A model generated the notes under the pieces. That model was not told the origin of the DNA. It worked only from the letters and a program-made list of their open reading frames with translations, and made no database searches. Shown here piece after piece: positions 1 to 64,000 of a DNA stretch of 64,000 nt; the first letter of the stretch is position 1; every line of letters starts with the position of its first letter. A program made the translations under genes and the position numbers. The DNA comes from Herpetosiphon aurantiacus DSM 785 (GTDB lineage Bacteria; Chloroflexota; Chloroflexia; Chloroflexales; Herpetosiphonaceae): assembly GCA_000018565.1 (NCBI GenBank), contig CP000875.1, positions 3,735,199 to 3,799,198 of the forward strand. The letters run 5' to 3'.

Positions 1-1073
1 ACATAGACCAAACCGCCAATTCCGACCAATAAGAAAGTGGCAATCACCCATAAGCCGCAACCAGATGATTGGCGTGATTGGGGTTGGTTCATTGGCACGG
101 GATGTTGGGCGGCCAAGGGTGGAGCATAATTTTGGCGCGGGCGAGCTGGCGGCGCTGGTTGTTGACGGGGCGGACGCACCTCGGCAGGCTCTTGGGTTTG
201 CGGCAAACGGCCAGCATTCGACGAAGGCACAGCCATGGTCGCTTGGTTGCCGCGCTCACGATATAGCCGCAACAACTCGGCAAACGCTCGCGCCGATTGT
301 GGGCGTTGAGCCGGATCTTTTGCCATCGCTTGGAGTACAATCGCCTCAAGCTGCGGCGGAATCGACGGATTATAGCTGAGCAAAGGCGGCGGTGCTGCCT
401 GAATATGCTGCAAGGCGACTGCCAAAGGCGAATCGCCACTAAACGGCAAACGTCCGGTCAGCATCTCATAGGTTAGCACGCCCAAGGCATAGACATCGGA
501 AAGCGGCGTTGCGCCCAAACCTTGAGCCTGTTCTGGCGCAAGATAATCGGCAGTCCCAAAGGTTGTGCCTGGGTCGGTTAATGCCGAGGATTGCTTGCTT
601 TTGGCGATGCCAAAATCGCTGAGCCGCGCATAATCATTGGTATCAATCAAGACATTTTGCGGCTTGACATCACGGTGCACCAAACCGCTATCATGGGCGG
701 CTTGCAAGGCCTCGGCCACTTGACGCACAATCGCTAAGGTGCGGGGCACTGGCAAGGGGGCTTGCAACGAAATAATTTCTTTGAGATCGGTACCTTGGAC
801 ATATTCCATCACAATATAATGCAGATCGCCCTCGGCCCCGATATCATAAACCCGCACAATATTGGGATGCCCCAATTGGGCGGCGGCATCGGCTTCGTGC
901 TTAAAGCGGCGCAAAAATTGTTCGTCACTGGCATATTGGCCATGTAACACTTTAATCGCAACTGGTCGATTGAGTCGCAAATCGCGCCCAAGATAGACCG
1001 TTGCCATGCCGCCTTGGCCTAGTTTTCGCTCTAATTGATAGCGATTATTGAGAATTCGTGGTTGTTCGCTCAT
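1..1073 (-). CDS. Membrane-anchored Ser/Thr protein kinase, C-terminus beyond the window
   Basis: PknB-type Hanks kinase; the frame stays open to the window edge, so about 357 residues are seen and the C-terminal end is missing. Visible parts: Gly-rich loop near residues 19-24 (GQGGMA), ATP lysine K41, catalytic loop HRDVKPQN at 133-140, DFG at 153-155, and APEQ in the activation segment. After the kinase domain (to about 275) comes a Pro/Gln-rich linker, then a hydrophobic helix at about 339-357, so the catalytic domain is cytoplasmic and an outer domain should follow. The start codon lies 7 nt after the stop of the exonuclease-like gene on the same strand, which suggests co-transcription and perhaps coupling. 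The substrate is unknown. It is the first of two related kinases in the window. Confidence 0.9.
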   Translation of the reverse strand, partial: MSEQPRILNNRYQLERKLGQGGMATVYLGRDLRLNRPVAIKVLHGQYASDEQFLRRFKHEADAAAQLGHPNIVRVYDIGAEGDLHYIVMEYVQGTDLKEIISLQAPLPVPRTLAIVRQVAEALQAAHDSGLVHRDVKPQNVLIDTNDYARLSDFGIAKSKQSSALTDPGTTFGTADYLAPEQAQGLGATPLSDVYALGVLTYEMLTGRLPFSGDSPLAVALQHIQAAPPPLLSYNPSIPPQLEAIVLQAMAKDPAQRPQSARAFAELLRLYRERGNQATMAVPSSNAGRLPQTQEPAEVRPPRQQPAPPARPRQNYAPPLAAQHPVPMNQPQSRQSSGCGLWVIATFLLVGIGGLVY

Positions 1074-1080
1074 CGCCCCA

Positions 1081-1629
1081 CTAATACTCCTCGTCGCTCA
1101 ATGGCGACAGCAACGATTGCTCAGACGCATGCCAAATCGTAACATGCGGGTGCAAATCAGGCTCAGCTAGTTTATGTAAGTAACAACGCAAACGTGGCAA
1201 ATGAATAATATCGTCGCGATTGTAGCGTAATAATAAATCTAAAGCGTTTTGATCGTTATAGTTTTCGTAGGCTTGCCACAAACGCAAGGCATCACGACCA
1301 TCAAGCCCATGAGTAGAACGGGCAATTCCGATCTTTTGTTCAACAACTTTCAAGCCACCGCGCAGATTTTGCCGCCGACATTCGCGCAACAAATCGCAAT
1401 GCTCAAACTCGCGCTTCAAATCTGCACCCAAGGCTTTGTAAATAATCGGCAGATCAAAACTTGCACCATTAAAGGTATAGATCGTTTCGACTCCTGCCAA
1501 GGCCGCATACAAATTAACATCACTAACCCCAGCGCCAACCAGTTGAACTGTACCACGCCGGGGCAAGTAAATCCCAATCACGCTAATCGTGCGCTGCCAG
1601 GTTGTTTCAATATCAAGATATGCGTCCAT
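1081..1629 (-). CDS. RNase H-like fold DEDD exonuclease-domain protein (YprB-like)
   Basis: A 182-residue protein with the three exonuclease motifs of the DEDD superfamily: DIE at 6-8, NGASFD at 54-59, and YNRDD at 136-140. The Tyr four residues before the last Asp places it in the DEDDy subgroup. The acidic residues would hold two metal ions for 3'-5' nucleolysis. It resembles the stand-alone 'ribonuclease H-like' (YprB-type) proteins, whose natural substrate is poorly known, so DNA versus RNA cannot be decided. No helicase or polymerase domain is attached. It sits between trpE and a kinase on the same strand, 7 nt from the kinase start. The ribosome site before its ATG is weak. Confidence 0.75.
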   Translation of the reverse strand: MDAYLDIETTWQRTISVIGIYLPRRGTVQLVGAGVSDVNLYAALAGVETIYTFNGASFDLPIIYKALGADLKREFEHCDLLRECRRQNLRGGLKVVEQKIGIARSTHGLDGRDALRLWQAYENYNDQNALDLLLRYNRDDIIHLPRLRCYLHKLAEPDLHPHVTIWHASEQSLLSPLSDEEY

Positions 1630-1631
1630 AA

Positions 1632-1778
1632 TTTGCGAGGGGCTGGAGATTGGGGGTCGGGGATCGGATTAAATAATTAAGGTTATAGTCATTTATAGCT
1701 TAAATCAATATTCCCAAATTGGCTAAAATGACTTCGACCTTAACCCGACCTCCAACAACCGATCTCCGACCCCCAACA
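1632..1778. repeat. Inverted STRR-like repeat between trpE and the exonuclease gene
   Basis: Two facing arms, 1650-1667 and 1759-1776, match over 18 bases with a single mismatch (words like GGGGTCGGGGATCGG and its complement), with about 90 bases between them. The second arm ends directly at the trpE stop codon. It may fold into a hairpin in the trpE message and act as a weak terminator or processing stem, but there is no T-run after it. It belongs to the dispersed 7-nt repeat family of this window. Confidence 0.7.
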
Positions 1779-3296
1779 TTACAACTCCAACATCTCGGCG
1801 ACGTGCAAGGCGCGAATCAGCGAACCAGCTTTGTTGCGGGTTTCGAGATCTTCCAATTTAACATCGCTATCGGCGACAATCCCCGCGCCAGCTTGCATAT
1901 AGGCTACGCCATCTTTGATAACCATTGTGCGAATAGTAATCGCTGTGTCAAGCGACAACCCGCCAAACGAGACATAGCCAACGCAACCACCATATGGCCC
2001 GCGTTGGCTTGGCTCTAATTCAGCGATAATTTCCATGGCCCGCACTTTGGGCGCACCAGTCAGCGTGCCAGCAGGGAAGCAGGCGCGTAAGGCATGCAAT
2101 GGCGAGTAGCGCGAGGTATCCAGCGTGCCTTTGACCACCGAAACTAAGTGCATCACATGCGAATATTTTTCAATTTGCATAAATTTGGGCACGTGGACGG
2201 TGCCAGGCAGCGAAACCCGCCCCACATCGTTGCGCCCAAGATCAACCAGCATCAAATGCTCAGCCCGTTCTTTTTCGTCGGCTAATAATTCAGCCTGCAT
2301 GCGAGCTTCGTCATCGGCATCGCGGCCACGGCGGCGCGTACCAGCAATTGGGTGGGTCTCAATAATGCCATCTTCAACCCGCACCAACATTTCGGGCGAT
2401 GCCCCAATAATCGCCGCATCAGGCACATTCAAAAAGAACATGTATGGTGATGGATTGACCGTGCGCAGTGCTCGATAGACCGCAAATGGCTCGGCATCGG
2501 TTTCACGCTGAAAACGCTGCGATAACACCACTTGAAAAATATCGCCAGCCCGAATATATTCGCGAGCCTTTTCAATCGCGGTGCTAAATTCGCTAAACGA
2601 TTGATTTGATTGCAATTGCTCGTTGAGTTCGGGTAAGCTGGGCGAGGCGGCGCTTGAGCTATAGACTTCGGGTGCTAATGGCCGTACCAATTTTTTGGTC
2701 ATGGCTTCGATCGCTTGGTTGGCTTCGGCAAATTGAGTTGCCAAATCTACCGCCGAATCAAACACCAGTGTGCTCATAATTTTGATCGTATGGCGCACAT
2801 GGTCGAAAGCCAAAACCGTTTTGACCACCATCCACACGCCATCGGGAATTTGCAATGGGCGCAGGGTTGGCGCGGGCAAACGTTCAAACGTGCGCACAGT
2901 TTCATAGCCCAAAAAGCCAACCGCCCCGCCCGTAAAGCGCGGCAAATCAGGTTGAGGCGCAGGGTTAGCCCGTTGCGTGCCAACCACCAAGCGTTCTAAT
3001 TGATCAAGCGTCGTCAGATCATCAAAGCTGGTACGTTCGCCATTGGCAGTTTCAATAATACTTTGCTGGCCAAGGCCACGAATAATTAAATGAGGCTCAC
3101 AGCCAATAAATGAATAGCGACCAATTTGCTCGCCACCCTCAACACTTTCAAGCAAGAAACTATAATGACCCTGAGCAACCTTCAAGTACGCCGACACTGG
3201 CGTTTCCAAATCGGCGACTAACTCACGATAGACTGCACATTGGGTGTAGCCAGCCGCAGCCCATGCTTGCACTTGTTCAAATGTTGGCGAAGCCAT
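1779..3296 (-). CDS. trpE: Anthranilate synthase component I
   Basis: Converts chorismate and ammonia (from a TrpG glutaminase partner, not in this window) to anthranilate, the first step of tryptophan synthesis. At 505 residues it has the usual TrpE length. The N-terminal domain carries the LLES motif (SFLLESVEGG, near residue 48) that in TrpE proteins binds feedback tryptophan. The chorismate-binding domain shows PIAGT, whose Ala separates TrpE from the Lys of PabB-type enzymes, then GAPKVRAMEII and the C-terminal ETRNKAGSL. The start has GGAG five bases before the ATG. No other trp gene is adjacent; trpC is about 38 kb away. The upstream Rrf2 gene is separated by a repeat-filled gap, and no attenuator leader was found. 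Confidence 0.96.
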   Translation of the reverse strand: MASPTFEQVQAWAAAGYTQCAVYRELVADLETPVSAYLKVAQGHYSFLLESVEGGEQIGRYSFIGCEPHLIIRGLGQQSIIETANGERTSFDDLTTLDQLERLVVGTQRANPAPQPDLPRFTGGAVGFLGYETVRTFERLPAPTLRPLQIPDGVWMVVKTVLAFDHVRHTIKIMSTLVFDSAVDLATQFAEANQAIEAMTKKLVRPLAPEVYSSSAASPSLPELNEQLQSNQSFSEFSTAIEKAREYIRAGDIFQVVLSQRFQRETDAEPFAVYRALRTVNPSPYMFFLNVPDAAIIGASPEMLVRVEDGIIETHPIAGTRRRGRDADDEARMQAELLADEKERAEHLMLVDLGRNDVGRVSLPGTVHVPKFMQIEKYSHVMHLVSVVKGTLDTSRYSPLHALRACFPAGTLTGAPKVRAMEIIAELEPSQRGPYGGCVGYVSFGGLSLDTAITIRTMVIKDGVAYMQAGAGIVADSDVKLEDLETRNKAGSLIRALHVAEMLEL

Positions 3297-3319
3297 GAAC
3301 GCTCCATAAAAACTATAAG

Positions 3320-3430
3320 AAGAGGGGTCAGGGGTCAGATGCCAGGGATTAGTTCGAGGAATGTAAAAAAAAGATCAATTGTAAAATCAGCCTAAATTCT
3401 GACCCCTAATCCCCTACCCCTGATCCCTAA
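3320..3430. repeat. Facing arrays of 7-nt repeats between the Rrf2 gene and trpE
   Basis: One array near 3322-3340 reads as tandem GGGGTCA-type words; the other, 3401-3428, reads GACCCCT AATCCCC TACCCCT GATCCCT with a strict 7-nt step. The arrays face each other, so transcripts could pair. The stop codon of the Rrf2 gene (3427-3429) lies inside the last repeat word. Confidence 0.75.
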
Positions 3431-3855
3431 ATATAATACATCGGCGAATCGAGTTGCTGGTGTTTGCGTTGACAGAGATCGGCGATGGTCATTTCGCTGA
3501 GATGGCCTTCGATCACGGCGCGTAATTCGCCCCAAACTTCGCCCAACAAACCAGCATCAAAAGTATCGAGGCTTGCGCCTTCGGGTGTTGGCAACAATGG
3601 CCCTTCCAATACCAAAATAGCATCAAGCAAGCTAATTGCTTGGGGAGGGCGAGCCAACTGATGACCACCTTGAGGGCCACGCACGCTGGTAATTAGGCCA
3701 GCTTTGCGCAATGCGATTAACAATTGATTGAGATAATTTTCTGAGATAGCTTGACGCTCGGCAATTTCGTGGCTTTGCACCAAACCCTCGCCATAGTGCT
3801 GAGCCAAATCAAATAACGCTCGCACGCCATATTCACCTTTGGTTGATAATCGCAT
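3427..3855 (-). CDS. Rrf2-family transcriptional regulator
   Basis: A 142-residue winged-helix protein that begins with the family signature MRLSTKGEYGVRALFDLA and has the wing sequence SVRGPQGGHQLARP. Rrf2 members act as dimeric DNA-binding regulators; IscR/NsrR types hold a Fe-S cluster through three cysteines after the helix-turn-helix. Here only one Cys is present (near residue 128, in ADLC), so a classical 2Fe-2S cluster is unlikely and a CymR-like cluster-free mode is more plausible (inference). It lies upstream of trpE on the same strand and downstream of the TPR gene; its target genes cannot be read from the sequence. Confidence 0.9.
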   Translation of the reverse strand: MRLSTKGEYGVRALFDLAQHYGEGLVQSHEIAERQAISENYLNQLLIALRKAGLITSVRGPQGGHQLARPPQAISLLDAILVLEGPLLPTPEGASLDTFDAGLLGEVWGELRAVIEGHLSEMTIADLCQRKHQQLDSPMYYI

Positions 3856-3938
3856 TCTGCCTCATTGCTGCTATATACAATCAATTCAGATAGCCGCCAT
3901 GCTAGCATTAGGGGCCAGAGAAGTCAAAAGCGAGCCTT

Positions 3939-4454
3939 TTAAATTGGTCGCCACCATGGGCAACAGTTGGGCAGTTGCTCCGATTGAATTGCTTGCTCAG
4001 TTTTACATTCAACATAGCCATTAAAAATACAATTGGCACAGCAGCGCACATGCACATGGCAGCGCCAACAAAAGGTCGCACTAGCATACAATTGGGCATC
4101 GCAGGCATAACAACAGACTGGCAATTCAGCCAATTGGCTCAAACTCAATGGCTCAGGTGGGTTCCAAGGCGGCAATGGCTCTGGTTCGACCACCATCGGC
4201 TCAAGTGGGCCGCGCAAGCTGGCCAAACCGCGAATCGCTGCATGATTATAAGGATTGATCGCCAGCACCCGCTCCAAGCAGGCAATTTGCTGTTCGGGCA
4301 GCTCAACCGCGCCACTCAGCCAGAGCAAGGCGATTTCGTTATAGGGTTCTAGGGCTAAAGCTTGGGTTAAATAAACTCGGGCGCTGCGACGGTCGCCAGC
4401 ATATAACGCCGCCACCGCTGTTTCCAGCAGCAATGCCGTTTGATTTGAAGTCAT
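3939..4454 (-). CDS. TPR protein with Cys-rich zinc-knuckle tail
   Basis: A 171-residue protein with two parts. Residues about 5-85 form two to three TPR-like helical pairs (AALYAGDRRSARVYLTQALALEPYN, in pieces, then ERVLAINPYNHAAIRGL), a protein-interaction scaffold. After a Pro-rich linker, the tail has clustered cysteines: CCYAC, CWRC, CCANC, VEC and CC, with CxxC spacing typical of zinc ribbons. No catalytic motif is seen. It starts 26 bases after the selA stop and has a good purine-rich ribosome site, so it is probably in the selA transcript. The function is unknown; partner binding or nucleic-acid binding by the Cys tail is only a guess. Confidence 0.75.
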   Translation of the reverse strand: MTSNQTALLLETAVAALYAGDRRSARVYLTQALALEPYNEIALLWLSGAVELPEQQIACLERVLAINPYNHAAIRGLASLRGPLEPMVVEPEPLPPWNPPEPLSLSQLAELPVCCYACDAQLYASATFCWRCHVHVRCCANCIFNGYVECKTEQAIQSEQLPNCCPWWRPI

Positions 4455-4479
4455 AGCTTGCGTCCCTCTCTATGACAGG

Positions 4480-5820
4480 TTAGGCTGGATCGAGGGCTGC
4501 TAACGCCGCCATAAGCACTGCATCCTGCTCAGGTAGCACAGTCCGCAGATCAAGGATTAGGCGCTGCGCTTGAATTCGACCAACAATGGGTGGGTCGTTG
4601 GCACGAAGTTGTTTGCTCAAAGCTTCAGCCATGCCGTCAAGGGCTAGCCCTCGGCTTGGCAAGCTTGAACCAGGCAGCGAACCACCGCCAATGGTAGCAT
4701 GAGTTGCCACAAGTTCGGCAGCGGGGTATTGCGCCAGCAGCGGTAGTGCGCGTTGTTCTAATTCATCAAGCGAACTGGTGACCATGCGCCAGATTGGAAT
4801 TTCGCTGCTCGCTCGCTGGGTTTCATAGGCCAAAAGCGTGGCACTCAAGGCGGCAATTGTCAATTTATCAACTCGTAGCGCCCGCAATAATGGATGTTTG
4901 CGCAGTTGATCGATCAGCTGGCGTTTGCCGACAATCAACCCTGCTTGCGGGCCACCAAGCAATTTATCGCCGCTGAACACTACTAAATCAGCCTTGGCTT
5001 GAACCATCATGGCAACTGTTGGCTCGGCTACCAATCCATAGGCCTGGGTATCTAACAACGCACCGCTGCCAAGATCGCAAATTAAGAGCTTTTGATGCTC
5101 ATGGGCGGCTTGGGCTAATTCGGCCACACTTGGCTCGTGGGTAAAGCCCAGCACCTGAAAATTCGAGGCATGGACATGCAATAACGCTGCGGTTTGGTTG
5201 GTGATCGCCGCCGTATAATCGGGCAAATAGCTGCGATTGGTCGTGCCAACATCGACTAAAATGCAACCACTTTGGCGCAAAATATCAGGAATTCGAAAGC
5301 CGCCGCCAATTTCAACCGCATGGCCACGACTCACAATTACTTCCTGCCCTTGGGCAAAACAACTCAAGCAAAGCAACATTGCCGCCGCCGCATTATTGAC
5401 CACTAATGCCGCTTCGGCTCCGGTTAAGCGTTGCAGTTGTGGCTCCAACAGGCTATTGCGTGAACCACGCTCGCCTTGCGCCAAATCGTATTCGAGGTTG
5501 CTATAGCCAGCACTGGCCGTAATTATGGCCTGATGGGCAGCAGCACTGAGCGGTGCACGCCCAAGATTGGTGTGTAAAATCACGCCTGTGGCATTGATCA
5601 CGTGGCGCAGTGGTGGTTGTTGACGTTGGAGAATTAAGTCCACCGCATGAGCCACAATTTGTTTAGTTGATGGAACAGCAGCGTGAGAACGAATCGCGTG
5701 GCGAGCCTGCTCAAGGCTGGTTCGGGCGGCCTCAAGCAACCATTGAGCAGGCAGTTCGGGGAAACGCTCGGCCAACAGGCCAATCAGCCCATGTACCGCT
5801 GGCAAATTGCGCAAACTCAA
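4480..5820 (-). CDS. selA: L-seryl-tRNA(Sec) selenium transferase
   Basis: PLP enzyme that converts Ser-tRNA(Sec) to Sec-tRNA(Sec) with selenophosphate. Family signatures are complete: the N-terminal LRNLPAV, INATGVILHTNLGRAPLS, and the PLP-lysine motif FSGDKLLGGPQAG with K286. I place the start at a TTG (5820) rather than an ATG 63 bases upstream: SelA proteins normally begin just before this LRxLP motif, a TGAGG lies five bases before the TTG, and the upstream ATG would put the first 21 codons inside the kinase gene. This gives 446 residues and a 7-nt gap from the kinase stop. selB, selC and selD are not in the window, nor did I recognise a selenoprotein. Confidence 0.92.
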   Translation of the reverse strand: MSLRNLPAVHGLIGLLAERFPELPAQWLLEAARTSLEQARHAIRSHAAVPSTKQIVAHAVDLILQRQQPPLRHVINATGVILHTNLGRAPLSAAAHQAIITASAGYSNLEYDLAQGERGSRNSLLEPQLQRLTGAEAALVVNNAAAAMLLCLSCFAQGQEVIVSRGHAVEIGGGFRIPDILRQSGCILVDVGTTNRSYLPDYTAAITNQTAALLHVHASNFQVLGFTHEPSVAELAQAAHEHQKLLICDLGSGALLDTQAYGLVAEPTVAMMVQAKADLVVFSGDKLLGGPQAGLIVGKRQLIDQLRKHPLLRALRVDKLTIAALSATLLAYETQRASSEIPIWRMVTSSLDELEQRALPLLAQYPAAELVATHATIGGGSLPGSSLPSRGLALDGMAEALSKQLRANDPPIVGRIQAQRLILDLRTVLPEQDAVLMAALAALDPA

Positions 5821-5827
5821 GCCAACC

Positions 5828-7537
5828 TCAGGAGATCGGCGACGGCGCAGGCCGTGGCAACGGATAAACCACAGTTGGCTCAACCCCAGGATTCGTCACG
5901 GTTGGTAGATCTTGGGTTGGCGCAACGGTTGGGCCATTGGTTGGAGTTGGCGGTGGCACGTCAGTTGGCGTTGCTTGAATTGGGGTTGGCTCAACTGGCG
6001 TGTTCGATGGCACAACCGTCGTTGGTTGGGTCGTGCGCGTCGGCGGCACAGTGCGGGTTGGTTGGGTGGTGCGCGTCGGTGTATTCGATGGCACGGTTGC
6101 GCTTGGCTCAGGCGTGATGCTGGGCGGCTCGGTTGGCGCATCGGTTGGGGTTGGTTCGGGTGTATTACTCGGAACCGCCGTAGGAATTCGCGTCGATTCG
6201 GGCACAAATGGCCCTGATAAGCTGCTGGTTTGGGTGGCAGTTGGCAACGAAATCAAACCGCGATTGCCTTGACCAATTCGTTGCCAAAAGACAATCCCCA
6301 AGACAGCTAGGGTTATAATGATTGCTACAGGGTAAATAATTTTTAAAGGATCGCTGGTTGTGGCCGTGCGCATCACCGGACGGGTGCGCATGCGAGGCCG
6401 AGCAGCATTACTACTGCTTGGCGGCGTTGGGCGTGGGCGTGGCTGAGCCGGAGCAGCTTGAGGCCGCGATTGAGCACTCGGCGCAACCCGAGCCGTTGGA
6501 TTCGGATTGCTTGGGCGGGGCACAGGTTGCGGCACAGGCGCGGCAGGTCGCGCTTGCGGCTGAATCGAGCCAACGTCGGTTTGGGCGTTCGGATCATGTT
6601 GGCGTTGCAAGGATGGCAGCGCATTCATCGCCACGGTAGCCTTGCCAGCCGAAGAACCAGCTGGAACCGCCAAGCCGCGCAAATCGTCTTTGCTAGGAAT
6701 CATAATGCCAGCTCGACCGGAGAGCGTGCGTAAGGCATCGATAAAGGCAACTGCCGAAGGCGGGCGGTCGCTTGGTTGCTTGGCCAATGCTCGCTCAAAG
6801 ACCTTATCGAAAGCCGCAGGCAAGCCAGGCACAAGGCTGGTGATCGCTGGCGGCGGCGTGTAGGTGTGAGCAACCAGCAACTCTGGAACCGTTCCAGTAA
6901 AGGGAACTTGGCCAGTGATCACTTCAAACGCCACAATTCCTAAAGCATATAAATCGGAGCGGCCATCAACCAACTGCGCCGAGGCTTGTTCAGGGGCAAT
7001 ATATTCTGGCGTGCCCATAAACATACCGGCGCGGGTTAGACGCTTATCATTAACAACTGGTGCTTGAGCAATGCCGAAGTCGGTTAATAACACCCGACCA
7101 TCGGCATTGAGCAAAATATTGTGGGGTTTGACATCACGATGGACTGCTCGCTGCGAATGGGCATAATCTAAGGCCTCAGCCACGGGCATTAACAACGCCA
7201 CGGCGTAGCCCAACCCAAGCGCACCTTGTTCATCGATGACTGCTTGGAGCGAACGCCCAGCAATATATTCCATGGCGATGTAGGGCAAGCCTTCGGCCTC
7301 GCCAACATCAAAAATGGTTACAATATTAGGATGATGCAAATTGCCAGCGGTAATCGCTTCGCGCTCAAAGCGCTGGCTCGATTCGGGGTCACTCGCCAGC
7401 TGAGGTGCAAGAATTTTAAGTGCAACCGTTCGTTGCAAAGTGGTATCAGTCGCACGAAAAACGCGGGCCATACCACCGCGCCCAACTTCGTTGTGCAAAA
7501 CATACTTGCCAAATTGGCGACCATTCCAAGAAGTCAA
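5828..7537 (-). CDS. Membrane Ser/Thr protein kinase with Thr/Pro-rich outer tail
   Basis: A complete 569-residue PknB-type kinase: Gly loop GRGGMARVF (19-27), ATP lysine K41, HRDVKPHN (133-140), DFG (153-155), GTPEYIAPEQ in the activation loop. The catalytic domain ends near 275. A Pro/Ala/Gln-rich cytoplasmic linker leads to one transmembrane helix at about 400-418, then about 140 residues of low-complexity TPT/PTRT repeats outside the cell, probably a wall-spanning stalk or glycosylation zone rather than a sensor fold. The gene is divergent from an FHA/winged-helix regulator and shares its upstream region; FHA domains bind phosphothreonine, so the two may form a kinase-regulator pair (inference). 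selA follows 7 nt downstream. Confidence 0.94.
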   Translation of the reverse strand: MTSWNGRQFGKYVLHNEVGRGGMARVFRATDTTLQRTVALKILAPQLASDPESSQRFEREAITAGNLHHPNIVTIFDVGEAEGLPYIAMEYIAGRSLQAVIDEQGALGLGYAVALLMPVAEALDYAHSQRAVHRDVKPHNILLNADGRVLLTDFGIAQAPVVNDKRLTRAGMFMGTPEYIAPEQASAQLVDGRSDLYALGIVAFEVITGQVPFTGTVPELLVAHTYTPPPAITSLVPGLPAAFDKVFERALAKQPSDRPPSAVAFIDALRTLSGRAGIMIPSKDDLRGLAVPAGSSAGKATVAMNALPSLQRQHDPNAQTDVGSIQPQARPAAPVPQPVPRPSNPNPTARVAPSAQSRPQAAPAQPRPRPTPPSSSNAARPRMRTRPVMRTATTSDPLKIIYPVAIIITLAVLGIVFWQRIGQGNRGLISLPTATQTSSLSGPFVPESTRIPTAVPSNTPEPTPTDAPTEPPSITPEPSATVPSNTPTRTTQPTRTVPPTRTTQPTTVVPSNTPVEPTPIQATPTDVPPPTPTNGPTVAPTQDLPTVTNPGVEPTVVYPLPRPAPSPIS

Positions 7538-7574
7538 ACGCCCGCTCCTTGCGCCTCTAGCGCATTCAGAAGCC

Positions 7575-7606
7575 CTATGTTAGAATCGCGTCACATTCTA
7601 TCATAG
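7575..7606. promoter_or_regulatory. Palindrome between divergent kinase and FHA-regulator genes (operator/promoter candidate)
   Basis: Two 12-base arms, CTATGTTAGAAT at 7575-7586 and ATTCTATCATAG at 7595-7606, match with one mismatch around an 8-base centre. Each arm also reads TAGAAT preceded by TATG in its own direction, so the palindrome could hold facing -10 boxes as well as a binding site for the nearby winged-helix regulator. This assignment is inferred from position and symmetry. Confidence 0.55.
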
Positions 7607-7689
7607 CCCTTTTGCTTTGTCTCTGACTAAGACTCTAGCATACCATACCACGCCTCTCCATGCATCGTGTGTTTGAGGAGGAATTTTTT

Positions 7690-8346
7690 ATGAGCGATCA
7701 GCCAGTGCCATCGCTAACAATTAAGAACCAAGATGTGCCACCGCGACTTATGTCATGGGAACAAACCATTCTCACCATCGGACGCGATGTGGCCAACGAT
7801 ATTGTCATCGATCATCGTTTAGCATCGCGCCGTCACGCCCGCTTGGAACGCGATGAAGCCGGCTGTTATATTCGCGATCTCGATAGCACCAACGGAACTT
7901 ATTTAAATGGGGTTAAGGTCAATGGCCTCGCACCCTTACGCAATAACGACGAAGTTTGGGTCGCCGATACGGTGATCATTTTTCGCGATCCCGAAGCAAC
8001 TATGAAAGGCACGCCGCCGCCTGTGGTGATGCATCGGATCGCCACCCAAGATCAAGCTGAATTGCACGTTGATAGTGCTGCCAAGGAAGTTTATGTGCGG
8101 GGTAAACGGCTTGACCCACAACTCACCGCCAAGGAATTTCAGCTGCTAGAGCTGCTCTACAATCGCCGTGGCGAGGTCGTGAGTAAAGAGCAAATTGCGA
8201 TTGGCGTGTGGGATTATGAGGTCTACGATTACAATGCCATCGACGCTTTGATCTATCGTTTGCGCCAACGCATCGAGATCGATCCATCTGCGCCACGCTT
8301 TGTGCTGACTGTGCGCGGCTTTGGCTATAAATTGAGCTTAGATTAA
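7690..8346 (+). CDS. FHA-domain / OmpR-type winged-helix transcriptional regulator
   Basis: A 218-residue regulator. Residues about 10-100 are an FHA domain with all phosphothreonine-pocket residues: GRDVANDI (31-38), SRRHA (46-50) and STNGTYLNG (66-74). Residues about 122-218 are a Trans_reg_C winged helix (LTAKEFQLLELLYNRRGE and later RGFGYKL, read in pieces). There is no receiver domain. Mycobacterial EmbR combines the same domain types in the opposite order. The ATG at 7690 is chosen because GAGGAGG lies eight bases before it; an in-frame ATG at 7660 has no such site. Phosphorylation by the divergent kinase followed by FHA binding is a reasonable but untested model. Confidence 0.93.
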   Translation: MSDQPVPSLTIKNQDVPPRLMSWEQTILTIGRDVANDIVIDHRLASRRHARLERDEAGCYIRDLDSTNGTYLNGVKVNGLAPLRNNDEVWVADTVIIFRDPEATMKGTPPPVVMHRIATQDQAELHVDSAAKEVYVRGKRLDPQLTAKEFQLLELLYNRRGEVVSKEQIAIGVWDYEVYDYNAIDALIYRLRQRIEIDPSAPRFVLTVRGFGYKLSLD

Positions 8347-8713
8347 AGCCCTCACCGCCTTAGCCTCCTCCTTACGAGGGTAGGTTTTTACTCGTTTTCC
8401 GTTGTGAACCACCAATCCTGTGGTTCATCAATGGATGAATGATAGTGTATTCATGTCCTTGAGGGGGTGCAGGGGGATTAAAGCCCCCTGCGTTTCCCGC
8501 CTTGAAGCGGGACGGAAGGGTGGTGATCGCCGATGAATGTTGACAGCCAATAATTTGGTTGGCTAATTAACCCTACTTTTGAACTGATGGCGCTAGGGGT
8601 ATGCAGATTTTTATGGCACGAGTTGTGATTAATCAACAGCATCATTGCAACTTTAGATAAACAATCGCAGTCAGATTGAGTAGCACCCTACTCATAGAGA
8701 TAAGGACCAATCC
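8347..8713. repeat. Non-coding gap with two dispersed GC-rich repeat elements
   Basis: No gene was found here. At 8346-8395 is a copy of the element with CCCTCACC...GAGGGTAGGTTTTT that recurs at 44.2 and 45.1 kb. At about 8463-8525 is an element with two hairpins: GCAGGGGG/CCCCCTGC (8469-8476 and 8484-8491) and CCCGC/GCGGG (8496-8500 and 8507-8511). A closely similar copy in the opposite orientation lies at 52124-52187. The hairpins may end transcription of the regulator gene. The promoter of the dynamin gene should lie in the last 150 bases, but no clear boxes are visible. Confidence 0.75.
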
Positions 8714-10465
8714 ATGGCCCATGTTGGCGCTCAATCCATTCTTGGTGAACGTGAAGCTGAGCTACGCGCTGCCGAGCAAAGCTTATTTGATCGTTTGCAT
8801 CATGCGTTGGAGCAATTTGGCGCTGATGTGACCGCCACTGATGCTGCTCGTTTGCGCGAAGCCACTGAACAACTGGCCGAACTCTTTTTAATTGTGGTTG
8901 CTGGCGAGTTCAACGCTGGTAAATCGAGCTTTATCAATGCCTTGCTCGGCGATCGTGTGTTGCCTGAAGGGGTTACGCCAACCACCGATCGCATTAATAT
9001 TTTGCGTTTTGGCGAGCAACCAGATTCGCAATTGCTCGAAGATTTTCTGTTGTTGCGCACCCATCCTGCGCCGTTACTTGGCGATTTGAATATCGTCGAT
9101 ACGCCTGGCACGAATGCAATTATTCGTCGTCACGAGGAATTGACTAAACGCTTTGTGCCACGTTCGGATCTGGTTTTGTTTATCACGTCAGCCGATCGGC
9201 CTTTTACCGAGAGCGAGCGCACCTTCCTCGAGCATATTCGCGAATGGGGCAAAAAAATCGTCTTGGTGATCAATAAAATTGATATTCTCGATGAAAAAGG
9301 TCGCGGCGAGGTCATCGAATTTGTGCGCAGCAATGCCACCACCTTGCTTGGCAGCACCCCGATGATTTTTGCGGTTTCGGCTCGCTCGGCCTTACGCGCC
9401 CGCGAGAACGATGACCCCAAGCTCTGGGCCGAAAGTGGCTTCAACGCCATGGAAGAATATTTGCTGCGCACGCTTGATCAAGGTGAACGGGTACGGCTCA
9501 AATTGCTCAATCCCTTGGGCGTTGGCCAAAAGCTAGCCACAACCTATCGCACTGCTTCCGACGAGCGCTTGCACACCCTAAGCGAAGATATCAAGGCGAT
9601 CAACAATATCGAGGGCCAAATTCAGGTTTACAAAGCTGATATGCAACGTGATTTCACGCCGCGGATTGCCCAGCTCGAAAATTTGATTCACGAATTTGAG
9701 CAGCGTGGCCATAGCTTTTTCGATGAACAAATTCGTTTGGGCCGAGCACGCGATTTAATCAAAAAAGATTTGCTTGAACAACGCTTTCGCGATCAAGTGG
9801 TGGGCGATCTCGATGCTGAAACTGATCGCATTACCCAGCAAATTATTGATTGGTTGATCGAGCGCAATCTCAAATTGTGGCAAGACGTTAATGCTTATAT
9901 CGATCGTCGCCAAATTTCGCGCCATAAAGATGAGATGGTTGGCAACGTTGGCCAAAATTTCAACTACAACCGTCAATCGTTGATCGATTCGGTTGGTCGT
10001 AGCACCAGCCAAATTGTGCAAAGCTACAATCGTGATGCTGAAGCCAAACAATTAGCCATGGATTTGCAAGGCACAATTGCTACAACCGCCTTGACTGGCG
10101 TTGGCGCGGTCGGCTTTGGCGCATTATTTGTGATTTTGGCGCACGGCGCGTTACTCGATTTTACCGGCATCAGCTTGAGTGTGTTGGCAGTTGCAGGCGG
10201 AGCCTATTTGATTCCGGCCAAACGCGCCCAGGCCAAGCGCGAGTTTCACAAAAAAGTTAGCGAACTGCGCGATAAAATTGTGCGCTCGTTGAGCAAACAA
10301 GTCTATGCTGAAATCGATCAATCGATCGAGCGGGTGACTGAAACCGTTGCGCCGTACACTCGCTTCGTCAAATTCCAAAATGAGCAACTGCAACACGCTC
10401 GCAACGAACTAGCCAGCGTTGAGCAAGCGCTTGGTCGTTTGCGCGGCGAAATAGAGGCTTTGTAG
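8714..10465 (+). CDS. Bacterial dynamin-family GTPase
   Basis: A 583-residue large GTPase. G-motifs: GEFNAGKSS (64-72, P-loop), PTTDR (89-93), DTPGTN near 130, and NKID near 186. A long helical stretch of about 230 residues follows, then a hydrophobic hairpin with two segments (about residues 448-500, TALTGVGAVGFGALFVI and LSVLAVAGGAYLI) that can insert in the membrane, then a Lys/Arg-rich and coiled-coil C-terminus. This order matches bacterial dynamin-like proteins that bind or remodel membranes. Such proteins often occur in pairs; this one stands alone between unrelated genes. The start follows TAAGGA seven bases upstream of the ATG. Confidence 0.9.
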   Translation: MAHVGAQSILGEREAELRAAEQSLFDRLHHALEQFGADVTATDAARLREATEQLAELFLIVVAGEFNAGKSSFINALLGDRVLPEGVTPTTDRINILRFGEQPDSQLLEDFLLLRTHPAPLLGDLNIVDTPGTNAIIRRHEELTKRFVPRSDLVLFITSADRPFTESERTFLEHIREWGKKIVLVINKIDILDEKGRGEVIEFVRSNATTLLGSTPMIFAVSARSALRARENDDPKLWAESGFNAMEEYLLRTLDQGERVRLKLLNPLGVGQKLATTYRTASDERLHTLSEDIKAINNIEGQIQVYKADMQRDFTPRIAQLENLIHEFEQRGHSFFDEQIRLGRARDLIKKDLLEQRFRDQVVGDLDAETDRITQQIIDWLIERNLKLWQDVNAYIDRRQISRHKDEMVGNVGQNFNYNRQSLIDSVGRSTSQIVQSYNRDAEAKQLAMDLQGTIATTALTGVGAVGFGALFVILAHGALLDFTGISLSVLAVAGGAYLIPAKRAQAKREFHKKVSELRDKIVRSLSKQVYAEIDQSIERVTETVAPYTRFVKFQNEQLQHARNELASVEQALGRLRGEIEAL

Positions 10466-10470
10466 CCAAC

Positions 10471-10512
10471 AAACTCCAGCGCCAAACCAGCTTCAGGCTT
10501 GGCGCTGGGTTT
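10471..10512. terminator. Bidirectional terminator between dynamin and amylase genes
   Basis: The stem is CCAGCGCCAA (10476-10485) with its exact complement at 10499-10508 and a 13-base loop. AAAC on the left and GTTT on the right extend it and give short U-runs in either direction. It lies between convergent stop codons at 10465 and 10523. Confidence 0.75.
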
Positions 10513-10522
10513 ACCACAAGAA

Positions 10523-12097
10523 TTAACGGGTATAGATCAGCACCTGTTTTGGTTGTAGAGCACAATTCATTTCGCCATTTTTAACGCTCATTTGACCGCT
10601 ACCAAGCGCATCAGTCAACACCTCACCATCAGCAATTTCAGTCAAACCAGTTACTGCCAAGTCGAGCGATTTCCATGTGTTATTGATGCAAACTACGACC
10701 GTATCGTTGCCCGCCGTGCGTTGAAAGGCCCATGCATCGCTAGGAGTTGTGCGGCTTTCGAGTGTGCCACGTTGCAAGGCTGGATGGGCTTGGCGAATCT
10801 GGTTGAGTTGGCTGATCCATTGATAGACTGGTACATCAGTCGCATTCAATTCAAAGGCATCTTCGCGGTTGAAGGGATCTTTGCAGCCGTTGAGTTCTTG
10901 CTCGGTGCCATAATAGACAATCGGAATGCCACGCAAACTATAGAGCACCGCCAAAGCTTGCCGCAATTGAGTGGTTTTATCGGCGTTGGGGCCGCCAGTT
11001 GCCAAGCATAAAAAGCGCTCGTTATCGTGATTATCGAGAAATGTGCCGTTGACATGGACATTGCGATACTGTTGATCGGCATTTTCGAGCACGCGCTGAA
11101 TCACCAACAACGTGCGACCACCGACTAAACTTTCTTTAAAGGCGCTGTGCAAGGGGTAATCCAAAATTGCGTCGTTAAATTCGGTGTAGGGCGCAACATA
11201 GCCCGCATCGCTGCTAAATACCTCAGCCAGCGAAAACGTATTGGCCGCTTGATCAAACTCACGGAGAAAATCTTTGGGCAAATGTTTGGCCGTATCAACT
11301 CGCAAGCCATCAAGCCCAGTTTCGGTTTTAAGCCAAGCAATCCATTTGAGTAATTCAGCACGGGTAGCAGGATTATCCTGATCTAAATCATCAAGCCCGA
11401 GCAAATCGCCATCTTCAACCTCTTGTTGATTGCCATAATTTTGAATGTTGCCCTTGTTGTGATACCAGGTTGGGTCATCGAATGGCGGGGCAGCTTTCGA
11501 GCCAGGCAAGAAATCGCCCATATGATTGGGCACAACATCGAGCATCACCAATATATCGCGTTTGTGGGCTTCGCTGACCAATTCGCGCAATTCTTCCAGC
11601 GTGCCAAAATGCGGGTCAATTTGGTAGGGGTCGTATTGCCAGTAGCCATGGTAGGCATTGGTTGAATTTTGCTTACTGACTGGCGTGATCCAAATGCCGC
11701 CAAAGCCCATGCCTTTGATGTAATCGAGCCGCTCGATAATGCCGCGAAAATCGCCGCCATGCCAACGCCGTGGATCGCTACGATCTGCCCCAAAGCCATC
11801 GGCGTTGTCGTTGCTTGGGTCGCCATTGGCAAAGCGATCGATCATAATAAAGTAGATCGAACGGCCAGCCCAACGCTCATCGTCAGCGGTAAAGATTGGG
11901 GCTGTTGGTTTGGTTGGCAATGGCGTTGGCGTAATTGAGTTATCAACCACAGTAGCGGCAGTAGCGGTTGGATTCAAGGCTTGGCTGGTTGGGGTTGATT
12001 GGCTGGTCACTGTTGCCGGAACAGCGGTTGGAGTTGCTTGGCCGCCACAGCCCACAATCACCCCGGCTAAAAGCAGGCCACTCAAAAGCTTTTTCAT
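10523..12097 (-). CDS. GH13 alpha-amylase family lipoprotein
   Basis: A 524-residue enzyme that should cleave alpha-1,4-glucans outside the cell. The N-terminus is a lipoprotein signal (MKKLLSGLLLAGVIVGC, lipobox Cys17), then about 50 Thr/Pro-rich spacer residues and the catalytic barrel from about residue 70. Conserved regions: DVVPNHMG (188-195), GLRVDTAKH with nucleophile D268, AEVF with acid/base E292, and LDNHDNERF with D358. The final 85 residues form the usual C-terminal beta domain. Sequence style is closest to alpha-amylase or cyclomaltodextrinase-like enzymes; the exact specificity cannot be read. It is a monocistronic gene that converges with the dynamin gene. Confidence 0.93.
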   Translation of the reverse strand: MKKLLSGLLLAGVIVGCGGQATPTAVPATVTSQSTPTSQALNPTATAATVVDNSITPTPLPTKPTAPIFTADDERWAGRSIYFIMIDRFANGDPSNDNADGFGADRSDPRRWHGGDFRGIIERLDYIKGMGFGGIWITPVSKQNSTNAYHGYWQYDPYQIDPHFGTLEELRELVSEAHKRDILVMLDVVPNHMGDFLPGSKAAPPFDDPTWYHNKGNIQNYGNQQEVEDGDLLGLDDLDQDNPATRAELLKWIAWLKTETGLDGLRVDTAKHLPKDFLREFDQAANTFSLAEVFSSDAGYVAPYTEFNDAILDYPLHSAFKESLVGGRTLLVIQRVLENADQQYRNVHVNGTFLDNHDNERFLCLATGGPNADKTTQLRQALAVLYSLRGIPIVYYGTEQELNGCKDPFNREDAFELNATDVPVYQWISQLNQIRQAHPALQRGTLESRTTPSDAWAFQRTAGNDTVVVCINNTWKSLDLAVTGLTEIADGEVLTDALGSGQMSVKNGEMNCALQPKQVLIYTR

Positions 12098-12147
12098 ATT
12101 TAGTCCTTCACTAGCAGAGTGCTTGGGTTATTGTAGCGGTATTTGAG

Positions 12148-12380
12148 AATCGGGGATCGGTTGATGGGGTTTGGGGATCGGATTTTAACGCAGCGGCGTA
12201 GAGAAGGAGAAAGGCTATCGACTGAAGGCTATCTGTAATGGTTTATGAGATTGGCAACTGTTATTGTTCCCTCACCCCAACCCCTCTCCCACTGCGGTGG
12301 GCGAGGGGCGTTTGGTTTCGTGGTTCCTCCTCGCCTGCTGGGCGGGAGAGGGGGTCAGGGAGTGAGGGCATGCTCCCGAT
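12148..12380. repeat. Gap with 7-nt repeats and a GC-rich inverted element
   Basis: At 12148-12180 are GGGGATCGG-type words, and near 12210-12235 GGCTATC words. From 12270 to 12372 is an element that begins CCCTCACCCCAACCCC, has internal GC hairpins, and ends with the inverted end sequence AGTGAGGG. It lies downstream of the DUF952 gene and upstream of the amylase gene, both on the minus strand. Confidence 0.65.
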
Positions 12381-12716
12381 CTAATCTAGCTTTGGCAAAT
12401 CAAATGTGCCATCGGAATTAACCGGAAATTCCACAATTTTATACACGGCATCAAGGTTGAGCGGCCCGTAGATATGCGGAAATTGCATGCCAGTCTCGTA
12501 GCAATCTTCATAGACTAGTTTGGCGTTGAGCAACGCGGGATCGATACATAACAATTGCAAATTAGCTTGACCACGATAAAACGAATTGGCAGGAGTTAGT
12601 ACTTGCTCAGGAGTCGAGCAATGGATAAAGCCTTCGTCGGCCAACGAAGCCGGGCGATATTCACCAGCAGCTACGGCCTGCTGCCACTCGGTGGGGGAAA
12701 TAATGTGCAACAACAT
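12381..12716 (-). CDS. DUF952 family protein
   Basis: A 111-residue protein beginning MLLHIISPTEWQQA, with the family signature DEGFIHCSTPEQV and the C-terminal YGPLNLDAVYKIVEFP. DUF952 proteins are small single-domain proteins related in fold to ADP-ribosyltransferase-like enzymes; their reaction is not known. The ATG at 12716 is preferred: AAAGGA sits six bases before it, and an ATG two codons earlier overlaps this site. The gene follows ileS on the same strand beyond a strong hairpin, so most transcription probably starts between them. Confidence 0.85.
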   Translation of the reverse strand: MLLHIISPTEWQQAVAAGEYRPASLADEGFIHCSTPEQVLTPANSFYRGQANLQLLCIDPALLNAKLVYEDCYETGMQFPHIYGPLNLDAVYKIVEFPVNSDGTFDLPKLD

Positions 12717-12739
12717 GGACATTCCTTTAGCAAACAATG

Positions 12740-12782
12740 AATCAATGCGGCGCATACAGGCTTTGTATGCGCCGCATTGATT
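12740..12782 (-). terminator. Perfect 17-bp hairpin after ileS
   Basis: Arms 12740-12756 and 12766-12782 are perfect complements (core AATGCGGCGCATA) with a 9-base loop. The hairpin starts ten bases after the ileS stop on the minus strand and is followed only by a weak T-rich stretch (ATTCATTGTTTG). It should end or attenuate ileS transcription before the DUF952 gene. Confidence 0.8.
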
Positions 12783-12791
12783 GTACTCGGA

Positions 12792-15700
12792 TTAGCCGAT
12801 TTTGCTAATGCCGAGGCTTAGTTTGCCTTGTTCCAATTCCATGCTGCTGGTGTGATGGTCAGCATTGGCATCGCCAACGCTCAACACCTCGCACAAGGTT
12901 TCGGCCTTGATGTACTCGGCATATTCAGCTACGACTGCCGCCAAATCAACCTCGGTTCCCAAGGTTGCATTGATACGATCGGTGATCGCTAGATCAGCGG
13001 CCTTACGCGCATCATTGAGGTTACGCACGATTTCGCGGGCGATGCCTTCGCGCAGCAATTCATCAGTCAGCGTCGTAACTAAGGCTACTAACAAGCCCTC
13101 GCCTTCGGCCACAGCGTAGCCTTCGGGCGATGAAGCTTCCATCAATACATCGTCGGCGGCCAAGGTTAATGTTTCGCCTTCGACTACAACCTCGAAGCTG
13201 GCCCCGGTTTCAACTTTATGCGCTGCATCGGCGGCTTGCTCGCTGCTAAGATTCGCCAACACTTCGCGCAATGCTGGAACCAGTTTGCCAAACTTTTTGC
13301 CAACCGAGCGCAAATTGGGCTTGAAGCGATAACTGACCAAGCCATCGCCCACCCCAAGCCAGCGCACCGACTTGATATTGAGTTCGTCACTCAGTTCAGC
13401 GCTTAGTTCATCAAGTTGTTCGCCGCGTGGCAAGCGCACCAACACTTCGCTCAGTGGCTGACGCACGCGTATGCCAGCGTTCTTGCGGGCGGCGCGGCCC
13501 AAGCTCACAGCCTTGAGCAATAAGTCGGTTTTGCGAATCAATTCTTCATCGATCAGCGCCAAATTGGCTTCAGGATACAGCGCCATATGCACGCTTTCGG
13601 CGGCAGTTTGGTCGTAGCTGCGCACTAAATTTTGATACAGCGATTCGGCCACAAATGGCGTGAATGGAGCCATCAGTTTGGAAATCGTGACCAAACAGGT
13701 GTACAAGGTTGAATAGGCAGCTTGCTTATCGCCGTTCATGTCGCTGCCCCAGAAACGCCGCCGATTACGTCGCACATACCAGTTTGAAAGCTCGTCAACG
13801 AATTGTTCGAGCCGCTTGGCTGGTGTGTTCATATCGTAATTGCTCAGATCGTTGCGCACATCGCGCACCAATGCGTTGAGCCGTGCCAAGGCCCAGCGAT
13901 CGATCGCCGCCAAATCGCCTTGCGCCAATTCAGGTGTCCAACCATCGACATTGGCGTAAGTTGTGAAAAAGCTATAGGTATTCCACAAGGTCAACAAGAA
14001 CTGGCGCAACGATTCGCTGACCAAATCGGCTGAGAAACGGCGTGGATTGTAAGGCTGACCAGCAGCAAACATATACCAACGCACCGCATCAGCGCCATAC
14101 TTCTCGACCATTTCCCATGGCGAAACGATGTTGCCCTTGGATTTGGACATCTTCTCGCCTTTGCCATCCAACAAGTGACCCAAACAGATCACATTCTTGT
14201 AGGCTGGGCGATCGAAGAGCAAGGTTGAAACTGCGTGCAAGGTGTAGAACCAGCCACGAGTTTGGTCGATTGCTTCCGAGATGAAATCGGCTTGGCCAGC
14301 AACTTCAAACAGTTCTTGATTTTCAAACGGATAATGCCATTGCGCCACTGGCATCGCACCTGAATCAAACCAACAATCAGCCACATCGGGAATGCGCTGC
14401 ATCGTGCCAGCTTCGCACTCAGGGCACGACCAGCTAGGTGCATCAACAAATGGACGGTGCATATCCAGATTGGCAGTATCTTGACCCCAACGTTCGCCAA
14501 GCTCCGCCAACGAACCGACCACATCGATATGCTGACAGGTATCGCATGTCCAAACTGGTAGCGGCGTGCCCCAATAGCGCTCACGGCTGATCGCCCAGTC
14601 GATGTTATTTTCGAGCCAGTTGCCAAAACGCCCAGCTTGGATATGCTCAGGCACCCAATTGATCTTTTTGTTGTTGGCGATCAATTGTTGCTTCAAGGCC
14701 GTCGTGCGGATATACCACGATTGCTTGGCATAGAACAGCAACGGTGTTTTACAGCGCCAACAGAATGGATAGGTGTGCAGCACTCGCCCTGATTTGAACA
14801 ACAAGCCTTGTTCTTTCAAATAGCGCGTGATTTTTGGATCAGCTTCTTTGAAGAACATGCCTGCAAAGCCAAAACTTTCAAAGCTGCCCAGCACTTTGCC
14901 CGCCAACTCGACCGAGAACAAGGTTGGCAAGCCATACTTGCGACCAATTTCCAAGTCGCCATAGGCTGGCGCGATGTGCACGATCCCCGTACCGTCTTCC
15001 AACGAGACGAACTCATCGGCAACGACGCGATAAGCACTGCTCAAATCGATCGCTGCGCCATTATCGCCAACCCCAGGAAACAGCGGCGTATAGCGCAAGC
15101 CACGCAGATCAGCACCAACAAAGCTAGCAAGCGTGGCGGCAGTTTCACCCAACACCGCCCCAACCAAAGCTTCAGCCAAGATATAGCGCTGGCCTTCGTG
15201 CTCGGCTAGCACATAGGTTGCCTCAGGATTGACCGCCAAACCAGCGTTGGCTGGCAGAGTCCAAGGTGTAGTTGTCCAGGCCAAGAAAGCAGCATCGGCC
15301 ACTTGAGCATCTAAGGCATGGTCGCTCGGCGTATGGCGGAAGCGCACCCACACCGATGGATCGTCGGTATTATCTTGGTAGCCTTGGGCGACCTCGTGAT
15401 CCGAGAGCGATGTGCCACAGCGGGGGCAGTGCATCGTCACTTTATAATCACGATACAGTAATTCGCGCTCGTGCAATTGCTTGAAGATCCACCACAACGA
15501 CTCGATATATTTGTTGTCATAGGTGATATAGGGATCTTCGAGATCGATCCAGAAGGCGATCCGCTGGGTCAGCTTTTCCCATTCTTGGATGTAATCCCAC
15601 ACTGATTGACGGCAGGCAGCATTAAATTCGGTGATGCCATATTTTTCGATGTCGGGTTTGCCTGCGAAACCTAATTTCTTTTCAACTTCCAGTTCGACTG

Positions 15701-15977
15701 GCAAGCCATGGGTATCCCAGCCACCGCGAGCACCGATGACCTTTTTACCAAGCATGCGGTTGAAGCGCACCATAATATCTTTAGACGAACGAGCCTCGAC
15801 GTGGTGAATCCCCGGGCGGCCATTGGCCGTGGGTGGCCCTTCAAAAAAGACAAACGGACGCGAAGCATCACCATGGTCAAGCGTCTTTTTGACGATGCCA
15901 TGGGCTTCCCACCAAGCGGCGATCTCATCCTCAAGCGTCGGAAACGACACCTTGGGATCAACTGCTGCAAACGCCAT
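12792..15977 (-). CDS. ileS: Isoleucyl-tRNA synthetase
   Basis: Charges tRNA-Ile. At 1061 residues it is longer than the E. coli type and lacks its C-terminal zinc finger, in keeping with the eukaryote-like IleS2 group, often associated with mupirocin tolerance (inference from layout). The HIGH-type motif is GIHH at 56-59 (GPPTANGRPGIHH), the KMSKS loop reads GEKMSKSKGN, and the CP1 editing region contains WTTTPWTLPAN. A CPRCGTSLSDHEVAQGYQ zinc knuckle precedes the editing domain. The ATG at 15977 has GAGGAG six bases upstream; a longer frame to 16019 would start inside the leader terminator and is rejected. Expression should be set by the T-box leader. Confidence 0.96.
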   Translation of the reverse strand: MAFAAVDPKVSFPTLEDEIAAWWEAHGIVKKTLDHGDASRPFVFFEGPPTANGRPGIHHVEARSSKDIMVRFNRMLGKKVIGARGGWDTHGLPVELEVEKKLGFAGKPDIEKYGITEFNAACRQSVWDYIQEWEKLTQRIAFWIDLEDPYITYDNKYIESLWWIFKQLHERELLYRDYKVTMHCPRCGTSLSDHEVAQGYQDNTDDPSVWVRFRHTPSDHALDAQVADAAFLAWTTTPWTLPANAGLAVNPEATYVLAEHEGQRYILAEALVGAVLGETAATLASFVGADLRGLRYTPLFPGVGDNGAAIDLSSAYRVVADEFVSLEDGTGIVHIAPAYGDLEIGRKYGLPTLFSVELAGKVLGSFESFGFAGMFFKEADPKITRYLKEQGLLFKSGRVLHTYPFCWRCKTPLLFYAKQSWYIRTTALKQQLIANNKKINWVPEHIQAGRFGNWLENNIDWAISRERYWGTPLPVWTCDTCQHIDVVGSLAELGERWGQDTANLDMHRPFVDAPSWSCPECEAGTMQRIPDVADCWFDSGAMPVAQWHYPFENQELFEVAGQADFISEAIDQTRGWFYTLHAVSTLLFDRPAYKNVICLGHLLDGKGEKMSKSKGNIVSPWEMVEKYGADAVRWYMFAAGQPYNPRRFSADLVSESLRQFLLTLWNTYSFFTTYANVDGWTPELAQGDLAAIDRWALARLNALVRDVRNDLSNYDMNTPAKRLEQFVDELSNWYVRRNRRRFWGSDMNGDKQAAYSTLYTCLVTISKLMAPFTPFVAESLYQNLVRSYDQTAAESVHMALYPEANLALIDEELIRKTDLLLKAVSLGRAARKNAGIRVRQPLSEVLVRLPRGEQLDELSAELSDELNIKSVRWLGVGDGLVSYRFKPNLRSVGKKFGKLVPALREVLANLSSEQAADAAHKVETGASFEVVVEGETLTLAADDVLMEASSPEGYAVAEGEGLLVALVTTLTDELLREGIAREIVRNLNDARKAADLAITDRINATLGTEVDLAAVVAEYAEYIKAETLCEVLSVGDANADHHTSSMELEQGKLSLGISKIG

Positions 15978-15995
15978 TGTTGACTCCTCGTTGAC

Positions 15996-16290
15996 TAAAA
16001 ACACAAAGCCCCGCCCCATACTGCTGGGACGAGGTTATCAAAAAGACCTCGCGGTACCACCCTGCTTGATAGTCGTTTGCACGAACTACCCACTTTAAGC
16101 CGTTGCCATCACAACGTCATCCCGATAACGGGGGATATCCGGTTCGCTTACTGCCAAAGGGTTCAGCGTTCGGCTCAGGAGAGATTTTGGTTGGGGTTAC
16201 TGATACGTGCCTCACACCATTTGCACGCTCGCTGATTCAGATTTTAGCCCAACTACTCGGCTCCGTCAACGCCTGTGACCCGATTGTACC
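15996..16290 (-). promoter_or_regulatory. T-box riboswitch (tRNA-Ile sensing) of ileS
   Basis: The conserved T-box AGGGTGGTACCGCG is present at 16063-16050 on the minus strand. Upstream, Stem I features are readable: an AGCGAGC...GGTGTGAGG distal part, then ATC (16185-16183) just before CTCCTGAG in the specifier position, which fits isoleucine. Downstream, the terminator stem CCTCGTCCC/GGGGCGGGG (16034-16026 with 16017-16009) is followed by CTTTGTGTTTTT. The competing antiterminator uses CGAGGTC after the T-box. Uncharged tRNA-Ile should stabilise antitermination and raise ileS expression. The structure was folded by eye. Confidence 0.93.
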
Positions 16291-16294
16291 ATAA

Positions 16295-16505
16295 TTAAAA
16301 GTCAGCCGTCAAAGGACTAAAGTCTGAGCGTTGAAAGCAAAAGGCAAAAGTCAGAAGCCAAAAAGAACCTAGCAGCACACTTAACACAGAGGCGCAGCGT
16401 GGAGCATGGCTCAAGGCTATGGGCTATCGGAGATACATTGGAGCATCAAAACCTAATAACCTATAGCCTTGAGCCATACACCCTCTGCGCCTCTGCGTTC
16501 ATATT
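16295..16505. repeat. Repeat-filled gap with facing inverted arrays
   Basis: At 16318-16365 are AAAAGTC/AAGGCAA words. From about 16380 to 16425 is ACAGAGGCGCAG followed by ATGGCTCAAGGCTAT; the inverse order ATAGCCTTGAGCCAT then CTCTGCGCCTCTGCG occupies about 16458-16497. The two halves could form a long imperfect hairpin. No gene is seen. Confidence 0.75.
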
Positions 16506-17006
16506 TCAAGCCTTGTTGCTTGCGACTAAACCATGACAACAATGAAAGCCACTTGGCACAAGCAGGCGTTGCTCAAGCACTGCCGCCAATTCAACCTGGA
16601 TTCCATTTTGGAGCGGGCAAGCAGCTGGCTCTTGATGCTCAGCAGTAAACTGCCCAAGCGTGGCATAGCGCAAACCTTGATCAAACCAAAGCTGGGCATT
16701 GGCAAGATTGTAAAGTCGCAGCCAGAGCCACCAACTCAAGCGATAGGCCGCATGATCGATTGGCACTCGCCGTTCGCGGGCCAACAAGCCATGACCATAA
16801 CTGGCAGTTTGATGCCAATAGATTGGGTTGATTAAGCTTGCGGTGAGGCTCGTTTGATCACCGTTGTTCAGTGCTTGCTCAACCAAACGTGGCAATGCTT
16901 GTAACCCAGCAAACGAAAGCCGCTCCTCAGGCAATGCTTGGTCACTTAGCGTTTGCCAAGCCTGAAGCATCGCCTCGCGCTGAGCATTGGTTAGTTCAAA
17001 TTCCAT
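16506..17006 (-). CDS. Uncharacterised protein
   Basis: A 166-residue protein that I do not recognise. It is rich in Leu, Ala, Gln and aromatic residues, predicted mostly helical, with no signal peptide, membrane segment or catalytic motif. A Trp-rich centre (RLSWWLWLRLYNLANAQLWF, in pieces) and a tail containing HCCHG are its only marked features. The ATG at 17006 is used instead of the TTG before it. It is divergent from aroQ. Codon choice resembles its neighbours, and the frame is open for 500 bases, so it is probably real. Confidence 0.6.
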   Translation of the reverse strand: MEFELTNAQREAMLQAWQTLSDQALPEERLSFAGLQALPRLVEQALNNGDQTSLTASLINPIYWHQTASYGHGLLARERRVPIDHAAYRLSWWLWLRLYNLANAQLWFDQGLRYATLGQFTAEHQEPAACPLQNGIQVELAAVLEQRLLVPSGFHCCHGLVASNKA

Positions 17007-17091
17007 CAATTAATTCTCGCTGGCTCCGATTGACATAGATTGAGCTTGGCCGCACAATGGCCTGCAATTTGGCAATCAGGAGCAATTTCAA

Positions 17092-17526
17092 ATGCAGCTT
17101 TTAGTGCTACAAGGCCCAAATCTTAACATGCTTGGCCAACGTGAGCCAACAATTTATGGCTCAACCTCGCTGGCCGATATTCATAACGCTATGCGCGAAA
17201 AAGCAACCAGCGCAGGCATCGAATTAAGCTTCATTCAATCGAACCATGAAGGTGTATTAGTTGATACGCTCCACGCCCATTATGGCAAGATTCAGGGCAT
17301 TATTATCAACCCAGGCGCGCTCACTCACTATGGTTTGAGCCTGCGCGATGGCTTAGCCTTGATGGATGTGCCGATCATCGAAGTGCATTTATCGAATGTC
17401 TATGCCCGTGAAGCCTTTCGGCATCATTCAGTGGTGGCGGCAATTGCCCAAGGCCAAATTAGCGGGCTTGGTTGGCAAGGCTACCTGTATGCGCTCGATT
17501 GGTTTATCCAGCGCAAATCGGCTTAA
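17092..17526 (+). CDS. aroQ: 3-dehydroquinate dehydratase, type II
   Basis: Third step of the shikimate pathway: 3-dehydroquinate to 3-dehydroshikimate. At 144 residues it has the type II length. Signatures: the N-terminal GPNLNMLGQREPTIYG, which holds the catalytic Arg and Tyr loop; NPGALTHYGLSLRD; VHLSNVYAREAFRHHSV, with the catalytic His region; and the GQISGLGWQGY end. AGGAG lies nine bases before the ATG. It overlaps by four bases the convergent unknown gene on the other strand. Confidence 0.96.
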   Translation: MQLLVLQGPNLNMLGQREPTIYGSTSLADIHNAMREKATSAGIELSFIQSNHEGVLVDTLHAHYGKIQGIIINPGALTHYGLSLRDGLALMDVPIIEVHLSNVYAREAFRHHSVVAAIAQGQISGLGWQGYLYALDWFIQRKSA

Positions 17527-17921
17527 TCAGCCCATTGGTCAATAATCGCTGGATGCTGGCCCGCATGCAAAAGTTGTGATAATTGCTGATGCTCGGCGGC
17601 AATCAAACGCTTAACCAACTCGCCTAAATACAACGCTCCTGCTGCCGTTTGGATGCGCTGAGTATAGCCAGCCCATGGAATTGCCGCGATGGCTTGGGCC
17701 AGTTGTTGGCGTTGTTGTTGCCATTGATCAAGGCTGTTGGCTGCATCAACCAGCTGTGGCGACTGATTGGCATGGGCAGCACAATCATAGGTAGCTTGTT
17801 GCTCTAAGGCAATTAATTGGGCTAAATCGGCGGGCTGCACATACTGCATCGCCGCCAAACTAGCTGCTCGCGAGGTTTGTAATAATTCTAAAATGGCTTC
17901 TTGTTCCACAAAAACCGCCAT
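17523..17921 (-). CDS. Uncharacterised all-helical protein (possibly DinB-like)
   Basis: A 132-residue protein, highly helical and Gln/Ala-rich. The layout (LLQTSRAASLAAMQYV near the start, a central four-helix pattern and RLIAAEHQQLSQLL late) loosely recalls DinB/damage-inducible four-helix bundles, but the metal-binding His pattern is not convincing. AAGGAG sits five bases before the ATG. Its 3' end overlaps the end of aroQ by four bases in convergent orientation. Confidence 0.6.
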   Translation of the reverse strand: MAVFVEQEAILELLQTSRAASLAAMQYVQPADLAQLIALEQQATYDCAAHANQSPQLVDAANSLDQWQQQRQQLAQAIAAIPWAGYTQRIQTAAGALYLGELVKRLIAAEHQQLSQLLHAGQHPAIIDQWAD

Positions 17922-17942
17922 GGTAACTCCTTATTAACCGCA

Positions 17943-17980
17943 AATCACGGTACGCACTCTCTATGATACGTACCGTGATT
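17943..17980. promoter_or_regulatory. 12-bp perfect inverted repeat upstream of the small unknown gene
   Basis: AATCACGGTACG (17943-17954) and its exact complement (17969-17980) are separated by 14 bases. It lies between the DedA stop and the next minus-strand gene, 22 bases before that gene's start. There is no T-run, so an operator or processing stem is as likely as a terminator. Confidence 0.5.
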
Positions 17981-18012
17981 GATTTGCAATCAGTCGGGGG
18001 AAGGGCTTTCGG

Positions 18013-18663
18013 CTAGACCTGCTTAGATGCGGCGCGGTTGCGGCGAACTTTGAGCATGCGGTTTACCACAAACCAAATCAGGCCCAAAGCGATAATCCCC
18101 AAGGCAACTTTTTCATAGCGATCAACTAAGCCAAGCACATTTTCCCATTGCGAACCAAGCACAATCCCTGCATAGGTCAAAAGACCATTCCAGATCAACG
18201 AGCCAAAGGTTGTCCAGAGCAAAAAGCGCCCCATGGGCATACGATTCATGCCTGCCGGAATTGAAATTAAACTACGTACCAAGGGAATCAAGCGGCCAGT
18301 AAATACCACGATTTCACCATATTTAGCAAAGAAGCCCAAGGTTTTATCAATATCAGCTTCGCTGATAAAGAAGAATTTGCCATAGCGGCGGATAAAGCGC
18401 CGAATAATCGTTTCGTCGGCCCACATACCAATATAATAGAGCGCCAGCGCACCCAACACTGCGCCAATTGTGCCAGCCAACAACACTGCAACAAGGTTCA
18501 TCTCACCTTTGCCAACGATAAAACCAGCAAATGGCATCACCAATTCTGAAGGGATCGGGGGGAAGAGATTTTCGGCAAACATCACCAACGCAATGCCGGG
18601 GTAGCTTAACGCCGTAATAATCGCAGTAATAATTGCTTGAACTTTGTCCATTATTTCTGACAT
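18013..18663 (-). CDS. DedA family (SNARE-associated/VTT) membrane protein
   Basis: A 216-residue membrane protein of the DedA family, thought to act as lipid scramblases/flippases or proton-dependent carriers. Signatures: ENLFPPIPSELVMPFAGF near residue 32, the central GRLIPLVRSLISIPAGMNRM with the conserved Arg and Pro, and several hydrophobic helices, with a basic tail after the last. The ATG at 18663 has GGAG eleven bases upstream; a longer frame to 18723 adds a polar stretch without homology and is rejected. It is flanked by repeats and appears monocistronic. Confidence 0.92.
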   Translation of the reverse strand: MSEIMDKVQAIITAIITALSYPGIALVMFAENLFPPIPSELVMPFAGFIVGKGEMNLVAVLLAGTIGAVLGALALYYIGMWADETIIRRFIRRYGKFFFISEADIDKTLGFFAKYGEIVVFTGRLIPLVRSLISIPAGMNRMPMGRFLLWTTFGSLIWNGLLTYAGIVLGSQWENVLGLVDRYEKVALGIIALGLIWFVVNRMLKVRRNRAASKQV

Positions 18664-18723
18664 GAGTGTTTCTGCTCCTTTAAGTGGGGGTTCGTGGGCG
18701 GCATCCGTAGGCCACGCTTGCAA

Positions 18724-19016
18724 ACAATACCCTAATCTCGATGTTTCGACAAGTGATAGCTGAGGAGTCAGTTGTTAGGGATCGGGGGCTAGTAGTTGAT
18801 CCACGAAGGACACGAAGAGCACGAAGGTTACGTTTTTAGCCACAGATTTCACAGATTTGCTTAATGTTTCCACGATAGCCAATCGACTTTGTGTTTCGCC
18901 ACTGCGTTTCCCTGATCCTTGATTCCTAGCCCCTCTTTCATCCTTCATAATTCATCCCTCATGCTTAACTTTGCTTTATACTTAGGCTAGCAACCAAACA
19001 GCGATGGAGGGATGGC
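18724..19016. repeat. Repeat-rich gap upstream of the CPBP gene
   Basis: Contains GGGATCGGGGGCTAG words (about 18778-18793), the 9-nt type CGAAGGACACGAAGAGCA (about 18806-18826), and TTCATCC/CTCATCC 7-nt words at about 18938-18960. No gene is seen. The start region of the next gene has GGAGGG four bases before GTG. Confidence 0.65.
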
Positions 19017-22000
19017 GTGCATAAGCCCGATACCAAACGACTGATTCCCCCAATTTTTGTTCTTTTAGCAATATTTGGCATTTTCTTAGCGATTGTGTTT
19101 GCCGCAGAATCAACGCCCATGGCCGAGATTCGCTTTAATCTGGATCGTGAGGCGGCTTTACAACGCTCAGTCGAAGCATTACAGGCAGCGGGTGGCGATC
19201 CCAGCCAGTTTACCCAAACAATCACTTTTGGCTCGAACAACGATGCTCAATCGTATCTGATTCGCGAACGCAGCCGCGCACTGCTCAACCAACGGGTTGA
19301 CGAAGATCTTAATCTGGCCAGTTGGAATGTGCGGTTTTGGCGTGAGCTTGATCCAGAGCAATGGTCGATTAGTCTTTCACCAGCCACAGGCCGCATCTTG
19401 GCAATTAATCATATGCGCCCTGATGAAGCGGCTGGAGCAACGTTGAGCCAAACCGAGGCCTTGCTTCTGGCCCAAGCTCAATTGCCAATTCCGCTTGATC
19501 AATTAACCTTGCTCGATCAATTTACCAATCAACAGCCCAATCGTACCGACCATACCTTTATTTGGCAGCGCCGTGATATCAGCGATGCTGAGGCTCAATA
19601 TCGCTACAGTGTTACAATTGCTGGCGATCAATTGGGCCAGCGTGGCGAGTATTATTGGCTGCCCCAATCGTGGTATTTGGATAAAGATTGGCAACTGCGC
19701 CGTGGTGGTATTCTCAACCACACTGGCTGGACGCTGACCTATGCCCTGACTGCCTTGATTGGCGTGGCTTGGTTTATTCAGGCACGGCGGGGGCGATTAC
19801 GCTGGCGTTGGGCCTTACGCCTGTTTGCAGCGGTCGCGGCGGTCGGCGTGTTGGTCATGCTCAACAGCATTCCGCTCGATTTGGCTCATTATGATATTAA
19901 CCAAAGCCTGCCGGTTTACTGGGGCAATGTACTTGGTGGTTATGTTGGTCAACTGGTCACAATCGCCACCACAATTATTTTGGCGGGCATGGCTGGCGAG
20001 GCGCTAGTTTGGGAAGAAACCGAGGGCACTGTTTCGTTGAGCGAAACCTTGACCCACCGTGGGTTAGTGAGTCGCCCAGTCGTGCAGGCTTTATGGGTTG
20101 GCGGCTTGGTTGGAATTTTCCAGCTAGGCTTTGTTTCGGCCTTTTATGCCTTGGGTAGCCGCTATTTTGGGGTTTGGTCGCCCGTTACGCCCTTGTATGA
20201 TGATACGATTGCTACGCCGTTTCCCGCCTTGTATGGCATGGCGCTGGGCTTGTTGCCCGCGATCGGCGAGGAATTGATCTTTCGCTTGGGCGGGATTACG
20301 GTGTTGACCCGTTATTTTGGTCGGCCCAAGCTGGCAATCATTGTGACAGCCGTGGTTTGGGCCGCACTGCATGCCACCTATCCCCAACATCCGTTTTATA
20401 TTCGCGTGGTTGAATTAAGCATTATCGGGATTTTGTTTGGCTTTTTGAGCGTGCGCTACGGCGTGTTGGCCTCAATCGCGGCCCACTATACCTACAATGC
20501 CTCGCTGTATGTGCCACTTTTTTGGAAAACCAATAACTTCTATTTGCTTAGCGGGATTGCCGCCGCCGCCCTGGTGTTGTGGTTGCTGGTTCCGGCCATC
20601 ATTCGCCAATTGCGGGGAATTCCGCTTGAGAGCGATAATACAATTCGCGCCGCGCTGCCACCCCAAGTGCCCGAGCCAGTTGTGCCACAATTAAGCTGGC
20701 AATGGCGAAGCGATTGGAAACTGTTTGCAGGTCTATCGGGCTTGGCGGTCATTATGTTGCTGGTGATTGGGCTGAATCGTGCGCCTGCCTTGACCCGCAA
20801 CGGCGTGCGCCAAGATATGGTTACCCGCACCGAGGCCCTCGCCCAAGAGCGCAAAATCGATCTAACAGGCCTGAACCCCAGTGTTACGGTCGTGGCCGAT
20901 TGGGTTGACCTTGATTTAGCCTATATCTACGATCAACTAGACCCTGAGCAAACCGCTGCTGCGATTGAAAAAGGCACAGTTCGCGCCTGGAGCGTGCGCT
21001 GGTCGAATTGGGATCGACCTGAGTATAGCTGGTTGGTATATCTCGATCCAGCTGGGCGTTTGCTATCGTATCGCTTAAGTTTGCCCGAAAATGCCAAGGC
21101 GATTTCAACCACGCTCGAACAAGCGCAAACGATCGCAACCACCCATGCCAGCCAATTTATCGCGCTTGATCAGTATGAGTTGAGTAATACTAGTACCAGC
21201 CAAAAGCCCAATCGCAATGATTATAGCTTTGTTTGGCAGACTAAAATGCCATGGATTGGCGAGGCCTATCGACGCTTCGAGGTAACCGTAGCTGGCGATC
21301 AAGTAATTGTCAGCTCGCCCTCGATGTATACCCCGCCTGAATATCGGCGTGAGCGCGACCAAACTACCCTGAGCGAAAGCATTCTGAGCAATTTGCGCAG
21401 CGCCTTGCGTGGCATTCCGGCCACAATCTTGCCAATTTTGGGCTTGATTGGCATTTTTCGGCGGCGTACTGAGCTTTGGCCGTGGGTTTGGCTAGGAATT
21501 ATTGCCGGGATTGGCTACTTAATTCAAGGTGCTGGGCGTTGGACATTTGCCCAAGTTAGCGAACTACCACGCTTTATTTTAGCAATCAGCCAAACCTTGG
21601 CGAATGCCGTCTTGAATGGTGGCGAGCTAGCCTTATTGGGAGCAGGCGCGGCGACCGCTTGGAACCTGACCAAAAACGAGCAACAATTGCCGCTTGAGGC
21701 TTTTATACGGGCAATTCCGCATCGAATTCAAGATTTTGTGGCTGATCGAGCGCAAGTTTTGCGGCGCGAAAGCATTGTGTTAGGGATTTTGATCGTGCCA
21801 TGGATCTTGCTGATTCGCAGCAGCATTGGGTTTACAACAGCCAAAGCTGGGTTTTGGGCCAGTGTTCAACCATTGAACGCACAATCAGCAATGCTTGATA
21901 TACTATTACAAGCAACATTTGATGCAATTACCACAAGTTTGCTCTTGATCGGTAGCCTGAGCATGCTAACATGGGTAGTACGTGGGAAGCAGCAGATCGC

Positions 22001-22301
22001 CTTGGCAATTACCTGTCTTGGAATGGCATTGGTCCTCTTGCCGTTACGCGAACCAGCTCAATGGCTCGTTTTAGGGCTAGCTGTGCTGTTGAGCTTTTGG
22101 CTTGGCCGCATGCTGCGCTGGAATGGCTTGGCTTTAACTGTTGCTTTATGGTTGGCAAACATTGTACCAGCCGCCCTAACCTTACTTGCAACAACCCCAC
22201 TTGCATTGCAACTGAACGGCGCAGCCTTGATTGTGTTGCTCTGTGGCTTTTGCGGGTGGTATCTCGGTGGATGGTGGCAAACACAAAATGCAGAAAATTA
22301 A
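19017..22301 (+). CDS. Large CPBP-family membrane metalloprotease with internal duplication
   Basis: A 1094-residue polytopic membrane protein with a GTG start behind GGAGGG. The CPBP (Abi/Rce1-like) protease motifs are present: EELIFR near residue 418, WAALHA after it, and HYTYN near 490. The protein has an unusual plan: an N-terminal helix, an outer domain of about 200 residues (ending QQPNRTDHTFIWQRR), the protease helices, a second related outer domain (about 620-780, containing QKPNRNDYSFVWQTK), and a further multi-helix block. The repeated PepSY-like outer domain suggests an ancient duplication and fusion. The second membrane block lacks a clear EExxxR. The substrate is unknown. Confidence 0.88.
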   Translation: MHKPDTKRLIPPIFVLLAIFGIFLAIVFAAESTPMAEIRFNLDREAALQRSVEALQAAGGDPSQFTQTITFGSNNDAQSYLIRERSRALLNQRVDEDLNLASWNVRFWRELDPEQWSISLSPATGRILAINHMRPDEAAGATLSQTEALLLAQAQLPIPLDQLTLLDQFTNQQPNRTDHTFIWQRRDISDAEAQYRYSVTIAGDQLGQRGEYYWLPQSWYLDKDWQLRRGGILNHTGWTLTYALTALIGVAWFIQARRGRLRWRWALRLFAAVAAVGVLVMLNSIPLDLAHYDINQSLPVYWGNVLGGYVGQLVTIATTIILAGMAGEALVWEETEGTVSLSETLTHRGLVSRPVVQALWVGGLVGIFQLGFVSAFYALGSRYFGVWSPVTPLYDDTIATPFPALYGMALGLLPAIGEELIFRLGGITVLTRYFGRPKLAIIVTAVVWAALHATYPQHPFYIRVVELSIIGILFGFLSVRYGVLASIAAHYTYNASLYVPLFWKTNNFYLLSGIAAAALVLWLLVPAIIRQLRGIPLESDNTIRAALPPQVPEPVVPQLSWQWRSDWKLFAGLSGLAVIMLLVIGLNRAPALTRNGVRQDMVTRTEALAQERKIDLTGLNPSVTVVADWVDLDLAYIYDQLDPEQTAAAIEKGTVRAWSVRWSNWDRPEYSWLVYLDPAGRLLSYRLSLPENAKAISTTLEQAQTIATTHASQFIALDQYELSNTSTSQKPNRNDYSFVWQTKMPWIGEAYRRFEVTVAGDQVIVSSPSMYTPPEYRRERDQTTLSESILSNLRSALRGIPATILPILGLIGIFRRRTELWPWVWLGIIAGIGYLIQGAGRWTFAQVSELPRFILAISQTLANAVLNGGELALLGAGAATAWNLTKNEQQLPLEAFIRAIPHRIQDFVADRAQVLRRESIVLGILIVPWILLIRSSIGFTTAKAGFWASVQPLNAQSAMLDILLQATFDAITTSLLLIGSLSMLTWVVRGKQQIALAITCLGMALVLLPLREPAQWLVLGLAVLLSFWLGRMLRWNGLALTVALWLANIVPAALTLLATTPLALQLNGAALIVLLCGFCGWYLGGWWQTQNAEN

Positions 22302-22352
22302 TCAGACCTATACAATCACTCAGCGGGCTACTTGTTTGGTGTGGAGGATGTT

Positions 22353-23378
22353 ATGAATTCATTGGCGGCAATCCCGCACCTTCACGATCTACCACAAGTG
22401 GTTGAAACCGTGAAACGGCGACAATTATCGGGCCGACTCACATGGATCGATCACATAGATCGGGTGCATTTATTTTTTGTGGATGGGATTTTACGCCATG
22501 GCCAAGTAGACCCACATGGCCAAATTGGCGAAGATGCGGTGGATTGGCTGTTGACGCGGCGTTCGGGCCATTTCGAGTGGAATGCTGCCGATAATTTATT
22601 TAAACCAGCGCATAGTATTAATGCCGACATGGTGGCAAATTTTGATCGTTTGTTAACGATTATGGTCGAGGGCGAAATTTTAAATCGTCCGCCTGAGCAC
22701 GATTTTGCTCTGGAGTTTTTCGGACTCAGCGCTGCGCCAATTCCTAAGGCTGCGTTAATTCCTCAGCCGGTGCGGCGTTCGTTGGTGCTGCCACCAGGCG
22801 AACACGACCCCAACAGTAGCAAGCAATTGCAAAGCCTGCCCTTGGGTAAACAGTTGGAATATTTGCAAACCCGCCGTTTCTCTGGTTATGTCTACTATCA
22901 ACCAGGGGCGCAAAGCACCGGCTTTGTGATGGGAATTGTAATGTTCAGCGAGGGCCATCTGCGTGGCGTGCATGCCCAAGATTTATCCAACGATCAGTGG
23001 TATAGCGCTAATCAGGCCTTGCAACATTTGGCCAATGCCCATTCACAGCCCGAACTTTACCAAACTCCCGCCCGTTTAATCGATGCATGTGCCGCGATTG
23101 TTGGGGCTGATCCCAGTCGGCCTGTGGCAATTGCCGCTTCCAAAACGATTTTGCAACAAGTAGTCAATGATGTGCATAAACGCAGCGCGACTGGCGCGGT
23201 GCAATTATGCGTACCCGATAAACCAACCCTATATGTGCCGTTTTACCAAGGCCAAGTGATTGGTATCTTGGAGCATGAATCGGGCAATAGTCGCTTGAAA
23301 CCGATGCCCAATAATCATCCGTTACCCTTTGGTGTGCCCAATATCACCTTGCGCGTGCTCGAACAGGCCACCAAATAA
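22353..23378 (+). CDS. DUF4388-like (PATAN-type) domain protein
   Basis: A 341-residue soluble protein. The N-terminus (LSGRLTW...VHLFFVDGILRHGQV...GEDAVDWLLTRRSGHFEW) fits the DUF4388/PATAN pattern, found in gliding and signalling bacteria and thought to bind signalling partners. A second similar unit begins near residue 165 (KQLEYLQTRRFSGYVYY...FVMGIVMFSEGHLRGVHA), so the protein may hold two copies. The start ATG at 22353 has GGAGG five bases upstream. It lies 51 bases after the protease gene and 17 before the next gene, which points to an operon. Confidence 0.7.
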   Translation: MNSLAAIPHLHDLPQVVETVKRRQLSGRLTWIDHIDRVHLFFVDGILRHGQVDPHGQIGEDAVDWLLTRRSGHFEWNAADNLFKPAHSINADMVANFDRLLTIMVEGEILNRPPEHDFALEFFGLSAAPIPKAALIPQPVRRSLVLPPGEHDPNSSKQLQSLPLGKQLEYLQTRRFSGYVYYQPGAQSTGFVMGIVMFSEGHLRGVHAQDLSNDQWYSANQALQHLANAHSQPELYQTPARLIDACAAIVGADPSRPVAIAASKTILQQVVNDVHKRSATGAVQLCVPDKPTLYVPFYQGQVIGILEHESGNSRLKPMPNNHPLPFGVPNITLRVLEQATK

Positions 23379-23395
23379 CCATAATAAGGTCAGCT

Positions 23396-23839
23396 ATGTC
23401 GCAACAGCAGAACATCGTTGCTGGCTTAGAGCACTTGGCGCAACATTTTGTGCGCTCGGTGCAAAGCCAGCTTGGGATTGAGCTTGAATATAATCACGTG
23501 GCGGTAAAATGGCTCAATACCTATATCGAACAAATTCGCCCAAATTATGAGCCTGAGCAAGTGCCGCCCAACTTAGTTCAATCGCTTGGGGCATTTCTCG
23601 GAGCCTGCATTATTGCCAACTACGGCGGGCGTTGGGGCCACGAACACGAAAGCAACGATTGGGGGATTGCGCTACCAGTCCAAGGCGGCGATATTTGGGT
23701 TTATCCCTTCAACAAAGTCTATAAACACATCGCAGCTGGTGAAGAACATTCGGTGCGCATGTTTTACGAGGCTATTCCCAATCTGATCGATCCCAGTCGG
23801 AACTGGGGTGGCCCACAGGATATCGAACTTACAACATAG
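23396..23839 (+). CDS. Uncharacterised protein
   Basis: A 147-residue soluble protein that I do not recognise by name. It is compact, with a helical first half and a second half rich in Trp/Tyr/Gly (GACIIANYGGRWGHE, WGIALPVQGGDIWVYPFNKV) that suggests a beta-sheet domain such as those of immunity-like or DUF families. It has no signal peptide or cysteine motif. It begins 17 bases after the DUF4388-like gene on the same strand and is probably co-expressed. Repeats start directly after its stop codon. Confidence 0.65.
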   Translation: MSQQQNIVAGLEHLAQHFVRSVQSQLGIELEYNHVAVKWLNTYIEQIRPNYEPEQVPPNLVQSLGAFLGACIIANYGGRWGHEHESNDWGIALPVQGGDIWVYPFNKVYKHIAAGEEHSVRMFYEAIPNLIDPSRNWGGPQDIELTT

Positions 23840-24058
23840 AGCATAGAGCGATTGGGAGTTTCGATCCACGAAGGGCACAAAGGGAGATTAGGCTATGGGC
23901 TGATGGCTATCGGCTTTTGGAGTAGAGAATTTTTTGAACTGATTAAACCATTCCGATAGCCGATAGCCATAGTTCCTCTGCGCCTCTGCGTAAAATGTTC
24001 TATGTTCTATGTTCTATGTTCTCCCCTTCATCCCTCATCCTTCATCCTTCATCCTTGA
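23840..24058. repeat. Composite repeat cluster between convergent genes
   Basis: In order: CATAGAGCATAGAGCG, the 9-nt CGAAGGGCACAAAGG type, GGCTATG/GGCTATC words (about 23892-23920), the inverse CCGATAGCCGATAGCC (about 23950-23967), CCTCTGCGCCTCTGCG, three exact TCTATGT heptamers near 23998-24020, and four TTCATCC/CTCATCC heptamers near 24027-24055. Five word families sit in 219 bases between two convergent stop codons. Confidence 0.85.
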
Positions 24059-24059
24059 C

Positions 24060-25094
24060 CTAAGGGTTACATGGCAAATACTCGATACCACCATAGACTT
24101 GAGATTTTGACGACTGTCCATCGCTGCCTTGGGCCAAAATATAGTATTCGAATGCCCCAAAACGTTGCCCTGACATTTCGCGTTTCGCGAACAAGGTACG
24201 GCTCCAATTACCACCACCACCTTGCATCACCGTCGATTGCCAGCGGCTTGGCCCAGCGTGATAGTACAAGCTCACATCGCCTGCGGGGAAATTATCGACC
24301 GACACGCTGATCGTAATTTGGTCGGGCATGCCACAAGCAGTTTGTTCGGCAAAGGCACGTGCTGAAGCTACTGGCTCGCCAATAATTGGTGGCAGAATTG
24401 GCGCAGGTGTGTCGGTTGGCGTTGACGGCACAGGCGTATCGGTCGCGGTTGGTGGCACTGGTGTATCAGTTGGTTTTGGCGGCGCAGGCGTATCAGTTGG
24501 CGTTGGCAGCACAGGCGTGTTGGTGCTACGCACCGGCGTATTCGATGGCCGAACAGTTGTTGGTGCTGGTCGGGTTGTATTGCTTGGAATTGGTCGGGTT
24601 GGCGTTGCCGTGAAGGTTGGCGAACTCGTTGGCGTGGCAGTCGGAGTCGTGGTTGGCGTTGTGGTGGCACTCGGCACGCTGGTTGCACTGGGCAAGGCTG
24701 CTATTCGCAAGCTATTAATCTGACCAACTGCCACCTCAGCACTCGCCGGATCACTCCATTGGCCTTGGCTGCTTTGGGCACGCACCGCTAAACGATAGGC
24801 GGCGGCTTGGCTCGGCTGCCATTTGAGATTGGCATAGCCAAATTGTGAGCCGCGCATGGTTGGTTGTTGGGTTGCCACAACTTGGCCATTGACGCTTAAT
24901 TCAATCGTGCTGAGACCCATTGGATGATAGCCATGAGCCAGCACTTGAATCTCGCCAAGTTCCAAAGCGCTGCCAGCTAATGGTGCGTCGATCCACACTT
25001 GAGGCATAATTTGGGCTTGACTTGGTGCGGCTGCTGGTTGCTGTTGGCAAGCACCCAAGAGGCCAATTAACAAAATTCCAAGCCATCGTTTCAT
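24060..25094 (-). CDS. Thr/Pro-rich lipoprotein with Ig-like N-terminal domain
   Basis: A 344-residue lipoprotein: MKRWLGILLIGLLGAC with lipid-site Cys16. Residues about 30-120 form an Ig/FN3-like beta domain (APLAGSALELGEIQVLAHG... GSQFGYANLKWQPS pattern). Residues about 135-245 are a low-complexity TPTATPTSSPTF/PTDTP stretch, likely an extended stalk. The last 100 residues form another beta-rich domain with two Cys (ACGMPD and PCNP) that may bridge. The start codon overlaps the stop of the LysM-like gene by four bases (ATGA), so the two are translationally coupled. The function is probably cell-surface binding; the ligand is unknown. Confidence 0.8.
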   Translation of the reverse strand: MKRWLGILLIGLLGACQQQPAAAPSQAQIMPQVWIDAPLAGSALELGEIQVLAHGYHPMGLSTIELSVNGQVVATQQPTMRGSQFGYANLKWQPSQAAAYRLAVRAQSSQGQWSDPASAEVAVGQINSLRIAALPSATSVPSATTTPTTTPTATPTSSPTFTATPTRPIPSNTTRPAPTTVRPSNTPVRSTNTPVLPTPTDTPAPPKPTDTPVPPTATDTPVPSTPTDTPAPILPPIIGEPVASARAFAEQTACGMPDQITISVSVDNFPAGDVSLYYHAGPSRWQSTVMQGGGGNWSRTLFAKREMSGQRFGAFEYYILAQGSDGQSSKSQVYGGIEYLPCNP

Positions 25095-27415
25095 GGTTGC
25101 ACCGTTAGTTTCAATGAAAAATCGCCTAGCTCGCTACTGCAACGTTGGTTGCGATTGGCAAGTTGGCGCTCGGCTTGAAGTGTAAAGTTCAATTTGGGGT
25201 CATTCGATTGCCCAATTTGTTCGAGCAAGGCTTGATCAACAGCAACTGTAACCAAGCCATTCGTGGGCCAAGTTGCTAAATCAATTGTTTGGCTAGCGCT
25301 CCCGATTTGCAGGCTGGCGCTGGCGGGGCAGGCTTCGTTGGCTGGCTCAGGTTGACTTGCGACACTAAAACTTAATTCTAAGCCACCAACTGATTGATCG
25401 AGTCGCGGCAAAATAAAACTCACACTGCCATCAAACCAGCTGGCCGTGTAGCGCCGACAGGCAGTTTCGGCCACAGCATTGCGCTGAAGTAGCAACAAAC
25501 TACTGACATAGGGATAATTCAGGCTGGTTGATTGGCTTTGGTTGATCGGCAAGGCTGGGCAGCCATCACCAACCGTTTGCTGAGCCACGCCTGCATTCAG
25601 ATTAAACAAACTTGGGGCGAGGGTATAGCTACCTGCTGCCAATTTAAGCGCTGGCAAACAGAGCACTTCACTATCCAGCGAAACGGCCAAACCACGAAAA
25701 GCTTGCACACTCAAACATTCATCGGTTGGGCTGGGCATGGTACGTGGAGCCAAAAACACCAAGCGTTGTTCAGGATTAACGCGGGTTAATTCGAGCGGCG
25801 TTCCAGCCAAGCGATCGTTAATTTGAAAGCCTTCAAGATTGGCGTTGGCACTACAATCTTGGCCGTCAGCGCTTGGAAAACAGGCCTGTTCGCTCCATTG
25901 CCAGGTTAGAACGGTCGCTCCCGCCGCCAGATTGGTGCTACAAGCCGTCCGCCAAAAATCATCAGCTTGCGGCGCTGCTTGCACACACTCCTCAAGATCG
26001 GTGGTTAAGCGAAGGTTGGTTGGCGGCGCAATTGTGCTGAGCGTAGGCACTTGCTGAATTTGGGTGCTAGTGTTCAATTGGCCTTGCAAACTGAATAAAT
26101 CGGCATCGAGGGCAATTATTTGCTCCTGCCCAAGACTTAATGTGGTGCTGGTGTTGCCCAATAATTGTGGCTGCGTGCCATTCCAGCCCCAGCATTCCAA
26201 ATTCCAAGTTTGGCTGGCGCTGATCGCGGTTAGTGGTAAAGCGCTGGCTAAATCGTAGCCGCCAGCAATTGGCAGCAAAAAGCCTTGATTGGGCACTCGT
26301 TGCCATGGGCCGTTTGCTAACGAGCTATAACAATAAACATCGCTGACGGCTATTTTTGGCGTGAGCAGCAAACTGGCAAATTGAGGCACTTGCAACGTGG
26401 CACAAGCCGAATCAGCATTCTCTAGTGCCACCACTGGGCTAGCCGCTGCCCCAGCTGGATTAAACGCCACCACATAATAGAGCGTTTGGCCAAAATCGGC
26501 TGGTTCTTGCCAAAGCTGTGGGCCAGAACCATTGGCGGCAACGGTTGCCACCAACTCAAAATGGTTTTGCGTTGGCCCAGCCCGATAGATAAAAAAGCCA
26601 TCAGCATCATCTGATGTGGGCGTAAACACCAACTGGGTTTGGCAATTGCTGCTGCCAACCAGCGCCTCAGGAGCTAACGGCACATTGGCTGTGCCAAAAC
26701 GGCGCTGCAAATCAAACCAGATTGCATTGGGGTCGTAGGGTGTAGCCAACGGCAAATTGGCAACATCAGCCGGAAGTGGCGTTTGAGTCGCGCTCAGGCT
26801 GGTGGTAGTGCTGATGGGGGTAAATTGACCAGCCAACTGAATCGTAATCGATTGATCGCTGCCCAAGGGCTGGTTCAAGGGCAAATTGCCAAGCTGTGGG
26901 TTGAGCTTCAGCAGAGTTTGGGGCGCAACGTCAAAGGCTTTGCTCAGGCTTTCCAGGCTTTCACCTGCTGACTGTTGCACTTGGAAGGTCGCAACAGGCT
27001 CATATGGCATCACAGCATTCAAGCGCACAATCGCCGAAGTTGAGGGAATTTTGCTGGTATCGTTGGTGCGAGCAACCAAACTGTGGTCGCCCAAGCCAAG
27101 AGATTGCCAAGCAAATAAGCCTTCGTATAGCGTTGCATTATTGGCTGCTTGCAGCGCCCATGGCTGACCATCAGCCCATAATTCGACGTTCTCAATCGGC
27201 TGGCTGCCCCACGAGCGCGAATGCACCGTCAGCACTTTGCCCACTGGAATCAAACTCTGATTGAAAGGGTATTGCAACTGGGTAAAGAGGGTTGGTGGCG
27301 TTGGTGAAAGTTGGGCGACAACTGGCTGCACCAACAAGGCATAGCCAATCAAGCCAACCAGCAGCGCCAAACTGAGAATGGCAATAATTAACATTCCAGC
27401 ACGTCGGCTCATCAT
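25091..27415 (-). CDS. Membrane-anchored surface protein with a LysM-like domain
   Basis: A 774-residue protein with one N-terminal membrane anchor (MLIIAILSLALLVGLIGYAL). The first 110 outer residues form an Ig-like domain; at about 135-190 is a LysM-like module (QQSAGESLESLSKAFDVAPQ, then LLKLNPQLG) that could bind peptidoglycan. The rest is a series of beta-rich, FN3-like regions with paired cysteines (CQTQLVFTPTSDDADGFFIYR, CLSVQAFRGL, CLPALKL). I choose ATG 27415 because GGGAGGT sits four bases before it. The next lipoprotein gene overlaps by four bases, so both surface proteins probably work together. Confidence 0.75.
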   Translation of the reverse strand: MMSRRAGMLIIAILSLALLVGLIGYALLVQPVVAQLSPTPPTLFTQLQYPFNQSLIPVGKVLTVHSRSWGSQPIENVELWADGQPWALQAANNATLYEGLFAWQSLGLGDHSLVARTNDTSKIPSTSAIVRLNAVMPYEPVATFQVQQSAGESLESLSKAFDVAPQTLLKLNPQLGNLPLNQPLGSDQSITIQLAGQFTPISTTTSLSATQTPLPADVANLPLATPYDPNAIWFDLQRRFGTANVPLAPEALVGSSNCQTQLVFTPTSDDADGFFIYRAGPTQNHFELVATVAANGSGPQLWQEPADFGQTLYYVVAFNPAGAAASPVVALENADSACATLQVPQFASLLLTPKIAVSDVYCYSSLANGPWQRVPNQGFLLPIAGGYDLASALPLTAISASQTWNLECWGWNGTQPQLLGNTSTTLSLGQEQIIALDADLFSLQGQLNTSTQIQQVPTLSTIAPPTNLRLTTDLEECVQAAPQADDFWRTACSTNLAAGATVLTWQWSEQACFPSADGQDCSANANLEGFQINDRLAGTPLELTRVNPEQRLVFLAPRTMPSPTDECLSVQAFRGLAVSLDSEVLCLPALKLAAGSYTLAPSLFNLNAGVAQQTVGDGCPALPINQSQSTSLNYPYVSSLLLLQRNAVAETACRRYTASWFDGSVSFILPRLDQSVGGLELSFSVASQPEPANEACPASASLQIGSASQTIDLATWPTNGLVTVAVDQALLEQIGQSNDPKLNFTLQAERQLANRNQRCSSELGDFSLKLTVQP

Positions 27416-27463
27416 AACTACCTCCCGTTGAAGCCCAGCCATAGCTGCACCCCAAACGGTTAT

Positions 27464-27541
27464 ACGTAAAGACGCTGGTCAGATCGTGAAGTTGCGCAGC
27501 GTCGGATCACCGATGCGTAATCCGACGCTTGGTCTTTACGT
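27464..27541. promoter_or_regulatory. Nested inverted repeats between two surface-protein genes
   Basis: The outer arms ACGTAAAGAC (27464-27473) and GTCTTTACGT (27532-27541) are exact complements; the inner arms GCGTCGGAT (27499-27507) and ATCCGACGC (27520-27528) are too. The fold would be a 78-base structure with an asymmetric internal loop, just upstream of the LysM-like gene. It could be a terminator for the preceding gene or a control site; there is no T-run. Confidence 0.6.
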
Positions 27542-27624
27542 TGCATTGCGCAATCATTCAATTAAAGGTTGTTGATTACGCTTGTGTATGTCACTTTGAG
27601 CTATTGACGAATCGTTGCTGCTGC

Positions 27625-30198
27625 TTATTTCCCAATCAAGGGTAGGTAAACCGCGTTGGCTTCGATGGTGAGTATGCCAGCGCTAAAGCTCATTTGGTAG
27701 TGTTGAGCCTGCAAACTACCTTGGCTAATTGGATACTCACCAAGCGGGCTGGTGAGGGTTGCGGTGGTGGTTAATGTGCCAGTTAATGCACTTGCAGCCG
27801 TATCTTGCAAGCGCAAGCCAGTTACTTGATAGCTCAAGGGCGGGTTGGGTTGGCCGAATAAACGACGTTGGTTATCAGCAACGACCTGCAATGGCGCTTT
27901 GGCAACGGTCAGCGTAAAGCTTTGCGTTACCATTGTACCAATTCCGTTGCTCACTTGGAAGATCAAATTTGGGAAACTACCGCTGGTGGTCGGCGTACCC
28001 GCCAAAATTCCAGTTTGGCTATCGAAGCTCAAGCCTGCTGGCAAGTTGCCAACAAGATTGAGAGTTGGGGTTGGCATGCCGCTCGCCGTCAGGGTGTGGC
28101 TATAGATCGCGCCATAGCTCGCCGCCGTGGGCAAGCCACTGGTAATCAACGGTGCAACGCCAATTGTGGTCGTATCGCTGACTTGAACCGTGGTTTGCAA
28201 TTCGCCAGCATCGCGATAGCTGAGGCTGGCTTGATGCTCAATTGTGCCTGTGGCATTGGGCTTGACCGTGGTGGCAACCTGCAACAAGCCTTGGCTAGCC
28301 GAGGCAAATGGTGTGGTCAGATTGAAGGTTACTAGGCCATTTTGCTGGCTACATGTGCCCGCCAAGGGGCTGGCAATTGTACAACCGTTGTAGCTTAATT
28401 GGCTTGGCACAAGATACTGCACTTGGACTTCAGTTGCCGGGCGAGCGCTTGGCTCAGTTTGTTGATTATTCAAGCTCAGCGAGGCAATAACCGAGGTGTT
28501 GGGTTGCACGCTGGTTAAGCCATCGCTCAGGTTCAAGTGCATGCGAGGAGTTTGGGCGCTAATTTGATAGATCGAAACCGAGCCGCTCACTTCGTTAGCA
28601 ACCAACAACAAGGGCTTGCCAGTTGGGCTATCTTCGGCGGCGATCACATGCATGCCTTCAGGCCCAAGATCATCGGGCGTGCCAGTAACATAGCTGCTGG
28701 GGAAGCTACGCGCAGCGAAATATTCGAGAAATTGGGGCGCGTGCGGGTTGCTCACGTCGTAGGCCATAATTCCGCCCATCCGCTCCAAGCCGACAAAGGC
28801 ATAGCTGCGGCCATCAATCGTCGCTACCGCCAAAGCTTCTGGCTCTGGGCCTTTATCGTCGCTACGGTTATCGCGGCTGTGGGCGGTGTTATTGGCATTA
28901 AAATTATTTGGAAACGTAGCGGCAGTCCGGGTTTCCAAATCATCGCCACTATCAAATACCAACTGACCTGTCGTACCATCCCAAATTGAGAATGAGCGTG
29001 CGCCAAATGAATAGAGTGCATGGTGCTGCCCGCCAAAGTTGCCCTTAGTATTGGTGATATTCAAGCGCCCAAGTTGGGCATCTTGTTGCAGGCTGGCAGC
29101 GTTGGTAAACACGCTCGAATCAAGCATCACATTTTTGATCCGCACTTCTTCGGTAAATCCGGTGTAGTCGCGGGCATCACCTTCATTGGCAGTTACCAAA
29201 TAGGTTTGGTTATTGGCAGCATAGCTATTAATCGTATCTGGCTGATACATACCCAACACAGGCCATGGCGCAATTGCATTCATGCCATCGCTATCGCTGG
29301 GATCAAGCCCATAGCCCGCGAGATTGTGATTTTTATAGCCCAAAGCTTTGAGCCATTGCACCCGCCCTGCATTCAGATCGATCAAGGCCAAGCCATTATT
29401 TTCTTGCAGCGTCACATAGGCTTTGCTCGAATCGGCAGAGATTGTTAAATATTCCGGCTCTAAATCTTGGGCGACGCTGGCGTTTGGCCCGAAAATTCGA
29501 ATTTGCGGGTCAAGCTCAGCATGGCGACTGCCACCCAGATTAAAATCAGTAAAGCCAACCAAGCTTGATGAAAGCACGCTGGTGGTTGTAATGTTGGCAA
29601 AATTTTGCGGCAAATCGATAATCGCCACCGCCCCCTCAGGATCAACCGAATCAACTTGGTTGTAGCTGTTGGGTTCGCCCTCAATTGCCACCACGATCCG
29701 GCGGCCATCGGGCGTGAAGGTCAGCATATCGGGCACTGCTCCAACTGTGATTTCATTCAAAAACACGCCATCGCGATTGAACAACACCACCCGCCCAGGA
29801 TCGGTTTTGACGGCAGCATTGGCGGCCACCGCGACTAAGCCATTGTGCACGGCCACGCTGTTGGGCACATTGCTGCTGGTGGGCGTAATGGCGATCGTTG
29901 TAAGCAACTGCGGGTTGGCCGGATTGCTCAGATCAACAATATCCAAGGCGCTGTTAAAGCCATTGATCAAGACCATGCGCTGGCTTTGCGGATCAAAATC
30001 GACAATTTCAGCTGCCCGTGGATCAGCGCTACGAAATGGGCCTGGGTTATAACGGCCAATTCGCGTGAGTTTGATTGCCGGAGTGGGGTCGGTTGGAACG
30101 CCAGTTGTGGTGAGCGCTGGGGTTGCCAAGCTTGCGTGGGGGAGGGTCGCTAACAATAAACTTAATCCTAGCCCGTATGCTGTTCGCCGAAAACGCAT
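27625..30198 (-). CDS. Secreted choice-of-anchor I / phytase-like beta-propeller protein with Ig-like and MBG domains
   Basis: An 857-residue secreted protein with a signal peptide (AYGLGLSLLLATLPHASLA). Residues about 40-520 match the choice-of-anchor I layout: repeated LVAVAANAAVKTDPGRVVLF- and DSDGMNAIAPWPVLGMYQPD-type blades, NEGDARDY, and DLGPEGMHVI near the end. Later come a DUF11-like Ig domain (about 550-660), a putative-Ig domain (LPTAASYGAIYSHTL and LPAGLSFDSQTGILAGTP) and an MBG-type domain (VVADNQRRLFGQPNPPLSY). The role may be a phosphoesterase or adhesin; no catalytic residue is certain. GAGGAG lies nine bases before the ATG at 30198; a TTG two codons earlier is too close to it. 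Confidence 0.8.
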   Translation of the reverse strand: MRFRRTAYGLGLSLLLATLPHASLATPALTTTGVPTDPTPAIKLTRIGRYNPGPFRSADPRAAEIVDFDPQSQRMVLINGFNSALDIVDLSNPANPQLLTTIAITPTSSNVPNSVAVHNGLVAVAANAAVKTDPGRVVLFNRDGVFLNEITVGAVPDMLTFTPDGRRIVVAIEGEPNSYNQVDSVDPEGAVAIIDLPQNFANITTTSVLSSSLVGFTDFNLGGSRHAELDPQIRIFGPNASVAQDLEPEYLTISADSSKAYVTLQENNGLALIDLNAGRVQWLKALGYKNHNLAGYGLDPSDSDGMNAIAPWPVLGMYQPDTINSYAANNQTYLVTANEGDARDYTGFTEEVRIKNVMLDSSVFTNAASLQQDAQLGRLNITNTKGNFGGQHHALYSFGARSFSIWDGTTGQLVFDSGDDLETRTAATFPNNFNANNTAHSRDNRSDDKGPEPEALAVATIDGRSYAFVGLERMGGIMAYDVSNPHAPQFLEYFAARSFPSSYVTGTPDDLGPEGMHVIAAEDSPTGKPLLLVANEVSGSVSIYQISAQTPRMHLNLSDGLTSVQPNTSVIASLSLNNQQTEPSARPATEVQVQYLVPSQLSYNGCTIASPLAGTCSQQNGLVTFNLTTPFASASQGLLQVATTVKPNATGTIEHQASLSYRDAGELQTTVQVSDTTTIGVAPLITSGLPTAASYGAIYSHTLTASGMPTPTLNLVGNLPAGLSFDSQTGILAGTPTTSGSFPNLIFQVSNGIGTMVTQSFTLTVAKAPLQVVADNQRRLFGQPNPPLSYQVTGLRLQDTAASALTGTLTTTATLTSPLGEYPISQGSLQAQHYQMSFSAGILTIEANAVYLPLIGK

Positions 30199-30333
30199 AG
30201 CCAATTGCTCCTCATAGAAGAAATATTATTCACACAGCGATTTTTTGCACCAGCCCTAAGCCATCGAGTATCATAGGCGTTGATTAACAAACAACAATCA
30301 ACAGGTTAAATCTGCTACGATAGGATTTTTGCA

Positions 30334-31098
30334 ATGCGTTTTGATATTTTGACCTTGTTTCCGGCCATGTTTACTGGCCCGCTGACCGAAAGCATTTTGA
30401 AACGGGCGGCTCAGGCTGAATTATTGCAATTTCACTTGCATGATATTCGCGATTACGCCACCGACAAGCATAAGATGGTCGATGATTCGCCAACTGGCGG
30501 CGGGGCAGGGATGGTGATGAAGCCTGGGCCGTTGGCGCTTTGCACTCAGACAGTACTGTCCGCCGATCCCAATCCAGCTCCGGTGGTGCTGATGACTCCC
30601 AGCGGACGTGTGTTTAACCAAACGATCGCCCGTGAATGGGCGCAATTGCCGCGTTTAGTGCTGGTGTGTGGTCATTACGAGGGCATCGATGAGCGCTATA
30701 TCGAACGTTATGTGACCGATCAAGTGTCGTTGGGCGATTTTGTACTGACTGGCGGTGAGCTGGCAGCAATGACTATTGTCGATGCAGTTGGCCGCCTCGT
30801 GCCCGAAGTGCTCGACCCTGAATCGCTGCTGCACGAAAGCCACGACGATGGCCTATTGGAATATCCACATTACACCAAGCCCGCCGAATGGAATGGGGTT
30901 GCCGTGCCGCCAATTTTGCTGAGTGGGCATCACGCCAAGATTGCCCAATGGCGACATGAGCAGCGTTTACGCCGCACCTTGGAGCGCCGCCCCGATATGT
31001 TGCGCCATGCCACGCTCTCCAAAAAAGATCGTCAGTTACTCAAAGAATGGGGCTGGGAAGAAAAATCAGAAGGCAAAAATCAAAAGGCAGAAGGCTAA
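30334..31098 (+). CDS. trmD: tRNA (guanine-37-N1)-methyltransferase
   Basis: SPOUT-class enzyme that makes m1G37 next to the anticodon and protects reading frame. Conserved parts: [42 protein letters not shown], and the knot region [14 protein letters not shown]. At 254 residues it is a little long: the last dozen residues ([12 protein letters not shown]) come from an array of AAAAATC/AGAAGGC heptamers that also contains the stop codon, so the natural end has been replaced or extended by a repeat. The gene is alone here, without rpsP or rplS. AGGA lies before the ATG. Confidence 0.96.
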
Positions 31099-31254
31099 GA
31101 TCTAAGAAGAGATAGCTATGAGCTATCGGAATTAATGAGCTACCACAAAAACGTTCCGATAGCCCATAGCTTTCATCCTTACAATCCTTCGTGCGCTTCG
31201 CGTCCTTCGTGGATCAAACCTGCTCCCCGACCCCCAACAACTGATCCCCAAGCC
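31058..31254. repeat. 7-nt repeat cluster overlapping the 3' end of trmD
   Basis: AAAAATC AGAAGGC AAAAATC AAAAGGC AGAAGGC TAAGATC occupies about 31060-31105 with a strict 7-nt step and includes the trmD stop. It is followed by GAGCTATCGGAATT (about 31126) facing TTCCGATAGCCCATAGC (about 31154-31171), then CTTCGTGCGCTTCGCG 9-nt words, then CCCCGACCCCCAACAACTGATCCCC. The region ends at the pnkp stop codon. Confidence 0.85.
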
Positions 31255-33819
31255 TTACAACCGTGGATCGATTGGCTCGCTTTCAAGCGCAAGCACCCCA
31301 AAAACACATTCATGCACACGGCGTAATGGCTCACGATTGACAAAACGATCGAGGGCTTCGAGGCCTAAGGCAAATTCGCGCAGCGCTAACGAACGTTTGC
31401 CACTCAGGCCGCGCTGGCGTAAGCGCTCCAAATTTTCGGGCAAATCGTATTCAGGGCCATAAATGATCCGCAGATATTCAGCGCCACGACATTTAATTGC
31501 TGGTTGTACGATGCCGCGCGAATTCTGCACAACCCATTGTTTGGGCTTGATGACGATGCCTTCGCCACCCGCCGCTGTGAGTTTTTGCCACCATGCAATT
31601 GTTTGCTCAACGCTGGCTTGATCGTGCAAATCGACTAGGCGATAGGGTGTGGCTACCAATAAACGTGGCTCGGCCTCGGCCAAGGCTGCCAAAGTTTGCA
31701 TATGCCACTCGTGGTCACGATCATACAATGGGCGTTGTTCACAAGCTAAAAGATGAAACGGCGCTAACCGCAAATCATCGAGGCTGCGGACTGGCCAGCA
31801 ATAGTGTTGGTAGGCCTCAACATAGCCTTGCACCGCCTGTTGGCGCAATTGAGTATGGGCAATCAGCGCTTGCAACTCAACCGATTCGGGCAGGCGCGTG
31901 ACCGTTTGGCGCAACGCGGCTTGGGCGGCGCTCATGCTAGCGGTTGCGGCAGCTCCGACGGGCGCATATTGATTTTGAATCAAATCATGCGCTTTGGCCG
32001 ACCACGGCAGCAGTTCACAATCTAAGGCAAACCAGCCTGAATCGAAGCTTTCCCACCAATTAAGCTTACTAATTGCTTGTTGCAGCCGTTGCAAAAAGGC
32101 CGTTTCAAGCTCAGGATCGCTAAAGAAGCGCCGCCCAGTACGGGTGTAGCAAACGCCAATTTGCTCGCCAGTTACGCCAAAGCGCTCACGAGCAACCTCG
32201 CTATCGCGGCAGATAATCACAATCGCCCGCGAACCCATATGCTTAGCTTCGCACACAACTTCATTAACCCCCGCCCGCCGATAATATTCTAAGGCTTCGG
32301 CAGGATGCTCCAAGAAACTGCCAAGTTGGCTAGTTTCAGAGGGCGACATCGTTGGTGGTAAGTAGATCAGCCATTGTGGCTCGATAGCAAAACGGCTGAT
32401 CACTTCCAATGCGGCGCTGGTTTGTTCTTCGCGCAGGTTGATTTGGCTGATCAAGCTGGTGCTAATTTGCAATTTGCCTTGAAAATCGCTCAAATCGAGC
32501 ACTTGATCATGCGCTTGTTGAGCTGAAAGTTGGGTTGCATTCATTTCCAAAGGCCGTTTGGGAATGGCATATTGGGCAAAGGCTGGCACTCGCACAAACT
32601 CACGCTCGGGATAACGCAGCGCGGTGAGTGCTCCGCCAAAGGCACAGCCAGTATCAATATCAACCGTGTTGTTCAGCCATTCGGGCTGGGGAATTGGCGT
32701 ATGGCCATAAACAACCAAACCCTCGCCGCGATATTCTTTGGCCCAGGGGTAGCGCACGGGCAAGCCAAACTCATCGGTTTCGCCCGTAGTTTCGCCATAT
32801 AAGGCAAATTCGCGCACGCGCTTCGACATCCGCCCTTGTAACTCTTGTTTCATGCCAGCATGGGCTACCACCAACTTTCCATCATCAAAAATTAAATGAC
32901 TGACCATACCTTCGATAAAATGGCGCACTGCTTGGCGAAAAGCCTCATCAGTTTCAGCCAACGCTTGCATCGTTTCGGCCAGGCCATGAGTTTGTTTGAC
33001 TTTACGTCCAGCCAAAGCCCGCGCTAATTTATCGTCGTGGTTACCTGGCACGCACAAGGCTGCGCCGGTTTCAACCATACTCATCACCAAGCGCAACACG
33101 CCAACTGAATCTGGCCCGCGATCAACTAAATCGCCGACGAACACTGCGCGGCGGCCAGCAGGCGGCGTAACCGTAAAGCCATAATTGTGGCCTGGCGTGA
33201 GATTAATGCTATAACCCAATTCCAGCAGCAAGCGCTCAAGTTCAGGGTAACAGCCATGCACATCGCCAATAATATCGAAAGGGCCATGCTCAACTTTACG
33301 GTTGCTCCAAGCGCGTTGGCGCACAATTTCAACGCTATCAACCTGCTCAGGCGTAACGCTATGCACCACCCGAAAGCCTTCATCGTGCAGCGTGCGCAGC
33401 GAACGCCGCAAATTATCGATTTGGCGCTTGACCACAAAATCGCCAAAATCGCGATTGGGGCGACCTAAATTGCGCTCCAAACAGACGCGTTCAGGCGTGT
33501 GCAGCACAATCGCCACGGGCCAGACGTGATAATGCCGCGCCAAGGCTAACAACGGTTTCCGTGCTTCGGCCTGCACATTGGTCGCATCGATCACAGTCAA
33601 ACGGCCCAAGGCTAGGCGCTTGGCAGCAATTGTATACACTAAATCAAAGGCATCAGCTGAGACCGATTGATCAGTTTCATCATCGGTGAGCATTGCGCGA
33701 CAGGCATCGGACGAAATAATTTCGGTGGGCTTGAAATAGCGCTGCGCAAAGGTCGATTTGCCTGAGCCAGAAGCCCCAACCAATACCACCAACGACAATT
33801 CAGGTATTCCTAATTCCAT
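31255..33819 (-). CDS. pnkp: Polynucleotide kinase-phosphatase-ligase of the Pnkp RNA-repair system
   Basis: An 854-residue three-domain RNA end-healing and sealing enzyme. Residues 1-170: P-loop 5'-OH kinase (GASGSGKST, 15-23; SSD38). Residues about 178-420: calcineurin-type 2',3'-phosphatase (GDVHG 185-189, GDLVDRG 229-235, GNHDD 259-263, YGHTP 371-375). Residues about 430-854: adenylyltransferase/ligase with nucleophile K526 in EAKHMGS, then GGEGIVIKPK at 751-760. This order matches Clostridium thermocellum Pnkp. In known systems Pnkp seals ribotoxin-cleaved tRNA with Hen1. Here it follows the nucleotidyltransferase gene by 12 bases, and hen1 is just upstream in the same run. Confidence 0.95.
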   Translation of the reverse strand: MELGIPELSLVVLVGASGSGKSTFAQRYFKPTEIISSDACRAMLTDDETDQSVSADAFDLVYTIAAKRLALGRLTVIDATNVQAEARKPLLALARHYHVWPVAIVLHTPERVCLERNLGRPNRDFGDFVVKRQIDNLRRSLRTLHDEGFRVVHSVTPEQVDSVEIVRQRAWSNRKVEHGPFDIIGDVHGCYPELERLLLELGYSINLTPGHNYGFTVTPPAGRRAVFVGDLVDRGPDSVGVLRLVMSMVETGAALCVPGNHDDKLARALAGRKVKQTHGLAETMQALAETDEAFRQAVRHFIEGMVSHLIFDDGKLVVAHAGMKQELQGRMSKRVREFALYGETTGETDEFGLPVRYPWAKEYRGEGLVVYGHTPIPQPEWLNNTVDIDTGCAFGGALTALRYPEREFVRVPAFAQYAIPKRPLEMNATQLSAQQAHDQVLDLSDFQGKLQISTSLISQINLREEQTSAALEVISRFAIEPQWLIYLPPTMSPSETSQLGSFLEHPAEALEYYRRAGVNEVVCEAKHMGSRAIVIICRDSEVARERFGVTGEQIGVCYTRTGRRFFSDPELETAFLQRLQQAISKLNWWESFDSGWFALDCELLPWSAKAHDLIQNQYAPVGAAATASMSAAQAALRQTVTRLPESVELQALIAHTQLRQQAVQGYVEAYQHYCWPVRSLDDLRLAPFHLLACEQRPLYDRDHEWHMQTLAALAEAEPRLLVATPYRLVDLHDQASVEQTIAWWQKLTAAGGEGIVIKPKQWVVQNSRGIVQPAIKCRGAEYLRIIYGPEYDLPENLERLRQRGLSGKRSLALREFALGLEALDRFVNREPLRRVHECVFGVLALESEPIDPRL

Positions 33820-33831
33820 GAAACCAGCTCC

Positions 33832-34728
33832 TTAGTCCACTTGGGCGCGACGCACTTGGAGCAACCAAGCATTCGCCGCCGCTAGATCGGGCAAAATTGG
33901 CAGTTTGGTTGCGGCATAGGCTTGTTCAAATTCAGCATGCAGGGCAATTCGCCAACGATTAATCGTATCCCATTCCAATTCGCCAGCGCGAATCGCCATC
34001 AGTTGATCGTGTTCGGCAACGTGACGCAAGCGTAATTCGCCATGGCGCAAAGCGTGGATGCCGCTCAGCAACAAGCGAATCAAATGCATCACATGTTTCC
34101 AGCGCAAGCTGCCATGAGTGCGTAAATCGCGCTCAAGCAGGCGAAATTGGGCCAACACATAGCTGTTATGGCTTTGATAGATCCGGCTGGTCAGCAGTTT
34201 ATGGCGCATTGCGCGTAGCTCCAAGGCCAACGGCGAGGCATGCTCAACCATGTCGGTATACAAACATTCAAGCGCATTTGGATTGGCTCGCAACAGCAAA
34301 TTCAAAAATTTTTGCACTTCCCAATAGTGTTCTTGGGTTTCAACAAATTCATATTGTTCAGGCACGGTCGCCAAGCCCCAATCTACTGCTGCTGCTGGCA
34401 CAAAAAAGCCACGCCAATCAGTATCCGATTCAGGCGTATCCAAGCCATAAGCGCGTGAGCCAACCACACAACGATAGTGAATCCATTGGCGGTTTTCAGC
34501 GAGTTGCGGTTGCTCCAAGCCCAACAATGGGTCGTTGAATTGCTTACGCAGGCCAAAATCTTGGCGGGTGAGTTGCAAAAGCGTACCATCAACACAGCGC
34601 ACCGTGTAATATTCGCTATGTTCGCAGGGCGTTGCAACCACTTGAGCCACACTATGTTTGGCCTGATTATCGATCGTGCGCAACAGCACCACATGGGTTC
34701 CGAGCGCCAAATGCAGTTTAGGTTGCAT
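33832..34728 (-). CDS. Nucleotidyltransferase between hen1 and pnkp
   Basis: A 298-residue protein of the minimal polymerase-beta nucleotidyltransferase class. The signature is VVGSRAYGLDTPESDTDWRG (88-107): GS at 90-91 and the metal-binding pair D102/D104. The C-terminal half is helical (VLAQFRLLERDL, KHVMHLIRLLLSGIHALRHGEL), as in predicted COG3541-like proteins. The ATG at 34728 is chosen: it lies inside the last codons of hen1, an 11-base overlap that indicates coupling; an earlier in-frame start would lie deep within hen1. Role inferred from context: nucleotide or nucleotidyl transfer during RNA repair, for example 3'-end rebuilding. The substrate is unknown. Confidence 0.85.
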   Translation of the reverse strand: MQPKLHLALGTHVVLLRTIDNQAKHSVAQVVATPCEHSEYYTVRCVDGTLLQLTRQDFGLRKQFNDPLLGLEQPQLAENRQWIHYRCVVGSRAYGLDTPESDTDWRGFFVPAAAVDWGLATVPEQYEFVETQEHYWEVQKFLNLLLRANPNALECLYTDMVEHASPLALELRAMRHKLLTSRIYQSHNSYVLAQFRLLERDLRTHGSLRWKHVMHLIRLLLSGIHALRHGELRLRHVAEHDQLMAIRAGELEWDTINRWRIALHAEFEQAYAATKLPILPDLAAANAWLLQVRRAQVD

Positions 34729-36100
34729 CTTCAAACACCCCCAATTGCGACGGCGCACCATGGTTGGGATCTTCGGGCCCCAACGGCTCGATGCTGACGC
34801 GATAGTTGTAGCTTGCCGCAACTCGTTCGGCCCAAACTGCAAATTCAGCCCGCGTCCATTCAAAACGATGATGGCGGTGGCGCAGCTGGTCGGCGGGCAA
34901 ACTTGGAAACAATTGATTGTACTCACGGTTGGGCGTGGTTACGAGCACCAATTTCGGGCGGGCAAAACCAAATACAGTTCGTTCAAAGGCCGCCAAATGG
35001 CCAAGCTCAAGGTGCTCCAAAACTTCGACGATTGCGGCGGCATCGAAGCCTTTCAAGCGAGCATCGCGATAGAGCAACGAGCCATGCAGCAAGCTCAGGC
35101 GTTGGCGTTGACGTTCGGGCAAGCGTTCAATCCGTTGCTGTAAAATTGCCAACGCACGGGTGCTCAAATCCATGCCAACGACCGCACTAAATTGGCTCTC
35201 TTTGAGCAATTCACGTAAGAGCTTGCCTTCACCACAGCCTAAATCGAGAATGCGTTGTGCTCCGCTGGCCTTCAACCGCTGTACAATTACATTATGGCGC
35301 TGAGTATGCAGGCTTTGGCGTTCAGTTGGTTCGCTCACTTGCTCCTGATCTAGCTCGGTTTGAGTTGTGGTTTCAGGCGCAACTGCTTGGAGCAAATGCT
35401 CAAGCGCAGCGCTGGTAAGGCTTTTTTGATAGCGCAAATAACGGGTTGTAATCAACTCGCATTCTGGATGTTGCGCCAACCACCCATCGCCTTTGCGTAA
35501 CAATTTGCTCACCTCGTCATTGCCAATCCAATAGTGTTTAGCATTATCTAACACAGGGATGAGCACATATATGTGCGTGAGCAATTGTTTAACCGTGAGA
35601 TTGGCAGTTAATTTAAGCGCAAGATAGCTATTTGCTGGATTATCATTGGCAATTGGCTCGGCGCTAACCTGATAGCCCAACGGCTCAAACAACCGTTGAA
35701 TTAAGCTTAAACCAGCCTTCGCCCGCACTGCCACAACTGGCAACTCGACGGTTAGCGGCAACACCAAATCGACCAACTCTGGGCGTTTTTTACAAATCCC
35801 TGCCATGGCGCTCGAAAAAACATCACCCATGGCAACACATAGCAACGACGAAGCCACATATGGGCGATCGTTGACATATTGGCTGAGCATGCCCTCGCTG
35901 CCACGATTGCCGCGCACCAACGCCACCGGATCGACATCAAGCAATAGGGCGATGGTACAGCGCTCGGCGCTGGCTTCGGGGTAGAAGATATGGGCCGAGC
36001 CAAAGGGGAGCGGGAAGGTTTGCACCCGATCAGGATGCTTATGTAAAATAAAACTCAAGTCGGTTGCAGGTGTATGGGTGGTTGTTAATCTGAGTAGCAT
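34718..36100 (-). CDS. hen1: 3'-terminal RNA ribose 2'-O-methyltransferase Hen1
   Basis: A 460-residue bacterial Hen1. The N-terminal part (about 1-240) is the bacteria-specific domain that stimulates Pnkp ligation (HIFYPEASAERCTIALLLDVDP, in pieces). The C-terminal part (about 265-450) is a SAM methyltransferase: LDLGCGEG (285-292), and the Hen1 metal site EVLEH (359-363) with RHRHHRFEW (407-415). It methylates the 2'-OH at the 3' end of cleaved RNA before ligation so that the repaired site resists re-cleavage. GAGGGAG lies seven bases before the ATG. A terminator just upstream separates it from the STAS gene, so it is the first gene of a three-gene unit. Confidence 0.95.
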   Translation of the reverse strand: MLLRLTTTHTPATDLSFILHKHPDRVQTFPLPFGSAHIFYPEASAERCTIALLLDVDPVALVRGNRGSEGMLSQYVNDRPYVASSLLCVAMGDVFSSAMAGICKKRPELVDLVLPLTVELPVVAVRAKAGLSLIQRLFEPLGYQVSAEPIANDNPANSYLALKLTANLTVKQLLTHIYVLIPVLDNAKHYWIGNDEVSKLLRKGDGWLAQHPECELITTRYLRYQKSLTSAALEHLLQAVAPETTTQTELDQEQVSEPTERQSLHTQRHNVIVQRLKASGAQRILDLGCGEGKLLRELLKESQFSAVVGMDLSTRALAILQQRIERLPERQRQRLSLLHGSLLYRDARLKGFDAAAIVEVLEHLELGHLAAFERTVFGFARPKLVLVTTPNREYNQLFPSLPADQLRHRHHRFEWTRAEFAVWAERVAASYNYRVSIEPLGPEDPNHGAPSQLGVFEDAT

Positions 36101-36146
36101 CAGCAGACTCCCTCTAAATCCATCTCGGCATGATGGCTATTTAACC

Positions 36147-36180
36147 ACAAAAAACCCTCTTGCAATCCATCGCAAGAGGG
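36147..36180 (-). terminator. Rho-independent terminator after the STAS gene
   Basis: The stem CCCTCTTGC/GCAAGAGGG (36155-36163 with 36172-36180) has an 8-base loop and, on the minus strand, is followed by TTTTTTGT. It starts 34 bases after the STAS stop codon and insulates hen1 from it. Confidence 0.9.
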
Positions 36181-36214
36181 AAGCCGCGATTCATCATTCG
36201 ACCGACAAGCAGAC

Positions 36215-37240
36215 TTAGCCAAGCATCAACTGCTTTTCGCCGACACCCAGCATGCGCATCGCATCGCTTGGGCTACGAGCCACCCGCAGATCTTCGCCAA
36301 ACGAAATGCCTAAGTTGGTCAAAATCATCGCCATCGAGGCCGAAATACCACAAAGCACGACTTGGGTTCCCAACAATTTGACCGTTTGAATCGTTTGGGT
36401 CAGCAACCCGCAGCCATAGGTATCGATATGGGCAATACTAGTAACATCAAGCACCACTGCGCGAGCACGCTGCTCGTGGACCCGTTTCAATAAGGCTTCG
36501 CGAAAGGTATCGATCCGTTGATCATCGAGATGCCCAACAATTGGGGCATAAATCACGTCGTGGGCTAATTCAGTAATTGGCACTTCTAGATCAGCAATTT
36601 GCTCGCGTAATTGTTTTTCCAGCTCAATTTGCTTTTTCAAATCGCCGTTGGTTGAGAGCAAAACCTCATTTTTGAGCGCCAACGCAGCGTTCGATTCCGT
36701 AATCGAATCGATCATGCTAATCAAGCGTTGATTGAATTGCCATAACAAAAAGCCAATAATAATAAAGATCCCGATAATCACTGCTGCATTCAAATAGACA
36801 AACCATGACAAGACTTGATATTCTTTAAATGGGCTAAATAAACCAGCAAAAAAAGCCACAATACTGCTACTAATTGACGTAACAACAATCGTACCTTTTT
36901 GCTCATTAGAAATATATTGTAGCCCGGTAATTGCTACAATTAATGGCGTAAACATATAGCCAGTTGATAAAATTGGCTGGATCAAAGCCAATATAATCGT
37001 TGAAAACAGTAAACTTGCCCCAATCGACCAGACGACTGTGGTGTTACTATAATTATCGTAACCATACCACATAAAACCACAGATGAGCGCATTTACTCCC
37101 ATAATGCTACTAACTATTAAAAGAACTGTATTCGAAAATACAGTTCCTAAGCCCAAAAACGCTAAACCAAATACACCAATGATGACCGTCAATGAAATAA
37201 CAACCTGCAACAGGCGTTCACGCACAATACTGAGATCCAT
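36215..37240 (-). CDS. Membrane protein with cytoplasmic STAS domain (RsbR-like)
   Basis: A 341-residue protein: about six hydrophobic segments in residues 8-180 (two short hairpins, then a pair), a charged coiled-coil (KNEVLLSTNGDLKKQIELEKQL), then a STAS domain from about 215 to the end. The STAS part (LDDQRIDTFREALLKRV, VVLDVTSIAHIDTYG, LCGISASMAMILTNLG) resembles RsbR stressosome proteins, with Thr/Ser near the usual phosphorylation site. It probably senses a membrane or redox cue and passes it on through partner binding. The start lies 23 bases inside the terpene synthase end, with GAGGA before it, so it is co-translated with that gene. Confidence 0.85.
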   Translation of the reverse strand: MDLSIVRERLLQVVISLTVIIGVFGLAFLGLGTVFSNTVLLIVSSIMGVNALICGFMWYGYDNYSNTTVVWSIGASLLFSTIILALIQPILSTGYMFTPLIVAITGLQYISNEQKGTIVVTSISSSIVAFFAGLFSPFKEYQVLSWFVYLNAAVIIGIFIIIGFLLWQFNQRLISMIDSITESNAALALKNEVLLSTNGDLKKQIELEKQLREQIADLEVPITELAHDVIYAPIVGHLDDQRIDTFREALLKRVHEQRARAVVLDVTSIAHIDTYGCGLLTQTIQTVKLLGTQVVLCGISASMAMILTNLGISFGEDLRVARSPSDAMRMLGVGEKQLMLG

Positions 37241-38234
37241 GGGATTCCTCGGTAGATGTCTGATAACGAGAGGTCATGGTAGACCAATCGTGGTTTGCTC
37301 GCATCCAGGTAGCTAAACCATCGACAAAGCGATACAAGCTTGGTGAACAAATCTCAGGAGCCAATTTATCGAGCATAATGCGTTCGCGAGTGAATTGGTT
37401 GATTGTATCATTATGCAAACGGGCGACATAATTTAATGCTTCGCCGATTGGTAATTGATGTTGCGTATGCACGAGATACACCAAATTTTGCCAATCGCCA
37501 GCTAATAATTCTTTACGCAACGAAATAATATCATTTGAGTAGAACACCACCCGATTAACATATTCACACAAACGCCGCACCATGGGATGCAAACGCACTT
37601 GGGGATGCAGGAAATCGTTATTGCCAAATTCAATCAAAGCCAAGCATAAATAAGTACCACTGGTATATAAACGTTGCATTGCATAGGTTTTTTGAGTTGG
37701 AATATAGCCCTGAGCACGGTTGTTAGCTTCCCATTGCACTGCTGCAAACGATTTGCGCAATGAATCAAAAAAGTAGTGTTGCCAGGCTTCGGGCGAACCT
37801 TGCACAAGTCGGCTGGTTACATCGCCCATTGCTTGCACAATTGGCAAATCGTGGCGCTTGGCAGGCGAACCTTTGAGTACCTTCATCAAGCGTTGCAACA
37901 AGGTTGCCATGGCCCCGGCATCATGCTCACGGCCAAAGCGATCCAATTGATCATCTAAGAGAAAGAGGCTGGTGCTCCAATCGGCAATGGTTGGCATGCG
38001 CTCAGTTAAAGCATTAGGATAAGCTCGCGCCATCAAGGTACCATAGCCACGTTGATTAAAAGAGAGCCGCGTCTCCAAATCATCGAGCAAGCCAAAGCTA
38101 TCAGCCCATGCTTGGGTTGAGGCTTGAATCGCAACCGCATCGGGATGAATCGCCGCCGGAAATGGGCAATAGAGCACCGGAAGATCACGAGGCATAAGCG
38201 TGGCTAAGTGATGCAATGTAGTACGGGTTGGCAT
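37218..38234 (-). CDS. Class I terpene synthase (first copy)
   Basis: A 338-residue terpene cyclase of the bacterial class I fold, which ionises a prenyl diphosphate (farnesyl or geranylgeranyl) and cyclises it. The Mg-binding motif DDQLD at 94-98 (FLLDDQLDRF) and the NSE motif NDIISLRKE (N234, S238, E242) are intact. The product cannot be predicted. It lies 73 bases after a second terpene synthase of the same type and overlaps the STAS gene by 23 bases, so three genes are probably one transcript. No prenyltransferase or P450 lies nearby. Confidence 0.93.
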   Translation of the reverse strand: MPTRTTLHHLATLMPRDLPVLYCPFPAAIHPDAVAIQASTQAWADSFGLLDDLETRLSFNQRGYGTLMARAYPNALTERMPTIADWSTSLFLLDDQLDRFGREHDAGAMATLLQRLMKVLKGSPAKRHDLPIVQAMGDVTSRLVQGSPEAWQHYFFDSLRKSFAAVQWEANNRAQGYIPTQKTYAMQRLYTSGTYLCLALIEFGNNDFLHPQVRLHPMVRRLCEYVNRVVFYSNDIISLRKELLAGDWQNLVYLVHTQHQLPIGEALNYVARLHNDTINQFTRERIMLDKLAPEICSPSLYRFVDGLATWMRANHDWSTMTSRYQTSTEESHGSQYCA

Positions 38235-38307
38235 TGAGTCAATCTCCTAGATGCTTGACAAACCTAATGCAAATTGGTTGTTTCAGCAAATAATTCATCT
38301 CTACGTT

Positions 38308-39297
38308 TCATGCAGCATACGACAATTCGGTAAGTTTAGTAGCATAACGGCTAGTAATATCCGACCAATCATAATTTCCGCGCATCAATGTCATCATACC
38401 GTTTAATACTTTTTGAAGTGCCACGCTACAATTTTTCAGTTGAGTGGTAGTTGTTATAAATTGTTGAATACAATGATTATGCTCATTGGCGACTATTTCT
38501 AAGGCTTCAGGAATACTCATACCTCGTTTTAATGCAACAATTGCTCCATAATTATGCCAATCGCCTTGACGTAATTCTTTTTTAACTGAAACAAGATCAT
38601 TACATAAACTCAGTACAAGGTTCGTCCAATTTTGTAGATTGCGTAAGTCGATTGATTGACGTTCATCAGCGGTTAAATAACTTGCATTCATAAATTCAAT
38701 AAACGCAATATAGATCGCAACAGCACTAGTAAATTTACGATAGTGCAAGTATTCAATTTCGCTGGGAATAATCGAGTACAGCCGATTGTGGGCTTCCCAT
38801 TGATTGCCAATAAAATAATCGTCAACCTGTTGGGTAAAAACCTCAAACCATGCCAGTGGTGCTAGCGCCCGCATCCGACCCATAATATCAGCGAGGGCTG
38901 TAACTAATAGTGGTTCGTCGGCAGCAACCGTGGCTCCGCGAATAACTGCCCCAAGCCGCTGATGCAAGCGAGCCAACGCTTGAGGGTCATGGCCAATTCG
39001 CGCTTCGTCACATTGATCATCAAGTTCAAACAGCCAAGCATTCCAATCGCTGATAATTTGCAGCCGCTCAACACTCGCATACGGATAACAACGGGCAATC
39101 AACAAGGTATAGTTGTAATCAAGAAAAGCTTTACGCCGCGCTTCGCTCAATAAACCTTGTTCAAGCACCCATTTGGTCGTCTGCTGTTGAACCTCCGCTG
39201 CCAATGGATGGATTTGCGCAGGAAACGGTGATTCCAACTTGGGAATGGTTGCTGGAACCGTTCTCGCTAATTGTTGTAGGTGTGCTGTATTTGGCAT
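38308..39297 (-). CDS. Class I terpene synthase (second copy)
   Basis: A 329-residue class I terpene cyclase with DDQCDE (93-98) and the NSE motif NDLVSVKKE (N233, S237, E241). It shares length, motif placement and the VQWEA/NQWEAHNR element with its neighbour, so they are tandem paralogues, but they are clearly diverged and may make different products. The ATG at 39297 has GAGG five bases upstream, preferred to an ATG four codons earlier that overlaps the GAGG. Base composition is more A+T-rich than in most of the window, which could mean later acquisition. Confidence 0.93.
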   Translation of the reverse strand: MPNTAHLQQLARTVPATIPKLESPFPAQIHPLAAEVQQQTTKWVLEQGLLSEARRKAFLDYNYTLLIARCYPYASVERLQIISDWNAWLFELDDQCDEARIGHDPQALARLHQRLGAVIRGATVAADEPLLVTALADIMGRMRALAPLAWFEVFTQQVDDYFIGNQWEAHNRLYSIIPSEIEYLHYRKFTSAVAIYIAFIEFMNASYLTADERQSIDLRNLQNWTNLVLSLCNDLVSVKKELRQGDWHNYGAIVALKRGMSIPEALEIVANEHNHCIQQFITTTTQLKNCSVALQKVLNGMMTLMRGNYDWSDITSRYATKLTELSYAA

Positions 39298-39589
39298 AAC
39301 ATACCTCATCTACACGTTCTACACGGGCTACCATCTGCGCTTCTCACGGCGACACATGGCGAGTAGGTTAAATTACCTTGGTACTACCTTAATCTATCCA
39401 CCTAACCTATGTCTATCACCCAAAGCGCATTCTTTAGTCCTCTCTTTGATCACCGCTATAGGTGAATCAGTTAATAGCTACTTAGCTACACAAATGTACA
39501 CACACATCGCGATTATATGAATATAAAGTGATATAACACATTGCGTTATACCACTTTTGACTATACCTTTAGTACTAGTACCTAGGGTG
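39298..39589. promoter_or_regulatory. A+T-rich upstream region of the terpene genes with a 13-bp inverted repeat
   Basis: No gene is seen. At 39525-39537 (AAAGTGATATAAC) and 39545-39557 (GTTATACCACTTT) two 13-base arms match with one mismatch around a 7-base centre. On the minus strand the structure lies 33 bases after the pabBC stop and is followed by TATATTC, so it may end pabBC transcription; it could equally be an operator for the terpene genes. The rest is A+T-rich and could hold the terpene promoter. Confidence 0.55.
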
Positions 39590-41344
39590 TTATTGGCAAG
39601 AAATGGTAACTTCTGTAGTAGCTAACTCAACTAATACCCAGCCACGAACGCTATTAATCAGCCAAATTTTGCTGGCCGCCCAAAGATCGGCTAGGACTAA
39701 AGTACGCTCTTGGATAGCGCGTTGTTGCAACAATTCGGCACGATAAGTTCCGGCCAATAAGCCAACTTCGACTGGGGGAGTCCAACGCTGGCCATCAAGT
39801 TCAAGCACGAGGTTGCCTCTGGTAAATTCGGTCAATTGACCATGCTCATTCCATAGCAACACATCAAAATCTGTGGGGGATTGTTGGGTGTACTCGTCGT
39901 ACAATCTGCGGTTAGTCGTTTTGTGGTAGAGGAAGCGGTTCTGGGAGTTAACCGCTGTTGCCGCCAAGCTCACCTTTTGGCCATCGGCGGTCGGCGTTAG
40001 CGGGCTGCTACTAATTGCAATATCACCTGTATGGGTGAGGTTCAAACGCACTCGCAACGCAGTTGAATGGCCAAAGCTATGCTGATTGAGCGCATTCAGC
40101 ACGGCGCTTTGGTCGTAGGCAAAGCCAAAATAGGCCGCCGAATCGTGCAAACGTCGTAGATGGTGTTCAAGCAACCAGTAACGCTGACCATCCCAACGCA
40201 GCGTTTCGATCAGATCAAATTGGGGCCAGCGCTCGGTCAATAACTGAGCTTTGAGTTGGGCTTCAGCATATTCGTCGTCAGCCTGCGAATCCCAAGTAAT
40301 ACCGCCGCCCACGCCATATTCGGCCTGCTGGCGCTGTTGGTCGATCCATACGGTGCGAATGGCCACATTAAAGGTTGCGCTGCCATCAGGCCGCAGTATG
40401 CCAATCGCCCCACAATAAACCGCCCGTGGATCAGCCTCGAACTGGCGAATCAGTTCCATGGTTTTGACTTTGGGAGCACCAGTGATCGAGCCACAGGGAA
40501 AGAGCGCTTGCAGAATATCAAGCAGGCTGGTGTTCGGCTTGGTTTTGGCGGCAACAGTTGAGGTCAGTTGCCAAACGGTGCGATAGCGCTCTAGCTCGAA
40601 TAAACGTGGCACGCCAACGCTGCCAATCGCTGCGACTCGCCCCAAATCGTTGCGCAACAGATCAACAATCATCAAATTTTCGGCACGGTTTTTCTCCGAG
40701 GCCAATAATTGACGGGCCAAGCGTTGATCTTCTTCAGGCCAACGCCCACGCGGAGCCGTGCCCTTCATTGGCTTGGTGGTTAACCGCTGATCACGCCAAT
40801 CGAAAAAGAGTTCGGGCGAAGCCGAGAGAATTTGATACTCGCCAAGATTGAGGTAGGCACAATAGTTGGCAGCTTGAGCCGCCCGCAAATCATGATAAAA
40901 GGCTAACGGATCGCCGTTAAACGTGGCTCGTAGTCGCAAGGTATAGTTAACTTGATAGGTTTCACCACTGGCAATCGCTGCATGAATCGCCGCGATCGCT
41001 TGGCGGTAGTGTTCAAGGCTAATCGTCGGTTGCCACGGCGAGAGCTGGTAGTGCTGCGTTGTTGGTTCAACCACTTGAGGCACAGCAAAGGCCGCAAACC
41101 AGACCAACGGCAATGCGGCTGGTGGATACGATTGCAAGGCCGAATCAAAGGCGACTGCTGCCTCGTAGCTCACATAGCCAATTACATACGCTCCAGCTTG
41201 CGCCGCCGCCTGAGCGGCTTGAATCGTCGGCAGCACCTCGGCACTGGTCGTCGCTTGGTAGATTGCCAAGGGTTGACGAAACTCCAACGCTTGGGGCTGA
41301 CCAGTTGCATCAGCAAAATCAAAACGCCCATAAATCGCACTCAC
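39590..41344 (-). CDS. pabBC: Aminodeoxychorismate synthase/lyase fusion (PabB-PabC)
   Basis: A 584-residue fusion. The PabB half (about 1-340) has the chorismate-binding fold with PMKGT, whose Lys marks aminodeoxychorismate synthase rather than anthranilate synthase, then GSITGAPKVKTMELI. The C-terminal half (about 345-584) is a class IV PLP aminotransferase-like lyase (LRWDGQRYWLLEHHLRRLHDSAAYFGF, in pieces; LTEFTRGNLVLE; GLLAGTYR), which releases pyruvate to give 4-aminobenzoate for folate. A GTG at 41344 with GGGAGG nine bases before it is chosen over an upstream ATG, because the MSAIYGRFDF start matches the family. It is divergent from trpC. Confidence 0.93.
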   Translation of the reverse strand: MSAIYGRFDFADATGQPQALEFRQPLAIYQATTSAEVLPTIQAAQAAAQAGAYVIGYVSYEAAVAFDSALQSYPPAALPLVWFAAFAVPQVVEPTTQHYQLSPWQPTISLEHYRQAIAAIHAAIASGETYQVNYTLRLRATFNGDPLAFYHDLRAAQAANYCAYLNLGEYQILSASPELFFDWRDQRLTTKPMKGTAPRGRWPEEDQRLARQLLASEKNRAENLMIVDLLRNDLGRVAAIGSVGVPRLFELERYRTVWQLTSTVAAKTKPNTSLLDILQALFPCGSITGAPKVKTMELIRQFEADPRAVYCGAIGILRPDGSATFNVAIRTVWIDQQRQQAEYGVGGGITWDSQADDEYAEAQLKAQLLTERWPQFDLIETLRWDGQRYWLLEHHLRRLHDSAAYFGFAYDQSAVLNALNQHSFGHSTALRVRLNLTHTGDIAISSSPLTPTADGQKVSLAATAVNSQNRFLYHKTTNRRLYDEYTQQSPTDFDVLLWNEHGQLTEFTRGNLVLELDGQRWTPPVEVGLLAGTYRAELLQQRAIQERTLVLADLWAASKIWLINSVRGWVLVELATTEVTISCQ

Positions 41345-41442
41345 GAATTGTTGCCTCCCAACAATAAAGCCAATTGGCATAGCCCGCAACGATATGCTAC
41401 TCTAGCGGCATGCACACCGGTTTCTAGCCCACGAGGTTTCTG

Positions 41443-42261
41443 ATGACTGCGACAATTCTAGATCAGATTTTTGCCCATAAACGCACCGAGGTCGAGCGCC
41501 AAAAATTGAAGATCCCCCAAGCTAAACTTGAACAACAACTTGGCAACGCCCCCAAGCCGCGTAGCTTGCGCCAAGCCTTGCGCCAACCTGATCGGATTAG
41601 CTTGATCGCTGAGGTCAAAAAGGCCAGTCCATCCAAAGGGGTCTTTTTAGAGAATTTCAACCCAACTGAACTAGCTGAAACCTACGCTAGCAATGGGGCG
41701 GCTGCGATTTCGGTGTTAACTGATGTGCGCTTTTTTCAAGGCAGCTTAATCTATTTACGCTCAATTCATGAGCACCTTGATACATTGGGCTATGCTACGC
41801 CCCTGTTGCGCAAAGATTTTCTCTATGATCCCTATCAAATTTATGAGGCCCGCGTATCGGGAGCCGATGCAATTTTGTTGATCGTGGGCATGCTCGATGA
41901 TCAAACGCTGCATGAGTTGTATCAATTAACCTATGGCTTGGGTATGGAAGCCTTGGTTGAGGTGCATACTGAGGCTGAAATGGCCCGTGCTCAGGCATTA
42001 CAAGCCCAAATTATCGGCATCAACAATCGTGATCTGCATAGTTTTAGCGTTGATCTTGCGACAACTCAACGGGTTAGCGCTAGTTTGCCTGCAATTGGCG
42101 ACCCTCAGCGGCCTGTGTTGGTGGCCGAAAGTGGCATCCATGGCCCTGATGTGCTGCCAACGTTGCGTGAATGGGGTGTTGAGGCAATTCTCGTAGGCGA
42201 ATCGATCGTGCTAGCCCCCGATCATGCGGCCCATGTTCGCGCCTTGAGCCAAAAAGCGTAA
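41443..42261 (+). CDS. trpC: Indole-3-glycerol-phosphate synthase
   Basis: Fourth step of tryptophan synthesis, ring closure of CdRP to indole-3-glycerol phosphate. The 272-residue TIM barrel shows the expected landmarks: ILDQIFAHKRTEVERQK, LIAEVKKASPSKG, DVRFFQGSLIYL, LLRKDFLYDPYQIYEA, EVHTEAEMARA, GINNRDLHSFSVDL, LVAESGIHGPDV and ILVGESIV. GAGG is six bases before the ATG. It is a lone trp gene next to the folate gene pabBC on the other strand; the 98-base gap must hold both promoters. Confidence 0.97.
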   Translation: MTATILDQIFAHKRTEVERQKLKIPQAKLEQQLGNAPKPRSLRQALRQPDRISLIAEVKKASPSKGVFLENFNPTELAETYASNGAAAISVLTDVRFFQGSLIYLRSIHEHLDTLGYATPLLRKDFLYDPYQIYEARVSGADAILLIVGMLDDQTLHELYQLTYGLGMEALVEVHTEAEMARAQALQAQIIGINNRDLHSFSVDLATTQRVSASLPAIGDPQRPVLVAESGIHGPDVLPTLREWGVEAILVGESIVLAPDHAAHVRALSQKA

Positions 42262-42470
42262 AGAATAGAGCGCATAGCATCGAGAACCTAAGGTTTTTTA
42301 GCGCAGATGGGATTTAGGGATCAGGGGCTAGCGATTAGGAATCAGGATTGCTGATAGGGCTAGATAATTCAAATCTGATCCCTAGCCCCTGAATCCTGAC
42401 CCCTCGTCCTTCGTGTCCTTCGTGGATCACCACACCCGATCCCCAACAACCAATCGCCAAATTCAAGTAC
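42262..42470. repeat. Facing 7-nt repeat arrays between trpC and ettA
   Basis: TAGGGAT CAGGGGC TAGCGAT TAGGAAT CAGGATT (about 42308-42345) faces CTGATCCCTAGCCCCTGAATCCTGACCCC (split here in 7-nt words, about 42374-42402). The 9-nt words TCCTTCGTG TCCTTCGTG follow near 42408, then CGATCCCCAACAACCAATCGCC. The facing arrays contain GGGATCAGGGGCTAG and its complement. Confidence 0.85.
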
Positions 42471-42510
42471 AATAAGGCCGAATGAACTCTGGCCTAGATG
42501 TGAGGTGTTT

Positions 42511-44190
42511 GTGGATAACAAAGTTATCTACTCGATGATTCGGGTGAGCAAAATTCATCCGCCGAATAAGCAAGTTTTGAAGGATATTTCGTTATCCTAT
42601 TTTTATGGTGCAAAAATTGGCGTACTCGGGGCGAATGGCTCGGGTAAATCCAGCCTGTTGCGCATTTTGGCGGGCGTTGATCAAGAGTTTCAAGGCGAAA
42701 CGGTTTTAGCGCCAGGCTATACCATCGGCTATCTTGAGCAAGAACCCCAACTTGATGCCAGCAAAACGGTGCGCCAAATCGTTGAAGAAGCAGTCAAACC
42801 CGTCGTTGATGCCTTGCGCGAATACGATGAAATCAACGCTAAATTCGGCGAATCCATGAGCGACGACGAGATGGATGCGCTGATCCAACGTCAAGGCGAG
42901 GTGCAAGATAAGCTTGACCAAATGAATGCCTGGGATTTGGATAGCCGCCTCGATTTCGCCATGGATGCCTTGCGCTGCCCTCCATCGGATACGCCAGTTG
43001 AGGTGCTTTCTGGTGGCGAACGCCGCCGCGTGGCGCTCTGTCGGCTGTTGCTCGAAGAGCCAAGCATTTTGCTGCTCGACGAACCAACCAACCACCTTGA
43101 TGCCGAATCGGTGGCTTGGCTCGAAAAGCACTTGCAAGAATATCCTGGTACAGTCATCGCGGTTACCCACGATCGCCACTTTTTAAATAATGTGGCTGGC
43201 TGGATTTTGGAGCTTGATCGTGGGCAGGGCATTCCGTGGAAGGGCAATTATTCGTCGTGGCTTGAGCAAAAACAACAACGTCTAGCCAACGAAGAAAAAG
43301 CCGAATCACAACGCCAAAAAACCCTCCAACGCGAGTTGGATTGGATTAACATGGCTCCGAAGGCCCGTCAAACCAAGAGCAAAGCCCGCATCAACGCCTA
43401 CGAACAATTGCTCAGCCAAAATACGGAAAAAGCTCAAGGTGAATTGGAAATTTTCATTCCACCAGGGCCACGCTTGGGCGATATCGTGATTCGTGCCAAT
43501 AATGTGAGTAAATCGTTTGGCGATAAGTTGCTTTACGAAAACTTAACCCTCGATTTGCCTGCTGGCGGGATTGTAGGCATTATTGGGCCAAACGGCGCAG
43601 GTAAAACGACCTTGTTCCGCCTGATTACCGACCAAGAACAGCCTGATGATGGCGTGTTTGAGGTTGGCTCAACTGTCAAATTGGCCTATGTTGACCAAAG
43701 CCGCGAAACGCTTGACCCCGAAAAAACCGTTTGGGAAGAGATTTCCGAAGGCGCTGAACAAATTCAGCTTGGGCCACGCACGGTCAATTCACGTGCCTAT
43801 GTTGCCCGTTTCAATTTCTCAGGCTCGGATCAACAAAAGAAGGTCGGTGGCCTCTCTGGTGGCGAGCGCAACCGCGTGCATTTGGCCAAAATGCTCAAAT
43901 CGGGCGCAAACGTTATCCTGCTCGACGAACCAACCAACGACTTGGATGTGCATACCCTACGAGCCTTGGAAGAGGCCTTGGAAAATTTTGGCGGCTGTGC
44001 CGTGATTATTTCCCACGATCGCTGGTTCCTTGATCGGGTTGCTACCCATATGTTGGCCTTTGAAGGCGATAGCCAAGTGGTTTGGTATCCTGGCACCTAC
44101 AGCGAATACGAGGCTGATCGCCGCAAACGCTTAGGCAGCGCCGCCGATCATCCGCATCGCATCACTTACCGCAAACTACGCCGCGATTAA
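42511..44190 (+). CDS. ettA: ABC-F protein EttA (energy-dependent translational throttle)
   Basis: A soluble ABC-F ATPase of 559 residues with two ABC cassettes: Walker A GANGSGKSS and GPNGAGKTT, signatures LSGGERRRVALCR and LSGGERNRVHLAK, and Walker B LLLDEPTNHLD and ILLDEPTNDLD. The N-terminus (IYSMIRVSKIHPPNKQVLKD) and length are those of EttA, which binds the ribosomal E site and couples translation start to ATP level. The GTG at 42511 has GAGG five bases upstream and gives the EttA-like start; a GTG two codons earlier overlaps that site. Confidence 0.94.
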   Translation: MDNKVIYSMIRVSKIHPPNKQVLKDISLSYFYGAKIGVLGANGSGKSSLLRILAGVDQEFQGETVLAPGYTIGYLEQEPQLDASKTVRQIVEEAVKPVVDALREYDEINAKFGESMSDDEMDALIQRQGEVQDKLDQMNAWDLDSRLDFAMDALRCPPSDTPVEVLSGGERRRVALCRLLLEEPSILLLDEPTNHLDAESVAWLEKHLQEYPGTVIAVTHDRHFLNNVAGWILELDRGQGIPWKGNYSSWLEQKQQRLANEEKAESQRQKTLQRELDWINMAPKARQTKSKARINAYEQLLSQNTEKAQGELEIFIPPGPRLGDIVIRANNVSKSFGDKLLYENLTLDLPAGGIVGIIGPNGAGKTTLFRLITDQEQPDDGVFEVGSTVKLAYVDQSRETLDPEKTVWEEISEGAEQIQLGPRTVNSRAYVARFNFSGSDQQKKVGGLSGGERNRVHLAKMLKSGANVILLDEPTNDLDVHTLRALEEALENFGGCAVIISHDRWFLDRVATHMLAFEGDSQVVWYPGTYSEYEADRRKRLGSAADHPHRITYRKLRRD

Positions 44191-44575
44191 TTTCCCTCAG
44201 CCCTCCTTCCAAGGGTAGGTTTTAATAATGATTGGGTGAAATTCATCGTCGATGATCATGCGCTCACCCCCTAGCCCCCTCGCCCGCTGAGCGAGGCGAG
44301 GGGGAATTGCCAAATAAGCTTGATCATTTCTATCAATAAATTCAGCTTAACTCCCCTCTCCTACGGCGCAGGAGAGGGTTTGGGGTGAGCGCATGATCTT
44401 CTCCACTATTGAACAATGCTTATCGTATTTGCTAGGCTGCCGCCCGAGATTAAGCGTCGCCCCATCCTTCTGCCAACCCACCCCAATTCACTCTTTTTGG
44501 CTTTACTGCATGTGATTCAACAATTTTTTGATCGCTAAAACGCTTATTTTTTCAAATGATGAGAGGAGGTTTTCA
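44191..44575. repeat. Gap with a 145-bp element bearing perfect 17-bp terminal inverted repeats
   Basis: At 44200-44235 lies a CCTCAGCCCTCC...AAGGGTAGGTTTT copy. The element 44254-44398 has identical inverted ends of 17 bases (GATCATGCGCTCACCCC and its complement). Inside are GC hairpins such as CCTCGCC...GGCGAGG and CCTCTCCTACG...CAGGAGAGG. No ORF is inside. After it, about 175 bases hold the likely promoter of the membrane protein gene. Confidence 0.8.
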
Positions 44576-45043
44576 ATGCTTTTGTCGCTTTTTATGATTG
44601 GGATCGGCTTAATTGTATGGATCATTCTATGTTATGGTTATGCATTTTTCAAAACAAAAATTCGCTGGTTTTTGCTGCATAGTTTGCGCTGGATCGGCAT
44701 TGGTCAATATTTTGCCCTGTTGCTCTATCTGATGCTAATCGGGGTTTTACCACTACCCTATGGTGAATTAATTGTCGTTGCGACGATTGGGTTTATCATT
44801 GCGCGAAAACATGGGCCGATGTTGCGCAATACTTACACCGAGGGGCCATATCGGACACGAGATATGTTATTTTTTCGCATATATGAACCAGCCATTGCCG
44901 CTGAACAAGGTTTTTTTGTGCCATTTCATGCCGCCGTTGATTTTGGCGCACAACGCCAATTACGCACCCAGTTGCTATTCCATGGGGCAATGATTCTGAT
45001 TAATTGTCTCATTCTTTATGGTGCGTTTTTATTGGCCGATTAA
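44576..45043 (+). CDS. Small membrane protein of unknown function
   Basis: A 155-residue protein with about four hydrophobic helices (LSLFMIGIGLIVWIILCYGY, YFALLLYLMLIGVLPLPYG, VVATIGFIIA, and MILINCLILYGAFLLA at the end). A polar loop of about 45 residues (TYTEGPYRTRDMLFFRIYEP) precedes the last helix. I do not recognise a family. GAGGAGG is six bases before the ATG at 44576, a strong ribosome site. Both sides are repeat-filled gaps, so it is a single-gene unit. Confidence 0.7.
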   Translation: MLLSLFMIGIGLIVWIILCYGYAFFKTKIRWFLLHSLRWIGIGQYFALLLYLMLIGVLPLPYGELIVVATIGFIIARKHGPMLRNTYTEGPYRTRDMLFFRIYEPAIAAEQGFFVPFHAAVDFGAQRQLRTQLLFHGAMILINCLILYGAFLLAD

Positions 45044-45315
45044 GCTTAGGCAACGCAAAGCAGCACCTTACATATAATGGTTGATTGGAATTAACTATCA
45101 CGTGGAATGCCCTCACCCCCTAGCCCCCTCCTTTCAAGGGTAGGTTTTTAACAATCGTTGGGTGGGATGTACCGCCGATTGGAATGCCCTCACCCCCTAG
45201 CCCCCTCTCCCACCCAGCAGGCGAGGGGGAAACCATCCATCAGGATCATTGGATCTCGCCTCTCCCGCCACGGTGGGAGAAGGGTTGGGGTGAGGGGTTT
45301 ACATTGTTTGATCGA
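45044..45315. repeat. Tandem copies of a GC-rich dispersed element
   Basis: The 28-base unit TGGAATGCCCTCACCCCCTA...CCCCCTC occurs at about 45103-45130 and again at about 45180-45207. The first copy is followed by the CAAGGGTAGGTTTTTAA form, the second by the CTCTCCCACCC...GGCGAGGGGG form. Inverted ends (TTGGGGTGAGGGG) lie at about 45283-45297. No gene is seen. Confidence 0.8.
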
Positions 45316-46380
45316 TTAATTTAATTCCACCCCAAGCTGCTGCATCCGCCCCAAAGCATAGGCCAATTTCGGCGCTGTCTCAGGAAAATAAATGCCTGGC
45401 GCAAATGCTTGGCTGCCATCTAGCCCCAACATTGTTTCAAGCTGAATCACCGCACCCACTGCCGTCAGATGAGTTTGGCCTTGGCGATCAACAATTGTTT
45501 TGGTCAATTGCTGGGCTTTGCCAGCATGATCACGCCCGCTGATCTGCCACACCAATTCATGCGCCGCACCCGTGCCAGGATTGTAGAGCAAGGCATGGCG
45601 CAAACGATCAAAGCGCCGATGCATCAACAATTTCCACACGCCAGAACGCGCCAAGCCCAACAACAAACCCATGGTCAAACGATCATCAAAGGTGATGCGG
45701 GCCGAAACACTCGCAGCCTTGGTGCTTTGCGGCAATGTCCATTGATCAGGCGTATCAAAGCGATAAGTTTTGGCGCGATAACCATTGGGAAAAGTCACAG
45801 TTTGCGGCTCGGTATAGGGGTAAACCTCACGTGGCTGATGTTTCTCAGTGATGGTAAACGGCGTAGCAATATGCTCCATATATTCAATTGAATTTGGCCC
45901 AGCTTTATCTTTGAGCGAAAACAGCACATGCAAATCCATCTGTTCGGTTTGGGCTAATTGCTGGGTTGCTGCAAACGCCACCACACTAGCCAAGCCCGCC
46001 ATCCAATGCGAGGCAAACAGCAATGGAGCCTTCAGGGTGTTGCGATCAATCCTATCCAAGGTTTGTTGTAAACGTGATGTCCAACGGGTGATATCAACCA
46101 TAGGAATCCCACGGGCCACTGCTTCTTGCAACACATAATCATGCGGGTCATTGACAGCATTGATAATCGCCTGTGGTTGCAACCCCGCCAATGGTTGCGG
46201 CTTGAGCACATCGATCGCCGCCGCGCTGGTTGGCCCGCCAAGTTCGGCAACCAATTGCTGGGCTTGCTGTGGATTACGCCCCGCCAAAATCAACGGCAGA
46301 TCAGGGTGACTCTGGCGCAAAATCTGGGCAATTTGCGAACCAACCACGCCATAACCACCCAAAATAACGATTGCTTGCAT
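45316..46380 (-). CDS. Saccharopine dehydrogenase-like NAD(P)-binding protein
   Basis: A 354-residue oxidoreductase-like protein with an N-terminal Rossmann motif VILGGYGVVGSQIA and the saccharopine dehydrogenase NADP-binding layout (LAGRNPQQAQQLV, AIINAVNDPHDYVLQEAVARGIPMVDITRW in parts). The substrate is unknown; related proteins act on lipids or amino acid adducts. The ATG at 46380 has AAGGAG six bases upstream. It lies 62 bases after an ArsR-type regulator gene on the same strand, and a copy of the same candidate operator lies in between, so it is probably the regulator's main target. Confidence 0.82.
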   Translation of the reverse strand: MQAIVILGGYGVVGSQIAQILRQSHPDLPLILAGRNPQQAQQLVAELGGPTSAAAIDVLKPQPLAGLQPQAIINAVNDPHDYVLQEAVARGIPMVDITRWTSRLQQTLDRIDRNTLKAPLLFASHWMAGLASVVAFAATQQLAQTEQMDLHVLFSLKDKAGPNSIEYMEHIATPFTITEKHQPREVYPYTEPQTVTFPNGYRAKTYRFDTPDQWTLPQSTKAASVSARITFDDRLTMGLLLGLARSGVWKLLMHRRFDRLRHALLYNPGTGAAHELVWQISGRDHAGKAQQLTKTIVDRQGQTHLTAVGAVIQLETMLGLDGSQAFAPGIYFPETAPKLAYALGRMQQLGVELN

Positions 46381-46403
46381 TGCTAGCTCCTTGTAATATA
46401 TCG

Positions 46404-46426
46404 TCATTTCGGAATATAACGATATG
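46404..46426. promoter_or_regulatory. Candidate ArsR operator before the dehydrogenase gene
   Basis: TCATTTCGG(A)ATATAACGATATG lies here, and a near-identical site is at 46749-46771. On the minus strand the core reads ATATCG...CGAAAT, a partial palindrome with TCG/CGA halves typical in size for ArsR operators. Confidence 0.65.
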
Positions 46427-46442
46427 TTTGATAAAAAAATAA

Positions 46443-46739
46443 TTATTCGTAGGTACAGGTTTTTAAGTAGACCACTAATTCCTCGGCATAGGCGACCATC
46501 CGCTGAGTATCGGCTTGGTAAATCACCTCTTTGCCTTGGCGGGTCGAAATCAACAAGCCCGCCCGTTTGAGCATGGTCAGGTGTTCCGAGGCGGTTGATT
46601 GGCCAATTTGGGCAAGTTCGGCAATTTCGCCGACCGTGAGTTGCTGATGGTTGGCAAACAAAAACAAAATCGTTTGGCGGGTTTCGTTGCCCAATGCCCG
46701 CAGAAAAGCCTGAATTTCAGTTGGGAGTGCCGCTGTCAT
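46443..46739 (-). CDS. ArsR-family transcriptional regulator
   Basis: A 98-residue winged-helix repressor: MTAALPTEIQAFLRALGN, ETRQTILFLF, ELAQIGQSTASEHLTMLKRAGLL (recognition helix), STRQGKEVIYQ (wing). There is no CxC metal motif in the recognition region; the only Cys is near the end (TCTYE), so metal sensing is doubtful. The ATG at 46739 has AAGG upstream. The same operator-like site occurs in front of this gene and in front of the next gene, in keeping with autoregulation. Confidence 0.92.
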   Translation of the reverse strand: MTAALPTEIQAFLRALGNETRQTILFLFANHQQLTVGEIAELAQIGQSTASEHLTMLKRAGLLISTRQGKEVIYQADTQRMVAYAEELVVYLKTCTYE

Positions 46740-46748
46740 GCGCAACCT

Positions 46749-46771
46749 TCATTTCGGTAATATCCGATATG
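46749..46771. promoter_or_regulatory. Candidate ArsR autoregulatory operator
   Basis: Shares TCATTTCGG, then TAATATC, then CGATATG with the site at 46404. On the minus strand the centre is TCGGATATTACCGA, an exact TCGG/CCGA palindrome, 10 to 32 bases ahead of the regulator's ATG. Confidence 0.65.
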
Positions 46772-46862
46772 ATACTCTAATTTTGATCAAAAGTAAAGCT
46801 CCAGATTAAGCCAAAAATCCCAAGGCCAGAGGGGCAGCAACATTGCTCACCCCATCCAGCAA

Positions 46863-47624
46863 TTAATTAACTGAGATCAATGGCCGATTGATCGTGGTGA
46901 TATAGCCATAATCGATCGCGCGACTAGTACTGTAGATAAACCCACGTTCTTCGAGCATCGGGTAAAGATAGGTTGGCTGGATATCAGTCAAGGCTAACAA
47001 TTGCTGGCCTGGCTCCAAAGTTGTCAAGGCTGCCAAGGTATTGACCAAGGGCAAGGGCGTTTTGAGGCCACGATTATCGATCACGGTGGGTTGTTGCAAC
47101 ACAAGCCGCGACGCGAACCACTGCTCTTCGCCAGGCAATTGGCGATACAGATAACAATCCCAGCGTTCACGATTTGGCCGTTGCCAACTGACAAAGCCTT
47201 GATGATCTAAAGCGGCACTAATTGGCTTAGGATCAAATGAATTAACTAATAATAAGACCATGCCAGCGGGCACTGCTTTGGCGCTGCGCAAAATCAATTG
47301 CACCGGATCATCAACCTCATTGGTTAATTGATCAACCTGAATTGTGCGATAAATTGGGCGTTCTTGCAGCCATCCTGGTGGCTCTTGGGGCGTAACTTCG
47401 GGCTGATTGGTGGCATTTAAGGCCTGATTGACCGCCATCAGCAATTGATCAACTTCTAAGTGCATCATTTGCGCCAATTGGCTGAGCGTCAACCAACGGC
47501 TTAAAATCCGCCGCAAATGTGGATTCGACAGGCGAGCCAGCCTTGGCACGTTCAATACGAGCCAATCTTCTAGCTCAGGATGCCGTCCCAGCAATTCACC
47601 AACACGCATCGTTGCGGTAATCAT
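46863..47624 (-). CDS. DUF1858 / DUF2249 / TusA-like three-domain protein
   Basis: A 253-residue protein with a probable N-terminal DUF1858 domain (MRVGELLGRHPELEDWLV, then LARLSNPHLRRILSRWLTLSQLA), a central DUF2249-like domain (about 100-165, DPVQLILRSAKAVPAG and DCYLYRQL), and a C-terminal TusA/SirA-type alpha/beta unit (VIDNRGLKTPLPLVNTLAAL). In TusA the motif is a CP pair; here the Cys is replaced, so sulfur transfer by that residue is not possible. Related small domains occur near nitrite, sulfur and denitrification genes, but none is beside this one. The ATG at 47624 has GGAGG five bases upstream. Confidence 0.75.
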   Translation of the reverse strand: MITATMRVGELLGRHPELEDWLVLNVPRLARLSNPHLRRILSRWLTLSQLAQMMHLEVDQLLMAVNQALNATNQPEVTPQEPPGWLQERPIYRTIQVDQLTNEVDDPVQLILRSAKAVPAGMVLLLVNSFDPKPISAALDHQGFVSWQRPNRERWDCYLYRQLPGEEQWFASRLVLQQPTVIDNRGLKTPLPLVNTLAALTTLEPGQQLLALTDIQPTYLYPMLEERGFIYSTSRAIDYGYITTINRPLISVN

Positions 47625-47831
47625 CGCAGCCTCCCCCAGACCTTCAAAGCCTGTTGCCGTTGCGTGGCCATAGCGATCCTCCTTTGTCGTAATTCAGTTT
47701 AATCAGCCAAGCACAGCCGCTAAAGTGGGAATTTGCCTACGCTATGTAACAATTTCTTCACGATCGCCACCAAGCTTAATCTGCTAAAGCCTGAGACCGA
47801 CCCGCAACCGTTCATCGCAAGAAGGCTGTGC

Positions 47832-47837
47832 TATAAT
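47832..47837 (+). promoter_or_regulatory. Probable -10 box of the lon promoter
   Basis: TATAAT preceded by TGTGC, 57 bases before the lon ATG. No convincing -35 box is at the usual distance, so it may need an activator or rely on an extended -10. Confidence 0.5.
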
Positions 47838-47893
47838 GCCCCGTATGTTTCAACGAGCAACCCAAGCCAGAATTGCGATAAAAGGTGTAACCC

Positions 47894-50341
47894 ATGGCAG
47901 ATGATCGACAGTTGGTGGATGAAATTTCGGCAGCAACCACGCTGGAATTGCCAGTGCTTCCACTCATCAATACCGTGCTTTTCCCAACAATGGTCACCCC
48001 ACTTTTTGTAGCCCGCGAGCTATCAATGGCTGCGATCGAGGCGGCGATGAGCGCCGATCGGCAAATTGTCGCGGTAGCGCAACGCGCAATTGAAATCGAG
48101 GAGCACGATACCAGCCAACTGTATCAGGTCGGGGTGATTGCCCATATTGAGCGGGTGCTCAAACTGCCCGATGGCACAACCTCGGTCTTGGTGCAAGGCC
48201 AACAGCGGGTGCAAATTGTCGATTGGCTGGCAACTGAACCCTACATTAATGCGCAAGTGCAAATCATCGAGCCAGATCATGAATCGAGTTTGGCGATTGA
48301 GGCCATGATGCGCGGCGTATTGGCTTCCTACGAAAAAGTGGTCAAACTAAGCCGCACTATGCCCGATGATGCCTATGTTGCGGCGCTCAACCTTGAAGAT
48401 GCGAGCGCCTTGGCCGACTTAATTGCCTCGACCTTGCCGCTTGATATCGTGCGTCGCCAACAATTGCTCGAACTTTTTGAGGTCGAGGAGCGCTTGCGGC
48501 GGCTGAGTGTGGTGCTCTCACAAGAGATTGATGTGCTTGAATTAGAGCATCATATTCAAAATCAGGTGCAAAAAGAGGTCGATAAGTCGCAACGTGATTT
48601 CTTCCTGCGCGAACAACTCAAGGCCATCCAAACCGAGCTGGGTCAAGAAGATCCATTGACCCGCGAATTGAATGAACTGCATGATCGGATTGTTGCGGCC
48701 AATTTGCCTGCCAAAGCCCAAGCCAAAGCCTTAGAAGAACTTGGCCGCTTGGAGATGATGCCGCCAGCCGCACCCGAATATAGCGTTATTCGGACGTATT
48801 TGGATTGGTTGCTAGAACTGCCTTGGTCAAAAACCAGCGCCGATGTTGCTGATCTTGAAGTGGCGGCCAAGGTGCTCGAAAACAACCACTATGGCTTGAA
48901 AAAAGTCAAAGAACGGATTTTAGAATTTATCGCCGTGCGCATGCTGGCTGGTGATAGTACCAAATCGCCAATTTTATGTTTTGTTGGCCCGCCAGGTGTC
49001 GGCAAAACTAGCCTTGGCCGTTCGGTCGCCGAGGCGTTAGGCCGCGAGTTTGTGCGGCTTTCGCTTGGTGGCGTGCACGATGAGGCTGAAATTCGTGGCC
49101 ATCGCCGCACCTATATTGGAGCCATGCCAGGCCGCATCATCCAAACCATGAAAGATGCAGGCACGATCAACCCAGTTTTTATGCTTGATGAGATCGATAA
49201 GCTGGGCAATGATTTCCGCGGCGATCCAGCGGCGGCCTTGCTTGAGGTGCTTGATCCTGAGCAAAATAATACCTTTGCCGATCACTACCTTGATCTGCCG
49301 TATGATCTTTCGAAGATTATGTTTATTACCACCGCCAACATGCTTGACCCAATCGACGAGCCATTGCTTGATCGGATGGAGATTGTTGAGCTACCAGGCT
49401 ATATCGAAGAAGAAAAAGTGCAAATTGCCCGTAAATTCTTGATTCCCAAGCAAATCGAAGCTAACGGTTTAAAGCAACATCCAATTACGATCAGCGATGA
49501 AGCCTTGCGCCAAATCATTCGCACCTACACCTGGGAAGCGGGCGTGCGCAACCTTGAGCGCGAAATTGGCGGTATTTGTCGCAAAATTGCTCGCCGTGTT
49601 GCCGAGAAAAAGCGCTATCCACGCCGAATCACGCCAACCATGCTCACCGATTTCCTTGGTCAGCCGCCGTTTGACTACAGCCGCGCCAATGATCGTGATG
49701 AAATTGGGGTAGCGACAGGCATGGTTTGGTCGAGCAACGGCGGCGATGTGGTCGCAATCGAAACCGCGATTGTTGATGGCAAAGGCACAACGACCCTCAC
49801 TGGCCAACTTGGCGATGTGATGCAAGAATCGGCCCAAGCAGCGCTTTCGTATGCCCGAGCTTCATCGCGCCGTTTAGGCATCGATGGCAAACGCTTCGAA
49901 AAAATCGATATTCATATTCACGTACCCGAAGGCGGTGTGCCCAAAGACGGGCCATCGGCAGGGATTACCTTAGCCTGTTCGGTGATTTCAGCCTTAACTC
50001 ATCGGCCATTGCGTCGCGATGTGGCCATGACTGGCGAAATTACCCTACGCGGGCGGGTGCTGCCAATCGGCGGGTTACGTGACAAAATTTTAGGGGCATA
50101 TCGCGCAGGCATCACCACCATGCTGATTCCCAAAAAGAATTTGCGTGATTTGGAAGAAGTGCCCAACAATGTGCGCCGCCAAATAACCGTGGTTGCGGTT
50201 GAACATATGGATGAGGTCTTGCCAATTGCCTTTGTCTCGAACCCGCTTGAGCGCGGTAGCCAACACACCAGCGACGGCGATCAAACCAGCGTGGTACTAC
50301 CGACGATCACCCAACCGCAGCTTGGATCAGTCGAATTGTGA
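47894..50341 (+). CDS. lon: ATP-dependent Lon protease
   Basis: An 815-residue LonA protease that degrades misfolded and regulatory proteins. N-terminal substrate domain (LPVLPLINTVLFPTMVTPLFV, in parts) to about 210; AAA+ domain with Walker A GPPGVGKTS near residue 362 and Walker B MLDEIDK; protease domain with catalytic Ser in KDGPSAG near 688 and the Lys in GGLRDKILGAYRAG near 731. Length and order are normal. A good -10 box lies upstream. It is divergent from the DUF1858/DUF2249 gene. Confidence 0.97.
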   Translation: MADDRQLVDEISAATTLELPVLPLINTVLFPTMVTPLFVARELSMAAIEAAMSADRQIVAVAQRAIEIEEHDTSQLYQVGVIAHIERVLKLPDGTTSVLVQGQQRVQIVDWLATEPYINAQVQIIEPDHESSLAIEAMMRGVLASYEKVVKLSRTMPDDAYVAALNLEDASALADLIASTLPLDIVRRQQLLELFEVEERLRRLSVVLSQEIDVLELEHHIQNQVQKEVDKSQRDFFLREQLKAIQTELGQEDPLTRELNELHDRIVAANLPAKAQAKALEELGRLEMMPPAAPEYSVIRTYLDWLLELPWSKTSADVADLEVAAKVLENNHYGLKKVKERILEFIAVRMLAGDSTKSPILCFVGPPGVGKTSLGRSVAEALGREFVRLSLGGVHDEAEIRGHRRTYIGAMPGRIIQTMKDAGTINPVFMLDEIDKLGNDFRGDPAAALLEVLDPEQNNTFADHYLDLPYDLSKIMFITTANMLDPIDEPLLDRMEIVELPGYIEEEKVQIARKFLIPKQIEANGLKQHPITISDEALRQIIRTYTWEAGVRNLEREIGGICRKIARRVAEKKRYPRRITPTMLTDFLGQPPFDYSRANDRDEIGVATGMVWSSNGGDVVAIETAIVDGKGTTTLTGQLGDVMQESAQAALSYARASSRRLGIDGKRFEKIDIHIHVPEGGVPKDGPSAGITLACSVISALTHRPLRRDVAMTGEITLRGRVLPIGGLRDKILGAYRAGITTMLIPKKNLRDLEEVPNNVRRQITVVAVEHMDEVLPIAFVSNPLERGSQHTSDGDQTSVVLPTITQPQLGSVEL

Positions 50342-50540
50342 TTTATTGCGCAAGTTGGTAAGCTCGGAAGTAAACTCACCCTCGTAAGCTAGGATTAAAG
50401 TCATCCATTCAAGTAGCACAATCGCGTACTCTTGGCATGATATCTGCCTAGGTAGCTACATGAGATTACGCGATTGGACGCAGGAACCTGACCTTTGCGA
50501 GGTTTTTAAATCGATCCACATTACGGGGGTATTGCAGATT

Positions 50541-50912
50541 ATGCAACATATCGTGGTTGTTGATGATACACCAGCGTTAGCCGAATTAGTCATGCGCATG
50601 TTGACTCGCTATGGCTATCATGTGCGCACGCTGAGTGGCGGGCTGCAATTAATTGAATATATGCGCCAACATCGCCCAGCACTTGTACTACTCGATGTAG
50701 GACTTCCAGTCAAAGATGGTTGGACGCTGATTCGCGAAATTCGCATGCAGCCTGATTTAGCACATATTCCGGTGATTGCCGTCACCGCTCATGCCGCCGA
50801 CGAAGACCGCCAACGCGCCTTCAGTGCTGGCTATACCAATTATCTTTCTAAGCCGTTTGATGTTCAAGATTTATTGCAGATGGTGCGCGGATACGTGCCA
50901 TCGGCAGTCTAG
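50541..50912 (+). CDS. Single-domain response regulator
   Basis: A 123-residue receiver domain with no output domain. The phosphorylation pocket is complete: D8/D9, phospho-acceptor D52 (LVLLDVGLP), T82 (VTAHA) and K104 (LSKPF). It probably acts by protein binding or as a phosphate relay, like CheY or Spo0F. No histidine kinase lies nearby. The ATG at 50541 starts exactly at the first strand (MQHIVVVDD); a longer frame to 50460 adds a tail without homology. The next gene starts 12 bases after its stop. Confidence 0.9.
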   Translation: MQHIVVVDDTPALAELVMRMLTRYGYHVRTLSGGLQLIEYMRQHRPALVLLDVGLPVKDGWTLIREIRMQPDLAHIPVIAVTAHAADEDRQRAFSAGYTNYLSKPFDVQDLLQMVRGYVPSAV

Positions 50913-50923
50913 AGGAGTCGTGT

Positions 50924-52117
50924 GTGGCCGCCCGTTCAATGCCAACAATCAACTTGCCAACCCAGCTAAAGGCTCATCTTCAGGCCGGCCATCCATGGGT
51001 CTACCGCGACCATGTGCCGCCGAGTACTCGTTTAGCCAGCGGCACATGGGTGCGGCTGCATTGTGGCAATTGGCAAGGGTTTGGCTTGTGGGATGCTCGC
51101 TCGCCGATCGCTCTACGCATCTTTTCGAGCCGCATGCAGCCCGATGCCAACTGGATCAAAACGGTCGTTCAGCAAGCATGGCAGGCACGTGAACCGTTGC
51201 GCCAAACTGCCACCACCGCCTATCGTTTGCTGTTTGGCGAGGGCGATGGCCTACCAGGGATCACCATCGATCTCTACAATCAATATGCCGTGATTGCGAC
51301 CTACGCCGATTGTGTTGAGGTATTGATTGCCGATGTGGTCAAGGCCTTGCAAGCCAGCGTGCCACAACTGCGGGGCGTGGTGCGCCGCCGCCGCGACGAT
51401 AGCGAAAACGACGATGAAACTGGCAAAATTGAGTTGTTGTGGGGCGAATTGCCACCAGCCCAACTGATAGTCGAAGAACATGGCCTTAAATTGATCGCTA
51501 ATTTGTTTGAGGGCCAGAAAACTGGCTTATTCCTTGATCATCGTGAGAACCGCCATACCATTGAGCAATGGAGCCATGGTAAAACGGTGCTGAATTGCTT
51601 CTCGTATACTGGGGCATTTTCGTTATACGCTGCTCGTGGCGGCGCAACTGCCACCACCAGCGTCGATATTGCGCCAGCCGCTGCCCACGATGCTGAACAA
51701 AATTTTATGCTCAATGGCTTGATGAATGAACACCAGCGCTTTTTGGCCCGCGATTGCTTTGATTTTCTGAGTCGCACGATTCAGCGTGGCGAAACCTATG
51801 ATTTGGTGATTCTTGACCCACCTTCGTTTGCCCGCTCGAAGAAAAATATTCATGCAGCAACTCGAGCTTATGTCAAACTCAATGCCTTAGCGATTCAATG
51901 TGTGGCGAAGGGTGGGCTACTGGCCTCAGCCAGTTGTACTAGCCAACTTTCGCCCGCCAATTTTCGCTTGATGCTGGGCGAAGCTGCTGCCCAAACCGAT
52001 CAGCAATTGCGCATTATTCATGAGGCAGGGCAAGCGCTCGATCACCCAGTGCCAGCGCATTTTACCGAAGGCCGCTATCTCAAATTTGTGTTAGCCCGCG
52101 TTGATGAGCGTATGTAA
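50924..52117 (+). CDS. SAM-dependent 23S rRNA methyltransferase, RlmI-like
   Basis: A 397-residue class I methyltransferase of the YccW/RlmI family, which methylates a cytosine in 23S rRNA. N-terminal PUA part (LKAHLQAGHPWVYRDHV, then GTWVRL), then a central segment (FLDHRENRH) and the SAM fold (NCFSYTGAFSLYAARGGA, DLVILDPPSFARSK). The conserved catalytic region SASCTSQLSP follows near the C-terminus. The GTG start has AGAGGAG six bases upstream. It is just downstream of the response regulator, likely in one transcript. Confidence 0.88.
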   Translation: MAARSMPTINLPTQLKAHLQAGHPWVYRDHVPPSTRLASGTWVRLHCGNWQGFGLWDARSPIALRIFSSRMQPDANWIKTVVQQAWQAREPLRQTATTAYRLLFGEGDGLPGITIDLYNQYAVIATYADCVEVLIADVVKALQASVPQLRGVVRRRRDDSENDDETGKIELLWGELPPAQLIVEEHGLKLIANLFEGQKTGLFLDHRENRHTIEQWSHGKTVLNCFSYTGAFSLYAARGGATATTSVDIAPAAAHDAEQNFMLNGLMNEHQRFLARDCFDFLSRTIQRGETYDLVILDPPSFARSKKNIHAATRAYVKLNALAIQCVAKGGLLASASCTSQLSPANFRLMLGEAAAQTDQQLRIIHEAGQALDHPVPAHFTEGRYLKFVLARVDERM

Positions 52118-52458
52118 AGTAATTCACCACCCTTCCGTCCCGCCTCAAGGCGGGAGACGCAGGGGGTTTTCATCCCCCTGCACCCCCAAATGTTTATGTT
52201 GTGGATTATTTCTGTTGATTCTATTACCCCAACTCCTAGCCTTCGCGTTCTTCATGCTCTTCGCGGTTTCAGTGCTTAATTCGTTTTCTGGATTATTCCT
52301 ATTGATTCTATTACCCCAACCCCCAGCCTTCGCGTTCTTCGTGCGCTTCGCGGTTTCAGTGCTCCCGATCTCCATCCCAAACTAGCTCATTTATGCTAAA
52401 AAGCCCAATTTATGCTACAATAGCAGGGCAGAATGTGTATCTACGAGGAGCCTGAGCA
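52118..52458. repeat. Gap with a two-hairpin element and a 74-bp tandem duplication
   Basis: At about 52124-52187 is a copy of the 8463-8525 element, in reverse. At 52203-52276 and 52290-52363 are two direct copies of a 74-base unit (starting GGATTATT, ending TTTCAGTGCT) with about six differences; each holds 9-nt words such as TTCGCGTTCTTCGTGCGCTT. No gene is seen. The end of the gap has TACAAT (52416-52421) as a possible -10 for mutL. Confidence 0.85.
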
Positions 52459-54354
52459 ATGCCAATTCGTGTTTTAGACCCAACTTTAGCTGCCCAAATC
52501 GCCGCTGGCGAGGTGGTTGAACGCCCAGCCTCGGTCGTCAAAGAATTAATCGAAAATTCGGTCGATGCTGGCGCTACCGAGATTCGGGTCGAGGCACGCG
52601 AGGGCGGCAAACGCGAGTTGCGCATCCAAGATAATGGCTGTGGCATTGCCAGCGATGAGGTTGAAACGGCATTTTTGCGCCATGCCACCAGTAAAGTAAC
52701 CGAAATTGAAGACCTATTTTCGATTCGCACACTGGGTTTTCGTGGCGAAGCCTTGCCTTCCATTGCCTCAGTTGCTCAAGTAACATGCCTTACCCGCACT
52801 GCCGCCGATGAAGTTGGTACTGAATTGCGGATCGCTGGTGGCGAAATTCAGGCTAAAACGCCGCGTGGCTGCTCGGTCGGCACAACCTTCACGATTCGCA
52901 ATTTGTTTTATAACACCCCAGCACGGCTCAAATTTATGCGCTCCGATGCCACCGAAATGAGCCAAATTAGCACAATCGTGACCCAATATGCCTTGGCCTA
53001 CCCCAACATTCGCTGGACCTTGCTGCTCGATGGCAAGCTGGCCTTACAAACCCCAGGCAATGGGCGTTTGCTCGATGCCTTGATTGAATTGTATGGGATT
53101 GATGTTGGCCGCGAGATGATCAGCGTTGATCGGACCTCGGAAGCCGAAGATGAAACTGTGCGCGTTCATGGCTTTGTCAGCCAACCTTCGACCTTTCGCG
53201 CTGCCCGTTCGTATATGCACTTATTCGTCAATCAGCGTTGGATCAAGCCGCAAGGCAATTTGGTCTATATGATCGAAGAGGCCTACCATACCTTATTGAT
53301 GAAGGGTCGGCATCCGATTGTGGCCTTGAATATTGAGCTTGAGCCAGAAGCGGTTGATGTGAATGTGCACCCAACCAAGAGCGAGGTCAAATTTCGCAAT
53401 CAATCGCATGTCTATGGCGCATTGACCAAAGCAGTACGCGAAGCCTTGGCTGCTCAAAGCACTATTCGGGCTTGGACAGGCTTTGGAGCCAACGAAAGTG
53501 TCAATCGGCGGGTCGAATTACGCTCGCCCAATGGCGAACGACGTGGCTCAAGCAATGATGCACCCTTGTTTGATGATGCACCAGCAGCGCCACGCCCTCA
53601 GGTCAATAATTATCCTGATGACGATTTTGATTCGACCGTGAATTTGCCGCCAATTGCTAAACAAGCGCGGTTTGAAACCCCAACCACCAGCCAAACCAGC
53701 AGTTTCTTGCCGCCGCAGCAACAAGCTTTTGATCCGGCGTATGCACCGAGCATGCCAGCTCCAGGCGAGGCCAAATTGCCGATGTTACGGGTGGTTGGCC
53801 AAGTTAACGAAACCTATATTGTGGCCGAAAGCAGCGATGGTATGTATTTGGTCGATCAGCATGCGGCCCACGAACGGGTGGTGTATGAGCGCTTGATGGC
53901 CGAACATCAGGATGTGCCAATTGAACGCCAAACCCTGATGTTAGCCCAACCGATTGAACTACCACCAGCCGTCACCCGTTTGCTCAGCGCTCACTTGGCC
54001 GATTTGGAGCAATGGGGCTTTGAGGCCGAGGAATTTGGCGAAGGCACATTAATGTTGCGAGCTGTGCCAAGTGGCTTGCACGTTGGCCAAATTGCCACCG
54101 CCTTGATGGAAATCGCTGATCATTTGAGTTATGAAGGCGGGGCCACTAGCGACGATCGGCGTGAAAAAATGTTGACCACGATCGCCTGCCATAGCTCAAT
54201 TCGCGCGGGCAAAACCCTGACCCACGAAGAGATGCGCCAGCTTTTGCAACAACTTGAGCGCTGCGAAATGCCGCGCACCTGCCCGCATGGCCGCCCAACC
54301 ATGCTCCAAATTACGCAAGGCCAAATCGAACGCCAATTTGGGCGCAAAGGCTAG
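52459..54354 (+). CDS. mutL: DNA mismatch repair protein MutL
   Basis: A 631-residue MutL. The N-terminal GHKL ATPase has IAAGEVVERPASVVKELIEN, DNGCGI (58-63), and GFRGEALPSI; an Arg/Pro-rich linker (about 340-430) leads to the C-terminal dimer domain. The endonuclease motif DQHAAHERVVYE (DQHA x2 E x4 E), with ACHSSIRAGK and CPHGRP near the end, shows a nicking MutL as in bacteria without MutH. GAGGAG is eight bases before the ATG. mutS is not adjacent; the gene stands between two repeat-filled gaps. Confidence 0.97.
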   Translation: MPIRVLDPTLAAQIAAGEVVERPASVVKELIENSVDAGATEIRVEAREGGKRELRIQDNGCGIASDEVETAFLRHATSKVTEIEDLFSIRTLGFRGEALPSIASVAQVTCLTRTAADEVGTELRIAGGEIQAKTPRGCSVGTTFTIRNLFYNTPARLKFMRSDATEMSQISTIVTQYALAYPNIRWTLLLDGKLALQTPGNGRLLDALIELYGIDVGREMISVDRTSEAEDETVRVHGFVSQPSTFRAARSYMHLFVNQRWIKPQGNLVYMIEEAYHTLLMKGRHPIVALNIELEPEAVDVNVHPTKSEVKFRNQSHVYGALTKAVREALAAQSTIRAWTGFGANESVNRRVELRSPNGERRGSSNDAPLFDDAPAAPRPQVNNYPDDDFDSTVNLPPIAKQARFETPTTSQTSSFLPPQQQAFDPAYAPSMPAPGEAKLPMLRVVGQVNETYIVAESSDGMYLVDQHAAHERVVYERLMAEHQDVPIERQTLMLAQPIELPPAVTRLLSAHLADLEQWGFEAEEFGEGTLMLRAVPSGLHVGQIATALMEIADHLSYEGGATSDDRREKMLTTIACHSSIRAGKTLTHEEMRQLLQQLERCEMPRTCPHGRPTMLQITQGQIERQFGRKG

Positions 54355-54607
54355 GGATCAGGGATCGGTTGTTAGGGGCTGGGGATCAGGATTTAACACA
54401 GAGGCACAGAGACGATTTAAGGGTTAGGGGCCAGCGATCAGGACTCAGGATTGACGCTTGGGTTCGGTAATGCCAATCTGACCCCTCGCCCCTGAATCCT
54501 AACCCCTCACCCCTTTGTGCTCTTCGTGTCCTTCGTGGTTAAAAAACTAAACTCCAATAACACTCAAGATCATTTTATGCTCTATGTTCTATGCTCTATG
54601 TTCTTCA
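54355..54607. repeat. Large composite 7-nt repeat cluster after mutL
   Basis: AGGGATC AGGGATC GGTTGTT AGGGGCT GGGGATC AGGATTT (from about 54354) steps by seven. Then AACACAGAGGCACAGAG, GGTTAGGGGCCAGCGATCAGG, facing CTGACCCCTCGCCCCTGAATCC, then CTTCGTGTCCTTCGTGG, and finally CTCTATGTTCTATG words near 54577-54602. No gene is present. Confidence 0.85.
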
Positions 54608-55474
54608 CTAGATTTGCCAAATAAACAAAGCGAGGGTTGCTAAACTAATGGCGATGATTTTGCGGGCAGTCAATTGTTCGCGGAACAATGGTACGGCAAT
54701 AATCGCAGTAATTGGCGTTTTGAGATTAATTGCTAGCAGCACAAATGGCAGCGTTGCCGCGTCGGACATGGCTTGGGCATGCATCATCGCCACAAAACCA
54801 CCAAAGGTGATCAAACCAACCACCGCGCCCCAACCCCATTCGTGGCGGCGCACTTGCGGCGTAAGGTGCAAGCCAGGAATCACCCCAGCCGCAAAATCAA
54901 CAAACATCAACAAGCCAATTTGTGCCCCAAAATTACGGGCATAGGTCACAGCAGCAAAACTTGAAACCACCAACAAGCCTAAACAAACATAGGTGGCGTT
55001 GCTCAGTTTCTCGCTACCTTTAACTTGAGCACCAATGAGCACGGCGACTGCGGTTAATACACACGCCAATAGATTGCCCAGCGTAGGATTGCCAGCCTGC
55101 GAGGGTAAATTGATCGTGACCGAGCCAATTTGCAGCATATTCCATGCGGCGGGCAAGAGCAAAATAATCACCCCAGCTACCACTAGATCTAAATTGCTGA
55201 TCGCAAAAACCAACGATGCAGGCGAATGCTCCAAGGCTTTGGCGCGGGCAATCGTGGCAAAATAAAAGGTCACGCCTGCCAAAAAGGCCAATATCGCCGC
55301 AGGCCACGACCATGATTCGCCGCTGGCGATAAAATAAATAAGCCCACAAATTGTTGCAATCACGCTTGAAGCATAAACCATCTGGGCCGGACGTGTCCGA
55401 CTAGCAAGCGCCTTGAAGAGCAGTGACAATCCCGAATAGGCCACTACTGCCAACGCTGTTAATCCAAAAACCAT
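54608..55474 (-). CDS. DMT-superfamily (EamA-like) transporter
   Basis: A 288-residue membrane protein with about ten hydrophobic helices in two similar halves, the EamA/DMT plan of small-metabolite exporters. Start ATG 55474 (MVFGLTALAVVAYSGLSLLF) has AAGGTGG upstream. A longer frame to 55567 would begin before a strong terminator and read through it, so it is rejected. The family end signature KTPITAIIAVPLFREQLTARKIIAI is clear (here in parts). The substrate is unknown. It is a separate unit downstream of the liv-cupin terminator. Confidence 0.85.
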   Translation of the reverse strand: MVFGLTALAVVAYSGLSLLFKALASRTRPAQMVYASSVIATICGLIYFIASGESWSWPAAILAFLAGVTFYFATIARAKALEHSPASLVFAISNLDLVVAGVIILLLPAAWNMLQIGSVTINLPSQAGNPTLGNLLACVLTAVAVLIGAQVKGSEKLSNATYVCLGLLVVSSFAAVTYARNFGAQIGLLMFVDFAAGVIPGLHLTPQVRRHEWGWGAVVGLITFGGFVAMMHAQAMSDAATLPFVLLAINLKTPITAIIAVPLFREQLTARKIIAISLATLALFIWQI

Positions 55475-55530
55475 CGTGTTCCACCTTGGTGTGTCAATAA
55501 AGAGTTCAATGCTGGTTGGAACAGAGACGA

Positions 55531-55556
55531 CAAAAAAGCGCGGGAAGACCCGCGCC
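55531..55556 (-). terminator. Rho-independent terminator of the liv-cupin operon
   Basis: GCGCGGG (55538-55544) and CCCGCGC (55549-55555) form a 7-bp GC stem with an AAGA loop; six A residues on the plus strand (55532-55537) give a T-run on the minus strand. It lies about 20 bases after the cupin stop. Confidence 0.92.
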
Positions 55557-55575
55557 CAAAGACTCATCAGCGAGG

Positions 55576-55950
55576 CTACTCAGTAATCGTCTCGCCTGCC
55601 GCCGTCCAAGGCGGCTCGACGATACATAAAAACTCTAAGCGTTGTTCGCCATCATTGCGCAACCATTGTGAGCAACGTGGCGGAATATAGTAATACGAAC
55701 CAGCCTCGATCGCATGGGCCTGACCATCAAGCACCATCGTTCCATGTCCAGCGATGATGTAGTATACCTCAGATTGCTCAAGCCAGTGATCGGCAGTGCG
55801 ACAACCAACATCAACGTAGGCATGGGCTAAGCTATAACCAATGCGAATTGGCTGCTGAGTTGGATGCAAGAGTTCGCGCAAATGGCAACCATCGCCAGCC
55901 ACAAACTCGGCTTGATCGCGCAGATGCGCCAAAAAAACTCGGTCGCTCAT
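55576..55950 (-). CDS. Cupin-domain protein coupled to the liv operon
   Basis: A 124-residue single cupin. The metal-site motif 1 lies near residues 56-75 (WLEQSEVYYIIAGHGTMVLDG, in parts) with a Glu, but the usual HxH is replaced, and motif 2 has PPRCSQWLRN. Metal binding may therefore be altered. The start codon overlaps the livF stop by four bases (ATGA), so the two are co-translated. The function is unknown; a metabolic enzyme or ligand sensor working with branched-chain amino acids is plausible but unproven. Confidence 0.78.
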   Translation of the reverse strand: MSDRVFLAHLRDQAEFVAGDGCHLRELLHPTQQPIRIGYSLAHAYVDVGCRTADHWLEQSEVYYIIAGHGTMVLDGQAHAIEAGSYYYIPPRCSQWLRNDGEQRLEFLCIVEPPWTAAGETITE

Positions 55951-56654
55951 TCCATCCCCAAGTAGGCCTTTTGTACATCTTCATCTTCGCGCAAAGTTGC
56001 GGCATCGCCTGCCTTAACAATTGCCCCAGTTTGCAGCACATAGGCTCGATGGGCAATTCCTAACGCCATCAAAGCGTTTTGCTCAACCACCAAAATGGTT
56101 GTGCCTTGGCTGTTGATATTTTGAATAATTTCAAAAATCAGGTCAACCAACACTGGAGCTAATCCCATCGATGGTTCATCGAGCAACAGCAAACGAGGGC
56201 GTGACATCAAAGCGCGGCCAATTGCCAACATTTGCTGCTCACCGCCAGAGAGCGTGCCGCCGCGCTGGACAACTCGCTCCTTCAAGCGGGGAAACAGCTC
56301 AAACACCCGATCCATGTCACTGGCAATTTCAGCTTTATCGTTGCGGGTGAATGCGCCCATTTCTAAGTTTTCGCGCACGGTGAGGTTGGCAAAAATCCGC
56401 CGACCTTCAGGCGATTGCGAAATGCCCTGCGAAACAATTTTATGGGCGGGTACACCATTGAGCGGCTTGCCTTCAAACAGCACTTGACCTGTGCGAGGCG
56501 GCGTAATGCCGGAGATCGTCCGCAGGGTTGTGCTTTTCCCAGCGCCATTCGAGCCAATTAGGGTCACAATCTCGCCTTGATTAATCTCCAGCGAAATGCC
56601 CTTGAGCGCATGAATGTTGCCGTAATAGGTATGTACATTTTGCAATTGCAACAT
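55947..56654 (-). CDS. livF: Branched-chain amino acid ABC transporter ATPase LivF
   Basis: A 235-residue ABC ATPase: Walker A GSNGAGKST, signature LSGGEQQMLAIGRAL, Walker B LLLLDEPSMGLAP, the LivF-typical short form with VVEQNALMALGIAHRAYVL. It powers uptake together with LivG. The start ATG 56654 (MLQLQNVHTYYGN) has AAGGA upstream; longer frames continue into a GATGAAG repeat array and are rejected. The next gene (cupin) overlaps by four bases; a 217-base repeat gap separates it from livG upstream. Confidence 0.95.
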   Translation of the reverse strand: MLQLQNVHTYYGNIHALKGISLEINQGEIVTLIGSNGAGKSTTLRTISGITPPRTGQVLFEGKPLNGVPAHKIVSQGISQSPEGRRIFANLTVRENLEMGAFTRNDKAEIASDMDRVFELFPRLKERVVQRGGTLSGGEQQMLAIGRALMSRPRLLLLDEPSMGLAPVLVDLIFEIIQNINSQGTTILVVEQNALMALGIAHRAYVLQTGAIVKAGDAATLREDEDVQKAYLGME

Positions 56655-56871
56655 CGCGAATGTCCTTATCATTAAAGGATGAAGGATGAGGGATGAAGGA
56701 TGAAATACCAAACCATCCAATCGATCCTTCTTTATAGGCAACCATGAATGCTAGGCCACAGCGATCGGGTTGTTAACCAGAAGTCTTGAATTATGCTAAG
56801 CGACTTAGCATTCTTCGCGCCCTTCGCGGCTTCAAACCCGACCTCTGATCCCCAACAACCAATCCCCAAAC
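56655..56871. repeat. Repeat-containing gap inside the liv operon
   Basis: GGATGAA GGATGAG GGATGAA GGATGAA heptamers lie at about 56676-56702, CTTCGCGCCCTTCGCGGC near 56813-56830, and CTGATCCCCAACAACCAATCCCC near 56845-56868. It lies between livG and livF, which are likely one transcript, so the repeats would be transcribed. Confidence 0.75.
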
Positions 56872-57687
56872 CTAGGCTTTATCAAACACCGGAGCGCCGC
56901 CGCCTTTGCCCTTGGCGGCATGGCCTGTGCCAAGATAGGCCTCGACAACCTTGGGATCGGTTTGGACTTCGCGTGGCAAGCCTTCGGAAATTTTAATCCC
57001 GCGATCAAGCACGGTTACCCGCTCGGAAATACCCATAACCACTTTCATATCGTGTTCGATCAGCAGCACCGTCAGATCGCGCTCATCACGTACCTGATAG
57101 ATCAATTTGGTCAAGGCATCGGTTTCTTTGGGGTTCATACCAGCGGTTGGCTCATCGAGCAACAACAGTTTGGGATTGGTTGCCAAGGCTCGTGCCACTT
57201 CCAAACGGCGCTGATCGCCATACGGCAGATTTTTGGCCATTTCGTCAGCACTGTTACGGCCTAAACCGACATATTCAAGCAGCTCAAAGGCTTTGTGTCG
57301 CGCTTCTTTTTCCTCGGCTCGCATGCTGGGCGTGCGAAAAAGCGTGCCCAACAAGCCAGTATGCATACGGCAATGCTGGCCAACCAAAACATTTTCAAGC
57401 GCCGTCATGTGCGCAAACAAACGAATATTTTGGAAGGTTCGGCCAATCCCCAGCTTGGTTACTTCGCTGGGCTTTGTGCCATTAATCCGCTGGCCATCGA
57501 AAATCATGTCGCCATCGCTGGGCGTATACAAACCAGTGATCATATTGAAAAAGGTGGTTTTACCAGCACCGTTTGGGCCAATTAGCCCAACAATCGAACC
57601 TTTTTCAATCTCAAATGAAACATCGCTCACGGCGGTTAGGCCACCAAAACGCTTGGTAATGCCGCGAGCTAGCAGCAAAGGTGCCAT
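56872..57687 (-). CDS. livG: Branched-chain amino acid ABC transporter ATPase LivG
   Basis: A 271-residue ABC ATPase: Walker A GPNGAGKTTFFNMITG, LivG-type RTFQNIRLF, the linker PYGDQRRLEVARAL in place of a canonical LSGGQ, and Walker B LLLDEPTAGMNP. Ten bases separate it from livM, and the livM stop TAG lies in its AGGAG ribosome site. Its Gly-rich tail (AAKGKGGGAPVFDKA) is unusual but short. Confidence 0.95.
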   Translation of the reverse strand: MAPLLLARGITKRFGGLTAVSDVSFEIEKGSIVGLIGPNGAGKTTFFNMITGLYTPSDGDMIFDGQRINGTKPSEVTKLGIGRTFQNIRLFAHMTALENVLVGQHCRMHTGLLGTLFRTPSMRAEEKEARHKAFELLEYVGLGRNSADEMAKNLPYGDQRRLEVARALATNPKLLLLDEPTAGMNPKETDALTKLIYQVRDERDLTVLLIEHDMKVVMGISERVTVLDRGIKISEGLPREVQTDPKVVEAYLGTGHAAKGKGGGAPVFDKA

Positions 57688-57696
57688 GCAGGTCTC

Positions 57697-59448
57697 CTAC
57701 GCCGCCAACGACGGATCAGCATCCGCCTCGGCTGCCACGCTATTGATATTGATCGGATCATCATCGGAATGTAATTCGGCTTTACGGCGCTCGTTGGGCA
57801 ACAGGCCTTCTGGTCGAATCAGCATCATCACCACCAACACGATGCCAAACAACAATAAACGTTGTTGGGTCAAATCTTGTAGAGCGGAAACCCCGACCGT
57901 ACTACCACCGGTGGTGAGGGCTCTCTGGTCAGCAATATCGCGGAACAATTCGGCACCTTTGGGGATAAACATCTTATCAGCGCCCTGAATTAGCAAGCCA
58001 CCGACAATCACCCCGGCCATATTGCCCAAACCACCAAGAATCACCATACAGAGCAAGATGATTGAAACGCTAAAGTCGAATGAGCTTGGGAAAATCGCTC
58101 CGATGAATGCGCCATAGAACGCACCACCAAAGCCTGAGAACATTGCCCCCATCGAGAAGGCTAACAACTTGGTGCGTACTACGTTGATACCCATGGCATC
58201 AGCGGCCAATTCATCCTCGCGCATGGCCATCCAAGCGCGGCCTTGGCGTGAATCACGCAGGCGGTTGATGAAGAAAATCGCCAAGCCCATGATGATAATC
58301 AACAGGTAATACCAAGGAATTTTGTTCGATGGCTCGAAATTGCCAATCAACGGCAAATTTGGCGGCGAGATTGGGTTAATCCCCTTATTACCACCAGTCA
58401 AGTCCATCTGTTCAATCCCAATTGGCAGGCCGAAGAAGCGCAAGGTCAAGGTTCCTGTGGGTGGGCCACCACCAAGGTTGCGGAAGAGAATCGGCACAAT
58501 TTCGCCGAAACCAAGGGTCACAATCGCCAAATAGTCGCCTCGTAAGGGTAGCGTGGGCGCACCCAAGGCTAAACCAGCAATTGCCGCGACCGCCGCCGCC
58601 ACCCAAATTACCAACCAAAAACTAATGTTGATGCCAAGGTGCGGCGATGAGAGCATGGCGGTGGTGTAAGCACCAATTGCAAAGAAGGCTGCATAACCTA
58701 AATCAAGCAAGCCCGCATAACCCACCACAATGTTCAAGCCTAAGGCCAGGAGAATAAAGATATAAATCGGAATCAAGGCATCAAGCAAGAGCAAGTTGCC
58801 AGCACGATCAATCAAGGGAATCAAGATCACTGGCAGGGCAATCACCGCTAACAGTGGGATATTAGGCCGCAACGGCAAAGCCCGTGCTGCACCCGCTGCC
58901 GCCCCCAATAATGCGCCAGTGATGGTACAAAACACCAACACAAACAGCAAAATCAGAATATCGCTGGCTAAGCCCATCGCATCAGCCAAAATCACGGTTT
59001 CGGATAAATGCTCGGCAAACTCGCTAGCATCAACCCCAGCGGCGGGAGCGATCACAAAGGCAGTTAAAAAGAGGGCGAGGGCCGTCCAAGCGCCAGCAAT
59101 TGCGCCAGCCCCAGCGCCCAAAGCAGCCCCAGCTTGGGGCGTTGCTTGTGGTTTGCGTTGAAATGCCAGCAAACCAGCGCCCAAACCACTGAGCATGCCC
59201 GCAATAATCGCCACCCCTGGCTTATCGGGGCCATAGACAATTGTCATGACTGCGCCGAACAAACCAGCAATTAAGCCACCTTTAACCATATCGGGTAAGG
59301 GCGCACTATAGAGCAAACAGAGCGCGGCAATGACCAGACCACCAATTATTGCCGAGCCAAGCGCAAGATTCGGGTAATTCCATAAAAAGAATGTCCCAAC
59401 TGCAAAGCCAATTCCACCAGTTATCAAATAGCGCTTTGTATTTGGCAT
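57697..59448 (-). CDS. livM: Branched-chain amino acid ABC permease LivM with extra N-terminal membrane region
   Basis: A 583-residue permease, longer than the usual LivM of roughly 300-420. The C-terminal half (from about 220) is the LivM fold: LNIVVGYAGLLDLGYAAFFAIGAYT and GLALGAPTLPLRGDYLAIVTLGFGEI (each in parts), and the late GGLGNMAGVIVGG. The first 200 residues add about six Ala/Gly-rich membrane segments without recognisable motif. The tail after the last helix is polar. The ATG at 59448 has GAGG five bases upstream. Confidence 0.92.
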   Translation of the reverse strand: MPNTKRYLITGGIGFAVGTFFLWNYPNLALGSAIIGGLVIAALCLLYSAPLPDMVKGGLIAGLFGAVMTIVYGPDKPGVAIIAGMLSGLGAGLLAFQRKPQATPQAGAALGAGAGAIAGAWTALALFLTAFVIAPAAGVDASEFAEHLSETVILADAMGLASDILILLFVLVFCTITGALLGAAAGAARALPLRPNIPLLAVIALPVILIPLIDRAGNLLLLDALIPIYIFILLALGLNIVVGYAGLLDLGYAAFFAIGAYTTAMLSSPHLGINISFWLVIWVAAAVAAIAGLALGAPTLPLRGDYLAIVTLGFGEIVPILFRNLGGGPPTGTLTLRFFGLPIGIEQMDLTGGNKGINPISPPNLPLIGNFEPSNKIPWYYLLIIIMGLAIFFINRLRDSRQGRAWMAMREDELAADAMGINVVRTKLLAFSMGAMFSGFGGAFYGAFIGAIFPSSFDFSVSIILLCMVILGGLGNMAGVIVGGLLIQGADKMFIPKGAELFRDIADQRALTTGGSTVGVSALQDLTQQRLLLFGIVLVVMMLIRPEGLLPNERRKAELHSDDDPININSVAAEADADPSLAA

Positions 59449-59461
59449 ACAATCCTCGTTT

Positions 59462-60628
59462 CTAGGCTTTTTGGCCACCTTCTTGTCCGAGCAAACCAGT
59501 TGGTCGGAAGAGCAAAATCAAGACAAGAATGGCGAAAATCACCGCATTCGACCAGCGTGCGCCAATATATTGATCGCTCAAGGCGAGGATCAACCCAATC
59601 AGCAAACCACCCAAAGCCGAACCAAGGATATTGCCAATGCCACCAAGCACTGCCGCCGTAAACGAAAGCAAGCCAGCGGTAAAACCCATGGTAAATAAGG
59701 CAGTTCCGTTGTAGAGACCAACGATCATACCAGCAGCACCGCCCAACGCGCCACCAATAAGGAAGGTTACAGAGATGGTGCGGTCGGCGTTGATGCCCAT
59801 CAAACGTGCTGCATCACGGTCTTGGGCCGTTGCACGAATTGCTTTACCAAGCTTGGTAAAACGCACAAACGAATATAAGCCCGCGAGCAAGCCAAGACTC
59901 ACAACGACTACCAACAGATCTTTATAGGTATATTTCAAACTATCTGGAATAAAAAAGACTTGGCCATTTGGCAGCAAGTCGGGGATGTTTTTTGGCGCAA
60001 CCGATTGGCTACCCATAGCGGTGGAAACCCGTTCAAGCGCATCGGAACCAAGGGCATCAGCAGCTTTGCCCCAAATCAAGCCATCGCCGAGGAAGATCCC
60101 GACGTTCTGCAAGACAAACGACATGCCAATCGCTGAAATCAAGGGAGCCAACCGTGGGGCATTGCGCAATGGCCGATAGGCAAAGCGCTCAATCCCAGCA
60201 TTCAAGAAGGCGGTACAAAGCATTACCAAGCCCAAAATGGCAATTAACGAAAAGAAAATCGTTAAGCCTGAGCTGGTTTTGGGGTCTAAGCCAAATAAAC
60301 TAATAAAGATCAACGAAAGAAATGCCCCGATCATAAAGAGATCGCCGTGGGCAAAGTTGATCAACTCCAAAATCCCATAGACCAAGGTATAGCCCAAGGC
60401 AATTACGGCAATGTAAGTGCCTTTGGTTAAGCCAATCACGATCTGTTGCATGAGTTGGCCGGTATCGCCAACCATCTCAAGTAAAATCGTTTGGTAAATG
60501 GGAATGGCAAAGAATCCGAGGAAGATAATCAGGCCGACAATCGAAAAAGCCCGTCGCTTGGTCAGAAATGGCTCACGTGGTACAAGCGGAGCCGACTGCG
60601 GCGACGTTGGAGTTTGAGATGCTGCCAT
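59462..60628 (-). CDS. livH: Branched-chain amino acid ABC permease LivH
   Basis: A 388-residue permease with LivH landmarks: LGYTLVYGILELINFAHGDL, FAYRPLRNAPRLAPLISAIG, the RATAQDRDAARLMGIN loop that touches the ATPase, and GGIGNILGSALGGLLIGL near the end (in parts). A polar 30-residue N-terminal tail precedes the first helix. It lies 13 bases before livM and after a hairpin that separates it from livK. Confidence 0.95.
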   Translation of the reverse strand: MAASQTPTSPQSAPLVPREPFLTKRRAFSIVGLIIFLGFFAIPIYQTILLEMVGDTGQLMQQIVIGLTKGTYIAVIALGYTLVYGILELINFAHGDLFMIGAFLSLIFISLFGLDPKTSSGLTIFFSLIAILGLVMLCTAFLNAGIERFAYRPLRNAPRLAPLISAIGMSFVLQNVGIFLGDGLIWGKAADALGSDALERVSTAMGSQSVAPKNIPDLLPNGQVFFIPDSLKYTYKDLLVVVVSLGLLAGLYSFVRFTKLGKAIRATAQDRDAARLMGINADRTISVTFLIGGALGGAAGMIVGLYNGTALFTMGFTAGLLSFTAAVLGGIGNILGSALGGLLIGLILALSDQYIGARWSNAVIFAILVLILLFRPTGLLGQEGGQKA

Positions 60629-60687
60629 AGCGCGTTATTCCTCTGTACCCAGCAAGGGGCTGGCAACGACACAATCCACACAGGGGA

Positions 60688-60716
60688 AAGGGACGATCAG
60701 CGGAGGATCGTCCCTT
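60688..60716 (-). terminator. Hairpin between livK and livH (attenuator candidate)
   Basis: AAGGGACGATC (60688-60698) pairs exactly with 60706-60716; the loop has seven bases. There is no T-run on the minus strand (TTCCCCTGTG follows), so a partial terminator or an RNA-protecting stem that raises livK over permease expression fits better than full termination. Confidence 0.75.
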
Positions 60717-60733
60717 GGAAACGGTATCAAATC

Positions 60734-61957
60734 TTACTTGAGGACTTGAACGAATTCGAACGCGCCACCCTTGATTTGTTGGCCGCTCATTTGGGTCAAT
60801 GTCGTGTCGCCACTTGCATCGAAGCCCCATTTGCCCAACACGCCATCAAAATCTTTGGTTGCGAAAACGTTCTTCAAGATGGTTTCGCGGTTGATGCTAG
60901 CACATGATTGGTTGATCGCAGCCAACGCCACGTTGGTTGATTCGTAGCCGTAGACAGCGTAGGCTTCTGGTTCAGCGTTGAATTTGGCCTTGTAGGCGTT
61001 GTACCATTCGGCACCTTTGCCTTCAAGCTTGGCTGGTGGAACGCCACCGAAGGTTGCATAAACGCCTTCAGCGTTATCAGCACCAGCAGCGTCGATAAAG
61101 GCTTGTTCGAAGATCCCGTCTGGACCCATGAACTTAACTTTATCAGCGGTCATCCCAGCAGCCCGCATGTCTTTGACCAATTGGCCTGCGTTGCTTTGGG
61201 TGATGCCACCGAAGTAGATCATATCGGGGTTGGTAGCGGCGATTTTCGACATCAACGCCTTGTAATCGCTAGCTTTGGCATCGATGCTATCGCGACCTGC
61301 AATCTTGATGCCATTCTTTTCAGCGGTAGCAGCAAATACGTCAGCAATCCCTTTGCCATACAACTCGGTATCATCCAAGATGTAGACATTGGTTACGCCC
61401 AATTCTTTGGCCCAGTTGCCTGCGGCAGCGCCTTGCAAGTCGTCGGCTGGCACCACGCGGGTGTAGTTGCGCGTACCTTTGGGATAGTAAACTGCTGGTT
61501 CGCCTTCAGCACCTTTGCCATCCTTGGTCAAGCCAGGGTAGGTGTTGGCAGGGCTGATCATCACAATCCCAGCATTGTTCAAGATCGGAATCGAGATCTT
61601 GGCAGCACCTGAGTTGAAGGTACCGATATAGACCATCACATCTTTGTTTGAAGCAGCAGCATTAGCGTTTTCGGCTTCTTTCGCTTCATCCCAAGCGCCT
61701 TTAGCTGCGGTTGCATCGTCAAGATCTTCATACTTGATCTCAACATTCCCATCGCACGCGGTGTATTTGGCTTCTTCTAAACGCATCTTAATGGCGTTTA
61801 CAATGGTATCTGTTTGTCCTTTTGAGGAACCGGTGCGGGGTAAGCTACTAACAATCGTGACGGTAGTTTTGGTTGTTCCACCAGTTTGGGTGCCACATGC
61901 GGCCAAAATCACCATGATCATGGTCAAGACGAGCGAGAATGAAAGGAAACGTTTCAT
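60734..61957 (-). CDS. livK: Branched-chain amino acid-binding lipoprotein
   Basis: A 407-residue solute-binding protein with a lipoprotein signal (FSLVLTMIMVILAAC, Cys21), so it is anchored on the outer face of the membrane. The body follows the Leu/Ile/Val periplasmic-binding fold: VTIVSSLPRTGSSKGQT, NAGIVMISPANTYPGLT, ELGVTNVYILDDTELYGKG, MIYFGGITQSNAGQLVKDM (in parts). The amino-acid preference cannot be fixed from sequence. It is first in the liv operon, with a good promoter 194 bases upstream. Confidence 0.93.
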   Translation of the reverse strand: MKRFLSFSLVLTMIMVILAACGTQTGGTTKTTVTIVSSLPRTGSSKGQTDTIVNAIKMRLEEAKYTACDGNVEIKYEDLDDATAAKGAWDEAKEAENANAAASNKDVMVYIGTFNSGAAKISIPILNNAGIVMISPANTYPGLTKDGKGAEGEPAVYYPKGTRNYTRVVPADDLQGAAAGNWAKELGVTNVYILDDTELYGKGIADVFAATAEKNGIKIAGRDSIDAKASDYKALMSKIAATNPDMIYFGGITQSNAGQLVKDMRAAGMTADKVKFMGPDGIFEQAFIDAAGADNAEGVYATFGGVPPAKLEGKGAEWYNAYKAKFNAEPEAYAVYGYESTNVALAAINQSCASINRETILKNVFATKDFDGVLGKWGFDASGDTTLTQMSGQQIKGGAFEFVQVLK

Positions 61958-62510
61958 AATTCCAGTTGCTCCTTGTTTAAAAGCGAGGAAAGCCTAAAAC
62001 TGGCTAGCCCAAAGCCATACATGGTTTTAGTGATGAGGCAAAAACCTCCTTAAAAGCCACATTCAACTCAAAGGTGCAATCATTGAACGACGGCTACCTG
62101 CAATGGTAGCGGGTTGGATTGGGAGAAAGTAGAGGGTCTTATAGGGCGGTAGTGTACACAACGACCATGGTTTTGTCAAACAATCAGGGTAGGACAATTT
62201 GAAAATCAAAAGGCAAAAGGCCGAAGGCAAAAGAGGTGTCCTGGCCAAGAATGAAGGGCAAGGAATTAACCTAGAGGCGCAGAGTTAAGCAGGATGAGGG
62301 ATGAATTATGAGGGATGAAGAACCATAATCAAACAAATCTGTGCTCATCTGTGGCTAAATATACCTTCGCGTTCTTCATGCCCTGCGTGGTTTCGGCCTT
62401 CGTGTCCTTCGTGGATCAAAATAAACTGGCCCCTAATACCTAATCCCTTTTTGCCGATTTTGCCTGTACAATACCAAGTACCTGAGTCGCAGTGGACGAA
62501 AGGAGCAAAC
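61958..62510. repeat. Gap between livK and the GH99 gene: leader, promoter and repeats
   Basis: From 61958 to 62179 are the livK leader and promoter. A GCTACC/GGTAGC hairpin lies at 62093-62110. From about 62195 are AAAATCAAAAGGCAAAAGGC words, then GAGGCGCAGAG, GGATGAGGGATGAATTATGAGG, TTCGTGTCCTTCGTGGATC near 62400-62418, and GGCCCCTAATACCTAATCCC near 62430. No credible gene was found; short frames here come from repeat words. Confidence 0.75.
62151..62179 (-). promoter_or_regulatory. Sigma-70-type promoter of the liv operon
   Basis: On the minus strand, TTGACA (62179-62174), a 17-base spacer, and TACACT (62156-62151). The boxes and spacing are close to consensus, and the position, 194 bases before the livK ATG, leaves an untranslated leader with one hairpin. 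Confidence 0.75.
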
Positions 62511-64000
62511 ATGCGACGGATTGTGATCCTGCTGGGCTTGATTTTGAGCCTGATTCTCATCCCCTCGAATTCGCCCTCAACCAGTGCCGCCGAGCCTTCG
62601 CGTCCGGTTTTTGCCTACTACTATGGCTGGTGGGGCAGCCAAACTTGGTATCTCGACAAGATTCGCGACCGCCCGCTGGAACTCTACGAGAGCGACCGCG
62701 ATAGCACCATGCTCAACCATATTCGCCAAGCCAAAAATGCTGGCATCGATGGTTTTATCTGTACATGGCGCTATACCTGTGCCCGCTTGTTGCAACTGGC
62801 TGAGCAAGAAGGCAATTTCAACGTGGTTTTCAGCGTTGATCCGGTAGCTGATGGCACGCTCAACTCAACTCAGGCAATTGTCGATAATATGCGCGAAATG
62901 GCTGGCCTCGCCAGCAGCAATGCCTATTGGCGCTGGGATGGCAAGCCAGTTTTCGTGTTTTGGAATGATACAATTTTGCCTGGTGGCCGTGGTTCGCTCA
63001 GCGATTGGACCGATCTGCGCAGTCGGGTTGATCCCAATCGCAATCAATTTTGGCTCGGGGGCGGGGTAAACTTCAGTCTGCTCGATGTGTTCGATGCGAT
63101 TCACTTTTTCGATATTACCTGGGAACGCAAGCAAGGCGATGCGATGATTTCGTATAGCCGCAATTTGCGCGAATATAACAGCAGCCGCAATAGTAACAAA
63201 CCATTTGTCGCGACTGTTATGCCTGGTTATGATGATTTGCTCTATCGCAACGGCCACTTCCGCGACCGCGAAAACGGCAACTACTATCGCGCTGGCTGGG
63301 ATACGGCGATCAATTATCAGCCCAAGGCGATCATTTTAACGAGTTGGAATGAATGGTATGAAGGCAGCCAGCTTGAGCCAAGCCAAGCATATGGCAACCT
63401 CTACCTCGATATTTCACGCGAAAAAATTAGTGCCTTCAAAAATAATGTGCCGCCAATTCCCGATGGCTTTGCCGATACCAACTTTGAAAAAACCTGGCAA
63501 CGCACTGATAAGCCCGTCCAAGATGGCCGCACCAGCCGCTCATGGGTTTGGGGGCCAGCAATCGCCAAAGGCCAGTACGAGCCATATGGTGGCAGCACGC
63601 GGCTCGTCCAATATTTCGATAAATCACGTATGGAAGTCAATAATCCCAATGGCGACCGCAACCAGCCATGGTTCGTTACCAACGGATTATTGGTGGTCGA
63701 GATGATTCGCGGCCAAGTCCAAATTGGCGATAGCTCGTTTGAGCAACGTATCCCTGCTGATGAAGCTTTGGGCGGCGATCCACGGGCAATTAACGATGTT
63801 GCGCCTGGCTATAGCTCACTGCGCAATGTATTGGCCAGCCAGCCCGATAAAACTGGCCAAACTATCAGCACCCAACTCAAGCGCGATGCGACGACCAGTG
63901 GTATTACTGCGCCAAGTGTTGTCACCAACGCCCATTATGTCAGCCAAACCCAGCATAATATTCCCGATGTCTTCTGGAATTTTATGAACCAAACGGGCAC
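62511..64000 (+). CDS. Secreted GH99-like glycoside hydrolase, C-terminus beyond the window
   Basis: At least 496 residues, open at the window edge. Signal peptide MRRIVILLGLILSLILIP; AGGAG lies before the ATG. The mature start RPVFAYYYGWWGS and the signature TSWNEWYEGSQLEPS (277-291) match GH99-type endo-alpha-mannosidases and related enzymes; the Glu residues E281, E284 and E289 sit where this family has catalytic and substrate-binding acids. The barrel ends near residue 310; the following 180 residues are beta-rich and may be a carbohydrate-binding part. The natural substrate may be a mannan or another alpha-linked glycan. Confidence 0.82.
   Translation, partial: MRRIVILLGLILSLILIPSNSPSTSAAEPSRPVFAYYYGWWGSQTWYLDKIRDRPLELYESDRDSTMLNHIRQAKNAGIDGFICTWRYTCARLLQLAEQEGNFNVVFSVDPVADGTLNSTQAIVDNMREMAGLASSNAYWRWDGKPVFVFWNDTILPGGRGSLSDWTDLRSRVDPNRNQFWLGGGVNFSLLDVFDAIHFFDITWERKQGDAMISYSRNLREYNSSRNSNKPFVATVMPGYDDLLYRNGHFRDRENGNYYRAGWDTAINYQPKAIILTSWNEWYEGSQLEPSQAYGNLYLDISREKISAFKNNVPPIPDGFADTNFEKTWQRTDKPVQDGRTSRSWVWGPAIAKGQYEPYGGSTRLVQYFDKSRMEVNNPNGDRNQPWFVTNGLLVVEMIRGQVQIGDSSFEQRIPADEALGGDPRAINDVAPGYSSLRNVLASQPDKTGQTISTQLKRDATTSGITAPSVVTNAHYVSQTQHNIPDVFWNFMNQTG

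What the first reader, a model, noticed from the sequence alone, without database searches (positions are those of the whole stretch)
31058..31105. Heptamer array has become the C-terminus of trmD
The last dozen codons of trmD and its stop lie in an AAAAATC/AGAAGGC array. The array gives a Lys/Glu-rich tail that other TrmD proteins do not have. It shows that the repeats can enter the ends of essential genes and supply a new stop codon.
Basis: seen in the sequence. Interest (0 to 1): 0.55.

Follow-up and report, generated by a model that had tools for sequence, protein, structure and literature searches.

The report
Seven-base repeats encode TrmD's tail
In the soil predator Herpetosiphon, seven-base repeats that flank genes have run into the end of the tRNA-methylase gene trmD and now encode its last dozen amino acids, one case of a genome-wide habit in which such repeats start at gene edges and point outward.

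Summary
In Herpetosiphon aurantiacus, trmD (30334-31098) ends in five heptamers, AAAAATC-AGAAGGC-AAAAATC-AAAAGGC-AGAAGGC (31061-31095). TAA (31096-31098) follows directly, at the array's edge rather than inside a unit. In all six Herpetosiphon genomes held, the conserved WGW is followed by heptamer-encoded residues: five or two full units of this family, or another heptamer (ATGAAGG) whose own TGA is the stop. Lengths run 246-254 aa. None of 25 TrmD ends examined outside the genus holds such units. Three further H. aurantiacus genes found have SQKAE/QKSEG-type tails, and other heptamers give recurrent MKDEG and IEHR[AT]-like tails.

The wider pattern is stronger. Heptamer arrays start at gene edges and their purine-rich strand points away from the gene, at 3' and 5' ends alike (p about 1e-7 in samples of each of two genomes). 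Spacers with two arrays of trmD's family are convergent (9 of 9). This geometry is already published for G-rich heptamers in Xanthomonas and Nostoc, so the kind is known. New here: it also holds for A-rich units without G-runs, in another phylum, with translated tails. The TrmD tail is predicted disordered and probably neutral. How the arrays form remains open.

The parts
30334..31098 (+). trmD, tRNA (guanine37-N1)-methyltransferase, 254 aa
31048..31059 (+). last codons before the array: conserved WGW plus one Glu
   Evidence: alignment of 31 TrmD ends; G240 and W241 nearly invariant in 16 TrmDs
31061..31095 (+). five tandem heptamers AAAAATC AGAAGGC AAAAATC AAAAGGC AGAAGGC, encoding the tail
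31096..31098 (+). TAA stop codon at the outer edge of the array
31111..31174 (.). hairpin-capable inverted repeat (21-nt arms, 22 nt between) in the trmD/PNKP spacer
31255..33819 (-). convergent neighbour, polynucleotide kinase-phosphatase-ligase (PNKP_ligase, AAA_33, Metallophos)
23995..24056 (-). comparison arrays in the window: AGAACAT x4 and ATGA[AG]GG x4.6, ending 3 bp from the stop of the minus-strand gene at 24060; purine strand points away from the gene
54576..54604 (-). comparison array AGAACAT/AGAGCAT, 3 bp from the stop of the minus-strand gene at 54608

Best explanation
Herpetosiphon spacers carry purine-rich heptamer arrays that begin at the functional edge of a gene (stop codon, or the start/ribosome-site region) and point outward. 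At the trmD 3' end such an array starts right after the conserved WGW (shown). The purine strand of this unit family contains no stop codon in any frame (shown), so translation runs through the array to the first stop at or beyond its edge (follows from the sequence). The result is a short Lys/Glu/Gly/Ser tail that is disordered in the model (shown by prediction). Tail length and sequence change as units are gained, lost or exchanged, most likely by slipped-strand replication and unit exchange (inferred). The tail persists because TrmD tolerates almost anything after its last helix (inferred from its variability in relatives). What makes the arrays start at gene edges and point outward is not explained by slippage and stays open.
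For: Six of six Herpetosiphon trmD genes have heptamers directly after WGW or one codon later: five F1 units in G000, G006 and G005 (254 aa), two full F1 units in G003 (249 aa) and G002 (247 aa), ATGAAGG units in G004 (246 aa). 25 of 25 examined TrmD ends outside the genus hold no two-unit run of the three unit families searched for (ends listed). Model: no secondary structure after residue 238, pLDDT below 50 at 247-254. Zero of 512 F1 unit triples contain a stop in any frame. Three more genes with F1 tails: a LysR regulator, a family-2 glycosyltransferase and an ABC ATPase. F2 and F3 tails MKDEG, IEHRT, IEHRA, IEQRT, IEQRA in other genes. 29 of 33 F1 arrays lying behind a same-strand gene, trmD's included, start within 12 bp of its stop or inside the CDS. 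Copy number differs at an orthologous spacer: longest ATGA[AGT]GG run 15 units in G002, 16 in G003, 4 in G000, 2 in G006 and G004, none in G005.
Against: Adjacent F1 units are not more often identical than expected (34 of 174 pairs, expected 35), whereas simple slippage predicts an excess; units two apart are (29 of 94, expected 19). The 35-nt array is identical in G000 and G006 although three genes here, trmD among them, differ by about 7% at nucleotide level, so turnover here is slow or something holds it. In G004 a different heptamer family sits between flanks shared with G006 (by eye), which slippage alone does not produce. Neutrality of the tail was not tested.
Confidence: 0.72

Rival explanations
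1. The arrays are laid down by extension of 3' ends: at a chromosome break each 3' strand end is extended with purine-rich heptamers by a repeat-adding polymerase, and the capped ends are then joined. This directly gives outward-pointing purine strands on both sides of a spacer.
For: Outward rule at 5' and 3' gene ends alike; 9 of 9 double-array spacers convergent; trmD's array is kept while the DNA just beyond it (from the 5th base after the last unit) differs between sister species; bacterial reverse transcriptases that add short tandem repeats exist (DRT10, PMC12632851, passages); all six Herpetosiphon carry a full-length RT of PADLOC group UG37.
Against: I know of no such chromosomal activity (recalled; not searched for beyond). 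G008 and G074 have full-length UG37 but no F1 arrays, and G018, G031, G063 and G072 have 1-11 F1 matches without it. No template-like RNA was seen by eye in the spacer behind UG37 in G000 and G006; the G002 one was not recovered. G004 and G006 share DNA beyond the array but differ in the array.
Confidence: 0.08
2. The arrays are kept by selection as transcription insulators: read in the direction that enters a gene, each array is pyrimidine-rich, like a Rho loading site, and stops read-through or antisense transcripts at gene edges.
For: Orientation fits any transcript about to leave a spacer; Rho RNA-binding domain present in 9 of 9 genomes of the family.
Against: Several arrays at 5' ends abut the start or ribosome-site region (14 of 38 begin within 23 bp of the called start or overlap it) and would lie in that gene's own leader. 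Three genera of the same family have Rho but 0 or 1 F1 matches.
Confidence: 0.12
3. The tail came by insertion of a small mobile element (RU/MITE-like) carrying the heptamers, as described for enterobacterial RU elements that extend C-termini.
For: Precedent in PMC2759123 (passages); arrays occur as convergent pairs that resemble terminal inverted repeats.
Against: DNA between convergent pairs looks different from place to place by eye, and unit order and number vary. No target duplication was searched for.
Confidence: 0.1
4. The Lys/Glu tail is a native TrmD feature selected for tRNA binding and only resembles the array.
For: TrmD ends are variable and some relatives have acidic tails of similar length.
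Against: The tail DNA follows the unit pattern seen in non-coding arrays; it is replaced by another heptamer in G004; none of the 25 examined relatives outside the genus has it.
Confidence: 0.04

Closest known systems
GGGAATC / GGGGA(C/T)T heptamer repeats of Xanthomonas and Nostoc (PMC4692102; sections 10, 11 and 16 read)
   Different: Here several A/G-rich families coexist in one genome; the trmD family has no run of three G, so G-quadruplexes cannot be its cause; units are mixed within arrays; translated C-terminal tails and stops are documented gene by gene.
Enterobacterial RU small mobile sequences fused to gene ends (PMC2759123; passages)
   Same: A repeat abolishes the normal stop, extends the C-terminus past the conserved domain, and supplies residues and a stop.
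   Different: RU elements are 103-168 bp single units with inverted ends; these are tandem heptamers (2-12 units in those seen here) with no common inner element noticed.
TAACTGA heptamer repeats of Beggiatoaceae and cyanobacteria (PMC4679880; passages)
   Same: Direct heptamer repeats with a patchy distribution across phyla.
   Different: One fixed heptamer; in the Beggiatoaceae genome studied mostly just upstream of start codons.
Cyanobacterial STRR heptamers (recalled; no STRR paper was read)
   Same: Tandem heptamers in filamentous bacteria.
   Different: Unit sequences and geometry were not compared here.

Membership tests
Gene-flanking heptamer repeats of the Xanthomonas/Nostoc kind | unit length 7, in excess over neighbouring periods | tested here: met
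   864 kb of G000: 29 arrays at period 7, 0 at 5 and 8, 6 at 6, 22 at 9; Markov control 0 at period 7. 400 kb of G002: 50 at period 7, 0-4 at 5, 6, 8 and 10, 25 at 9 (no shuffled control there).
Gene-flanking heptamer repeats of the Xanthomonas/Nostoc kind | nearer to the ORF on the 5' side of the repeat | tested here: met
   67 of 71 F1 arrays, p 8.7e-16; 2 of 73 dropped. All families: 46 against 7 in G000 (4 of 57 dropped as ambiguous; trmD's own array is below the threshold used and not among them) and 55 against 11 in G002 (4 of 70 dropped).
Gene-flanking heptamer repeats of the Xanthomonas/Nostoc kind | convergent (+/-) pairs in one spacer | tested here: met
   9 of 9 spacers with two F1 arrays.
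Gene-flanking heptamer repeats of the Xanthomonas/Nostoc kind | G-rich units able to form G-quadruplexes | tested here: not met
   The eight F1 units hold at most two adjacent G (units listed). Other families in the genome (AGGGGTC type) do hold G-runs. So not a member of the G-quadruplex repeats proper; it shares their geometry.
TrmD | full-length match to TIGR00088 / NF000648 above cut-off | tested here: met
   287 and 306 bits against cut-offs 195 and 220; residues 1-227 and 1-223 of 254.
Small mobile element (RU/MITE) | conserved whole element with inverted ends and target duplication | tested here: inconclusive
   Convergent array pairs seen, but no common inner sequence by eye; target duplications not searched.
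Phase-variable contingency repeat | copy-number change between close isolates switching expression | not testable with these tools
   Only one genome per species is held; between species the unit number differs and the frame stays open in all six.
Telomerase-like repeat addition (DRT10/UG17) | UG17 RT with SLATT partner and template RNA | tested here: not met
   The conserved Herpetosiphon RT is UG37 (1231 bits); its UG17 score is 60.7 bits. The neighbouring ORFs of 150 aa or more in G000 read as unrelated to a SLATT protein by eye only. G000's other RTs were not classified.

The most novel reading that the evidence does not exclude
The outward geometry, now seen with G-rich units in Proteobacteria and Cyanobacteria (published) and A-rich units in Chloroflexota (here), is the footprint of a general bacterial process that extends 3' DNA ends with purine-rich heptamers, telomerase-fashion, when breaks between genes are healed. 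On that reading arrays are end caps, spacers are healed junctions, and gene tails such as TrmD's are caps laid inside the old stop codon.
Probability: 0.06. Interest if true: 0.9.

Novelty: new variant of a known kind. Interest (0 to 1): 0.5.

Why it matters
It gives a clear, checkable case of non-coding tandem repeats becoming protein in a housekeeping enzyme, with a few similar tails (QKAEG-like, MKDEG, IEHR[AT]-like) recurring on unrelated proteins. More generally, finding the published heptamer geometry with units that have no G-runs, in another phylum, speaks against quadruplexes as the common cause and turns 'why do bacterial heptamers start at gene edges and point outward' into a question that can be tested by comparing orthologous spacers.

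Tried and rejected
Slippage as sole origin: adjacent F1 units are not more alike than chance, only units two apart. Transcription-sense rule: rejected, since arrays at gene 5' ends are purine-rich on the antisense strand (19 outward against 2 inward in G000, summed by me from the table; 22 against 4 in G002). Inversion between arrays as the cause of the trmD rearrangement: the partner of trmD differs (PNKP in G000, G005, G003, G002; STAS gene in G006, G004) and the arrangement does not follow the tree (FastTree support 0.98; the IQ-TREE run printed nothing), but the far ends do not match a single inversion, so it was left as an observation. UG37 reverse transcriptase as the array maker: not tied to F1 arrays. 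F1 arrays elsewhere: in the class search 15 of 81 genomes matched, one of them (G023) with as many matches to the reversed control pattern. My first F1 pattern was mis-specified and found nothing. Purine profile averaged over all spacers showed no clear signal. Gene calls are from my own codon-score caller, not from annotation, and the G002 replication used the same caller with codon scores trained on G000.

Full report
What is there. The window lies in a genome whose chromosome (contig C1) is 6,346,587 bases, the length given for Herpetosiphon aurantiacus 114-95T in PMC3368417 (passages). trmD (30334-31098) is an ordinary TrmD up to its last helix. Its end reads tgg gaa g|AAAAATC AGAAGGC AAAAATC AAAAGGC AGAAGGC| taa: five exact heptamers of the form A[AG]AA[AG][TG]C (called F1 here) at 31061-31095, then TAA. 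No other run of three or more such units is in the window, and 200 Markov resamples gave none (18 runs of two). A predicted structure has no secondary structure after residue 238 and pLDDT below 50 at 247-254 (only 16 sequences in its alignment, mean pLDDT 73, and two inner segments are also below 50).

TrmD in relatives. Of 9 genomes of the family, 8 gave a TrmD. In all six Herpetosiphon the conserved WGW is followed by heptamers: G000 and G006 [14 protein letters not shown]005 QEKAEGKSQKSEG, G003 QEKAEGRK, G002 QEKSES, G004 MKDEG. Five, five, five, two and two full F1 units go with 254, 254, 254, 249 and 247 aa; G004 has ATGAAGG units, whose own TGA is the stop, and 246 aa. The two-unit cases would be weak alone (two units do arise by chance); it is their place, directly after WGW as in the sisters, that ties them in. 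In a class-wide search 78 of 81 genomes had TrmD. I examined 25 TrmD ends outside the genus (24 of the 72 non-Herpetosiphon genomes matched there, those with returned loci, plus G001). Their tails after the GW position vary freely, and none of the 25 holds a two-unit run of the F1, ATGA[AG]GG or AGA[AG]CAT families. The end of TrmD is thus a tolerant site, and the array entered before the six species split, or repeatedly.

Other genes. I examined 73 F1 arrays of three or more units in H. aurantiacus: those in an 864-kb sample (40 evenly spaced 20-kb stretches plus the window) and in 38 regions chosen from the G000 matches listed (the list ends at 4.06 Mb; 179 matches in all). Of these, 33 lie behind a same-strand gene. 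29 of the 33 start within 12 bp of its stop or inside the CDS, and four are inside: trmD itself, a LysR regulator (...SQKAEVKRQKS), a family-2 glycosyltransferase (...SQKSKVKSQKAETE) and an ABC ATPase (...[13 protein letters not shown]). In the 864-kb sample three of 643 called genes end in AGA[AG]CAT arrays as NIEHRT, AIEHRA and SIEQRT. In 400 kb of G002, among 320 genes, one ends LIEQRA, one ends DEQGA in a related array, and one ends SMKDEG from ATGAAGG (arrays at gene 5' ends in the same list are left out here, one gene in G000 and two in G002). F1 has no stop in any frame (0 of 512 triples), which lets a gene run through; AGAACAT and ATGAAGG carry stops in every frame.

The wider rule. 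Period 7 (and 9) stands far above most other periods, mostly in spacers; multiples of 7 and coding periods of 12 also appear. F1 matches number 49-318 in each of the six Herpetosiphon genomes and 0, 1 and 0 in the other three genomes of the family, with 0 for the reversed pattern. Scoring all heptamer arrays by nearest spacer edge and purine-rich strand gives left/plus 26, left/minus 4, right/plus 3, right/minus 20 in G000 (p 1.2e-7; 4 of 57 dropped as ambiguous), and 25, 5, 6, 30 in G002 (p 6.5e-8; 4 of 70 dropped). The rule holds at gene starts (19 against 2, summed; 22 against 4) and gene ends (27 against 5; 33 against 7), so it is not a matter of transcription sense. For F1 alone 67 of 71 are nearer the 5'-side edge (2 of 73 dropped), and 9 of 9 spacers with two arrays are convergent. 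Caveats: genes were called by my own codon-score script, also in the replication; the F1 set was partly chosen by pattern.

What is known. PMC4692102 (sections 10, 11, 16; [quoted passage not shown] The Herpetosiphon units share the geometry but F1 has no G-run. PMC2759123 (passages) shows other small repeats replacing a stop and extending C-termini. The H. aurantiacus genome paper, searched for 'repeat', had two occurrences; the one displayed counts CRISPR repeats, and a search for Herpetosiphon with heptamer gave two papers whose titles and abstracts, as listed, concern other matters. Within those searches (searches were the others on repeats, seen as listings apart from the papers named) I saw no description of the Herpetosiphon arrays; subscription papers were not searchable.

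Mechanism. Shown: array position, open frame through it, variation across species, absence outside the genus in the sample, recurrence in other genes, outward rule. Inferred: slippage and unit exchange change the array; the tail is neutral. Unexplained: why arrays begin at gene edges and point outward, how one family replaces another between kept flanks (G004 against G006), and why adjacent units are no more alike than chance. The DNA beyond the trmD array differs between G000 and G006 from the fifth base after the last unit, while gene and array are kept, so a rearrangement boundary lies at the array's outer edge. That fits, but does not show, a model in which arrays cap healed ends.

Noticed in passing
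L280:1240-3115 (G003:C4:264000-268500): In species G003 two AT-rich ORFs matching the N- and C-terminal parts of AbiA reverse transcriptase (a broken defence gene) lie between trmD's array and the PNKP gene.
   Followed up: partly
G000:C1:3377948-3380284 (L278:2425-4785): A full-length UG37-group reverse transcriptase is present in all six Herpetosiphon genomes; in G000 it sits beside an ORF that reads like hisG (by eye). Function unknown; also in G008 and G074.
   Followed up: partly
trmD 3' neighbourhood in six species (L017-L021, L113-L115): The gene after trmD is PNKP in G000, G005, G003 (with an insertion between) and G002 and a STAS-domain gene in G006, G004, which conflicts with the gene tree: a recurrent or reversed rearrangement at the array's edge.
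   Followed up: partly
window 31111-31174 and 23903-23970: Palindromic dispersed element with CTATCGG-type arms (GGCTATCGGAA...TTCCGATAGCC), also seen by eye in G006 beside PNKP in the other orientation.
   Followed up: no
864-kb G000 sample; G002 C1:1-400000: A second excess of repeats at period 9 (22 and 25 arrays; 18 of the 22 mostly intergenic), apparently of the CTTCGTGTC/GAAGGACAC kind.
   Followed up: no
window 52202-52363: 87-bp tandem duplication (1.9 copies, 92% match) in a spacer rich in short repeats.
   Followed up: no
window 24400-24518: 27-bp in-frame coding repeat, 4.4 copies, within the minus-strand gene 24060-25094.
   Followed up: no
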